Below are positions 1-64,000 of a stretch of DNA of 64,000 bases, one piece after another. Position 1 is the stretch's first letter. The number at the start of each line of letters is the position of its first letter. Under the pieces are notes generated by a model, which worked only from the letters and a program-made list of their open reading frames with translations, had not been told where the DNA came from and searched no databases. Origin of the DNA: Vitis vinifera (Eukaryota > Streptophyta > Magnoliopsida > Vitales > Vitaceae); the NCBI RefSeq assembly GCF_030704535.1, contig NC_081812.1, forward strand, positions 20,621,501 through 20,685,500. The letters run 5' to 3'. The position numbers were made by a program, and so were the translations under genes.

Positions 1-244
1 CGATTATACAAGAGCTTCAGTACACAGTTGCAGGTGGAACAAAGGTCGTATCTGGGGAGAGTCTAAGCCCTCGGAGTACCAGAGGCTATCTCAGAACTAG
101 TCTCAGATGCAAGCAAGAGTCTCTCAGGTATCTCTCACCACTTCTCTCAGATTCTTCCCTTTTCCCTCCACTGTTTGGTTCTTGAGAAATTGAATCTTAT
201 ATTAAATGTATATCAGTTCATTTACCACATTTTTCCGGACATTA

Positions 245-350
245 GGTGACGTGGCACCCCATATAGCGACGTGGCAACCAATGAGGTCACCTGGTATCCC
301 AACCAGGTGACGTGGCATCCCAATTTAGAAACAATTGGAAATTACGTGTC
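245..350 (+). promoter_or_regulatory. ACGT-core cluster (ABRE/G-box-like) in a promoter
   Basis: Three near-repeats of the form GACGTGGCA lie at 248-256, 268-276 and 309-317, and an ACGTGTCC follows near 343-350. ACGTGGC is the classical ABRE/G-box-type core bound by plant bZIP factors. A TATA-like TATAAAAA at 444-451 and a pyrimidine-rich leader follow, so the arrangement looks like a real promoter. It points toward the kinesin-14 remnant that resumes beyond the Copia element. Binding and activity are inference. Confidence 0.5.
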
Positions 351-443
351 CAATGAAAAAATTTCCAAAAAAAGGCGCCATAGTTTATAGCCGTTGGCGC
401 AATCTCTCCCGGGCCAACAGCCCACATTCATTAAATTCAAACT

Positions 444-752
444 TATAAAAACCCTATGTGACCGTTGAGGAATCCACTGTCTTCTCTGCTTTTCCTTTTC
501 ATCAATTCCACCCTTTCTCTCTTCTTCTAACTGTTCGATCTGCAAAACGTCGTCGCTTTTCCAATCGCATTGCTCTCAGATCACTTCTGTTTGTTCAATT
601 TCTGAATAAGGTTTCTGCTTTTATGTTTTTGTTTTTCTTTCTTTGATTTAAGAAGCATAAACCCTAGAAATGATAATTGTTTTGGTCTTCTTGGATTTTT
701 GAGTTCGAGAAGATTTTTGGATGTCTGCAGTCTTGAATTCTTGAGTAGTTTG
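444..752 (+). promoter_or_regulatory. TATA box, CT-rich 5' leader and start of a 5'-UTR intron
   Basis: TATAAAAA at 444-451 is followed by a CT-rich leader of about 150 bases and a donor-like AATAAG/GTTTCTGC near 602-614. No convincing coding exon begins here. The stretch runs to the Copia target site at 748-752 and the host sequence resumes at 5266, so the leader or leader intron was split by the insertion. It is probably the 5' end of the kinesin-14-like gene whose broken exons begin at 5559. Confidence 0.45.
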
Positions 753-986
753 TGATAAGGATATACAATCAAGTTGAGAAAGTCAAGGGAGAAAATCAAG
801 GGATTTCCACGTTTGAATATCTGTAGTTATACCATTTATTTGTATAGTTACTCAATTTGTTTTGTTTCCTATTTCTTTGTAATCAGTTTCCTATTTTCGT
901 GCTCATGCAATCTGTATATGTGCTAACCACATCAATGAGAATGGTATGAAATAATTCTTCAATTTCTCTCTTCCAAAAATCCTTTA
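753..986 (+). repeat. 5' LTR of the Copia element
   Basis: This 234-bp copy starts TGATAAGG and ends ATCCTTTA and is directly followed by the tRNA-Met primer-binding site. Compared with the 3' LTR it carries C, C, G and C at the four variable positions. Confidence 0.95.
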
Positions 987-998
987 TGGTATTAGAGC
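987..998 (+). other. Primer-binding site (initiator Met-tRNA)
   Basis: TGGTATTAGAGC begins immediately after the 5' LTR. The usual plant Copia site is TGGTATCAGAGC, so there is one C-to-T change. Confidence 0.85.
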
Positions 999-1075
999 AA
1001 AGGTTTGCTCTTTAATTTTATTTTTTCCAGCCACGTTCTTCAATCTTCAGCAAGCCTTTCATCCTCCTCATTCCA

Positions 1076-4000
1076 ATGGCTACTGAGAATACTCAAATCA
1101 TCATCCCTAATGCCCAGGAACCCACAAAACCACTAACCATGATTACTATCCATAACTCCATTAAACTCACACCCACCAACTATCTTTCTTGGAAAACCCA
1201 AATGGAAGCCATTTTCATCGGCTATGATCTACAAAAATTCATTGATGGATCCCACCTTGCTCCTCCAACCACCATCACCACCAATAATGTTGTCTCTACT
1301 AACCCTGCATACCAAACATGGCTATGTCAAGACAAACTATTATTTGGCGTCCTTGTCGGCACTCTCTCACCTACTCTAGTTCCTCTCATCACCTAATCAA
1401 AAACCTCTTATGAAGCCTGGCAAATATTGGCCAACACCTATGCTCGCCCATCTCGTGGCCATATCAAGCAACTCAAAGACCATCTTAAAAACATCACCAA
1501 AGGTTCTCAATCCATTACAAACTACATGCAATCCATTAAAACCCGGGCCGATGAACTTGCTGCTCTTGGTAAGCCTCTTGACCAAGAAGATCTGATTGAA
1601 AAAGTACTTGAAGGCCTTGATGAAAATTATCAGTCCATCATTGATGCTGTCAACAGTCGTGATTCCACATCTCTTTTGATGAACTCCATGAAAAACTCAT
1701 CAACAAAGAATTGTCTCTCCGCAATAAGATAAGCCCCTCACCCCTACCGGCATTTGCTCATGCCACCAATGTTCGCTCCACTCCATGGTCTGTCACCAAT
1801 CGCACTCCTCGGCTTCCTGGGTCCACATCCACACCCACTCAAGGTATCATCAGAAATTCTCCCACTAACACCCGCGACAACCGTCCTCCTACTCGTCCAT
1901 TCCTTGGTCGCTGCCAATGGTGCAGTACTCAAGGTCATGTAGTCTCCCGCTGTCCTCTTTTCCGACAACAGTTTCCGCAGGTGCAACCACCTCTTCATCC
2001 CGGCAATTCATCACAATTTCGACTACCAGCTCCCTGGCAAGCTCAAGCAAATGTTGCAACCATCGTTCCCCCCAACACCACATGGCTACTTGATAGTGGA
2101 GCCTCACATCATGTCACCACTGACGTACACAATCTTGCTCTCCACAGTCCTTTTGATGGAACAGATGAAATTATGATCGGCAATGGCTCTGGTCTCCCCA
2201 TATCTCACATTGGTTCCATTTCTCTTACCACTCCCTCTCACTCCTTTACTCTATCTAATGTTTTATGTGTGCCCACCATGAAACGTAATCTTATTTATAT
2301 TTCTCAATTTTGCAAGTCTAACAGTACTTCCATTGAGTTCTTACCTTTTTCTTTTCATGTGAAGGATCTTCAAACGGGGGCAATCCTTTTGCAGGGTCGA
2401 ACTAAGGATGGTGTGTATGAATGGCCACTCTCCACTACCCAGTCACGTCCTTTAATTGCGTTTTCTAGTGTCAAGACCACTTTGTCCGAGTGGCATCATA
2501 GGCTAGGTCATCCTTCTTTGTCAATCTTCAAAAATATTATGTCTTCGTTTCATTTAGATGTCTCTCGTCCGTCCAATTTCAATTTTAATTGTAATTCGTG
2601 TCAATGCAATAAAAGTCATAAATTACCATTTTCTACTTCTACTCTCTCTACCTCTTCCCCTCTTGAAGTTATATTTACTGATATATGGACATCACCAGTC
2701 TTCTCTACTGATAACTTTAAATACTATGTCATCTTTGTCGATCATTTTACAAAATATATCTGGCTTTATCCCCTCAAACGCAAATCCGACACGCATGATG
2801 TCTTTGTGCGCTTTAAGGCCCTAGTTGAAAAATTCTTTAACCGTCCAATTATAACTCTCTACTTTGACAATAGGGGGGAATATCAAGCTCTCTCCTCATT
2901 CTTAACAATCAACGGGGTCTCACATCTTACTTCTCCACCTCACACTCCTGAACACAATGGGTACTCTGAACGTCATCATCGTCACATTGTCGAAACGGGT
3001 CTTTCTCTACTTACCCATGCATCCATGCCTCTATCATATTGGCCTTTTGCCTTTTCTACTGCCGTCTACCTCATTAATCGTCTTCCTACACCAACTCTAA
3101 ACCACCTCTCACCATATTTCAAACTCTTTGGCACATTCCCTAACTACTCCAAACTTCGAAGCTTTGGATGTCTCTACTATCCTTGGCTTCGCCCATACAC
3201 ATCCCACAAACTCGAGTCTCGTTCTTCCCCTTGCGTCTTTGTCGGGTACTCTCCCACTCAAAGTGTCTATCTATGTCTTGACACATCCACCGCTCGTCTA
3301 TACACTTCCCGTCATGTCCGCTTTGTTGAGTCAATCTTTCCCTTTGTCACTTCTCATATTTCTCTTCCTCGTGCCACTTCGTCCACCATCTTTGAATGGT
3401 GCTCTATGACTTTACCAGTCGTGGCCACACCATCCGTGAATGTCGGCTCTGCTCCCCCATCAAGTTTGCTTACTCCTACCTACCCTTGAACCCACCACTG
3501 TTACCCAAGCCCTTAAGGACCCTAAGTGGCGACAAGCTATGTCTGTAGAGTTTGATGTTTTACTACGTAATGGGACATGGGACCTAGTGCCATCTCATCC
3601 TACTCAAAATTTGGTTGGTTGTAAGTGGATCTTTCGCACTAAATATTTACCTACTGGCTCCATAGACAGGTACAAAGCTCGATTGGTTGCTAAAGGCTTC
3701 CACCAATGCCCGGGCATTGACTACTCTGAAACCTTCAGTCCAGTCATCAAACCTACCACTGTCCGCCTTGTTCTTAGCCTTGCGGTCAGCCAGGGTTGGT
3801 CACTAAGACAACTTGATGTCAACAATGCCTTTCTTCAGGGCACTCTCACTAAGGATGTGTTTATGTCTCAACCACCGGGCTTCATTGATCACGATCATCC
3901 TCATCATGTCAGCAAGCTACGCAAGGCTATCTATGGCCTCAAACAAGCCCCACGTGCCTGGTATCATGAGTTGCACCAATTTCTTCTCCAATTTGGCTTC

Positions 4001-5030
4001 ATCAATTCCATTGCCGATACCTCCTTGTTCATTTTCAATAACCGTGGCACCATTCTTTATCTTTTAGTCTATGTCGACGATATCATTATCACTGGGAATA
4101 ATGTTGAAGCAGCGCAGACTTTCATTCAACAACTTTCTCAACGCTTCTCTCTCAAGGATCTTGGCCCCCTGACATACTTCCTTGGAGTGGAAGTTACCTC
4201 CCACACCAATGGTCTTTTCCTCGGTCAACACAAATACATTGCCGATCTACTTAACAGAACTCACATGACTGAAGCCAAGCCTGCTCCTACACCACTAGCA
4301 ACTAGTCCGATTCTCACTTTACAATCAGGAACCCCACTATTTGACCCGACCGAGTATCGAATAGTGGTTGGTAGCCTCCAGTATCTCTCCCTTACTCGGC
4401 CGGACATTGCCTATACAGTGAACAAACTCTCTCAGTTTATGCATCAACCGACAAGTGACCATTGGAATGCAGTCAAGCGTCTGCTGCGGTATCTCTGTGG
4501 CACCTTAGACCACGGCATCACACTTTGTCGGACCACCCCACTAGCACTTCATGCCTTTTCTAACTCTGATTGGGCAGGTAACAAAGATGATTTCACCTCC
4601 ACCAGTGCATACATAATCTATTTGGGTCACAATCCTATTTCTTGGAGCTCTAAGAAACAGCGAACTGTGGCTCGCTCTTCCACCGAGGCTGAATACCGAT
4701 CGGTGGTCTCTACTGCTGCGGAAATTCGTTGGATTTGCTCTCTCCTCACCGAACTCGGTGTCACTCTTCCCCAACAACCAGTTATTTATTGTGATAATGT
4801 TGGTGCAACATATCTCTGTTCCAATCTGGTCTTTCACTCGCGCATGAAACATGTTGCCCTCGACTATCACTTTATCTGAGAACAAGTTCAAAATGGTTTG
4901 CTACGAGTGTCACATATCTCTGCCTCTGATCAACTCGCCGATGCTCTTACCAAACCTCTTGCTCGTCCTCAGTTTGATTCACTCAAGGCCAAGATTGGAC
5001 TTGCTCCACGGTCGTCCATCTTGCGGGGCC
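1076..5030 (+). pseudogene. Copia gag-pol polyprotein, broken by stops and frame shifts
   Basis: Gag starts at 1076. An in-frame TAA at 1394-1396 interrupts it, and the same frame goes on to about 1670, where a one-base shift moves the reading into the frame ending at 3489. That part holds the CCHC zinc knuckle (CQWC...H...C, about 1915-1955), the protease motif LLDSGAS (about 2085-2105), the HHCC integrase finger and the integrase core (FTDIW, FDNRGEY, PEHNGYSER). A second frame change lies between 3440 and 3489 in a linker shorter than usual. The last part carries RT motifs ([13 protein letters not shown] near 4070-4081) and RNase H motifs (DWAG, SSTEAEY). A TGA at 4877-4879 cuts off the final 50 or so codons, which remain readable to the 3' LTR. 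Confidence 0.93.
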
Positions 5031-5031
5031 A

Positions 5032-5265
5032 TGATAAGGATATACAATCAAGTTGAGAAAGTTAAGGGAGAAAATCAAGGGATTTCCATGTTTGAATATC
5101 TGTAGTTATACCATTTATTTGTATAGTTACTCAATTTGTTTTGTTTCCTATTTCTTTGTAATCAGTTTCCTATTTTCGTGCTCATGCAATCTGTATATAT
5201 GCTAACCACATCAATGAGAATGGTATGAAATAATTCTTCAATTTCTTTCTTCCAAAAATCCTTTA
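5032..5265 (+). repeat. 3' LTR of the Copia element
   Basis: This 234-bp copy of 753-986 carries T, T, A and T at the four variable positions. It is followed by the second GTTTG target duplication at 5266-5270. Confidence 0.95.
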
Positions 5266-5558
5266 GTTTGTTCTTTCATTTGGTTGTTTTGAGCACCATT
5301 TGGATGCCGAGAACGTGGAGGAGAAATCCGAGCAACTTATTTTGTTGGGTTCAAGAAATTGAGAAAACGTCCATTTTAGTCAGTCAGGTGGTTGTGTTAG
5401 GTGCAGTTGAGTGGTGGCTTTTGTTTTCTTGGGTCTTAATTCTGAAAGTGATTGGAATTTGAAATTCTAGTCTGTTGTTTTTGGGGTTCTGTGATGTGCG
5501 TGTTGATCAAGGGTTTTGGATGTTGCTCCAGGAAAAAGTTGAACTGAATTGGGACAAG

Positions 5559-6585
5559 ATGGATGAGAATGATGTTTCCATGGAAATCCAAGAAATTTCT
5601 TTGGATCATAACCAGAGACTTCCAGTTTCTGAGAAAATTGATGAGTTGAGCACCGAGACGGTTTTGGTAATTATAGCTTAACCATAATCTTTAGATGCTG
5701 AGAAAGCTCAGATTAGGGCGACCTAAGAGAAAATTTTGAATCTTATATTTTACATAATTTAGGTTTGTCAAAAAATCTGAACAACACATTTTAAGTAAGC
5801 AGAGTAATGCAAAATTGAAGATTCAGAATTTTACTTCTCTTTTCCTGCCTTTTCTTAGCAACCAATCAGAGCCTGGACGTTTTGTGTCATAAGAAAGTTC
5901 ATCTTCATTTATTTGTCATCGACTTTAAATCTTCATGTGACAGACTGTGAAGGGGCACACAATTTTATGTAATGAAGTGAAGAGCATTAATGCAGATTCC
6001 TTTCCTGGGCCTGAAGTTTACGATGCTTTTCGGCATGTCTTCTTCACTAGCTACTACTGATATTCTATATACTTCTTCTAGGGGGGCTTTGATTGGTTTG
6101 TGATTTGCTTTATTTGATTTTAGGTATTGAGTATGAAAATTTGTAGAAGAAACATTTGGAAGAGAGTTAGCTTCTGAGGAAGAAGTACCTTGAAGAGTGC
6201 TTGGAACAGAAGCGGCTGCACAATGAAGTTATTTAACTCAAAGGCAGCATCAGGGTCTTCTGCAGATGTAGACCCTTAAATCAAGCTGAAATGGCTAATG
6301 GATCTACTTCTATAGTTGATTTTGTGTCATCTCGAGAAAATGAGCTTCAAATCATTTGCTCTGATTCTTCAAAGAAGCAATTTAAGTTCGACCATGTGTT
6401 CAGGCCTGGGAGTGACCAAGGTAACCTGAACAAACTGATACTTGATTTTGTTACTCTGGATTAATTAGTTAATTGGTCTTGCACTGTTTACAAGTTTTTA
6501 ATTCCAGGTTCGTTAAATATGCAGAGGCTGTTTTTGCACAAACTTCACCAATTGTGACTTCCATGCTGGATGGGTACAATGTCTG
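5559..6585 (+). pseudogene. Kinesin-14-like (C-terminal-motor kinesin) gene, truncated
   Basis: Exon-sized blocks match the neck and early motor of plant kinesin-14. A first block from ATG 5559 reads MDENDVSMEIQEISL and ends near 5670. A second near 5946-6035 reads TVKGHTILCNEVKS. A third (about 6184-6420) reads KKYLEECLEQKRLHNEV, then GSIRVFCRCRPLNQAE, then FKFDHVFRPGSDQ, followed by a GTAACC donor. A fourth from 6525 reads AVFAQTSPIVTSMLDGYNVC. The family next has the P-loop GQTGTGKT, but here the similarity stops. An in-frame TAA lies at 6234-6236. With no P-loop, switch regions or rest of the motor domain, no active motor can be made. The Copia element sits in the leader upstream. Confidence 0.85.
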
Positions 6586-6812
6586 TATATATTTGCCTTA
6601 ATCCCCTTGAACTTCGAAAGAAATAGAAGGTGATTCATTAACCAAGACTGAAAACCTCATTATTGAAATGCAGGCCCACTTCCACCCAAAACCCATTTTC
6701 TGCAACACCGCCAAGATAAAGTTCCAGTTTTTGATCCCTTCGCAAGCTATGCTGGAAAGTTTTTGAAAATTTTTCTCTTGAATCTGATATTCAAATTTTG
6801 ATCGAATTTCAG

Positions 6813-6946
6813 GGTCATCAGGGTTAGAGGAGATTTTACTAAAGAACCTTTTGGATCCTAGGGGTGGAAATTCTGACTCTGATAAGAAGGACTTATCTTT
6901 TTCTTCAGTATCTCTCGCGAAGCTTAAAGAAGATAAAAGATTTGGT
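6813..6946 (+). pseudogene. Exon-like block of unknown origin
   Basis: After an acceptor-like TTTCAG an open stretch reads SGLEEILLKNLLDPRGG, then SDKKDLSFSSVSLAKLKE, and ends at a GTTAAC donor-like site. It looks like a genuine former exon. It may be a downstream exon of the kinesin remnant or part of another gene, and I do not recognise it. Confidence 0.3.
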
Positions 6947-6949
6947 TAA

Positions 6950-7160
6950 CAATTTTTTAAAATATGTTTTTAAATTTGGCAACTTGAATATTTTTAATTT
7001 ATTTTTTATATTTAAAAATAAATAAAAATTTATATGTAATATTCTATTTTTAATTATTTTTATTATTTCTCTATTACTTTTAAAAGTAACTCTTAAAAAA
7101 AAACAGTAGAAAATAATTAAAAGATATTCTTAAAAAACACATTAATTTCTATGTTTTTAA
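6950..7160. repeat. AT-rich, MITE-like segment
   Basis: This is nearly pure A/T sequence with self-complementary runs of TTTTTAAA type. It could be a decayed MITE, but no clear terminal repeats or target duplication are visible. Confidence 0.3.
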
Positions 7161-7164
7161 AGAT

Positions 7165-8130
7165 AGATATTTGAAAGGACAAGTGGTGGAGGGATGAATT
7201 GTTGTATGTTGTCTTCCTTTCTTTATTTGTCCAAACCGTTTCAAAGGAGGTGTGGGTGACAAATATTTGAAATTCTTCAATTTAAGAGGGTGGTTAGGAT
7301 CCTTACTTCTCTAAGGCTTTTAATTATTGGGAGGTCGAACGTGTGGGGGTGGCTACTTTTGAGACTTTAAGAGAAGAGGGTATATAGGGATTTGGAAGAA
7401 ATGGTGCTTTGAACAAAGTCAAAGAGTGGAAAGTCTTTTGTTAAAAATCTTGCACTATGATTTAGAGTCGAGTGATTTAGTCATTTTTCCGATGAGCTTC
7501 ATTTAGAGTTCCTTTGTGCCACCTAAGCTGAGAGTCTTTGCTTAGGAGGCAATGTGGGGAAAAACCTTAACTTTAGATTAAGTTCAAAGGAGAGGGTAAC
7601 CTTTAGCAAACATATGTTTCTTTTGCCAAAACAAAGAAAAATCCATTGACTACATCCTTGTTCACTCTGTTAAGACAAGGTTTCTATAAGAATTGTTTTT
7701 TACTCTCTTTGGTTTGTTTTGGGTTCTTTCCCCTTCGGTTAAACTCTTCTTAGTTGGCATGGTTCTCTCCTGGGCAAAAAACGCAGAAGGGCTTAGAAGG
7801 CTACCCCCTTATTTATTTATTGGATGGTTTGAAATGAACAAAATAGAATTGTTTTTTATAATGAGACGCTTTTGAACCAAAGGTTGAAACACTCTTTTGT
7901 TTGAAAATTGTGGTTATGAACTAAGAGTATTTATAGACGAGGATCTTTTGTCTTGAATCAATTCTATTGATTGGTTGGGCTCTAAATGAGGATGAGTATT
8001 GTTTTTTGTAGTCTTTTTTTTTTTAGTTGTGCTTTTTTAGGCGACTTATGTATACTTCCTATAAACTTTGGATGTTATTTTGGCGCTTTCTTTTTATATA
8101 TACTCTTTTATTTCACCTATCAAATATATA
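7165..8130 (+). mobile_element. LINE (L1-type) 3' fragment, degenerate
   Basis: With many stops and frame changes, the plus strand reads as the end of a plant L1 ORF2. It has a zf-RVT-type region (PPKLRVFA, then EAMWGKTLT at 7520-7575), then IVFYNETLLNQR near 7847-7880, then the typical tail (FIDEGPLSLI-like, FYWLVGL near 7950-7985). A T-rich 3' UTR ends at CACCTATCAAA near 8115-8125. The 5' part, including the reverse transcriptase core and endonuclease, is missing. The open frame at 7693-7875 is part of this remnant. Confidence 0.75.
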
Positions 8131-9236
8131 TGAAAGATAATTCAGTCTATGGGATATGTATCTCTGTAACATGTGAGAGGGGCCCATAAATTGCAACATA
8201 AATGCATAACAATATAAGCCAGGTACCATCAAGATGTCTTGACATGTTATAATGCTAAACCTTTATATTACCTAAACAGTCTCTCCCTACCCCTATTCTG
8301 GTGTTCATGCTGGGATAAAAGTACATCATGTGTTCCTGTCAGATATTGTATGTTGTGGTCAAAATTATGGCTGCGAAAATTTGTTTTATTTGGTATTCTT
8401 GAAGAAGATGTCATATTTTTCAACCTCTAACAATTTGCCATTAAGATCATAAATCTGTGTTTGTTTGGATGTGTGCGACTTTCATTTTTGAGGTTTTTTC
8501 TTGAATTATTCAAATGAACTTGCCATATAGCTTGCAAAATTTTCTAAGTTGATTAGAGTAATTTTGTACTAAAAGTGAACAATGCATGTAGACCTGACCC
8601 ATGTTCATTTCTAAATTATATGATATGTTCTGGTGTCTCTGTCAGACATGGTCACAAGGTTCTGGACCCAATGTCTCTGGAAAAAGGATGAGTTCTGGAC
8701 ATGTCACCAAATCTTTCATACAAATAACAGCACACATTTTAATCATTATACAAAAAATATGAGCACATAATGGTTCATGGTAGGTAGATTGGTCGAAACT
8801 ATATAAATTATGGGATACTAGATATAAAGGTAAAGTCATTTATGAGTAATGATGAAGTTTGTTAATCTCCTGTGAGGTGTTCAGGACCCACTATTTGGTT
8901 TTGACCATCTAATTATTTCCAGGTTGGTGACTATCCTGAACGTGATCTCTTTGAGGAAGATGAAATATAGTCAGATCGTAAAGAGGGGAGTATCATGGTC
9001 TGCACTGCAAATTCCATAATCCTTTAAGGATTCTGAAATAGCCTTACTTCATTTATGTCTGTTATAATTTTCGATACTCCCAAGGGTTTGGAAATGATCT
9101 GTTTAAACAGTTGTTTGATATTGTGACAGAAGAAATGAAATTCTCAAGTTAAGAGTGTGCAATTGGTGGTATGTTAATTTATCTGCTTTAGATTATTTTC
9201 CCCCTAGATTTAGACAGCAAATCATGCCGATTCATG
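8131..9236. other. Intergenic spacer
   Basis: No gene is recognised. An acceptor-like TTTCCAG at about 8915-8922 precedes a short open end reading VGDYPERDLFEEDEI and a TAG at about 8968-8970. It resembles a terminal exon but is too short to assign. The convergent pyruvate kinase gene ends at 9463, with a minus-strand AATAAA at 9237-9242. Confidence 0.5.
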
Positions 9237-9462
9237 TTTATTCCCAAACGAAAAGGTATATTGAATAAACAATAAACTCTTGTTCTGTTGTAAATGAATT
9301 CTAACTTTGGACTAGAGAATGCTGATTGCCATTGCATTCCCCCTTTCTGACACCGGAGCAAAGCCCAGTTGTTTGTTCAGATAAGATGCCTGGTAAATTA
9401 CAAAACCCCGGAAAGCAAGCAAATTGGATTGAGATTGGTAAAGAGTGTTGAGGGATTGGGGG

Positions 9463-12400
9463 CTAATCTTGAAGCTCAACAATCTTGGCAACTGATGAGT
9501 CACCAATTTTTTGGAAGACAACCACCCTGTCATTATGTTTAAGCCATCCCATGGATTTACAGTGGTTAAGGGCGAATTTCAATCCCCAGTCTTCACTGGA
9601 GCCGCCTGAAGTAGCCTGCAGATACAAAAATGAAGGAACATAAAACAAGTTGAAAATACATTTACTTCTATATTATGCAGGTAGGTGCGCAAGTAGGAGC
9701 GAGAAAATATGTGAATTATTTCAGTTAAGGAGGCATTCATTGTCCCTATTAAACTGAAAATGGTTGGGATTTAAGTTGTCTTGACATCTTGAACCGTCTT
9801 TCTTCCATCTCTTACTTTGGGACAATTAGTTCCTGAAGAGAATTTCTATCAAACTACAATGGTAAAGTAATTTGCAGATCCTTTCCAAAAGAGGAACATC
9901 AGAGAATTCCGACGTATTTGGCCCATTCATACCCACCTAGGAAACTCAGTTGGTTAGGGCGAACATTGGAAAGTGTGGTTTCAGTAAGTGATACATAGTC
10001 TTGGATTCGAATTCTACCACTAATGATATCTTGAATTTTCCCCGTGCTTGTTTTTAGGGGATGGTTAACACCCCAAGGTCTGGATCCCCATGACAAGTCC
10101 TAAGGGCTTAGCCATTGAAGGTTTCTCGGTTATCAAAAAAAAAAAAAAAAACATATTTGACCCGTTCATAACATATGCACAAGGTGTCAATTAGTCTGTC
10201 TGATCTAAACCATAAAGCACAATTATTTCTTGAATATTTGGAGTTGAGGAAAAAATGAAGATTAATTTCTTTATCAGTCAGTGAAGATCTTGTAATGCAA
10301 TCCTACATGAGGGCGATTATCACTTTTAAGACATTGATGTGTACATCACTAATATAGTGTCATGCAACTGACCAAAACCGCCATTCCCTATTTCCAGAAA
10401 AAAAAAAATTGATTACGCATGATATCAAAATTCAAATATATCTTCAGCCAACAAAATTTTGAGCAAAACAAGTAGAAAATAGCCCAATGTGGGTAGAAAA
10501 TAATTTCGGTTGAGGCAGTAAGAAAAGACATGAGGGCATGGCCCTATGTGGATCTGAATGTCAGACGCAGTTCATGCAATTGAATGCGAATAATTGGATA
10601 TTGAGCTTTCTTTTCTAGTTACTAATAAAGCATGAGTTGAAAACAATCATCCATGTCCCCTTTAGTGACCGTATGGTCCACGAGGGAACATCACATAAAC
10701 AATTTGCAGGCTGAGTCACTTAGAAATTAGCTTAGTTTCTTGAAATCTAGATCTAATAACCCTACAGTCTCATAGCACAAAATAAGCAGAAAAAAAGGCG
10801 ATAAAATGCTCACCACATTAGGACTGCTCAAAATGGGATGAACTCCTCTTACACTAAGCAATTGCCTAGCCTGCAACATAGTGAGCATACTGATAAGAAA
10901 TTAAGTTCTGAATCTTACAGTGATGAGTTTGAAAACATCTGTAACAAACATGTAGTCCTAAAACTTGGGCAGGAGAGCTTGGGGTACCTGCAGTGTTCCA
11001 GTGAGGGTCCATTTCAATGAATTTGTTTTGAGACGAGGAATGACAACAGCAAGCACTGGCACTGGTGGCCTATATTTTGCGATCAACCTATCATCACAAA
11101 CCAACTTCAGCCAGAGATTTCCGTTTTTTTTTTTAATCTTTTATCTCCTATTGTTTAGAACATGATTTTAAATGTAAGCATGTAAAATATCACCTAGGTG
11201 CTCCTCCAGTGGATGTGAATGCAACAATCATTGCAGCATTGACGTTGACAGCAGTTCGTACCTTTGAAAAGAAACAAACCATTATAGTCCTGTTGTTTGG
11301 TAAGATTCAAAGAGGATAAAAAGCTTTGATGATAAGTGATGGTTGTCTCAAGTACCGCTGATGAAGCCACAGATTCTGCATGAGACATGGGCTCTCCAAC
11401 ATGTTTGGCAATTCTCTTGAAATGAAGGGACTGATTATAAACACTTTCAGCCTACAAAATGGAGCCCTTTATTGAGAATAATGCACTGATATAAAAAGTA
11501 TGGCATGCTAAGAAATTAGTATTTAGTACAAATGAAGAACATCTTTTAGATAACAGATGTTGCTGTGATCATTGATGCAACTAACTGGGATTGAATATCA
11601 TGCATTGACCAAGGAAGGTTTTCATTACCCAGGTAGTTTATGCTACTGGCAAGAAGATTATTGCATTTGTTTTAACAATGATTTACCAATGAGAAAGTTC
11701 ATTAGGAGAGTTAGGATTTGGGATCTTGAACTCTTTTTCTTGTGACTTGTGATAGTTGAACAAAAGGGCAAGAGATGTTCTTTTAAACTAAGAGATGGAT
11801 GGAGATGTATTTCTAGAACTCTTTGAAGAAGTATCATGACCTTTCCATACAAAAATAGATACATAGAAACACTGATTCTACTGCCAAAAACAGTGGTCAT
11901 CATATCATCGTGCACCTAGGGAGCACCTTATGGATTTCTCCAGAAGTGAAAATGTATAGCTATAGGTAATACAGAAACAAATGAAGTGATGCACTCAAAA
12001 CTTCAGCGCTCAAATTCTGTAGCAAAGCATTCTTGTGTGATTGAATCATTGATTGAATTCTGGCAAACAGATAATTTCTGCTTGATTCAGATGATAAATA
12101 CTATTTTCTTCATAGAAATATGAAATTTCCTTGAAAGTCCCTTTTGGAAGTATTATTTTCTTTCCATGTTTCTCAATCAGTGAGACATTATCATTTTATT
12201 GTTCAGAAAACAACAAATTTTATGAAAAAATCAATCTTAAAATATATTCCATGGCATCAAACTTACTTATTTTAGTTCTGACTTTTAGCAAGAAAATGCA
12301 AAATATCCACATTCTAGATCAGATATATGCTTTGATACATGTGAATTTCAAATTGGTAATTAGCAGAAAGATGACAGTAAAATAATCAGTCCAACTTATA

Positions 12401-15400
12401 CAGGATCGAATCTGCTTGAACCACATCAACTTCCATTAGGATCTTTTTACCAGAAAATGCCCCGAATGACAAAATATATTTTTGTATTTTAGCTGAAGTA
12501 TTTTAAAAAGCAAGTTAATAAGAGGAAGAAACTAAGAAATTACTTTTCTGATTCTGCCTTGAGTTTCTCTTTTTCCTTTTCCATAAGACATGTTTTTTCC
12601 CTCTCTTCACTTTAGCCTCTATTTCTCTTCTAAGTCACAGACAATGTTGATTAGGGGACCACCACCTGGAAAAGTGGGGAAGCAGTGCCAGTAGTTTATT
12701 TTCTATAGTTTAAAATTTTAAATAATAGAAAAAAAAAAAAAAAAACCACTTTCAGGACAGCAAGTCATTTCTAGGAAAGAAAGTATACTGCTTAATATGC
12801 ATGGGCAAATGCTGATCTTGTTTTAGTTATAGAAGTGCAATGCCATTCCCATGCTTTAATTGATTCTTTCTGCATACCAGTCAATCCCTGTTGTATATTT
12901 TTATAAAATCCTTGATGATGATCTTTGTTCCTTATTATTATTATTATTACATCATCTTCACCAGTTTAGGTTTAGATTTAAGAGTATTCTATAGTTTATT
13001 TACTTATGGAACTAATTATCAGATTGATAGTTGTGAATACTTACTTCAGCACAAATTTTCCCCACAATTTGTATCGCTTCAATTGGGTATAGGCCACAAA
13101 GTGTCTCTGGGCCTAATAGTATACCATCCGCCCCTAATAGAAAATACAACAAGAAAGAGATTTAATATAAGTGGTCCAAACTAACTACAAGTAATGTTCA
13201 AATGCAAAAGTCACCAACCATCAAGAACAGCATTGGCAACATCAGTTGCTTCGGCACGAGTTGGCCTTAGATTCTCAGTCATACTATCAACCACTCTTGT
13301 AATTATGGCTGGTTTTCCGGCCATGTTGCACCTATGCACTGCAGACTTCTGAAACAAGAAAACCTGCAGAAGAGACACCAGAAAGTGCACAATATCAAAG
13401 CAGTGCTAATACTTCTGTAGAATTCTTTTTTTATTAGTTGCAAAAATTTCTCAACCTGTACTTCCATGTCATTAAAATTACTTTTGGATAGGAAATGTTG
13501 CCAGTAAAATCTCAACCATGACTTAATTATATATATGCATGGTATAGTCTTTCACTTGCACTATAAAAGTCACTGAAAAGTAAATATGAAGGGCCTATGC
13601 CAAATTTTTTTTAGTAGAGCAAGCCCAAAGAAACCTTGCTATCCATAATGATGGGGAATTCATATGGAAAATTCTCCCTCAAGCTACATATGCATCCACA
13701 AATGCATGCAGCACCTACTGTTACAGGCTTCAACCATATCCAGAGTTATATATCCATACGTGCATACATGTTAGAGTATAAGGAATGGCATAACAAAATA
13801 ATGTAGATTTTTAAGCATCAACACAGAGTTGATGGATTTAAAGGTTACTCTAGAAGTCATCAATACAATACAAATAAACTGGATGTTTTAGGCATTGGAT
13901 AGAGATATCCAGTTATTTTATCGGTGATTTCACAGAGACATACAAACTGATAAAAAAACAGTACTTGTCCTGTAGAGAACTTATACAGGGTGGAGGAGTA
14001 CCCTTCATATGCTCTATTTCAGTTCAAAGAGTGCATATCAGTAGAAGCAATTTATCTTATCTCCTGATCCTTTGAGTATGGTAGCTAAAGTGTCAAAAAT
14101 GGGTCCAGCTTATGCACACATTTTGCTTGCAAGCTGCAGTACACAAACACAGCAGCAAAAACATTGGGCATGTATCCTATAACTGTACCCATGACACCCA
14201 TATTGACACAGGTAATCCAAGGTAATTCAAGAAGTCCATGTAATAGACCTTACTGTACATCTTGGCTATGACATCTAAAAGCATAAAAGGGGCAAACAGG
14301 CAATCCCTTGTCCTATAAAAATTTAAGTGGAGTCCATATTGGTGCTTTATCCACTTAGAGAAACTTGTGAAAACATTGGTAACCTCTGAAGCTGACAAAG
14401 GACTGGAAACCAACCTAAGCACATTGGCCAACTAAAGCCCTTCACTTTGATAAGTTGGAAGGTTATAATCAAACTTTTCCAGGTCTAATAACCCTAGTAA
14501 TGTAAGGCTGTAAAACTAATGTGTATGCATGCCGACTTCATTAACTATTTACTTTGTCAAAAAATTTGATTCTGCTTAACAATTTGAGAACAAACCCATG
14601 AAGCAAGGCACACATCCATAAATCACAACTTGAAAATAGAAAGAAAGACAAAACTCATTTCTTCCTGTAATAATAAAAGAGCAAGTATTTATAACAAGAG
14701 AGAACTTAATGACAAAGCAGGACACATTCAATTCCAGAATAGAGAGTGGATCATTTCATGATGTTAACCATTCTGAAAGATTCAAAGACTAGGTCGCAAT
14801 AATTTATTCACTCATTACACTAATGGAAAGATGTTGAGGTGTCACAAAGGTCTTTATGTAAAAAAAGAGAAGATTTATGGATGTACAGAGGAAGATGAGG
14901 TGAAAGATTCATCAAGGAACATCTCATTCTCTTCTATTTTTAACTCAGGAACAAAAGGATGATCCACATTTTGATTTAATGTGATCCTTGTATTGCTTTC
15001 TCCTCAAAACTTTTGGTAGAGGTTGATTATCCTTCTAATTTTATACCCTACTTAATTCATTAATTGAAGTTTTCCACTCTTATTCTCCTCCTCTTATCTT
15101 GCTCCGATCATGAGCTCCACCAACCCATACTACACTGGGAAGCCTGGAAGCACAGGCCCTTGGAACACTGGCCTTTGCAACTGTTGCTCTGATGTCAAAA
15201 CCTGTATGTTCTCTGGTTTTTGTAGCATTTTAAGTCTAAAACTCCACTCTTGTATGGTTGTTCATTGACTTTTTGTACAAGTTGTTTGACAATGGTGGTG
15301 TCCATGCATTGCTTTGGGCAGATTGCTGAGATTGTGGATAGAGGAAATACATGTAAGCACTAAGTAGCTAATAGGAAACTAGATAGTGAAGTATCCTTGT

Positions 15401-18400
15401 GGATAATTATTTATATCAAGAATTGGTGGGTGTATGATGGAGATTATGTTCTTTTCGTCTAAAAGATTGTGTAGTGGGTGATTTTGTTGCAGCTTGTTCT
15501 GCAGTAGCCATGCTTTATGCAATTGTAGGTTTATCTAGGTGGAAATTTTGTCCCTCATGCTTGTATCACACTAAAATGAGGAAGCAATTCATGTTGAGGA
15601 GAGCCCTTGTTACCAATTAAAGAACAAGAAATCACAAATAAATAAATGAAGTTTTAGGAAACCAATAATAAAGGGCTAAGTTAATAGTAATAATTGCACC
15701 AAATAGGCAACAATGTTGACCTTTTCTGGGGGTAGGTCAACTCCTAAGTTCCCACGAGAGAGGATAACACCATCTGCTTCCTGAAGAATCTCATCAAAAT
15801 GTTTCAAACCCTGGAAAAAGCATAGACCAATTAAGTAGATAATCAGTTCATTTATTAAAAAATCGGAGAACTTGAAGAAAACTATAATAATAAGATCCAT
15901 TTTGAACAGCCCCAAACTTAAAGAACACATCAATTGCCTCCATTACATTTCTTTACTTCACTCATATTTTGTCTAATGACATGCCACTTGGAAAATTGAC
16001 AGAAAAGAATTGCATGAATTGCATGTCACTGCCTTAATGTTACCCTCATTTTAATAAATATGCATATGACCATTTGAGACATTTTTAAACTATTTTGCCC
16101 TATTTCTGCTTCATCTCACTAGTAAGGAAAATAATTCTCATTTTCTTGCCAGAATTTTCTTCTCTAAAAACAAGTCTTAATTTTCAACTATACCTCTCAT
16201 CCATTGAAAACACTTTGCTGTTATCCTCTTAACATTTGTTTCATCCAAATTTCATATTTGGAACAACTTTTGCTTCAAAATCAAATTAAATTAAACCAGC
16301 CATGCCTTCTCTATAAAACACTTGTGGCTTCATAATTTTTCTTTCTCTTTTTTAAATCAACCAAATTCTATCACTAAAAGTTTGCACTCCCAATATTCTT
16401 AAGAATCAGAAAGTTTTTACAATAATCTCCTTCATTGTTGATTTTTCTTTAAAGAAAATACCATCATCTAATTCTGAAGATGGTTACTGGAGATAATGGT
16501 TCAGTGTGGGCAGTGTAATTTGACAATGTTAATGCTAGTTATGGTTGTTATGTGAAGTGGTTGTCGTAGATTGCTGGATATTGGGTGTAATGAGGCGTGG
16601 AGACAATATCGATGGGTGAAGCTGGAAGAAGGAAGTGGAGATGGTTATAGTGGTGCTTGGTGACAAGTAATAACAAACAATAATTATCATGATAGTAACA
16701 AAGATACAGCATTGTTATTAGGTGGGATTTCCCTCAGGTAACTACAATTCATCAATGTGTTCACTCACCTCCAGAGTTTCAACCTTGGCAAATATTTGAG
16801 TTTCATTAAGATTTTGTGTTTTAAGGAATGCTCTGAGCTGCAAAAAAAGAAAGAATATGTGAGAATAGCCATAGAGTTGCATCTTATCATCAAAATAGCA
16901 TTTGATAAGAATACATAATCCAAGACAAGGTAAGTTCATATGTAAAATATCAATGGCTATAAATGTTCAAATATATCCTCAGAAGAAATTATATCTAAGA
17001 TCTGTTTCAACATACTTTAGGAAGTTGGATAGCAAATTATATTTCTAGGAAACATCTAAGAATAGGGAATTAAGTTGCTACAATCTGAAATCTATGTTAG
17101 GTCTATAGCAACATGATATTCACTGGTGCTTCTAGGTGGCTATTGGAATTTGGATCAATTTTTCATAAGTATTAGAATAATAAGAGCAGCTTAAGGAAAA
17201 TAAAGCTAGAAACTGGGCTAGATCTGGTAAAACATCAGTCTGAAGAAACATTAATGCTACTACCAATTGGTCACCTATAATAGATCATTCATAATCTTAA
17301 TTTAGTGAGGAAATCAAAATTACACACTAGTAAAGAACAAATCTGTCATGAATTTTTGTGAATTAAACCTGGATTTTTCAACAATAATTCCCAGTCCAAG
17401 CATGAGACAAGAACTGACCTCTCGCACATCTTCTACATGTCGGGTGTAAGAAAGTGCAATAAATTCAACTTTGTTACGCGATCCCCAATTTGAAATGACC
17501 TATTACAATTTCAGATCAAGAAATAAAAAGGTGAATCAATGCCCAGCATCTCATAGTTAACAGCCAATAGGAATCTTCATGCAGCATTTATCTTAATATA
17601 GTAACTACTTGTCAGCATAAAACGGAGATTCTTGTTGTTTGAGGGAAAGCATAACCTTCAATCTGTAAAGTTACCCTGTTAAAAACGAACCACATATACC
17701 TGTTTATCCATTTCTGTTAAAGTGGGTAACTTGACACGAACTTGGGACATATGCATGGGGAAAATAGAGCCTGCAAGAGTGGCACTATTCTTTACAAGAC
17801 AAATTACATCTGGACCCCTGGTCTCCAAAACCTGAATGGTAATTGAAACAACTAGCACATGAGATTAAGCCACTGAATCCAGGGATTGAGATAAGCAAAG
17901 GAAAAGAGCACAAATTATAATTACCTCGAGCCATACAGAGGTGGATTCAATTCCCGTTGAGAGGTATTGCCCAAGAAAAATACTATCACCTTTCTTTACT
18001 GACTGTAATTCAGTTTAGAAAAACCATTGATTAAACAGGGAAAAGAAATCAGAGAGATGAGGGGAATTACCAACTTTTGCAAGGCACTAATGCTTCTATT
18101 GGGTGAAATGCCAGATGCAAGATATGCAAAGCAGAAAAGATGCTATGGTTACCAAATAATGTTTTTCTGGGAAGAGTATATTTTTGGTAACCCAAGACTG
18201 CCTACTAAACAAACTATAAAGATATATAACCAGCCAAAGAATGAGAAAAATAAGCATAGCAATTTGAATGGAGTTGATCTTTTGCTTGCTAATGATTCTA
18301 TGAGGATGTTCATCACAACCAAAAAGGAGGCATGTTGACAGCACCAGCATAGCTGAGGTATATTCATGCTTTGACCCTGAAGTATAAATTAATGATCAGA

Positions 18401-21400
18401 AAATTCTCTCAATTGATTGTATCAACCCTTTCTTCATATAAATTAAACAATAACTTTGGCAATCTGGTTTCCGTACCCGCTGGACAAGAAACCTAAAGTA
18501 TGAACCTACTCTTGTTTTAACTTCTCGTACTTTGGTTACCCTTTCAACAGCCTCAACTTCTTTATAGTCCAGTCCTTTGCTTTTTCTTCTCATATGTTTC
18601 TCTTGGTAAACCTCCATAAAAAGTATAAAGATTTGATACACTGAATATGGAAGAAATGCTTAAACCTTGTGAAAGTGCCACCTCATAAACATTTTCTCCA
18701 AACTTGTGCAATATTTTGCAAGGGCCTATCTTCTTGCTTCTTATATTGATCTTCTACAAAATTAAATTGAAGATCAAGCTTTCTCTTTGGGCATTCATTA
18801 GATCGATGACAGAGTCAGCACCTCCGTAGCACTTTATCAATTTTTTCCCTTGAGCATTGTTGTGTTTGAGCTGTTCTTCCACCTGTGGCATTTGTTCTTG
18901 CAGGGACTGTTGTCCGTCCTCCTTGAGTAATACTATTTGTTTCACTAGTTGTTGCACTACTACCCTCAGGTCCAGATTTCTTGGAAAACCTTGATAAGAG
19001 TAGGCTTTGAAAGCAAGTTGATAAGCATCACTACTAACCTTATATGGATGTTGGAAGCTCACTTGATCTTGGATAGCCAATCTGAGACCATGGATATAAG
19101 TATATAATAACTGACTTGCTGGGTTTCAGTTTCAACCAAATCGCTTCTCAATGTCAACTGATAGAACTCTTGCGTATAATCTTTCAGAGTCTTGTCATGC
19201 TGCCATAAATTTTGCACCCTTGGATACAACATTTGCTCATAGTTTTGAGGAAAAGATTGTGCTCTTAAAATTAAAACTGATTTCTCCTGCATAATCTCAG
19301 CTTTCAACTACCTAGTTCTGGAAAATATAACTAATGTTATTGGAAAGAGCTTTTAAGCTCCAAAAATCTCCTGCTAATGTGATTCTTAAAGGGCTTTAAC
19401 AGTCAAGAAAAGATTTTAGGCTGTCAGAAAGCTTGCCAAATAGGGCTTAGTTTTTGAATTACAATATATGTCCCCTTGAAGTTAAAAGTTAAAGACACCT
19501 AGACAAAATTATAAGAAAACCAATGATTATGATGTATATCATGTATTCCAATGCTGGATTTGGTGATAGAACAATGGGTAGGTGAGTTTAACATTGAGAA
19601 GAGTACTCCTGAGTCTGGTATATCCCATATGACAGAATCTGAGGACATTGCTAACCTCCACCTGAAGGTTAGCTTCTACCTTTATAAATATTGAAATGGA
19701 AACTTGCAACTTATACAATGTAATATGAAACACAAGAAAAAAGATCTTGAGCTACATGTAGAGAAAAATTATCATCAAAATCATAACAGGATCTGCCTCA
19801 AGTATATTCTTATTTCTGTTTGATTAACTCTTCCGAAAATGTTATTCACAAATGAAAAAATACCTCAGCAAGTCCATCATAGTTAACAGGTAAGACCTCT
19901 GCTGATGGGATTTTGCTAGCATCTGGAGTTATTGTCACATGATCGTCAGCTTTTAGCTTTATTGGGTTTCCAGTCGCATTGCAAACTTGAAGTTCTGCAC
20001 CCATTGTGTCTAGCATAACCTGAAAATGATAGATTGAAATTTGATCATAACCAAAAAAATAATCAAAGTAATAATATAAATCAACATTGAAGAACTAGAT
20101 CAATAAAGGAGATTAATTGTTATTCTCACATCAAGTAACTAATAAATATTGCTAGAACAGATACAAAATTTCAAAATGGAGACTTCAGCTCATGCACCTA
20201 AGAACAATAAGTTTCCCCAAAGTTTGACAGGTGAAGGTGTTGACAACCATTATCTAGGACAAACTGGTTAGAAACAACAATGGATCCACTAATATTCCCA
20301 ATGAGTTACTCACTTCTAAGAAGCAAAACCAAACAAACCAAAAAAAAGGGGGGTCTATTCTAAATCAATCAGATATGTGACAGGAATCAAAGGGAGAATC
20401 TGGTTTTGATGATGTGAAGTGATAACTGGCTTACCCAACAGCCAAAGGAATATATTTTATTCATGCAAATTATGTAAAGAATAACATAAGAATCTAAAAG
20501 AAGTCGTCTTATCACTGGAATAAATTTCACATGGAAGTAATTTAGTGTTGAAAATTTATAAATTTAGTCCAAACTGAAATGCTCATGCCCCTCAAGAAGC
20601 AAAAGCAAACTAAGCATTCCAAGATGAATTAAATATGTTAGACTGGAAACTCCACTCTGCCACAAATTAATCATCCTTGAGACAATTGAAAATATAAAGA
20701 ACATATCATGGGGCTATGTGGGAGAAAATTTTCATAATTTTATTTATTTTTTAGAGTATAAATGAGGTTAATTGATAAAACACAAAATTAATGATTAGTG
20801 AAAAATAAATATTAAGTTTTTGCACACCTTACAAATTTCAATGGTGAGACTTTAGTGCTTTCTTCTAGATGATACTCCCAGAAGGCCTTAGTAAGATTCT
20901 TAGGTTCCCTATTTTTCTTCTTTATTTTCATTTTTAATATTTTATTTTCATTTTTTCTCCCTTATAATTTTGTTCATATTCCATTTTCCAAAATCCTGAA
21001 ATATTGAAGCCTAACCCACCTGATTTGATTATAGACAACCATCTAAGAGTTATCCTACGCCATAAGAAAAGCAATGGAGTTCACCATTAAAAATCCCAAG
21101 GTATGCAAGAAGTTAATATTATTTGATCACCAATCATTAATCTCGTTTTACATATTTACAGGTTTTGAAAACCTCCAAAAACCCAATAACATCATGAAAA
21201 ACCCCTAAAAGACTTATTTTTTTCCTAAAAATTTCAAATATTCTGAATAATAAAATTTAAAAAATACACTTTCATTTTAGGAAACTTCTTGTAACTAAAG
21301 TTTCTAACAAAGAAGATATTCTAGATTCTAAAAAAAAGACTCAAATAAAAATTTCCAAAAAAAAGACACTACAGAAAATAGAAGGGAAATAAAAGGATTT

Positions 21401-22565
21401 ATCTTCCTAAGTTAACTCAATTGCAGTACCTATTTGTAGAGTGAGAAAATTCTTTAATCTATTACTTACAGCACATAGCTTCTTGACATTTTTCACAGCT
21501 ATCCTCAAATTTTCAAGAGTCTCCTGGTGGTAGTCCCCATCTAGCCACGAGAAATCAAACCGTGCAACTGGCAGAATAAAAAACAAATGGGAATATTAAC
21601 CTATGATCGGAAATGCATACAAAAAATCATATATGCAGAATACCTGACATTCCTGCCTGTAGACATGCCTCAATTGTTTCAACTGAACGCGACCTTGGTC
21701 CAAGTGTTCCAACAATTTTGGTCAGTAATGGTATAGAGCTCTGCAAGGCACTTCAAACAGCATTAACACAGAAGTCCAGTAACATGAAAAATCCCATTTA
21801 TGAATGGGCACTGCTATTGACTTCACACCCTTCCATCCAAGTATCTGTTTTATTTTACTTCATTTTACATTATTACAGTAACAATTGGAGCAAGGGGAAG
21901 ATAAGAATGGAGTGCAAATATAGCACACCCTTCATGGATAAAAAAATCAAGGGCAACTCATTAAGGATCAGCCAATAACTGATGATGGCAAGAGATTTGT
22001 GCCCAACAACTTAAAAATTCAAATTAGACAGTGAATTTCCTTTACCATCAATAGATAAGGTACTGTTAAGCACCATATCTGAACCTCATTAGCGTTGACA
22101 TTACTGAACATCTACGCTAATAATCATAAGACAACCAAACTAAATAAAATAAAATAAAAAACCCTTTCAAAACCACCCAAATTTTGCATGGCTACACAGC
22201 CTTTCCAATGATTTTGGACGACAGCCCCAAATGATGAATGGTCGTGAGTTGGTTTTAGCACTTCTCATTTGCGATTTAGATTTCAGGTAATCATGCAACC
22301 GAAATTCCAGAGTAATTAATTGCTAAGAAAATGAGCACAAGGAAAGGAGTCCAGAGTGTAAAAATTACTTATAACTCCAGAAAGCAAGAAGTTTCTGAGT
22401 CTAAGACAAATAGTTAGTTGTCTTACTTGCTAAATTTGTAAGAAAAAAAGAACCAGTTTTTCTTAGAAGTGAAATAAATAAGGAAAGAAGACTTACGAAC
22501 GTAGAAGGAGTAAGAACGGAGGAGAGGCGAACAGGCTCTTCAAACGCCAAATGTCCTCCTTGCAT
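9463..22565 (-). CDS. Pyruvate kinase, plant cytosolic type (16 exons, 525 aa)
   Basis: Converts phosphoenolpyruvate and ADP to pyruvate and ATP in cytosolic glycolysis. Exons on the minus strand: 22497-22565, 21644-21740, 21470-21567, 19864-20019, 17925-18002, 17700-17831, 17419-17499, 16769-16837, 15721-15810, 13219-13363, 13045-13133, 11356-11451, 11194-11261, 10988-11087, 10814-10870 and 9463-9615. All introns are GT-AG and all phases join. The start [16 protein letters not shown] matches the family N-terminus. Landmarks are [18 protein letters not shown], the signature [10 protein letters not shown] with its catalytic lysine, [40 protein letters not shown] and the C-terminal [17 protein letters not shown] instead of the more usual NFSHG marks one plant cytosolic subgroup. 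Some generally conserved positions differ (GAEL for [11 protein letters not shown] for GAETLRG), so it may be a divergent isoform. A minus-strand AATAAA lies at 9237-9242. Confidence 0.95.
9933..10152 (+). mobile_element. tRNA-derived SINE in pyruvate kinase intron 15
   Basis: The head has a box-A-like AACTCAGTTGGTTAGGGC (about 9943-9960) and a box-B-like GGATTCGAATTC (about 10002-10013). It ends in a run of about 17 A (10135-10151). A diverged target duplication flanks it: GTATTTGGCCCATTCATAC (9914-9932) and ATATTTGACCCGTTCATAA (10153-10171). It lies antisense to the host gene between exons 16 and 15. Confidence 0.85.
12730..12746. repeat. Poly-A run in intron 11 of pyruvate kinase
   Basis: An uninterrupted run of about 17 A follows ATAATAG. 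No SINE head or target duplication was found beside it, so it is noted as a simple repeat. Confidence 0.6.
15110..15530 (+). pseudogene. PLAC8/cell-number-regulator family pseudogene, nested antisense
   Basis: Inside intron 9 of pyruvate kinase and on the opposite strand, ATG 15110 opens a first exon with [20 protein letters not shown] and then [11 protein letters not shown], ending at a GTATGTT donor near 15204. A second block (about 15300-15352) carries the family CPC motif and [13 protein letters not shown], but a one-base loss just before FGQ puts the two parts in different frames. A third block (about 15492-15527) reads [11 protein letters not shown] after a TTGCAG acceptor, and then similarity stops. 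The family continues with a second Cys-rich part that is missing. PLAC8 proteins are small Cys-rich membrane proteins linked to organ size and metal export. The kept introns show a DNA-level copy, not a processed one. Confidence 0.8.
18390..19310 (-). mobile_element. Ty3/gypsy retrotransposon remnant in pyruvate kinase intron 4
   Basis: The minus strand holds a decayed Gag. 19307-19059 reads [17 protein letters not shown], then DYTQEFYQL, then [14 protein letters not shown]. After a frame change, 19080-18754 reads [20 protein letters not shown] and ends at a ruined zinc knuckle (LIKCYGG). Next comes an integrase C-terminal motif ([11 protein letters not shown], then ENVYEVAL, near 18735-18665). 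Protease, RT, RNase H and the integrase core are deleted. It has the same orientation as the host gene. Confidence 0.8.
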
Positions 22566-23171
22566 TGTGGAGAGCTGGAGAGAGAGAGGGGGGTTTTTGG
22601 CGGGTAAGTAGAAAGGAAGAAGGAAGAAGGAAGAAGAAAGAAAGCAATTTGTGGATGGTTGTGCCTACTTTTCTTCTGGTTTACTGTACCAGTTATGAAG
22701 CCGCCAACTGGGTAGGTGGGATGTGCTTTAAAATTACCAAACAACACCTATTCCTAGAAACCCTTTATCAGAAAATCATGATTACCACCCAAATATTTTA
22801 TTTTAATCATTGAATGGCAAAATATTAATCGGTTAATAATTCATTAGAGTCAAAATTTTGCTTAATCATTAAAAAAAATTCAAGTATGAGTATATGAATC
22901 AGATTTATGGGAGCAACTTCTCTTAATAGTCAAATTTGCACAAAGCGCCCTTATCAAGTACCACCAACCATTGACCCATACTAGGAGTTTATGGATCTTT
23001 TTATTCACTCTTGACCCTTATTACTTGATGTGAGCTCGGCTCACGGACCTATGAGACGGGGCCCAGACCTGTAGACCATGTCCCACAAACCAGATCTTAT
23101 GGAGCTTGATCTCTACAACCCATTATTTTGGAAAGAATTTAATCTTAAAATATATATATATATATATAATT
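22566..23171 (-). promoter_or_regulatory. Pyruvate kinase 5' leader and promoter region
   Basis: Read on the minus strand, a CT-rich leader (22570-22645, plus-strand GAGAGAGAG and GGAAGAAGG tracts) directly precedes the start codon. Such CT-rich leaders are common at plant transcription starts. No confident TATA box was fixed. Confidence 0.45.
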
Positions 23172-23379
23172 TGGGTGTTTGATAAATTTTTTAAAATATA
23201 AAAAATTAATTAAAATAATTTTTGAAAAATGATATATATATATATATATATATTTTAATATCACCTTTTTATTATAGAATATATCACAAAAAACACTATC
23301 AAAACCTTTTTTTAGTTTATTTCCAAACATTATGAGATTTATTAAAAAATTGATATTTTTATCAAATGCCTAAACACCT
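23172..23379. mobile_element. MITE-like element with (TA)n tracts
   Basis: GGGTGTTTGATAAA at the left and the complement of TTTTTATCAAATGCCTAAACACC at the right form imperfect terminal inverted repeats around AT-rich DNA. A TA tract lies within (about 23231-23251) and another just outside the left end (about 23150-23169). The GTGTTTGATAA ends resemble hAT-type non-autonomous elements. No target duplication could be fixed. Confidence 0.4.
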
Positions 23380-25499
23380 AGAATATACATTAAAAGCAAT
23401 AGGATTTACATGGAATATTGGGAAAGAGAGGTAGTGACTAGTGAGTACCAAGCAAGCAAGGGTGGATAGGCACATGATGGCCAAGGCCAACCACCTTCCA
23501 GACAGAGACATCCCCGGATTGATAAGCAGCACCATCTATTTTGTGAGCCCACGGTCAAAGTCGTCAACAGAAGCGAGCACACACCTTGGCCAAGACACCA
23601 AAGTTGTTCCTTGTCACGTGCTCTGCTTGCTCTTGTCATGTGCGTAAATGATTTGGTACTCTCCCTCCGTCTGAAAAATCTCCTGCCACTCAAACTATGC
23701 CTATCTTGTCTACAGTTCGGCTTCAAGAAATCAGATGCCTTGTTCAGTAGCGCTGGGTCTCTCCCACCTGCCAGCACAAATCTCTGGCCTTTCCTGCGAC
23801 ATCTTTAAAAACCTGATAACAATGTTTAAGATAAAGATGACCATACTCAATAAATGAATATTTTTTCTTAAGTACAGTGCACCACAATTTTTTTATTTTA
23901 TTTTTACTTTATGTTGCCTGTAAGCTTATCTCACCTTAAAGACTTACTATAAAATTCATAATGTCGCCACCCATAACAATTGTGACCGCCGTGTGACATA
24001 ATGTTGGCCATACTGGGTTGGAAACTAAAAAGCTATGGTCTCATCATTGTGTCCCATCCAATAAAGTCCCAGACATCCTACTTCGAAATTTAAAAATGAC
24101 TTCCAAGTGACTACCTAGATTTTTAAGCGTGATTTTTCAAAAATTTGATCAACCATTCGTCTATGGTGATTAACAAAATCTTTTTCCAAAAATTACGAAG
24201 CCACATTGAAGAAAATTGTAAAAAATAGAAACTGAAATTCTGCAAAATTCCCACTGAGAACACCCTAACATCTATCATGTCTTGAAAGACAGTAAAACAT
24301 CTAGTTAGGCCATGTGCAAATCATATCTTCACTCAAGGCTGTAGTTTGATAATTATTGATTCCACCAATATTTGACTCTTACACATACCTTGCTTTAATT
24401 TCCAATGCAGGTTGCTGAGGCTGATGAAAAAAATAAAAAACCGCTGGAGGCTTTGCTGCTAACAGAGAAGAGAAAGGAAAAACCTTGCTGTGAGGGCATC
24501 TGATATAAGGACAAGTGCGACGGCTTCACCTAAGCAAGCAACTGAATGACATCTGAGGAACTTTGTATCTGATGGGCGAAAGATTATTCTGAAGAAAATC
24601 CCATCAAGGCATCAACTGATCTCCTAAACAAGGTTGTAACTGTATTCAAGAGAACTCAGAAGTGGTGCAGACAGATAAGCAGCAGCAACAGCAGAATTCA
24701 GTTACAGCAGGTAAAATTGGGTGCCTGGTAGTCATGGTTTCAGCTAGAACATAATATATAAACATGATTCTTTGTAAGTGATACGTCTGTTTAGCCTTAA
24801 CCAAAGCAAAAGGGCTGTATCATACATCATCTGCTTTATGTCCCTGCGCCTGCTGGGTCTTCCTGAAATACCCCTGCACAGGGGCAACCAACTGCAACAA
24901 AAGCATATGCAGATCCCAGCATAAAAAAACTAGGGAAGCTGTACTCTTTTTTTTTTATTGTATTAACAAACTGAAAAATAATTCCAACCTCCTATTTCAG
25001 TTTTTTTCTCTGTATATTTACAACACCTGTTGAAAGTTTAAAAAAAAAAAATCATACATAGTTTGAAATATATGAAATGATTATTTCAACATAATTCCTT
25101 TTTGTTGGAATTAAGCAGCTCCAAAAAGAAAAACTCCAAGGTTTTCGTATTACACTGGAATCAATCGACATTTATAATTCCAGCACTGTTGGTCAATCTC
25201 TTGACCTGCAAATTCTAAACATTTCCAGAGGTTTGTCATTCAATTTCTCATACTACAACCAAAATATTACAGATCTGGAGATGCTCAACTACAAAGGAAA
25301 CTTCCTGCTTTACTTTCAACAAATACAAAAAGCAAAACAAAGAAGTGATTATAATAATTCTCCCTCTTCCTTCTACCTGCACAATCATAGAAATCTGTTA
25401 ATGTTTAAAGCCTGATGATCATAACTACAAGTTGCACAACGTTTGGTTTAGAGTTTTTAAAGCCATGATAACAATTACAAGGGAATGCATTCAAGTCAT
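23380..25499. other. Intergenic spacer between two convergently oriented gene regions
   Basis: No intact gene is seen. A GC-richer patch at 23440-23810 gives open frames on both strands without family resemblance. Around 24411-24710 the plus strand has an acceptor-like AATGCAG, an exon-like stretch (AEADEKNKKPLEALLLTEKR), then stops and a Q-rich end, which suggests an unclassified gene remnant. The 3' UTR of the minus-strand condensin gene occupies part of the right end. Confidence 0.4.
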
Positions 25500-28400
25500 T
25501 CAAGTTCTGAGACTAACTTTCCTGTCAAATAACCAGACCACCCAACATCAAATAGTCTTTTGTGATGTGAATACAACGCACAAGGCCTTTTTTTTTTGAT
25601 AGGTAAGTAGAGCTTGTATTAGAAGCGCCTTAGAAATGGCGAAAACAGTACACATGAAGTATACAATCAGAACGCCAAAAAAACAATACAGCGCATAAGG
25701 CTTTGTCTCAATCAAAGTCATCTCCTCCTAATTTGGAAAAACATATCCAATTTGGGAAAAAAATCTGAATTTCAGTAGCATGCATGAGAGAAAATCTTGA
25801 ATATAAATATTCAAACCCCCTATAATGTGTGCAAGTGCAAGGAAACAAGCACATATCTTATATTTAATGGTAATAGGCCTCAGCAATCAATGTCATAAAT
25901 ACTAGGATGTTCTTCTGACTGGACAATGTGATCTTCTTATTGTCATTTACTGTGAGAATTTTCAGAGTGTGAAATACAAGGCTTTCTATCAGATGATACA
26001 GAATAATCTCGTGACAGTAATTGAGCAAAACAGTAATATATAAGAAGCCAATTCAGTACTCTACCCAGTGCTATCATACAGGTACAATTTTCTGAGTTAT
26101 CATGCTCTAGAGCACGTAACTGCTGTTAAGATGGTATGAGACATGCAAACCTCTCCACATAATGGCTACTCATGGCAATAATAAATGGAACTAATGGGAA
26201 TCTGCTAACTCAGCTACATGCAAACCCAATGTTAGGGCCACGGATAATAACAACCCCCATTTTCTACTGAAAACCCACTATTGGAGTAGTATTGCCAGAT
26301 TATTCCGTGATAGATTCAATGCAGGTAACAATAACATGAAATGAATATAAATTTTCATACCTTTGAAATGACCTAAGATTTCTTCTTGTGGACATGGACG
26401 TGGAAGTGTCCCTCTTTTGATCTTTCATGTTGGTTTTTTTTCCTCTTGACTTGGAGGAACCTAAAAATGGCAGCACATTATTCAAGTCTCTGTTTTCAAA
26501 ATTATGCTGAAGTCACAAGACAGAACACTTTAGAGCTTGAAGCCCTAAACTACCTCTTAGATGAACTTTTGCTGATTGAATTTCGCTTTCACCTTGTTCT
26601 GATTCAATCACTTCACTGGACACATCAGAATATTCTTCTACCTTTGAAGTTCTTGATTTTGATACATCATTCAGAGACTGGGTCATGCCTTTCAAGGATG
26701 GATCAATGACTTCTCCATCTGTCAAATATCAGGCATCTCTAGATGTTTATTAAGTCAGAAATTTGAAATCTATGCAGTGGCCAAATAATGCCGTACCATT
26801 CATTCAAGAAAAGATTAGCAAACAAGATGGCACATAACTACTACCATCATTGATGTTTAACACTTCAGCTTACCAACTAGTAGAACATTTTACTTATGGT
26901 GTGCACGGATGTCCAATTAAATTATGTGATTACTAACTTTCAGTAGCACTTGCAGATACAGATCCACCAGCATAAGTGGGGTATTAAAGAATGGAAGCTA
27001 TTACATACTTGAAAGTAGAAACAATTCACAGTTCTGACATACTACTGCCTTTCATGGTGCTGGTAGAAGTTTCCAGTAATGACCCGTCACACCAATGGAC
27101 AGTACCACAAGAAACATATGAAAAAGGTTGAATAATTCAATTTTGTTTGAATTCCCCAATATGCCTCATATATATTATAGCTACCTAATATTTCAACCAT
27201 GTGCCTTGATAAAATTAATACAGGAATCTTGGTCCAAACACAAATAATAACAAACTCCCATAATTATTAAAATAAAATAAAAAAGAAGAAGAAGTGGACC
27301 ACATGAGCAACTTATAAAGGGCTCAACATCAATAAGAAACCATTAAGTTGACATAATAAAAAAACAACAAATCCACAAATGTTTAAACCAGCTCAACAAT
27401 GATATGAATTATTTGGCCTTGTTATATCTCTACATGCATGAGCCCAGGACACGAGTCAGGACCAGCACTGTGCAGCTTTCGTGTTTCTAGGTGTTCATTT
27501 CTGATAAAACAGTGTACAACAGGAAATCCAGGCCACAAATAAAGTCCTAACAAAAAGCTATTGGCAAATAGCTTGCTAGAAATGTTCAAGAAGGCTTAAG
27601 GAACAACTCAAGTGACTGCAGAATCATAAAGCATATTGAATCAAGCAAAGGACTAATGCACCTACCTTCAACAACATCAGCCTCTTGACATTCTTCTGCA
27701 GTGCTCCCATCTACCATAAGACTTTCCAAGCTACCAACTTTCTGTTGATGTACTTGGGCATTTCTTGCAGTAACCTCTTGTTCCTTCCGTTCCACATGGA
27801 ATTTATTAAGCTTCTCCTCAAACTCCTCGATGCAAGACTTCAGTTCCGGTTTTGCAAACTTCTTACTCTGATTATATTCAGTGTGTAAAAACACTTATTG
27901 TTAAAGATTCAACTGCAAATGTGGTAACACAAGAACAACAAATTAATACCTTGCTAATTATGTTTTTGAAATGGTCCATCACAGAATCCTCAGATAGGGC
28001 ATGCTCATATGTTTTGAATGACTCCATGAGCTTTTTCATGCCCTTTTCAGTGAATGCCAGCTGAGACAGGCAATATGATACATATTCCCATTGTCTAACA
28101 TCTGCAGCAGAAGAGGAGTCTTCAATGTATCCAAAAACTTCACTAGAGTAGATGAATTACAGTGATAGTATAAAGAATACCTGTGACTCCACTAAACCGA
28201 TTGCAAAGCTTTTCAACCAGAGATTCCATTTGTTTGTCCTAGAGAAAATTCAAAATAAAACATGACTTGTTGTCAAGAATAAATGCTTGCTTTAACTTAA
28301 ACAATCTATACCTTCTTAATAGAACCTATTAAGAACTGCATGATATTGCAGAATGACTCTCTCTTCAAATTCCGGTTACATAATTTGCCAAGGATATCCG

Positions 28401-31400
28401 GAAGTAGATTATATATTGGATTGCTTCCTGTAGTCAAGATTAAGATTAAGCAATTCCAATATTTATTTAACACAAGAAAAGTAGAGTAGTCATCCAGACA
28501 AGGATACTAGTTGTGCATCGGAAATTACCTTTCTTAGACAATTCATGAAAGAAAAGTTTGGCCAGATTTGAAATTCTTTCATCTTCATCTTCTAATCTCA
28601 TGGCCATTTCATTAATATAACCTTTAACCTGGTCAACCAATGTCACCATATGACAACACAACACTAGTAAAAAAATAAAAGAAGCATAAAGTTGTTGGCC
28701 AGGACATTCAAACCTTCATCATATCATTTAATATGAGATGAGAAAGAACCAAAACAGCATTTTTTCTGACAGACACTGACGAATCCTGTAACCGAGCATA
28801 CATGTTTTCGGTCCATGGCTCTAACAGATTAGGGAAACGAACTGCTAAATCACCAAGCACTATAGTACAATTGGAACGAACAGTTTCTGATGGTGCATTC
28901 TCCACAACAGTGAAGAGAAGCTGGAGATTTGCTTCACTGCAAAGTCATTAAATTTGAACCTTATAAGATGTTAGGGAAAGAGAGAGAGAGAGGGGTGTGG
29001 GGGAGAGGAGGGACATCTCACCAAAAATTGCCATCAATAATCATAAATCGACATAGTGCAAGCATTCCAGATGCCTGTAGTTCTGGATACTGGAAAGAAT
29101 AGAAAGGTTCTCAGTTTGTAAGCATTAAGACCATCAAAAAGAAAACAAATCATTGCATGTTCACAAAGCATCTAATAGGATGTTTTTATTCTAATATTTA
29201 AAGGAATTTTGTCAAATTTTAATAAAAGATCTAATCTAAATTTCCAAAATTCAAGCCAGTGACAGGCTGAAAGCTTCAATGCCTCCATCATTAAGGACAA
29301 GATTATTCAAATTTTAAGGTTTTTTCAAATTCCATGTGCCATTTAAACAAATATTCAAGGAACGTGAGGGCATAGACAAGCTGTGAGAAGTGAGCAGCAA
29401 AAACAACACCTTTTGCATTAAACTAAAATTTCTACAAAGCTTCGACAGGAACGGTGCACAGTGGCCAATCAAATTCTTCTCAGCAGAACCACCAGAAATA
29501 ATTTCTTTCTCTGCCCTTTCGGAAAGTGAATCAAGTATAGCATCTTCAGATGCAGCAAGACCTAACTCAGCATTGATACCATTCTCCTGCAAAGCACCAT
29601 CAAAGGAAGTGGAATCAGTAAAAAGAGGTTCTGGTGAAGAAAAATTAATCAATTAAATAACATCTGAACTCCCATTTTACCTTAACCACATCAGCAGATG
29701 CCATGCCATTAGGAACATACTGGCTCTCAGCATCTATCTTATCTTTCTTTGCCTTCTGTTTCTGGATTCTTCGGACACATGACTCAATATACGTCAATTG
29801 GTTCATGGCAACATGGCTTACTATAAATAAATATCTACTAAGTTTTGTGACTTGAACAGTTGAAAGGACACTGCTGCCACCATTTTCAATGTCATTTTGC
29901 AACTCATCTCCTCCACCACAATCAAATACAGAACTAAGAGACTTTTGCACCAGGTCAGAAGCTAAGGTTTCAGGAGTTGGATGAATTACATAAATAGCAC
30001 CAATAGCTTTATCGGCAGCAGCATACCATATGTTTTCTGGCAACCAAAAACTGGTGATTAAGCTTTCCAGAATACCAAATATCCGGGTTCCATTACTAGA
30101 CAGTAGTTTTTTCTTGTCCGCTTCAGACAACCTCTGAAGGGCAACGCATGCGGTTCTGGCAAGCAAAGGTTCCACTTTTGCCCAACGACCAAACCCTATG
30201 TCTATGATGTCCTGTAAGTGTGAAACAAGAATCCCATGGGATAATTTTGCTGCCATGCAAAGGACAGATAAAGCACCCCGGCTTTGCTCTGCAGTGGTTC
30301 CGCTAACATTAAAGCAAAAGAAATCCCATAGTGCTGAAATCTGCACAAAAAAATTAAAACTCTGAAGCATTTGCCTTCCAAATGAGGAAAGAACAAATTG
30401 ATGACAAATTCAAATTGTAGCTTCATAAACATCATGATATTCATAGGAGCTGGGTAATGTTTTAAAACCTATGTGATGATTCTCTAATACACACAGTCAA
30501 GAGAGTCAGCTTGATTTTCTCAACTTTTTAAGTTACTACCTATGGAATAAAATTCAACCCATGCTCACCTCATTGAAAACTTTCAAATTATTTACACAAG
30601 ATATATAGGAACATACCATGCTGGTAGATATATCACCCTTGGACACCAAAGCACCAACTATGAACTCCAGGGCTGCAAGATCTCCAATATTTGAATCTAT
30701 GGCAAGATTCAAAAGATTTTTGGCAGTCTCCATGGAACTTTTCCTTATATATATTGTAACAAATGCATTCTCTACAGCTTCATAAGTGGATTTGTCCTGA
30801 GAAAATACCTGTAGACAACCAGCACATTAGGACACTATTAAATCTAAAATGTCTATCAAACAAAGCTGTAACTTTAAGTTGTATCCCTATTTCCAAAGCA
30901 TGAACAAAATAAAAATATTACCAGTGGAAACATCTTCCGGAGGCAGGCTTCTGAGCCATCAACTTGGAACTGTTTGCACCGCATCAATAAGAGAATTGTG
31001 TTCTCTACATCAGTAGCAGAAGATGAAGCCATCAGTTGAACAAGGGTGGGCATTGTTGCAGAAACACACTTAGAAAATCTCAAGCCAGCCTCAAGTGATG
31101 CAACCAGGGCCCTGGTTTGCTCCAAATTCCCAACATCTGGCACAGGACTATCATTCTCAACAATTCCTTCTGCTGTATGGGGCAAACAGCTATCAGTTAA
31201 ACTGTCTTGCTGCCCCTTGGCCACCTGGCCCACCTCTTCCTCATTTCCACTGTCAACTTCACCATCTCCGTTGCAGGTATCACCATCAGAGGGTAGCCCA
31301 TCTAAAACACTCTCTGAAGCCAGATTTGGTTGAAGTTCATTCAACTTCTTCTTGTACTGCTCTAAGGTTGCTTCAAAAGAAGCTATTCGAAGTTGTGGCC

Positions 31401-33522
31401 CAAAAGGGTTATGCTGCAGCATCATGATAAGTAAATTCAGAGCAGATTTTCTTACAATTGCACTCTTATCCTCCAACCTCCCTGCAGCAACTGCAGCAAC
31501 CTCATTCCACATGCCAATTGAAACAGAATGTTCTTCGCATAGTTCACCCCAAACCTGAAGAACCCGACTCCTGGTATAAGCTGAAACATCTCGACATCGC
31601 TCCAGCAATATTTCCAGCATGGCTTGCTTGGTTCGAAGCTGAATAGATTTTGAACTTACTTCACCCTCAACATTCTTAAAGGCTTTCATAACCAACTTCC
31701 CCAACACACCAACAAGAGCATTCCTTATCTTATAAGATTCTCCACCAAAGTGAGGGACCAAGAGACCAATGTTGGTTGAAATCAACTTTGGGAGCCTGTC
31801 AGCGAGCTCCACAAGAAAGCGTCCTATATTTTCAGCCCCAACAGTGTCTTTCACGTAGTCTTTTGGGTTGGTCCTTCCAATCTCTCGGATAAGAGAACTG
31901 GCCAAACTTCCATCAGCATATTTCTTCTCAGCACTGGCAACTGCATCAGCCATAGGGGTGATAACAAAATCATGCTTGTGCATCAGGTGTAAAATTGATG
32001 CACATGATTGCGCCATGTAGTGATACTTGGTAGCACATGTCCCAATTATACGACAGAGAGCATCTTTTGTCTCTGAATCTTTCAACAGTATAGCGTTCTC
32101 AAACATAGAGAATACATTCCTACAAAATCCAAAACAGGAGATTTGAATTAAACTTACAAGGATAAACATGCAAAATCATATTAAAATAAATCAACCTAAT
32201 TACCCAACTTACTTTACAATGAAAGATAAGTAATTTTCATCGGGGTCCGATGACCCAAAGAGCAACGGAAGGTTGATCTCTAGTGAATTAGCTATTAAGT
32301 TGAGTATCCGACCCCTCTGTGGTTCCCAATTCCATGAGTGTATAGGTTGTTTCTTCCTACTACTCAGTGTTGCCTAAATCCATGAATAACAAAGCAGTTA
32401 ACTAAAGTAGCAGGGGTGTCCCAATAAGACACACTTACGCACATAAAAAGGAAGATTACCTTGGACTTGTTGACACCAATATTAGACTCCTCAATGAGGA
32501 TGATGTTGAGGAGGAAAAAAGTATAAATTTTAAAAGCATTCCGATGTGAGGCCACCCGGTCAAGTATTGGTACATCATCAGCATGATCTTGAGAAACTCG
32601 CGATAGCGAATCCACATTTGGAAGAAGAACACTGAGATTGGACCTAAGACTCTCTACAAGATTTAATTTACAAGATGGGGTGAGAGTTGAGAAACCTTTG
32701 ATTAACGAATACACACGGTCAAACACGTCTTGCTCTTCAACACAGAAAAGCTCTTTATCAGAGAGATCAAATGAAACACCTGTTTGCATAAGAAGAAATA
32801 CAGATTGAAATCATAAAAATATGGTTAATGTGCACAGAAAAACTAACCTCATTTTCTTTGCTAAGAAAAATGACTAAACAAAATAAATAGAAATTTGAAT
32901 CTGACTTAGAAAGAAAGTGAAAACTCTCCCTAAGTGAAATAGTTGAAATTCGGAGCACTTAAGGGGAAAGTTTGTTCTCTCAGGTTCCAAATAAATAAAT
33001 GAAAATGAAATATTCAAATGTTTGATTTCTTTGCTTTTCTTCTAATTCTCGTAGTTGAGATTCTGTTAGGGTTTTGATCAATTGCTGACTGGAAAAATTA
33101 CCGTTCAAAAGAAAACTGAATATAAATTGAGAACCAAAAATTTACCCCACTTATTTGGATGGCATTAAAATTTAGGAAAAAAAAAACAGCAGAATCTCGT
33201 GCTTTGCATGTTTCAATCACCGCAAAATGAAGGAAAAAAGTCCAACCAGACAATGTCCACATTGTCCAAGGATTTTCTTGATTTCTCAATTTCCAAAACC
33301 ATTGAAAACTCTAAATGTCCTTAATTTTTCTGTACTTTATCAACAACCAACCTGGTTTTAATTGTAGGGTTCTGTGGAAGAAAACTTACCTCTGACGAAT
33401 TCTTCAAGTTCAGAGGAACGAAGAGAGGAGATGTCGATCGGATTTTGAGCACAGAGACGTCCGTCATGGCTTTCGTTTTCTAGGGCTTGAAGATTTGGTG
33501 GAAAAATGAAGGAAGGAGCCAT
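25500..33522 (-). CDS. Condensin complex subunit 1, CAP-D2 (17 exons, 1348 aa)
   Basis: A HEAT-repeat non-SMC subunit of condensin I that helps load and hold condensin for mitotic chromosome compaction. Exons: 33390-33522, 32460-32779, 32213-32373, 30922-32119, 30617-30808, 29681-30340, 29410-29586, 29022-29089, 28714-28936, 28529-28628, 28312-28427, 28181-28238, 27950-28101, 27666-27867, 26554-26718, 26361-26460 and 25500-25521. Phases join throughout. MAPSFIFPPNLQALENE fits the family start better than an in-frame ATG 18 bases upstream. Landmarks: WNWEPQRGRILNLIANSLE, HFGGESYKIRNALVGVLGKL, RCRDVSAYTRSRVLQVWGEL and the Cnd1 region VRSNCTIVLGDLAVRFPNLL to SVSVRKNAVLVLSHLILNDM. The C-terminal tail is acidic, then basic. 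The last exon (KVSLRT, stop) is only 22 bases and is the least certain part. Confidence 0.94.
25587..25690 (-). mobile_element. 5'-truncated LINE tail in CAP-D2 intron 16
   Basis: Read on the minus strand this is a plant L1 3' end: GGCGCTTCTAATACAAGCTC, then TTACCTATC and a poly-A tail (T run at 25588-25597 on plus). A 10-bp target duplication flanks it, CGCACAAGGC (25577-25586) and CGCATAAGGC (25691-25700), with one mismatch. Only about 100 bases of the element were inserted. Confidence 0.8.
28975..29008. repeat. GA-rich microsatellite in CAP-D2 intron 8
   Basis: A run of AGAGAGAGAG continuing into GGGGAGAGGAGGG lies just before the exon 8 donor site on the minus strand. Confidence 0.7.
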
Positions 33523-33604
33523 GGGAGTTGGAGAGAGCACTCAGAAGAGATACTCGTTTTGGCTTCTCGATTTCTGGATTTCACCTTTCCAGGATATTTA
33601 AAAT

Positions 33605-33800
33605 CGTGAAGCGGGAACATATAGATATAAAAAGTAGGGGCGGTTGCTAATCTCCATTTTTTTAAATGACGATAATACCCTTATCTCCAGCTGGACTGCG
33701 TAGGCCGTAGGGAGCTTTTATCCAGTGTAAACGGGCTGAGCCCATCATCGGCCCACTACTTCACTACCGTTTTTCATGGAACTTCCGCCTTACCCGTTCT
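33605..33800 (-). promoter_or_regulatory. CAP-D2 promoter with E2F-like and AACGG motifs
   Basis: On the minus strand TTCCCGC (plus 33611-33617) matches the core of plant E2F sites and lies about 90 bases upstream of the start codon. Three AACGG cores, the centre of mitosis-specific activator elements, lie at 33730-33734, 33767-33771 and 33794-33798. Both motif types are known from plant genes expressed in S and G2/M, which suits a condensin gene. Activity is inferred. Confidence 0.45.
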
Positions 33801-34083
33801 GATCTTGGCACGTCAAAAGGGTCCCACTTGAGATGAATCCAGTGATGACTGATGACATGGCAAGATCAGAGGTGATGTTCTGGGAAGGAGTGGAAACCAA
33901 ACTCCCAAGAGAGGCACCCTTCAAAAACCCTCCTTGGTGATTATCAAAGAAGCTAAATAAAGAAAGAAAAGGCACAGAAAGAAGCCGAAAAAATATATGA
34001 AATTCGTATAGATTTGATATTGGAATGAATCACAAAACAATTTTTGGGTTTTGTTGATTTGGTCAGAAAGATTTAGAGACAGC

Positions 34084-34230
34084 ATGGCAATGCCGTGGGG
34101 GATGACTCTGTGGATGGCAAAGATCGTGTGGGTGGTACTGAGTGGGTGGGTCTCATCGTGCTTGACTGTAGCCGATGACATTGCTAGCTCTCTCCGGACT
34201 GGTGATATTGGTCCTTTCCATGTTGGCTGA
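34084..34230 (+). CDS. Small ORF: 48-aa peptide with N-terminal hydrophobic segment
   Basis: ATG 34084 to TGA 34228-34230. The first 30 residues (MAMPWGMTLWMAKIVWVVLS, then GWVSSCLTV) form one hydrophobic helix like a signal peptide or anchor. The remaining part ends SLRTGDIGPFHVG. From memory I believe this C-terminal motif recurs in tiny uncharacterised plant proteins, but I cannot verify it here. The gene is head to head with CAP-D2, 561 bases between start codons. A GGTATG donor-like site at about 34299 suggests the transcript continues through a 3'-UTR intron. The function is unknown. Confidence 0.6.
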   Translation: MAMPWGMTLWMAKIVWVVLSGWVSSCLTVADDIASSLRTGDIGPFHVG

Positions 34231-37200
34231 GTCAATTTCACAATCAGTGCAGCGAGCCCTCTGGTTTGTCTTATGAAACTTGGTAGTTGATTTCTTTAGG
34301 TATGTTGAATTGCCTGATTTCTTGATTGCTTGATTGCTTGACTGCTTTATGTTGATTATTAGAATACTCAATTGGGATCGTTTTGTTGTTTGTTGGATTG
34401 GTGTTTATTTAAGAATTGAATGGTTAATGTTTGATCATTTTTTATTTTGCTCCAATCCAGATGCTGTGTATTTTTTTGTTCTTCCTTTTATTTTATTTTA
34501 TTTTTTTAATTTTCTAATATGGGTTGGATCTCATATATCCCTGATTTGCTATATGAGTGCTTAATAAATCAGGAATTGTAACTGCAACGGTCACTTGAAT
34601 CATAGCCATGAGACAGAGGGACAGATACCATTTTTGTGGGTCACCTAACTATTTATTAAGACTAATAATTTGATTTAGAAAAATTCAATCTACCGTTGAG
34701 CGCACATTAAATGATCAAATTTGAGCAAACACCGAATCTTGGAGCCAGTTCAGGATTTGCAGTTGGAGCTTTGGATTCTTTCCTTGTTTCAGGGGTCTTG
34801 TTAGGGAAGGTAGTAGTGTATGTTTTCAGGTGGATGGGAAATTTGCTATCAAGTCCTATTACACTGTTTTCTACAGGGTGGGGTGAGGATTTCCTTGGAA
34901 AGAGATTTAGCATATTGCAGTTCCGCAGAAAGTTTCTTTCTTTATGCAGATTTAACCTGTTTCACATTAAGGGGTTACGTGAATACCAAGTCCTGACAGT
35001 TTGTATGTGTAAGGAAGTGATGAAGAGTGTAGATCATCTTTTCCCGCCTAGTGGATTGGGAAGTGTATTCTATCTGTCACTTTCTGCTTGGCAGGCAGTG
35101 ATCCTTCAAAAAACTTGTTATTGGCTTGTGTTGGTGATTTTTGTATATGTCCCTTCCTGTGGGGTTTCATAAATTTTGGCACACTGCTGTAGCACTCATT
35201 TTACTCACTAAAAAAAGGGCTGTCATAGAAGGTTTATTTGAAGGAAGAAGCAGGGAATTTGAATAGCACCCCCATGTTTGCTTGGTTTGGATAAGAAAAG
35301 TGAAAGAACCTTTGAAAGCCTTGAGTGGCTAGTGGAACACCCTGCCATTACTTGGCTTGCACTCATGAAGTATACCGTACTTCAAGATCAAGGTCACGGC
35401 TGCAGATGCAGATGTAGTTGCTATATAACTTCATTGGGTTTAGTGGACATTATGCCTGGGACCACACCAAAGTTGTGCATTGTTTTTATTAGGCTGATAA
35501 ATTTCTAGAATCTCACCAACATGAATGTTTTGATCCCATAATTCTCATATATTACTGATTTTGTTTTTTCTATTTTCTTGAGCTAAATTTTACGTAACCT
35601 ACTAGAAGTTGAAGAGGGTTATCCCAAGGTTTCTGGGAAAATCACCGGTGGCACAGAGCCTTGCATTAGGTAACTTTTATGCACACCTGCTTGCTATATG
35701 AATAACCAAGCATTCCTGGTATTTGTGGATTTGATGTGCCATTTTAAGCATTAAAAGTTGCCTACAGGTGCTATGACCCTATTGATATAGGTCACTTGCA
35801 ATATAGGGGATTCCATATTGTCTTTCATTCTCCTGGTTCTGATGTTCTATATCAAAACTTGTTTCTTCTCCAAAAGAAAAAGTGTCTAGTGCACTCTATC
35901 ATAAGGTCAACATGTGGCCTAGTCAGGCCAAATTCAGGGCAATCAACTTGTTCTGAAGTTTATTTGGGACCCTAAACAAGCCTTTCTTAAGCATGCATGC
36001 AAAAATGAAGAATCATTCTAAATAGACATGGTAAAAGTTTAGCTATATTTGAATGATACTTACATGATGTCCAATTCAAAGTTGGCACCTAAAGGAGCAT
36101 CTATGGAGATATAATTTTTGTAGCTGTGGGCACTTTAACCCATTGTAGTAGGATATAAAGGAAACCTCTGAAGTAGGCCACTGCTTGTTTGAAGTCTTTC
36201 TTTAGGTTGGTTGAGGTGAGGTGACTCTTTTGAATTTTAGATGATGAATCACCGTCTCTCCCCAGCTTCCTCCTAGCAACCCACCCCCTGAGATCCATAA
36301 TTTTCCATACAATTCTTGAATGTGAAAAAATATCCTCCTTTTGATTTACATTCACTTGGTTTTGTCACTTCCATTCATTTTTGGGATTTTTGAATGCTCC
36401 CAATGTTTTTATCAGTAATTCCTTAATTTCTAATTATTTCAAGGCTGACCATGTGTCTGATAAAAAACAGGAGTAAAGGAGTTATCATAATTGATATGCT
36501 GTATCCTATTTTAGTTTTCTTTGTTAAAAATTTTGAGTTGCGTACTGCAGGGTAGTCTTCCTACTCAACTTTTGCACAAACTATAGGTTAATGCCTAATC
36601 CTAAGTTAACTAAGAAACTCAAGAAAATGTGTGTTGATTTTGTTTGAAAGCCAGAGTAATTGTAAAGTTTCAATTTCTTTGTTTTACTTCAATTTATCAG
36701 CAATATGTGGTATGCATGAGAATAGGCATGGTCTCCCTGGGAAAAAGCACCCCAGACTCTTGCAATTTTCTATCTTCTACATTACTGGTATGGAATAACA
36801 ACTCTAGTTTTATCACCCTGCAGCATGATCAGCGTGCGAAACACAACATGGAGTAAGCTCTACATGGGACCTGGAAATCCAGAGCCATCTCTAATTCTAG
36901 TTTGGATCAGCAAATGGGCTCTTGAACTGCTGGTTCATATTATATCAATGTCATAAGAAAACGGCCTGGTTGTCTTTAAAGCTTGGTTTTCTTTCAGTTG
37001 ATTGAGCAATGGGAGTAACGCTGTTGACAGAATTGTATAGCAAAGATGTATTATAATGTTATTGATGTACTCAAATTTGGTGGCTACGAAATCTACTTGA
37101 TCTTGTTTCGGTTTTCATCCTGCTTACTGCACCAGCAATTTCCAGTCACTCCGTCCTCTAAAGCCTAATTGAAGTTGGAAGTTTTTAGAAGGCTTTGCCC

Positions 37201-37600
37201 ATTACAAATGGAATGTACAATTAGCCTAGTTTAGTGCAATAGAATGCCGTTTTTTTCCTCTGGAGTTTGATAAAACGATCAAATATAAGGCTATGCATTG
37301 GCATGACCAAGTGAATCAGTGTGACCCTTATTTTTATTTATTATCAATATTATAAGATCATGACAGGTACCAAAGTCGGAGCATATCAATCTTCCATGGT
37401 AAGCTATTAAATGAGATCTATATGAAAATACAAACAAATGAAATCATTTTATGATTGATTATTACTTGTCCCCTTGCAACAGATGGCAATTATGACAAAG
37501 AAATCACATGAATTACATGAGTGAGTTTGAAGTCGGAAAAAAGCCAAGGCCCTAGAACTTTCTGAGTTCGACTATCATAGATACTACTCCCTAGTTTGTT
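34231..37600. other. Non-coding stretch: probable 3'-UTR/introns of the small-peptide gene, then spacer
   Basis: No family-like coding exon is seen. The plus-strand open frame at 34711-35172 (153 codons) has no recognisable domain. An acceptor-like CCCTGCAG near 36815-36823 precedes a stretch without open frames that could be a last non-coding exon. The rest looks like unique spacer. Confidence 0.4.
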
Positions 37601-37645
37601 AAACGATATCGTTTTAAGGCACCTGGAAAGAAACGGCACCGTTTT
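37601..37645. promoter_or_regulatory. Paired palindromes upstream of the PPR gene
   Basis: AAACGATATCGTTT (37601-37614) is a perfect 14-base palindrome. AAACGGCACCGTTT (37632-37645) is a near palindrome 17 bases further on. They lie about 85-130 bases before the PPR start codon, in a core-promoter position. A shared binding factor is inference. Confidence 0.4.
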
Positions 37646-37729
37646 CGGCCCTTCTGCAATACTTGACCGTTGCCTGTCCTTATAATCTTTCCCTAGCTTT
37701 GATTAGTTGATTTTCAAGCAAAGGCTGAA

Positions 37730-39682
37730 ATGTTGGCACTTTCTCGAGTGGCAGACGTTGGCAATTTTACCAGAATGCCCTTTTTGATTTGTGTTCAAAT
37801 CACTATTCCCGCCCTAATCAATCTCAAGCTTCTGCGGATACCCGGATTTTATCTTTACCACTCCATCAATGATTACAGAACTGCCAAAATCTCGATACCT
37901 AGAAAAGATTTCACGGTTGATGGAAATGTGGCACGGTGTAATTGGATGATCACCAACCTCAGCAAAGATGGACGAATTATGGAAGCACGAAGACTGTTCG
38001 ATGAAATGCGTGAGCCGGATGTGATTACTTGGACAACTGTGATATCAGGTTATATCAAATGTGGAATGATTGAAGAAGCGAGGAGGCTGTTTGATAGAGT
38101 GGATGCGAAGAAGAATGTGGTTACCTGGACAGCTATGGTTGGTGGGTATATAAGGTCGAATAAGATTTCCGATGCGGAGAAGTTGTTTAATGAGATGCCT
38201 AACAAGAATGTGGTTTCTTGGAACACTATGATTGATGGGTATGCCCAAAATGGTCGAATTGATTCGGCTATGTACCTTTTTGAGAAAATGCCGGAGAGGA
38301 ATGTGGTTTCTTGGAACACGGTTATGTCTATGCTGGCTCAGTGTGGGAGAATTGAGGAGGCACGGAGGCTCTTTGATCGGATGCCTGAAAGGGACGTGAT
38401 TTCTTGGACTGCCATGATTGCTGGGTTGTCAAAAAATGGGAGGATCGATGAAGCTAGGCTGCTTTTTGACAGAATGCCAGAGCGCAATGTGGTTTCATGG
38501 AATGCGATGATTACAGGTTATGCCCAGAACTTGAGATTGGATGAAGCTCTTGATTTGTTTGAGAGGATGCCCGAGAGGGATCTTCCTTCATGGAATACAA
38601 TGATCACAGGTCTTATTCAGAATGGGGATCTAAGGAGAGCAAGGAAGTTGTTCAATGAAATGCCTAAAAAAAATGTCATCTCTTGGACTACTATGATCAC
38701 TGGCTGTGTCCAAGAAGGAGAGAGTGAAGAAGCCTTAAAAATATTTTCAAGGATGCTGTCAACGAATGGGGCAAAGCCTAATCAAGGAACTTTTGTGAGT
38801 GTTTTGGGTGCTTGTAGTAACTTAGCTGGTCTTGGTGAGGGACAACAGGTTCATCAGATAATAAGTAAAACTGTCTATCAAGATAGCACATTTGTGGTAT
38901 CGGCGCTCATAAACATGTATTCAAAATGTGGAGAGTTGGGGACTGCTAGGAAGATGTTTGATGATGGGATGACTAGCCAGAGGGATTTGGTTTCTTGGAA
39001 TGGTATAATTGCAGCTTATGCCCATCATGGATATGGTAAAGAAGCTATCAACTTTTTCAAAGAAATGCGAAAATCTGGGTTCAAACCTGATGATGTCACC
39101 TATGTGGGGTTGCTCTCTGCGTGCAGTCATGCTGGCTTGGTGGAGGAGGGGCTAAAGTACTTTGATGAGCTTGTGAAAGATAGGTCCATACTAGTAAGAG
39201 AAGATCACTATGCATGTTTGGTTGATCTATGTGGTCGGGCAGGGAGGCTCAAGGAGGCTTTTGGTTTCATTGAGCGGCTTGAGACCAAGCCATCAGCACG
39301 TGTCTGGGGCGCTCTTCTTGCCGGATGTAATGTTCATGCAAATGTGAAGATAGGGAAACAGGCTGCAAAGAAGCTTTTAGAGGTGGAGCCAGAGAATGCA
39401 GGCACTTATTTGCTGCTCTCAAACATATATGCATCAACTGGGAAATGGAGAGAAGCTGCGAGAGTGAGGTTGAAGATGAAGGACAAGGGTTTGAAGAAGC
39501 AGCCTGGCTGCAGCTGGATTGAAGTTGGCAACAGGGTTCATGTATTTGTAGTTGGCGATAAGTCTCATTCACAATCTAAGCTTATTTATTCTTTACTCCG
39601 CGATCTTCATTCAAAGATGAAGAAGGCTGGGTACGAACCGAATAATGATTTTATATCGGATGAGGATTTCTCATTAACATAA
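37730..39682 (+). CDS. PLS-class PPR protein of E+ type (At2g35030-like), 650 aa
   Basis: An intronless sequence-specific RNA-binding protein, expected in mitochondria, acting in C-to-U editing or another RNA step. The first 50 or so residues lack acidic clusters and could serve as targeting sequence. From residue about 65 there are about a dozen tandem PPR motifs, many with VVSWNTMIDGYAQNGRID-type P and S units. E and E+ motifs follow at about 510-640 (ARVWGALLAGCNVHANVKIG, then AGTYLLLSNIYAS, then KKQPGCSWIEV). The protein ends ISDEDFSLT and has no DYW deaminase domain, so it would need one supplied by a partner for editing. The order and spacing closely resemble Arabidopsis At2g35030. Met16 is an alternative start. 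Confidence 0.93.
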   Translation: MLALSRVADVGNFTRMPFLICVQITIPALINLKLLRIPGFYLYHSINDYRTAKISIPRKDFTVDGNVARCNWMITNLSKDGRIMEARRLFDEMREPDVITWTTVISGYIKCGMIEEARRLFDRVDAKKNVVTWTAMVGGYIRSNKISDAEKLFNEMPNKNVVSWNTMIDGYAQNGRIDSAMYLFEKMPERNVVSWNTVMSMLAQCGRIEEARRLFDRMPERDVISWTAMIAGLSKNGRIDEARLLFDRMPERNVVSWNAMITGYAQNLRLDEALDLFERMPERDLPSWNTMITGLIQNGDLRRARKLFNEMPKKNVISWTTMITGCVQEGESEEALKIFSRMLSTNGAKPNQGTFVSVLGACSNLAGLGEGQQVHQIISKTVYQDSTFVVSALINMYSKCGELGTARKMFDDGMTSQRDLVSWNGIIAAYAHHGYGKEAINFFKEMRKSGFKPDDVTYVGLLSACSHAGLVEEGLKYFDELVKDRSILVREDHYACLVDLCGRAGRLKEAFGFIERLETKPSARVWGALLAGCNVHANVKIGKQAAKKLLEVEPENAGTYLLLSNIYASTGKWREAARVRLKMKDKGLKKQPGCSWIEVGNRVHVFVVGDKSHSQSKLIYSLLRDLHSKMKKAGYEPNNDFISDEDFSLT

Positions 39683-40719
39683 TGAAGTTCCAAACTTGAG
39701 AAGTTGATGGTATATTCTAGAATGGCACTCAGCATTGAAGATTATGCAACAGAGTGATGTGATGTTGGCGGTATTTTATAGTAATCCAAAATGCGGCGCT
39801 AAATTAATGATGATCCCTGATAGAGGTTCAATCTATATACTCGATGCATCTAATTATCCAAAGAAGATAAGCAATTTAGCACCAGCTCTCTCTATGCTAT
39901 ACAGTGTCTTACATGTTGTAAGTTAGGAAGTTGAACTCATCCTCTGCAATATTTGTTTTCATTCCTTGGACACAACTTTTTTTTAACTGTCTCTTGTGAA
40001 AAGGCCAATAGTTTCGAGTTATTGGTCATCAAAAGGAGTGATTGTGAACCGAAGCAGGTCCACGTGGGCGTTGTAGAGATATCCTTTTCCCTTGTGAAAA
40101 GGGAACAATAATTGGGCGGGAACAACAATGACCTTACTGGAACAGCCCCACTTCTTAGCAAGACATTGAGGTCGGTCTGGGTGAAGCAGGGCCAAGATGG
40201 TGCCCGTGTGGTCCTTCATTTATCATACGTCCATTTCAATCTGCTGGTTAGGGTACAGATGATGCCTGCTTTTTATATTTTTCTGGTAAGACGCATTGTG
40301 CTTTGTTTCTTTGAATCATGGTCGTGTTGATGATTCCAGATCAACTCCCACTCTACAAATATACCCAAATCTCAGATCGGCCCATTGGCTTTACCTTCGC
40401 TCATACTTTAATCATTGAGACAAATTATAATCAATAGTTATATGGAATTTGATCATTCCAATTTGATATCCAGTCAAAAATTAGTACCCCGATTTCTTGG
40501 AAGATAAATTGCCGTGGTGGTAATCGAGGAAATAATAGGTGTTTTCTGTAAGGATACTATATACCAACACAATTTTGAGTACCGAATCAATCATTTACCT
40601 TCTCATCCATGAGATTCTTCCTATTCTTAATTACGAAATATCCTAAAAAGAGGGACATTATTTCACTAGTTATTGTTGTTATACCATTATACAAGACACA
40701 TTGAACGGATATATGCCTA
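39683..40719. other. PPR 3' region and spacer
   Basis: The first few hundred bases are probably the PPR 3' UTR. No other gene is recognised. Short open frames here lack domain features. Confidence 0.5.
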
Positions 40720-40976
40720 AAGTTACGTTTGATTCTGGAAATGATAAGTAAAGAAAATGATTTTATCATATTTGATTTTAATATAAATTTTTTTAAAAAA
40801 TAAATATAATTAAAATTAGTTAAAATTTTACATATTTTAAAATTATTTAATCTTTATATAATAAAATAAATAAATAAAATAAATTTAAAAGAATATATAA
40901 AAATAATTTATTAATTTTAAATCTATTTTTTATTTTTTATTTTTTACATTTTTCTAGAACCAACCTTAACCAATAA
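40720..40976. mobile_element. MITE-like element with imperfect terminal inverted repeats
   Basis: The left end GTTACGTTTGATTCTGGAAA and the complement of the right end TTTTTCTAGAACCAACCTTAAC form inverted repeats of about 22 bases around A/T-only DNA. The target duplication is not clear. Confidence 0.45.
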
Positions 40977-42052
40977 TAGTTTGGATAGATTATTTCATGT
41001 GAATGTTTTCAACCTACTTTACAGCAAACACATGGCCATGGGACTCACCTTGCACCATTCTCTTTCCCATCTGGTCTGTCCTGATGTTTTTATTTTTGGA
41101 ATTGTTAGGAAAACTAGTAGCCTAGTAGGAGGGTGGTTCAGATCATCCAAATCCAGTCATCATTTCATTTTATTTTATTATTATTATTTTTTTGTTTTAT
41201 AAGAATTTTAAGTGGGACGTCCAACACTTTGATTAACACACAAGAAAACTGTTCCAACCAAGTCCAAATTAAATAGGGGTCTTTTGTAGCATCTCCAACC
41301 AGCAAAATGAACATTAGAGGGAAAATCAGAAAATGGCAAAAAGCCTTGACTTGGGTGCATCTGCTCTGTCAAACCAAATCCTGGCAACTAATTATGAAAG
41401 CAGTAATTGAAATGAAGAGTGGCACCACCACATCAAAATTACCGGTTTAAGCGGTTTGGAAGTAAATGAGCATAATTGCAGTATTTATAGTCTTATTTAT
41501 AGATAATTTTTTCATGCATGAATTATTGTCTCCAATTTCAGATAGTCATTAAAAAATGTTCGGTTCTGACTTCTGATACAAAAAGAGCAACTTTTTTCGT
41601 CTTTAATTCACTTGGTATGTCATGATCAAGAATATTTTGAAATATTTTTTTTCCGATATTTTAGCCTGAGATATTATGATGTATCCAGTCTTGCGAGTGG
41701 ATAAGAAAAGGCCTTAATTGAAAAAAACAAAATTCAAAGGAGAAAAAAAAAATATAGGGAGTATTTGAAGAACTGGTAATCAATTCAAACAACCGCCTCG
41801 CTTTCCACAGTGCATTGATTTCGTCATCTCTCCCAACACTTCTGAAAGCATCTTCCCACCAACACGATACATCACATTCTCTCTCTACGCTCAGAAAATC
41901 CTCAAAAAGCCTAGGAGAGAAAGAGTGGTGGTAGGGAAGGAAAAAAAGCAGGATAGAGAGAGAAAAAGTAGAAGAGATTCTCTTAGTAGAGAGAAAGAAA
42001 GAAAAAGGGGGAGAAGCATCATTGCTTTCTTTCCTTGTTCATCCCTTCATTC
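40977..42052. other. Spacer and 5' leader of the glutaredoxin-like gene
   Basis: No gene is recognised in 40977-41880. From about 41880 a CT-rich then GA-rich stretch (GGAGAGAAAG, AGAGAGAGAAAAAG) forms the likely 5' leader directly before the start at 42053. Confidence 0.45.
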
Positions 42053-43234
42053 ATGGGTTGCTCTGCTTCAAGACCCAATACCCTTTTGCCCAGACCCTCA
42101 GAAGAAGCTTCGTTTTCTTCTTCTTCACAAGGTTCTTCTTCGTCTTCTTCTTCTTCCTTGCAGTCTTCAGCGCCAATTTCAAGAACCCTTTCTCTTCCAA
42201 CTCCTCTAGTGCATCACCCGCCTCTCAAGAAAGGTGATACTCATCACCTTGTCTCTCTCACTTCCACCACCTATGGTTCTCTTGTCCTCACGGACCCAAA
42301 CCCTAAGTTAAACGGCCAGGATTGTTCCGTCCGGTCCCCGCCACCGGCCCACAGCAAAACCCTAGGAGACTCAATAGAGTTTTCGTCTCCAGACTCTGTT
42401 ATCAACACGTGGGAACTCATGGACGGCCTTGACGACTTCGATTTGGATTCCGATTCATCAATCTACAGTCATGTAATCGTCTCCCCGAAAAAGCCCGTTT
42501 CTCATCGGTACTCAGATTGTAATGGGTCCGTGAAGAAGCTGTGTGATTCATTTGAAGTAGTGGAGTTTCAAGATTTAGTGGAGGATAAGACCTCGAAGCC
42601 GTTGTGGAAGCATTTATCTGAGGAATCGTTGCTAGCGAAAATGGACTCAAATGTGGTTTCGAGTTATAGGCGGGCACTGTCTTCAAGGCAATTGGGGTAT
42701 AATCATCTCAAACCCATCAGGTCTTTGGGGTCTAGTCCTTTGAATTCTTCACTGTCAAATATTCGGTTCCATTTACCAGGCGCAGAAGACAGAGTTGTGT
42801 TGTATTTCACCAGTCTGAGAGGAATTCGAAAGACGTATGAAGATTGTTGTGCCGTTCGAATGATCCTACGGGGCTTCAGGGTTATGGTTGATGAGAGAGA
42901 CATTTCAATGGACTCCAACTATAGAAAAGAATTGCAGAATGTATTTGGAGGCAAAGTGGTGAGTTTGCCACAGGTGTTTATTCGAGGGAAGTACATCGGG
43001 GGAGCAGAAGAGATTAAGCAACTTAATGAGGTTGGAGAATTGGGGAAGTATTTGGAAGGATTTCCAGTTAGAGAGACTGGGTTTGTTTGTGAGAGTTGTG
43101 GGGATGCTAGATTTGTACCATGCCCAAATTGTAATGGCAGTAGAAAGATTTTTGAGGAAGAAGATGGACAGCAGAGAAGGTGCCCAGAATGCAATGAGAA
43201 TGGGTTGATTCGGTGCCCCGGCTGCTGCTCATGA
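42053..43234 (+). CDS. Glutaredoxin-domain protein with C-terminal Cys-rich finger, 393 aa
   Basis: A plant glutaredoxin-like protein of the At3g28850/At5g39865 type, single exon. I chose ATG 42053 over an in-frame ATG at 42035 because it gives MGCSASRP, a strong N-myristoylation and palmitoylation signal typical of the family. A Ser-rich, probably disordered region follows. The glutaredoxin fold spans about residues 245-350 ([19 protein letters not shown], then [17 protein letters not shown]). The usual active-site CxxC is replaced by TSLRGIR, so classical disulfide reductase activity is unlikely. The C-terminus has four CxxC knuckles (CESC, CPNC, CPEC, CPGC), like a DnaJ-type zinc finger. 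A plus-strand AATAAA lies at 43421-43426. Confidence 0.93.
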
Positions 43235-43691
43235 ATGCCAAGGCCACCAGTGACATGCATATTTTGGTATTTGCCATGAATTTCTGAGATATGCTATCAT
43301 CACTGCTATGAATCTCTGTTTGTTTAGGGTTTTGTATGAAACTTTGTTTCTTTTGATATTTCTATTTTGTTTTTAGCAGTTGGGTATTCTTGTTCATTGT
43401 CCCTTTGAACAGCATTAAGAAATAAAAAAGTAAAAATTAAAAAATTATATGATCCTTCACTCTTTTGCAGAAGAGTTTGTGAAACAGATACTTATTTTAG
43501 ATCTGTTCAATTGTTTCTGCATCTTCTTGGGAATGCAAGCTGTCTCTCTGTTAAACATATTGAAGTTACATGTTGCTTTGGGAAACATTAAAGATGAACT
43601 CTGTTTACTTGGTTCATTGTGTTGATTGCTTTTAATGAACTCTTTTTCTTTTCCCTTCTTGTGTAGGGGAATCCGATTTTGGATTCAATAG

Positions 43692-43764
43692 GTCCATGTT
43701 ACACTCATATGGTAATTTACCTGTCCATGTTACACCCATATGGTAATTTACCTGTCCATGTTAC
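43692..43764. repeat. 31-bp tandem repeat, 2.3 copies
   Basis: GTCCATGTTACACTCATATG and the next 11 bases repeat with a period of 31 from 43692, 43723 and 43754. One base differs between the full units. It lies just before the left copy of the 2.4 kb direct repeat. Confidence 0.85.
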
Positions 43765-43818
43765 TTCCAAATTGCTTCTCTCTGAATTTAATTTGAAACT
43801 CTGTTCTACTGTTCTGTT

Positions 43819-46250
43819 TGGTAGTCACAAATATATTTATGTTTCCGAAATTTACTTGTACATAGGCAAACGACAATAACCTAGGAAAAGTTTTGGCTCT
43901 ATGTGTGTGGGTGCATGCAGAACAGCTATACATTGTTGTCTTTGATGTTCAAGTTGAGAATGCACCAGCACTATGAAAACAATATGACAATGATGCATGA
44001 GGAATTACCAAGTAGTGAAGAAATTAGTCATGAACTCACTATGTAAAGAATACTTTGATGGGGATGTTAAGGATTCCCTTGCAAATGTTTAGACCAGTGT
44101 AAAACACATATGCTCAGGTTGTCATGTTAAGAATTTAATGCCATGAAAATCACAACCTTTATACTCCATTATTTTTCCATTTACCATTGGATCAATCATT
44201 GGGCCCCATAATGGAAAGTGATAATGGACTACAGCTCTATTTATATGGAAGCATTTGCATAATTGATATGGGTGGGTGCGGATCACACAAACATTATCCT
44301 AAATGATTGAGACACAGAAATTAGGACTGAGTCAAGAAGGCGTGCTATTATTATTTCCCTGAAGAATATCTCTATGGTGCACGAGGGTTTTAACCTTGTT
44401 ACTATATGGATTTTTTAATTTATTTATTTTTTGGCATGGACCTTTTGGATGCATATTACAAATCGGGGCAGGCAGACATTATTTTGGACGCTGCAAATTT
44501 GTACTTTTTCTGGGGTCTAAATTTGTCTGGCCTTTCGTTGTATAAAATATGGACAGAAGCTTAGGTTTTTGTATTGTTGAGAGGTTCATTTCCGTGGTAG
44601 AAGTTAGATGAAGGTAGAAGCTAAGTATTTTTTATGCTGACCCTGGATATGAATATTAGGTGTGCATAAAATTTGTTTCTTATGGATTCACTCCTTGCTT
44701 GGTAGGTATTGGGTAGGGGAACATGTGATTGCAGCTATACGTAGACAATCAGTTGGGCCTATAAAAAATATATTTAAAATAAATAAATAAATTGAGTTGG
44801 GCAAGTTGGACAACTTGATTCAGCTTGCTCATATGGCTGTGCCATAAAAGGTGTTCTCGTTCATGTTTGTCACCTGAATTGAAGCGAAAGGCTTAATGAG
44901 AGTCTATGCATGCTAGATATAGCTTACAACAAAATTAAATAGTCGTTGCTTCCGGATTTTCAAATTGATCCTTAGGTTGAGTTGTTTTGATTTGCAATAG
45001 AGGCTTCATTTTTCAATTCCACTTTCCAGTTTGTAAGAGCAAATGTCAACTTCAAATAATTTTCATTTTCTAAGTTCACCTGTACACTGAACCCACCCCC
45101 AACCCCAACCCCACAGTTACCTGCCAACTTGGTTGACTCCTCTTTTGTTGTTCCCTGCTTCTTCAGGCACCTCCAGTGTGCCAGAGACTTGGAAGGGCTT
45201 GTCAGATCACACAAGTTTGCATATTTGTATGGTTTTATAGTATATTTTATTTTCATCTATTTTTCTGACCATCTGACGTACATCTATCTATATGTAAAAT
45301 GCATTGCTTTTCTTCGTGGCCACTCAATGCTGATTAAGTACTCCAAGGTGATGTTTGTTTTCTTGCTATAGGCTTGGGCCATTGCCCTAACAAGCTCCCA
45401 GTACAAGAATCTTCTTTATAAATTCATCTTTCCTCTAGAATGGCAAAGTTTTACTAGATAACATTGATAAAATTAAATGGGTGAATACTTATTGCCTTGA
45501 TTGAGACCACTTCCAGTCATTATCCTTTTTTTTTTTAAAAAAAAATCTTATTTTTTCCATTGTGTCCTTTTTTAATGATGTGGTGAAATTAAATTCTTAT
45601 GACAAACATTTTTTTTTTTTTAAGCAAGTCCATTTTGTAAAACTATTTAAAAGGATAATACATTTAAATTACCCAAGAAATTTACGCCTTAATGGCCACC
45701 ATATTACAGAATAATCCTTAGATGTTGAACGGTCCAGAAGTTGTTGATAGATGAAGTGAGAAACGAGAATGGCTCCCATGGAGACACCATGGGACATGGT
45801 CAACTTTCAATCACCCAGCAAGCAGGTCAGCACCATGAATCGAGGGAGGGCAACCGGGCAAGGCTCCATCGGGTTCCAAAGCGTTCAGCCCCATTTCCCA
45901 GAAAGTGACAGATGCACCCACGGCTTCGCTGAGTTAACTCGCTAATTTCGTCCACGGGCAGTAGTGAAATTGGGAGCCTACAAACTGGGTTAATCTCCAT
46001 GGATTTAACAATTTTCTACCATTTTCATTGAGATCACGTTCATCGTAATTTGAGAGAATCTATAGGGTTTGAATTGAGCAATTTAGGGTCTTACATTAAA
46101 TTGAGAGAATTCCACTATTGATTTGAATTTGTGATCCTCTGTGTTTGTGTTGAAAGGTCTGCCGTGATTCAAATACTCGAAGAATCTATGAATTAAAGAT
46201 TGATTGCATGAGATGAGTTAATCTCGTGGACCCGGACTCAGTAAAACCAT
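43819..46250 (+). repeat. 2.4 kb direct repeat, left copy
   Basis: This segment recurs in the same orientation at 54857-57293 with high identity (single-base changes and small indels). It starts at TGGTAGTCACAAATATATT and ends at GTAAAACCAT. No recognised gene lies in it. Open frames present in both copies (for example 45256-44972 minus) are broken or shifted by indels between them, which argues against coding. This left copy lies between the glutaredoxin-like gene and the Pol V subunit gene and ends about 500 bases before the latter's start codon, so it may include distal promoter sequence. Confidence 0.93.
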
Positions 46251-46754
46251 CCTTTACAAATTGAGTTTTGATTAGTGGATTTTGAGTCCTCAAATGACTG
46301 TTTTTATTACTCATCATCACCGTTTTAAGTAGTTTTTGGAAACTACAGAATGATAAGCTGCGACTGAAAGGAGTTTAAGAAGTAAACCAATTAAATATAT
46401 TTATTTATTTTTGCTAGAAAAAAAAAAAAAGTTAAAATGACGTGGCAGCTCAGGTGCGTGACTGAAAGACAATAGATTTGGAGAACTATTTTTGTCTACT
46501 GGATCATAACTCATAAGATGGCAGTTGTTTTTCTAACCCCATCAAAGTAATTTTTTACATAAACTCCCAACCCTGGAGCAGCTTTCTCATATATCCGACG
46601 ACACCATTCTCTCAACTCCTCAACACAGTTACTATCCTGTCTCAGGGCCCTCGCGATCATCAGGTGGGACTTTCCTTTCCTTTTATGGTCAGACACCATC
46701 ACTCGCTGAGTGACTCAGTCAGTTATTCACTCACTCATTTTATTTAGGGTTTCA

Positions 46755-49734
46755 ATGGATGGAGGTGGGTGGTTCGATGGGGATCTCAATGGAGATTTTG
46801 AGGTGAAGAGATGTCTGAGCAGCTTCGTGGATGAAGGTAGGATCGAGAGTCACAGATACTACCTGGCTCGTAGAACTCTTCTGGAGATGTTGAGGGACAG
46901 AGGCTACTCTATTCCTGCCTTAGACATTGATATCTCTCTTCAAGATTTCCGATCCTTCTACAGTCAAAAACCCGATCCTGATCGTCTTCGCATTTCCGCT
47001 GCTCTCCGATCCGATCCCTCCAAGAAGGTATCGCAAGTGCATGTCCTCTTTTCTGATAATAATAATAATAATAATAATAAACTTCAATCCTTTGTTTCTT
47101 GTTATTAGTTTTCCTGGTAACCAAACGAAGCACAGAGCTTATTTTTTTAGCAATAATTTTCGTTGCTACTACTTCGTTAGTAGTTGAGCCGATTTCTTTA
47201 ATCCTGAATAATCTTGGTAATAGGTGTAATTTGTTAATTGTTAGTACCTTTGATGTGCATTAGTGGCTCATTAATCAACGGTTTAAGTTGTCGGAATAAG
47301 TGTTGTTTAACATGATATTTATCTTCAGTTTTAATCTGTTTTTCATCTCTTTGTATCATCATCTGAGTGTTGAAATGAACTGTGGATTCATTTTTTAACA
47401 GGTTAAACTTTTAGGACAATCGATTGCTAAATGTAGTTGATAAGTTATTCATCATTTTAATTGCAGATTCTAGTTATTTTCTGCGGTCCTGATGTAGTGA
47501 AAGTAAATGCAATAAGAAGCATTGCTACTCAGATTGTTAACAAGGACAGCTTAAGTAAGTTGATTCTGGTATTGCAAAATCATATCACAAGCCAAGCTCT
47601 CAAAGCCGTGGATCTCTTTTCATTTCAAGTTGAGAAGTTCCAAGTGAGTTTGGATGTTCTCTTGTGAAGTTTGAAATGCATGCCCTCCTCTTCTTTCTTA
47701 TTGACTTGCAAAATGCTTGGTTTGTAGGTTTGCCCTCTGATAGTGATTCATCGGTTAGCAACATAGAAGAATTCTGAAAGATGCTATTATTGATATGTCT
47801 TGTCCTGCATTATATCCAGTGCTGCCAATCCATCACTGAGATGACATGTTGGCATTATTTCAAAGTTTTTATAGTTTAAGAGATTCAAACCTTTTACTGC
47901 ATGAATATCCATATAAATTCTACCATCCGAGCAAGAACATCACTCTTACTAAAAGGATCAAGTAACATGCATTATTGGACTATGTAACTGGTCAAGGCCA
48001 ACAGGGCAAGAAACTTATATATCCTTTGAGTATTATAAGAGGCAGAGTTTTATTCCAGATGCATCAGTTGTTTTAGCTTTGAAGAAAAACATACAACTCA
48101 GATAGCTTTTGTGTTGTTAGAGGAGTATCAAGGTGGAAGTCACTCTTGGTTGTGCTTAAAGATAAATTTTATAGTGATGTTATCATCCTAAGAAATTGAG
48201 AAGACAATGAATCTGCTTTACTGAAACCATTCAGCTTTGTGGAAGATATATAGCGATAAATTGTCATTCTTGTCATTAGACAGTTCATGAAATAATCTTG
48301 AATCTTGGATGTTTACTGCAATTCAAGGGGGAGGGACTTTTTTTTTTCTTTAGAGATACAACGCTCTCAGACGAGGTTGACTATCCATATCTGTTGATTT
48401 TATATTATGCAGTTTTATCCATATCTGTTGATTTTATATTATGCAAGTAGAGTTGCATAAGTAAAATGTCATATCCAACTGCATCTCTACTTCTTTCTCT
48501 GATAATGAGGATTTGGTAAATGCTTTTCTTGTTTTAGAAATTATTTTATTCTCAATCCAATATTCATGTTATATTTTTGCCTCTAATATTGGATTTGAGA
48601 TACCCACAAATATGCATATGTTTAATCTAATATGAAAGAATTTCAGCCTGTTTTCATAATTGAATACAACTAAAAGGATTGTCATGTCATGCTTCTAACA
48701 CTTTATTGTGCTGTGATCTGTCTTCAGATTACGGACTTGCTTGTTAACATTACAAAACACGTATTAAAGCCAAAGCATCGAGTTCTGACTGATCAAGAGA
48801 AAAATAAGCTGTTAAAGAAGTACAGCTTGAATGAGAAACAGGTTTGTCTTCAAACTTAACAAAAGTTAAGAGGAAGCAAGTATCTGGAAAAACGACTGTC
48901 CATTGCTTTCTTCATTCTTCATTTTGGTGATGGTAGAATTGTGGTCTCTTATATTCCATAGAACCTTTGCTTTTTATACATGGGATGTGTATGGATATAA
49001 ATACAGATCTCTGATTGTCCAACACTATTTGAACCAACTGTGAGGCAATTTTTTTTATTAATGTATAACACCATTAATATGGATAGTCTTTAACTTGACC
49101 TAGAGTCTAATATTACCAATATTTTGCATTCTTAGACTAGTGAATAACTCGTGGAAATTCATCTTTGACGTGACTGGATTCAAATGGTGCAAGCCACCTG
49201 TAGCAAAATTGGTTGGTGGATGTCTAAGAAATATGTTGTATCATAAGGTTTAAAGGATTTGATATACAAAAAGAACTAAAGTACCAATTAAAATAAAATG
49301 AACTAAATTCTGCAAGTTGATGATCACTTGTTTAGTGATGTCTAACCATGTTACATTTTTCTAGTACCAATCATATAACATACAATAAAGTGGAATTGTA
49401 TTCGACATGAGATGCCATGATTGTTATCTTTCTTCCTTTTTTTTTTTGTTCTGTTTTGAGCTCCATATGGCTAGTCAGAAAGGAGCATAAAAGAGATGAA
49501 TAGGTGTAATATATTTTATGCTGCTACATTTTATTTATCAAATTCTTCTTATTCCAGCTTAATTGCACTATGTTAGTTATTATTTATTTTCTTTTCCGTT
49601 TTCTCCAGCTTCCTAGGATGTTACAGCAAGATGCAATTGCACGCTATTATGGACTTGAGAAGGGACAAGTTGTGAAAGTTATTTATAATGGCGAAATTAC
49701 TGGGTCACATGTTACCTACAGGTGTGTCTGGTGA
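46755..49734 (+). CDS. RNA polymerase V subunit 5 (RPB5-type), 4 exons, 229 aa
   Basis: The RPB5-like subunit of plant RNA polymerase V, which makes scaffold transcripts for RNA-directed DNA methylation in the nucleus. Exons 46755-47027, 47467-47643, 48728-48841 and 49609-49734, all with GT-AG introns and phase 0. The N-terminal jaw part reads [20 protein letters not shown] and LQDFRSFY. The C-terminal assembly domain reads [20 protein letters not shown], then [16 protein letters not shown] and [10 protein letters not shown], ending SHVTYRCVW. The residues before SHRYYLARR and the sequence ending fit NRPE5 better than the common NRPB5, which in plants is about 205 aa. The start [10 protein letters not shown] was chosen over an upstream in-frame ATG at 46710 because it suits family length. 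Confidence 0.9.
47057..47080. repeat. (AAT)8 microsatellite in Pol V subunit intron 1
   Basis: Eight uninterrupted AAT units lie about 30 bases downstream of the exon 1 donor. Confidence 0.85.
48382..48446. repeat. 34-bp tandem duplication in Pol V subunit intron 2
   Basis: TATCCATATCTGTTGATTTT and its continuation occur twice in a row with a period of 34 (starts 48382 and 48416). The second unit is slightly shortened at its end. Confidence 0.85.
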
Positions 49735-50800
49735 TGTATTTTTGTGCAGTTTTTCCTAGAGATGTTGTATAATGTTGTACTTTTCCTGATATGTATGCAG
49801 AATGATGGATTTGGGTAAAACCAAGGTAGTGTTAGTGTTAATTTTGTTGTTCTCCCGTCATTGCTTTATTATTTATATTATTTTTACCAGTGCAAACCAA
49901 ATCACAAGAGGAAGAGGGAAGAATATCTGGAACTTTAGAAGTATTGGGGTCATGTAAATACTAGGGATTATCCCACTGCTACCAGTGGGGTTGCAAATGG
50001 TAAAGAATAATCTTGAAGGAAAACTTGAGGTAAGCATTTCACTATATTATAGGCCCTTGGGAGGGTTAGACAGGTAGGAATAACTGGAGAAGAGATGTTT
50101 GGAGAATGGTGGTCCAGAAGGGTCTTGTCTTCTGCAATGACCCTTTTGGTATTGAAAAGAATATGTAATGCCTTTCATTTATTACTCGATAGTCCAATGA
50201 TTCAATTTCCCCATTCACCGTCAGCAACATCCTCTGGAGCCATTCTAGGGTGAATATTTTTTCTATGAAAAAATAAAAGCTAATAAAGCATTTTGTAGGT
50301 CTTTGCTTATGATTTTAAACAAACCTACTTGTTCAAGGTATGAGGCATCATTGTAGGGTGGCACTCTAATAATCCCAAGGTTGGCTTGTAGTATTGCCAA
50401 AATACGTGGGGAGAAATGTCGGTGGCCAATCAATCCACAGGAGTGACCTCTCAATCTAATTTTTAAGCAGAGTACATTTGTTACCGCTTACATACAAGAA
50501 ATGGAATCCCCATGACAGGCCTTCCAGATGATGAGAGCAATCTATCTGCAAACGAATAAGTTGGCAAATGCTGCTGTACTATATCTGTAACTCCATTGTA
50601 TGACAATAGTTATTAACTTTCAACCCAAATAATGAAGGGAACGCTCATCTCTATCAATCTAATTCAGCAAATACGGAAATATACTGAGTGATGTTTTGTT
50701 TCTACTGTCTATGCTTATTTGGAGGATCCTTGTAGGGAAAATTGAAAACAGCAGGATGCCATTGTGGTAGTTCGTTATCATTCACATTATGTTGTGGTGG
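49735..50800. other. Spacer between convergent Pol V subunit and FIS1 genes
   Basis: No gene is recognised. It should contain the 3' UTRs of both convergent genes. Confidence 0.5.
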
Positions 50801-53800
50801 TCACTTCTTCCTGGCCAATGCTGCAGCAATGCCACCAGCAATGAGTCCTACAGCAGTAGCCGTAATGCCTATTCCAATAACACCATCTGCATTCCAACAT
50901 ATGTCAGCATTGGAGCTCATTAGTTCAAAATAGGGGAGAAAAACTCTTAGTTACTGGCTATTACCTTTAGCAATCCGATCTTCAACTGTCTTCTTAAGGG
51001 TCAGAGCCTGCCTAAAATCAGGCGCAATCTACAAAACCAATAACATCTGATATGTGATTCAGAGAAGAGTGGGGAAAAAAAAACATAAGGCAAGAAGACC
51101 CAACATGACTTATAAGTTGTTCAGAAAAAATGTGGTAACTAAATAATGATTTAAGTGTGAAGGTCATATAGTCTTAAAAGCAAATCTGCTGTATCCAAGG
51201 TGATATGCTGCATATCATTGGGACTTTGGTTAATCCATTTCAGCAAATCTAGGACCCTTGTCAGCATAGAGATACAAACTCAACCAGCCAGAACAGAACC
51301 TAGGGAGAGCAGTGAGATAGGCTTTGTGATGGGAATTCACGTCCAAGGAAATTTAGATGATGAATGAGTTCGGTAGTCGCGTAACAGTTCCACAGCCTTA
51401 CAAGGGATGAATCCACCATTAAGTTGTTACAAATAAAACAAGTAACGGGGAAACAGAAGAACTCATAATTTGCTTCCACCCTTTGAAAATTTGACAATAA
51501 ACAAGTTTACCCCTTACACAACATGATACAACTCGTTTATCAATAGAAAAAGCTCCAGGTATTAGGAAAACTAACACAGGCAAAAGCCTGTTTTTTAAAC
51601 ATTTCAGACCGACATTGACAAATAGATAAAGTAAATCAACAGATGCGCATAAAAGGAAGGAAAGAAAGGTGTTATCAACATTGGGTGATAGGAAAACAGG
51701 ACACATAATTTGCTTCCACCTTAAATTTTGATAACAAGCAATTTTACACATTTAAAAAAAGGGTTTAAAAATAGGAAAGATTCCATTTATTAAGTGGACT
51801 ACCACAAGGGAGAGCCTTATTTTAGAACACCTGACGACCAACTTTAACTAATGGACAAATTAATATGAATTAGTGGATGTGCAAAAAGAATCTCATGCTG
51901 GAAACAGAGACCAAACCTCCAAGCACTGTTCCACAAGCTGCCTGCTTTTACCATATTCGCCACTTCTGTAATATCCAACTGCCAGAAGATAAAGTTTCTC
52001 CTTCTTTTGCAATGGGCTGCTGCTACTTGTTAGAGAAGCTGCCAATTAGAATTTCTTAAGTTTCTAACAATGAATGCAGGAGAAAAATAAAAAATAATAA
52101 ACACCACTGCATTCTCTAACTTGTAACATCAAAAGCTCATCAAGCCCACAGAGAGGAGCCAAGAAGAACACCAATAGCAGAAGACAACCTGGTTGCAAGA
52201 TAATTCATCCAAAACAAATAGTAATGATCAACATGGGTGAGCAATCATGCTTTTCACCTATTCCTTTTCTTGGGGATGACTCTGGTATTAAAGTTATTTA
52301 CACGAAGCAACCCATGACTTGGGAAGTAGAATGAAACTTCAGTAAGACCATTTATCATCAGATTTTCCTTTTAATATCCCAAAAGAAAAGGTTAGCTACT
52401 TTGTCAATCCAATTATCCTTCAAGTAGCGACTGGGGAGATTTTTTTGGCAAGAAAAATACCGAGGCAATACAGTGGCTGGATTACTTCCAACGAACAAAA
52501 ACTTCATAAGGCAGCAACATGAATGAGGACAAATTATTCAGAAGTATTGTGTAAAACCAAGGAATTTCACAGAGTAGCCAAGATGAGGATATTGAAATGA
52601 ATGAGTGGAAAATATAGGGTATTAAAGTTTATCCTTTTTTTTCCTTCTTTTCCAAAGTACCAAATTAAAATCACAAAGGAAAATTTCACAAATAGCCTAC
52701 CAGGTGAACGGAAAACCAGATAACCAATCATGATTGTGGGACATTTATAAGGATGAATACAAAAACAGCAAAGTGGTGGACTGATGGAGGATTAAGGCTC
52801 CAAAAGCTTGGGGAGAGAGATAAAATATGGAGGCCCTGGATATAGCTAGCATTGATTATTACAAGTATAATGCTTGACTATTGAAATTATTGCAAGTATA
52901 ATGCTTGACTATTACTTCAATAACTTTTTGGAATTGAATAGAGTTTAACAGCTCTTGAAAGTAGGAGACTGGACCTTAGTCTTGAAACAGGAGGTTTTGA
53001 CAACTCCTGGTTGTAGGGGACTGGGTATTGTAAACCAAAACAATGAATATGGAATCAGTAAAAGAAAAAAGAACTAGGTTGTAAGATTAAAACCTTCAAG
53101 CATTGCGATCCCACGCTGTATATCTTCAGCTTGTCTAGAATGAACAAGAGCCCATGATAACCGCATAATGCATTCACTCTTGTGTTCCTCAGAACCACCA
53201 TTGGCAGCATCCGCCACCTCTTTTTCACAACCCTGCCAGATACACCAAAATTTTCAAACCTTATACAGAAGTTTGAAACAAAAAAATCAATTCTATGTTT
53301 GGATATGGTAGTAGGAAAAGCAATAGGTTGCTTTAACACATTGTGCATCTATTTGGTTAATGATGATGGAAGTAGTAGTAATAATAATAATAATATTTGG
53401 GATACTTATCAAATGGACTAGTAGTAAAAGGTAACCTACGCTAGAGACTCAGAGTGCAACCTCCCCAAACTCATCTTGCTGAATCCCCGCTTCTCATAAA
53501 TTAAACAATTGAATTTAACAAGTATACTAAAAACAAACAAATAAATAAATAACAATAAAAAGCAACCATCAAAGATTTTAAGAACAAAACTACTCTGAAA
53601 AAGTTCATTAAATAAAACCTATTCTTGATAGAAAAGAACATCTAAATAACCTTTAACCCTACCTTTTTGAGTTCGGATATAGAACAATAATACTTATATT
53701 GATGCACTCTTGTGGGGCAAAAGGTCCACTGACAACTAGTTAGCTGGCAAAATTCTAAGCTCCAGTTGGATCATAGAAGGTGTGAGGAAAAGGATGATTA

Positions 53801-54663
53801 AAAGTAAAAAAGAGAAGAAAAATTAAAGTAAAATAAAAATTAAGTTTGAGCTCCATAAATCTTTTCTGTGTTATTTCTCCAATTTATTTCCCTTTTATAT
53901 AGAGAAATTAAGAATTTGAAAAGGTATAAAATCTCAAATAATTCTAATTATATTTTTCTTTTCATGTCTCATGGCTAACCAGACAAAGAATCTGTGAGAT
54001 TCCTAAGTACGTTTTGATATCAAAATGGAGCATTAGAGAAAGGTGCCAGGAAAAGTCGAGGGAAAAAAATGAAGAAAGAAAATAAAAATAAACAAGTTCA
54101 ACCTCAATATATTTTTAAATTTTATTTAGATTGTAAATTGAGAATTAAGAGTTCGTATTCATTGCCCTCTGCACCTTCCATTACTTCTAAGAAGAGAATT
54201 GAGACTCCACTTCTATAGTCCTTAGTATTCCACGATACAAGCCGAGTATAAAGGTTAGTTTCCACCAAACAAGAATCGAAAACCTTAACTATAATTAAAC
54301 ACAACATCTAATCTATATCGAGTCTCTATCTTTCAAAGAACCTTTCACAAAAATAATTAAACAAGTTCGCAAAGACAAATTACGAAATTCAGTTGAAAGC
54401 AGTAGTCAACTCTAGTTCTATTCCTATGCTTTCAATGAGATCCGATCGGGAGTATCAAATCATTATAGAATTCAACAGCTTCTTAACCCAAGAGATTAAA
54501 AAATACACATTAGGGCAATTTCATTGGAGAAAAAGACATCATAGATCTCTGAAAATTTGGAAATACTCACAGCGATTACATCACGGTCGCACCACGGGAT
54601 CTGATCGCCGCCGCCGAAGAATGCTCCGACGGACTCGAAGAACTTTCCCATTTTGGCTTCCAT
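50801..54663 (-). CDS. FIS1, mitochondrial/peroxisomal fission factor (copy A), 5 exons, 167 aa
   Basis: A tail-anchored outer-membrane protein whose cytosolic TPR-like bundle takes part in dynamin-dependent division of mitochondria and peroxisomes. Exons: 54571-54663, 53094-53232, 51917-52038, 50965-51028 and 50801-50886, with consistent phases. The N-terminus is MEAKMGKFFESVGAFFGGGD. The TPR core includes CIMRLSWALVHSRQAEDIQR, then LYLLAVGYYRSGEYGKSRQL, VEQCLE and IAPDFRQALTLKKTVEDRI. The tail GVIGIGITATAVGLIAGGIA plus AALARKK is the membrane anchor with its basic end. Length and exon plan are normal for plant FIS1 (BIGYIN family). A TATA box (minus-strand TATAAATA, 54727-54734) and a G-box CACGTG (54761-54766) lie upstream. 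It forms the left arm of an inverted duplication. Confidence 0.95.
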
Positions 54664-54804
54664 AGATGTTTGTTAACTTGGCGAAGAAGGAAAAAGGCTA
54701 CAAAATGGAAAGCAACTTTTGGGGGTTATTTATAGGTTTTCAGAACTCTGACCGCGTGGACACGTGCCAATGGACGTGGGTTGTAGAGCTCGTGTGACCG
54801 CGTA
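51014..54804 (-). repeat. Inverted duplication, left arm (FIS1 copy A)
   Basis: The segment is matched in reverse orientation by 60278-64000. Homology covers promoter, exons 1-3, their introns and the start of exon 4. It ends on the outer side of the promoter at TACGCGGTCACACGAG (minus-strand reading). It probably extends further left than 51014, because the right arm is cut off by the window end. Confidence 0.95.
54664..54804 (-). promoter_or_regulatory. FIS1 copy A promoter
   Basis: On the minus strand TATAAATA lies at 54727-54734, about 65 bases before the start codon. A perfect G-box CACGTG at 54761-54766 and an ACGT core in CCACGTCCATTGG (near 54770-54782) lie further upstream. The same promoter in copy B has lost both ACGT cores. 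Confidence 0.7.
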
Positions 54805-54856
54805 TGTGTATGGATCTTCTTCCAACAGAACATAGGTGTTCTACAAAATAACATCG

Positions 54857-57293
54857 TGGTAGTCACAAATATATTTATGTTTCCGAAATTTACTTGTACA
54901 TAGGCAAACGACAATAACCTAGGAAAAGTTTTGGCTCTATGTGTGTGGGTGCATGCAGAACAGCTATACATTGTTGTCTTCGATGTTCAAGTTGAGAATG
55001 CACCAGCACTATGAAAACAATATGACAATGATGCATGAGGAATTACCAAGTAGTGAAGAAATTAGTCATGAACTCACTATGTAAAGAAGTCTTTGATGGG
55101 GATGTCAAGGATTCCCTTGCAAATGTTTAGACCAGTGTAAAACACATATGCTCAGGTTGTCATGTTAAGAATTTAATGCCATGAAAATCACAACCTTTAT
55201 ACTCCATTATTTTTCCATTTACCATTGGATCAATCATTGGGCCCCATAATGGAAAGTGATAATGGACTACAGCTCTATTTATATGGAAGCATTTGCATAA
55301 TTGATATGGGTGGGTGCGGATCACACAAACATTATCCTAAATAATTGAGACACAGAAATTAGGACTGAGTCAAGAAGGCGTGCTATTATTATTTCCCTGA
55401 AGAATATCTCTATGGTGCACGAGGGTTTTAACCTTGTTACTATATGGATTTTTTAATTTATTTATTTTTTGGCATGGACCTTTTGGATGCATATTACAAA
55501 TCGGGGCAGGCAGACATTATTTTGGACGCTGCGAATTTGTACTTTTTCTGGGGTCTAAATTTGTCTGGCCTTTCGTTGTATAAAATATGGACAGAAGCTT
55601 AGGTTTTTGTATTGTTGAGAGGTTCATTTCCGTGGTAGAAGCTAAGTATTTTTTATGCCGACCCTAGATGAATATTAGGCGTGCATAAAATTTGTTTCTT
55701 ATGGATTCACTCCTTGCTTGGTAGGTATTGGGTGGGGGAACATGTGATTGCAGCTCTATGTAGACAATCAGTTGGGCCTATAAAAAATATATTTAAAATA
55801 AATAAATAAATTGAGTTGGGCAAGTTGGACAACCTGATTCCGCTTGCCCATATGGCTGTGCCATAAAAGGTGTTCTCAGGGTATTCATGTTTGTCACCTG
55901 AATTGAGGCGAAAGGCTTAATGAGAGTCTATGCATGCTAGATATAGCTTACAACAAAATTAAAGAGTCATTGCTTCCGGATTTTCAAATTGATCCTTAGG
56001 TTGAGTTGTTTTGATTTGCAATGGATTGGAGGCTTCATTTTCAATTCCACTTTCCAGTTTGTAAGAGCAAATGTCAACTTCAAACAATTTTCATTTTCTA
56101 AGTTCACCTGTACACTGAACCCACCCCCAACCCCATAGTTACCTGCCAACTCGGTTGACTCCTCTTTTGTTGTTCCCTGCTTCTTCAGGCACCTCCAGTG
56201 TGCCAGAGACTTGGAAGGGCTTGTCAGATCACACAAGTTTGCATATTTGTATGGTTTTGTAGTATATTTTATTTTCATCTATTTTTCTGACCATCAGACA
56301 TATATCTATCTAGATGTAAAATGCATTGCTTTTCTTCGTGGTCACTCAATGCTGCTGATTAAGTACTCCAAGGTGATGTTTGTTTTCTTGCTATAGGCTT
56401 GGCCCATTGCCCTAACAAGCTCACAGTACAAGAATCTTATTTATAAATTCATCTTTCCTCTATAAAAAGAATGGCAAAGTTTTACCAGATAACATTGATA
56501 AAATTAAATGGGTGAATACTTATTGCCTTGATTGAGACCACTTCCAGTCATTATCCTTTTTTTTGTTTTTTTTGGAAAAATAACTTATTTTTTCCACAAG
56601 TTGTGTCCTTTTTTAATGATGTGGTGAAATTAAATTCTTATTACAAACAATTTTTTTTTTGAAGCAAGTCCATTTTGTATAATTATTTAAAAGGATAATA
56701 CATTTAAATTACCCAAGAAATTTACGCCTTAATGGCCACCATATTACAGAATAATCCTTAGATGTTGAACGGTCCAGAAGTTGTTGATAGATGAAGTGAG
56801 AAACGAGAATGGCTCCCATGGAGACACCATGGGACATGGTCAACTTTCAATCACCCAGCAAGCAGGTCTGCACCATGAATCGAGGGAGGGGCAACCGGGC
56901 AAGGCTTTATCGGGTTCCCAAGCGTTCAGCCCCATTTCCCAGAAAGTGACAGAGATGCACCCACGGCTTCGCTGAGTTAACTCGCTAATTTCGTCCACGG
57001 GCAGTAGACAAATTGGGAGCCTATAAAGTGGGTTAATTTCCTTGGATTTAACATTTTTTACCATTTTCATTAAGATCACACTCATCGTAATTTGAGAGAA
57101 TCTATAGGGTTTGAATTGAGCTATTTAGGGTCTTACATTAAATGGAGAGAATTCCACTATTGATTTGAATTTGTGATCCTCTGTGTTTGTGTTGAAAGGT
57201 CTATTGTTGATTCAAATACTCGAAAAATCTATGAATTAAAGATTGATTGAATGAGATGAGTTAATCTCGTGGACCTGGACTCGGTAAAACCAT
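54857..57293 (+). repeat. 2.4 kb direct repeat, right copy
   Basis: This is a second copy of 43819-46250 in the same orientation, starting 52 bases beyond the end of the left FIS1 arm. It contains small indels relative to the left copy, for example a loss of about 18 bases near 55640 and an extra GA near 56951. No target duplication or convincing terminal inverted repeats were found, so it looks like a copied genomic segment, not a transposon. Confidence 0.93.
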
Positions 57294-58257
57294 AAAAGGG
57301 GGAATTGTGTTTTAAATCTAATTGGGCTTGAAAATTGGCCCAAGATCCTTATATCTTTTATATTTAAACTCAAGACCTAATGAAAGAATGAAAATTAAGT
57401 CGAAGGACATTACTTTTCAAATTTCTTGAAATGTCCTTGACTGTGAAAAATGAAAAAAAAACAATGGTCTTCCCGCTTTTCTCTCGTTTTCTCTTTCTCT
57501 TTCTTTCTCTTTATTCATTTTACCTTTCTCTCACATATTAATTGGTGGGACCATGTAAATTAATTCCTAGTTAAGGAAGTGTCACTATTTCCACCAATTA
57601 TTTTTCTCTCAAAAAAATATTGAAAATCAATGGTTAAAAATGATTATTACTACATTTTTTAAGTAAATATTTTTTAAACACCTCATAAAATTTTTTTCTT
57701 CAAACTTACAAAATATATAATAAATATTTTTTAAACACCTTAAAAAATAATATTATTCTTTTTTCTCTAATATATAAGTTATTTTTTTATATAAATATCT
57801 TTAAGGTTATAAAAAATTATTTGACTATTTTCTCTATTTTATGGATAATACATAAATATTGTCTTAATATATTCTTTTGTAATATGGTCATCTTTTAACT
57901 AATGGTGATAATTAATTTTTAATTGAATAATGTATTATAATTTAATAATTTGAAAAATATTAAAATACCCTTTTAAATATGGAATAGATGTGGACTTGAC
58001 ATGATTTAAATTATTAAAACATGATATCATCAAGTCACGCAAATGTATCATAATTTTCTCTTCTTCTTTTTTCCTCGTACACGATTTCACAAAAAAGGTA
58101 GTACCTAAATATTGTGATTAATTTTCCTTTATATGAGATGTAAATGTACTAAAAAAAAAAAATTGTTAAAACTACTCAAATGAAATATGTAATTACCTTC
58201 AAATTGTAACAATTTTTAAGTGAAGGAATGTGTGGGGTAAAAGTGTCTAATTCTTAG
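57294..58257. other. AT-rich spacer
   Basis: A long A/T-dominated stretch with homopolymer runs and short repeated phrases such as ATATTTTTTAAACACCT (near 57667 and 57725). No gene is seen. Confidence 0.5.
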
Positions 58258-59180
58258 GTGATAAGAAAAAAAAAAAAAAGTTCAGAATTGATTGAAATCT
58301 TGCATAGAAGGTAGCCTTGTACACCTCTTGTACAGTTAGTATTTTTGTCTTATACAATTAGTACATTTGTCTGGTATAGTGAGTATAATACCTTTGTACA
58401 ATAGTGCAAATTTCACATACAATTTATGGGTGACAAGAAAAATAAAGAAGTAATTCAAAATCGATTAAAATCTTTCACAGATGGTAACATTGTACACCCT
58501 TGTACGCTTAGTACATTTCTTTTGTACAGTTAGTGTAACACCATTGTACAATGATGCAATATATCCCTCTTAAGTTATGTGTTCATGTAGGTATGTTAAC
58601 CATATTTCTAATGGTTTGGCTGAGAAAATGGTGGATGAATTATGACTAATTTTTCCCCTCAGACATTATTACTAGGGAAAGTATCAGAATTTCTATGTGG
58701 GAGTTAAATAAAGTACATGACATGGGTATGTAATCCATGGGTGACAAAGAAAATGAAGAAGTGATTCAAAATTGATTAAAATCTTTCACAAATGGTAGCA
58801 TTGTACACCCTTGTACACTTAGTACATTTCCCTTGTAGAATTAGTGTTACACCATTATACAATGACGCAATATATCCCTCATAAGTAATGTGTCCATGTA
58901 CGTGTGTTAACTATATTTCTAATGATTTAGTTGAGAAAATGGTGGATGAATTAAGGTTAAATTTTTTTCCTCAAATATCATTACTGGGAAAGTATCGGAA
59001 TTTCTATGTGAGAGTTAAATAAAGTGCATGATATGGGTATGCAATTCATGGGTGACAAGAAAGATAAATGAGTGGTTCAGAATCGATTAAAATATTTTAT
59101 AAATGGTAATCTTTTACACTCTTTATACATTTAGTGCATTTCCTTTGTATAATTAGTGAATACATTTGTACATTGATACA
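58258..59180. repeat. Tandem array with 311-bp period
   Basis: Units begin with GTGACAAG-like sequence at 58430, 58741 and 59052, giving two full units of exactly 311 bases, preceded by a shortened unit from 58258 and followed by a partial one. Each unit has a block of TTGTACA-rich sequence (TTGTACACCCTTGTAC, then TAGTACATTTC) and an ATGGTGGATGAATTA phrase. No coding potential is apparent. Confidence 0.9.
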
Positions 59181-60277
59181 AATTAAATATGATTTCAGTA
59201 ATTTGATTAAGAAAAAGAGTGGAAAACTTAAATGCAATTTTTTTTTGTGAACATATTATATTTTTGTGAAAAAAATATACAATTGACTAATTCATTTATT
59301 TAATTGTGAACATATTATATTTTTTATTTTATTATTAAAATAACTAATAGAAAAAATAAAAAAGAATAATCAATAAATAAAATTTTATTCTTTTTTATTA
59401 TTTTCATACAAAAAAATAATATTAAATAGGGTATTCAATTTTCATTTTTAAAAATAATTTTCTTTTTTTAATTAAACATATTTTAAAAAAGAGACAATAT
59501 AGAAAATAAAAATTATTTTTAAAAATAAAAGAAGTAAAAATTTAAAAAAATATTTTAAAACCAAACTCAAACATAATCTATACAATTTTTAACTACCGTT
59601 TTCATTTAAAATGGATAAATAAACCATTGAACCATTTTATATAAGAAAAATTCAATCTCTATTATACTATGTATTAATATAATCTATTTCTAAATACGAA
59701 AACATTTTAATTGGATATTTAAAATAAAAACTCTTCATCCTAAAATGTAAAAGATAATTTTTATTCATTTAAATTAATTTTTTTTTCAAAAGTATTTTTC
59801 AAAATAGTTTTTGAATCATTAATATAATATTTTTTTTAGAAAATAATGTTGATTTTTCAATTATTTTTAAAAGAGTTTAAAAAATAAAAAAAATTAAATA
59901 ATAAAAAATTTATGGAAGTGACATATAAAGAGTGGTGGTATAAAGACAAAAACGATGAGTGTAAGTTAAAGGGTATTTTTATCTATTCCTATCTCATATC
60001 CTTACAATGAATTACGGGTGTTTCAATGATTTTTTATTAATTATTAAAACCAAATGGGTGTAAAGTCCAATTCTCCACTTTATTATAAATAGTTTTTGGT
60101 ATCTTATATTTTTAATAACATTTATAATGAAATTGAGATTTTCATTATTTACTCTAATATGTAATGGTACTTAATTGGAAATTTCAATATCCAATTTGGG
60201 TTTATTTATCTCAAAATGTGTATGATGTTTCCATACGCCCATGAAGTGACATTTTCCTTCACTTCCCACACCCCTTG
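59181..60277. other. AT-rich spacer up to the right FIS1 arm
   Basis: The sequence is A/T-dominated with runs such as TTTTAAAAAT and reverse-complementary stretches that could be decayed MITEs. No gene is seen. Confidence 0.5.
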
Positions 60278-60392
60278 TACGCGGTCACACGAGCTCTACA
60301 ACCCATGTCCATTGGCACGGGTCCACAAAGTCACAGTTCTGAAAACCTATAAATAACCCCCCAAAAGTTGCATTCCAAGTTAACAAACGTCT
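60278..60392 (+). promoter_or_regulatory. FIS1 copy B promoter, ACGT cores lost
   Basis: The TATA box TATAAATA is kept at 60348-60355. The G-box of copy A (CACGTG) is CACGGG here (60316-60321), and the second ACGT core is changed to ATGT (CCATGTCCATTGG, near 60302-60314). Confidence 0.65.
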
Positions 60393-63300
60393 ATGGAAGC
60401 CAAAACCGGAAAGTTCTTCGAGTCCGTCGGAGCATTCTTAGACGGCGGCGAGGATCAGATCCCGTGGTGCGACCGTGATGTAATCGCTGTGAGTATTTCC
60501 ATTTTTTCAGAGATCTATGATGTCTTTTTCTCCAATGAAATTGCTCTAATGTGTATTTTTTAATCTCTTGGGTTAAGAAGCTTTTGATACTCCCGATCGG
60601 ATCTCATTGAAAGCATAGGAATAGAACTAGAGTTGACTACTGCTTTCAACTGAATTTTGTAATTTGTCTTTGCGAACTTGTTTAATTATTTTTGTGAAAG
60701 GTTCTTTGAAAGATAGAGACTCGATATAGATTTGATGTTGTGTTTAATTATAGTTAAGGTTTTCGATTCTTGTTTGGTGGAAACTAACCTTTATACTCGG
60801 CTTGTATTGTGGAATACTAAGGACGATAGAAGTGGAGTCTCAATTCTCTTCTTAGAAGTAATGGAAGGTGCAGAGGGCAATGAATACGAACTCTTAATTC
60901 TCAATTTACAATCTAAATAAAATTTAAAAATATAGTGAGGTTGAACTTGTTTATTTTTATTTTCTTTCTTGGTTAGCCATGAGACATGAAAAGAAAAATA
61001 TAATGAGAATTATTTGAGATTTTATACATTTTCAAATTCTTAATTTCTCTATATAAAAGGGAAATAAATTGGAGAAATAATAAAGAAAAGAATTATGGAG
61101 CTCAAACTTAATTTTTATTTTACTTTAATTTTTCTTCTCTTTTTTACTTTCAATCATCCTTTTCCTCACACCTTCTATGATCCAACTGGAGCTTAGAATT
61201 TTGCCAGCTAACTAGGTGTCAGTGGACCTTTAGCCTCACAAGAGTGCATCAATATAGGTATTATTGTTCTATATCCGAACTCAAAAAGGTAGGGTTAAAG
61301 GTTACTTAGACGTTCTTTTCAATCAAGAATAGGTTTTATTTAATGAACTTTTTCAGAGTACTTTTTGTTCTTAAAATCTTTGATGGTTGCTTTTTATTTT
61401 TATTTATTTATTTGTTTGTTTGTTTGTTTGTTTTTAGTATACTTGTTAAATTCAATTGTTTAATTTGTGAGAAGTGGGGATTCAGCAAGATGAGTTTGGG
61501 AAGGTTGCACTCTTGAGTCCCTAGCATAGGTTACCTTTTACTACTAGTCCATTTGATAAGTATCCCAAATATTATTATTATTATTACTACTACTACTACT
61601 ACTACTACTACCATCATCATTAACCAAATAGATGCACAATGTGTTAGAGCAACCTATTACTTTTCCTACTACCATATCCAAACATAGAATTGATTTTTTT
61701 GTTTCAAACTTCTGCATAAGGTTTGAAAATTTTGGTGCATTTGGCAGGGTTGTGAAAAAGAGGTGGCAGATGCTGCAAATGGTGGCTCTGAGGAACACAA
61801 GAGTGAATGCATTATGCGGTTATCATGGGCTCTTGTTCATTCTAGACAAGCTGAAGATATACAGCGTGGGATCGCAATGCTTGAAGGTTTTCATCTTACA
61901 ACCTAGTTCTTTTTTCTTTTACTGATTCCATATTCATTGTTTTGGTTTACAATGCCCAGTCCCCTACAACCAGGAGTTGTCAAAACCTCCTGTTTCAAGA
62001 CTAAGGTCCAGTCTCCTACTTTCAAGAGCTGTTAAAGTCTATTCAATTCCAAAAAGTTATTGAAGTAATAGTCAAGCATTATACTTGCAATAATTTCAAT
62101 AGTCAAGCATTATACTTGTAATAATCAATGCTAGCTGTATTCAGGGCCTCCATATTTTTATCTCTCTCCCCAAGCTTTTGGAGCCTTAATCCTCCATCAG
62201 TCCATCACTTTGCTGTTTTTGTATTCATCCTTATACATGTCCCACAATCATGATTGGTTATCTGGTTTTCTGTTCACCTAGTAGGCTATTTATGAAATTT
62301 TCCTTTGTGATTTTAATTTGGTACTTTGGAAAAGAAGGGAAAAAAAGGATAAACTTTAATACCCTATATTTTCCACTCATTCATCTCAATATCCTCGTCT
62401 TGGCTACTCTGTGAAATTCCTTGGTTTTACACAATACTTCTGAATAATTTGTCTTCATTCTTGTTGCTGCCTTATGAAGTTTTTGTTAGTTGGAAGTAAT
62501 CCAGCCACTGTATTGCCTCAGTGTTTTTCTTGCCAAAAAAATCTCCCCAGTCACTACTTGAAGGATAATTGGATCGACAAAGTAGCTAACCTTTTCTTTT
62601 GGGATATTAAAAGGAAAATCTGATGATAAATGGTCTTACTGAAGTTTCATTCTACTCCCAAGTCATGGGTTGCTTTGTGTAAATAACTTTAATACCAGAG
62701 TCATCCCCAAGAAAAGGAATAGGTGAAAAGCATGATTGCTCACCCATGTTGATCATTACTATTTGTTTTGGATGAATTATCTTGCAACCAGGTCGTCTTC
62801 TGCTATTGATGTTCTTCTTGGCTCCTCTCTGTGGGCTTGATGAGCTTTTGATGTTACAAGTTAGAGAATGCAGTGGTGTTTTTTGTTTTTTATTTTTTAT
62901 TTTTCTCCTGCATTCATTGTTAGAAACTTAAGAAATTCTAATTGGCAGCTTCTCTAGCAAGTAGCAGCAGCCCATTGCAAAAGAGGGAGAAACTTTATCT
63001 TCTGGCAGTTGGATATTACAGAAGTGGCGAATATGGTAAAAGCAGGCAGCTTGTGGTAAGTCCATTAGTTAAAGTTGGATATTACAGAAGTGGCGAATTT
63101 GGTCTCTGTTTCCAGCATGAGATTCTTTTTGCACATCCACTAATTCATATTAATTTGTCCATTAGTTAAAGTTGGTCGTCAAAGCTTCTAAAATAAGGCT
63201 CTCCCTTGTGGTAAATCCACTTAATAAATAGAATCTTTCCTATTTTTAAACCATTCTTTTTTAATGTGTAAAATTGCTTGTCATCAAATTTTAAGGTGGA

Positions 63301-64000
63301 AGCAAATTACTTGTCCTGTTTTCCCGTCACTTGCCAATGTTGATAACACCTTTCTTTCCTTCCTTTCATGCGCATCCGTTGATTTACCTTATCTATTTGT
63401 CAATGTCAGTCTCAAATGTTTAAAAAACAGGCTTTTGCCTTGTTAGTTTTCCTAATACCTGGAGCTTTTTCTATTGATAAACGAGTTGTATCATGTTGTG
63501 CAAGGGGTAAACTTGTTTATTGTCAAATTTTCTAAGGGTGGAAGCAAATTATGAGTTGTTCTGTTTCCCTGTTACTTCTTGTTGTAACAACTTAATGGTG
63601 GATTCATCCCTTGTAAGGCTGTGGAACTGTATGTGACTACCAAACTCATTCATCATCTAAATTTTCTTGGACATGAATTCCCATCACAAAGCCTATCTCA
63701 CTGCTCTCCCTAGGTTCTGTTCTGGCTGGTTGAGTTTGTATCTCTATGCTGACAAGGGTCCTAGATTTGCTGAAATGGATTAACCAAAGTCCCAATGATA
63801 TGCAGCATATCACCTTGGATACAGCAGATGTGCATTTAAGACTATATGACCTTGACGCTTAAATCATTATTTAGTTACCACATTTTTTCTGAACAACTTA
63901 ATAAGTCATGTTGGGTCTTCTTGCCTTCTGTTTTTTTTCCCCCACTCTTTTTCGAATCATATATCAGATGTTATTGGTTTTGTAGATTGCGCCTGATTTT
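60393..64000 (+). CDS. FIS1-like copy B, altered exon 3, 3' end outside the window
   Basis: Exons: 60393-60488, 61748-61886, then 62949-63055 if the new donor is used, then exon 4 from 63986, cut by the window end. The N-terminus is MEAKTGKFFESVGAFLDGGE, with changes and a one-residue insertion against copy A. Exon 2 encodes the same residues as copy A. Exon 3 lacks the last five codons (VEQCLE loses EQCLE), which are replaced by inserted sequence that begins with a perfect GTAAGT donor right after GTG (63053-63055). The loss of 15 bases keeps the frame. Without use of that donor, translation reads on to a stop at 63167-63169. It may encode a five-residue-shorter FIS1 with a damaged TPR helix, or be a young pseudogene. 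Confidence 0.75.
61569..61621. repeat. Compound (ATT)n(ACT)n microsatellite in FIS1 copy B intron 1
   Basis: A run of ATT units followed by eight or so ACT/CTA units and then CATCAT. The matching place in copy A (53368-53396) has a much shorter AGT run, so the tract has changed length since the duplication. Confidence 0.8.
63056..63100 (+). other. Templated patch replacing the end of FIS1 copy B exon 3
   Basis: Where copy A has 15 exon bases encoding EQCLE and then a GTTTGG donor, copy B has about 43 different bases. They read GTAAG, then TCCATTAGTTAAAGTTGG, then ATATTACAGAAGTGGCGAAT. The second piece also occurs about 90 bases downstream (around 63159-63176). The third is the exon sequence about 60 bases upstream (around 63010-63033). 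The normal intron resumes at TTTGGTCTCTG near 63098. Confidence 0.85.

Follow-up and report, generated by a model that had tools for sequence, protein, structure and literature searches.

The analysed window comprises 64,000 nucleotides of grapevine contig 8 (20621501-20685500; genome of 495.6 Mb in 21 contigs) and carries two copies of FIS1, here called A and B, which form a head-to-head inverted duplicate pair. Copy A occupies 20672301-20676163 of contig 8. A 600-base DNA search of the genome located FIS1 copies at three places, namely A, B and a paralog on contig 6. The pair belongs to a large head-to-head inverted repeat with a spacer of about 5.5 kb, which carries an Rpb5-like gene in addition to FIS1. 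Similarity between the two arms is piecewise, with B 60278 to 67146 corresponding to A 54804 to 46254, and noncoding A/B sequence differs at 99 of 3163 sites (3.2% after correction). Rpb5 domains adjoin copy A (PF03871 in window 46758-47108 and PF01191 in 49570-49734), and a third open reading frame that was scanned gave no match. The A-side stretch 48133-49072 is without counterpart on the B side and contains an open reading frame (48689-48859) that we take to resemble an Rpb5 exon; either the Rpb5 copy on the B side may be broken, or this stretch may have been gained in A. No Rfam match was found in the window at gathering thresholds.

A grape association study reports FIS1A (Vitvi08g02314), together with RPE5A, at chromosome 8 position 20671485 (PMC11642401). 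In that study of grape texture, the candidacy of FIS1A (mitochondrial fission 1) is argued from tomato FIS1, which is described there as an enzyme of gibberellin catabolism, and overexpression of FIS1A is reported to have had no significant effect on texture (PMC11642401). Tomato FIS1 and grape FIS1A seem to be distinct genes that have the abbreviation in common.

Table 1. Features of the FIS1 pair and of the exon 3/intron 3 border of copy B (window coordinates)
Feature	Position	Strand	Description
FIS1 copy A	54663-50801	-	five exons (93/139/122/64/86 nt) encoding 167 aa; border of exon 3 in the ancestral state
FIS1 copy B	60393-64228, past window end	+	exons of 96/139/107/64/101 nt, 168 aa
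FIS1 copy B, exon 1	60393..60488	+	96 nt; one in-frame codon longer than in A
FIS1 copy B, exon 2	61748..61886	+	139 nt
FIS1 copy B, exon 3	62949..63055	+	107 nt; 122 nt in copy A and contig 6 paralog
FIS1 copy B, exon 4 (start)	63986..64000	+	runs to 64049, outside window
FIS1 copy B, exon 5	64128-64228	+	outside window
Bases of A without equivalent in B	51916..51930	-	14 exon bases and donor G
Patch	63057..63097	+	41 bases, standing for A 51930-51916
Candidate new donor GTAAGT	63056..63061	+	in frame, directly after codon GTG; would span a template join; U1 duplex -9.1 kcal/mol
Intron 3 template	63157..63175	+	equals patch 63060-63078, 19/19, offset +97
Exon 3 template	63007..63032	+	equals patch 63073-63098, 26/26, offset -66
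Possible third template, CTTGTGGTAA	63205..63214	+	equals B 63050-63059, 10/10, offset +155; weakest of the three assignments

The gene models of the two copies are given in Table 1. The 3' end of copy B was read from sequence downstream of the window. The reading frame of B stays open until a stop codon in that sequence, with no earlier stop and no frameshift in the five exons and with GT and AG at every predicted border. Upstream, similarity to A ends about 115 bp before the ATG of B, and none was found farther upstream. Within the region before the ATG, 27 bp between TATA box and ATG in A (54708-54682) are absent from B (versus 60374). The TATA box stands at -71 in A and at -45 in B, from which it follows that the 5' leader of B would be very short.

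The two copies part company at the end of exon 3. Alignment of A and B, combined with exact-match mapping, shows that 15 bases of A are replaced by 41 in B, a net gain of 26. The exchange is flanked on the left by CTTGTGG (B 63050-63056, A 51937-51931) and on the right by sequence common to both (TTTGGTCTC..., B 63098 onward and A 51915 onward). With a slash marking the exon border, copy A reads CAGCTTGTGG AACAGTGCTTGGAG/GTTTGG, encoding VEQCLE before the donor, and copy B reads CAGCTTGTG/GTAAGTCCATTAGTTAAAGTTGGATATTACAGAAGTGGCGAAT, after which TTGGTCTC again matches A. The original prediction had put the loss at 15 exon bases plus the donor and the gain at about 43 bases; the replacement is borne out, and its exact terms are 14 exon bases and the donor G for 41 bases. 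The predicted loss of exactly five codons agrees with the alignment: exon 3 falls from 122 to 107 nt and phase 0 into exon 4 is kept. Intron 3 can be aligned throughout in A and B and is the same intron, with its predicted border moved. As a deletion accompanied by an insert, the scar has the form of a templated insertion (filler DNA).

The direction of the change is given by the contig 6 paralog. This gene has exons of 93/139/122/64/86 nt, as in copy A, and its exon 3 ends at VECCLE/IAPD with the donor GAG/GTCTGA. Since it shares the border of copy A, that border is ancestral and the border of B derived, which rules out copy B as the ancestral form and agrees with the earlier proposal that an ancestral donor had been replaced. 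The extra residues of B in exons 1 and 5 are likewise derived.

Most of the patch can be traced to its surroundings. Two long pieces match exactly, one to intron 3 downstream and one to exon 3 upstream (Table 1), where templates about 90 and about 60 bases away had been predicted. The shared joint between them, proposed as TTGG, is also present and is in full a 6-bp overlap, AGTTGG. The origin of the first bases of the patch is less clear. The GTAA of the new donor is missing from the intron template, which reads ATTTGTCC; it is matched at 63211-63214, within the possible third template, and the donor's GT comes from 63157. Because seven of the ten bases of this third match are the pre-existing exon end, only the three bases TAA are informative. 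These may derive from 63205-63214, or they could be untemplated. If the third template is correctly assigned, a template join runs through the donor GTAAGT. At the place of this third template the intron of present-day B reads GTAAAT and that of A GTAGTC, and the common ancestor of A and B might have had GTAAGT there. The pieces are all from the same strand and lie within about 160 bp. Microhomology at the joins amounts to 7 bp (CTTGTGG), 6 bp (AGTTGG) and, at the return, 1 bp (T); the GTAA/GTCC join has none in present-day sequence.

The similarity of the patch to its flanks is not due to chance. Its longest match within 300 bases on either side is 25 bases, whereas 500 base shuffles gave 7.8 on average and at most 12, and the three other non-microsatellite insertions of at least 17 bp found between A and B (27, 17 and 91 bp) gave longest matches of 9, 7 and 8, within the range of their own shuffles. 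Insertion of foreign or repeat DNA is ruled out as well, because the 19-mer, with up to one mismatch, occurs at three places in the 495.6-Mb genome (the intron of A, the intron of B and the patch), and so is confined to these two genes. A search for the second junction that allowed up to two mismatches gave a single place. The 19- and 26-bp templates are equally present in copy A, so that the patch may have been copied in trans from A. Its age is loosely bounded: about 45 template bases show no difference, compared with a noncoding A/B divergence of 3.2%, and the patch could be as old as the duplication or of any younger age, the probability of zero differences at full duplication age being about 0.24 by arithmetic.

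Seven bases beyond the intron template lie four adjacent substitutions (63182-63185 versus 51831-51828; GGTG in A, AAGC in B), which possibly belong to the same event as the patch. The GGTG of A creates cag/GTGTTC, the top U1 match of the 420-base exon 3/intron 3 stretch of A (-6.7, out of frame), and this site is absent from B.

The candidate new donor pairs with U1 more strongly than the donor it would replace, as had been predicted (-9.1 kcal/mol for GTG/GTAAGT in B versus -5.5 for GAG/GTTTGG in A). Of this donor, the intron template contains the GT, at 63157, and not the hexamer as a whole. Over the 420 bases that begin with exon 3 of B, no other GT pairs with U1 as well as GTAAGT does, and GT sites scoring -9.1 or better make up 0.9% of the 6265 on both strands of the window; the donor GTTTGG of A, whose position is conserved, ranks only fourth among the GTs of the equivalent 420 bases of A, so that U1 pairing energy alone is no reliable guide. 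Unspliced read-through of the patch reaches a stop at 63167, and A and B share an identical exon 4 acceptor, GGTTTTGTAG. In a crude simulation, in which two random pieces of 10-30 bases from within 200 bases were joined with random cut and return, an in-frame donor of -9.1 or better arose in 15 of 20000 patches (0.075%), and one of -5.5 or better in 9.7%. On these sequence grounds we infer that copy B uses the GTAAGT donor.

The history that is judged likely is that one templated-insertion repair, of the Pol theta end-joining type or resembling synthesis-dependent strand annealing (SDSA), moved the 5' splice site of copy B by 15 bases. The FIS1 segment would first have been duplicated head to head, after which copy B would have been hit by a single break or stalled fork where exon 3 meets intron 3. 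From the upstream 3' end (...CTTGTGG), a few bases would then have been copied at a nearby intronic CTTGTGG, synthesis would have switched to GTCCATTAGTTAAAGTTGG in the intron and back to exon 3 at AGTTGG, and 20 more bases would have been copied before the product was joined to the downstream end, with 15 bases including the donor G lost and 41 gained. By luck the resulting scar would open with GTAAGT right after codon GTG, shifting the 5' splice site upstream by 15 bases with phase 0 kept and yielding a FIS1-like protein that lacks EQCLE.

The same patch may also sit in a decaying pseudogene, with the donor used little or not at all, or the product unfolded, and the strong in-frame donor a coincidence. 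We give this somewhat less than an even chance. The predicted protein offers it several points of support. Copy B lacks EQCLE (residues 114-118 of A), which falls in helix B of the second TPR; the PF07719 match puts these residues at TPR positions 25-29. In the solved FIS1 chain 1pc2_A, which we take to be the human protein, RGLLQ is the counterpart of EQCLE, and B aligns there with a five-residue gap; judged by sequence, the second TPR helix pair is intact in copy A and not in copy B. Both copies possess Fis1_TPR_N and Fis1_TPR_C domains above the curated Pfam cut-offs (PF14852, 44.3 bits in A and 44.0 in B; PF14853, 76.1 in A and 55.9 in B), the Fis1_TPR_C score of B comparing with 80.3 in the contig 6 paralog. 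TPR_2 scores 24.3 bits in A, below the cut-off, and gives no match in B; as the contig 6 paralog reaches only 12.6, this difference argues neither way. The C-terminal tail of B, where a membrane anchor would lie, has its Gly/Ala/Ile-rich stretch, with five extra residues, and three derived changes, A126V, I143T and I145K, affect residues kept in A and the contig 6 paralog, the last two lying in the tail. The short stretch of about 115 bp shared with A before the ATG likewise speaks for decay.

The substitution pattern points the same way. Copies A and B differ at 12 codons, with dN of 0.026-0.029, dS of 0.023-0.032 and dN/dS near 1 (a poorer placement of the exon 5 gap gave dN of 0.031-0.034 and dS of 0.050-0.061), and nothing in the A/B substitutions points to purifying selection. 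With the contig 6 paralog as outgroup, nonsynonymous and synonymous changes were assigned as 6 and 1 to B and 2 and 1 to A, with three unassigned; a first tally of 18 differences (B 7/3, A 3/1, unassigned 4) had included five at residues 152-158 that resulted from poor exon 5 gap placement and are left out here. The ratio near 1, the cut TPR helix and the derived changes in conserved tail residues together suggest that B may be a decaying duplicate, and the biological weight of the finding is lower than the original prediction implied.

Against decay stand the five exons free of stops and frameshifts, the GT and AG at the predicted borders and the pattern of indels. All four coding indels are multiples of three (+3 in exon 1, -15 at the patch, +3 and +12 in exon 5), compared with 4 of 16 noncoding ones in 60393-64000 (Fisher p 0.014; 3 of 3 and p 0.036 with the patch left out). 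The rarity of so strong an in-frame donor among simulated patches also mildly favours filtering by selection. We read these data as indicating that copy B held its frame for some time under little residue constraint.

A second alternative concerns the mechanism: in place of double-strand break end joining it invokes serial replication slippage or, at a fork, template switching of the MMBIR/FoSTeS kind, which the inverted duplicate may have promoted. The short range and common strand of the pieces, the 0-7 bp of microhomology at the joins and the large inverted repeat around the site are all consistent with this, but a scar with 15 bp deleted and 41 bp inserted is just as typical of filler DNA in plants (PMC3289645, PMC10923293), and the replication route is considered rather unlikely. 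A single scar of this kind is compatible with Pol theta-mediated end joining (TMEJ), SDSA or serial replication slippage alike. A further reading, judged improbable, is that one templated repair removed a splice donor and made another, template switching having built GTAAGT, a hexamer found at neither present-day template, in the phase that preserves the frame, and that copy B, with its shortened helix and altered tail, was then kept by selection as a diverged isoform. An assembly or sequencing artefact is very improbable: the patch is known from a single assembly, but the B stretch 60001-72500 contains no N, the second junction has one genomic location, the divergence of A from B is about 3% around the patch, and a local multi-piece chimera preserving both frame and donor would in our judgement be an unusual error.

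The preferred reading, a single templated repair, has precedents in plants. In Arabidopsis, a deletion with an insert copied from the flanks and joined at microhomology is named as a hallmark of end joining by Pol theta (PMC10923293), and in tobacco and Arabidopsis some repair junctions carry filler DNA drawn from a single nearby stretch or from several (PMC3289645). The scar of copy B resembles such filler DNA in its deletion, its insert from nearby sequence and the microhomology at its joins; it differs in being natural, inherited and located in a gene, in its 19- and 26-bp pieces and in having made a candidate splice site (PMC3289645). In intron 1 of wheat VRT-A2b, intron sequence was similarly replaced by units copied from the flanks, a rearrangement ascribed to alternative end joining; there, however, regulation is altered from inside the intron, whereas the copy B patch crosses the exon border and replaces the donor (PMC8364232). 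Outside plants, chimeric repair-mediated duplications in primates also consist of an acceptor built from two donors joined at microhomology, and are ascribed to SDSA (PMC2671141). The two donors lay within 3.5 kb of each other in 5 of 20 cases, but the acceptors in Table 2 of that work include no exon, and its accessible text yielded no replaced splice donor (PMC2671141). Short-range template switching in replication is reported to be widespread in great apes (PMC7954356), and new introns have been proposed to arise, among other ways, through double-strand break repair (PMC3443670).

Intron sliding and near intron pairs in Drosophila provide the other half of the comparison. As proposed for copy B, the border there shifts by a number of bases divisible by three and the intron keeps its place, and the 15-nt shift of copy B is below the 32-nt limit used for those pairs; unlike these, the step in copy B consists of a single patch with visible templates, the 5' border alone would move and coding sequence is lost (PMC2891723). 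Templated repair scars and intron sliding are thus each known. Their combination was not met in the literature searched, and in the accessible parts of the open-licence papers searched no case was met in which a templated repair insert had rebuilt a splice donor.

The scar in copy B is a clear example, found in nature, of templated repair and, as judged from the sequence, probably represents a one-step shift of a 5' splice site. It has long been asked how an intron border can move by many bases and leave the gene intact, since most of the states in between would disrupt the frame. In the grape genome the state before the change (copy A and the third paralog), the state after it and the templates can all be read together, which makes a one-step route, by a repair scar that brings its own donor, testable. 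For annotation, the case calls for caution, as the likely end of exon 3 in copy B lies five codons short of what homology would lead one to expect. On the improbable reading that copy B was kept by selection as a diverged isoform, repair that copies local pieces of intron would be a one-step way of relocating intron borders, and intronic decoy donors sharing microhomology with an exon end, here CTTGTGGTAA, would be favoured templates.
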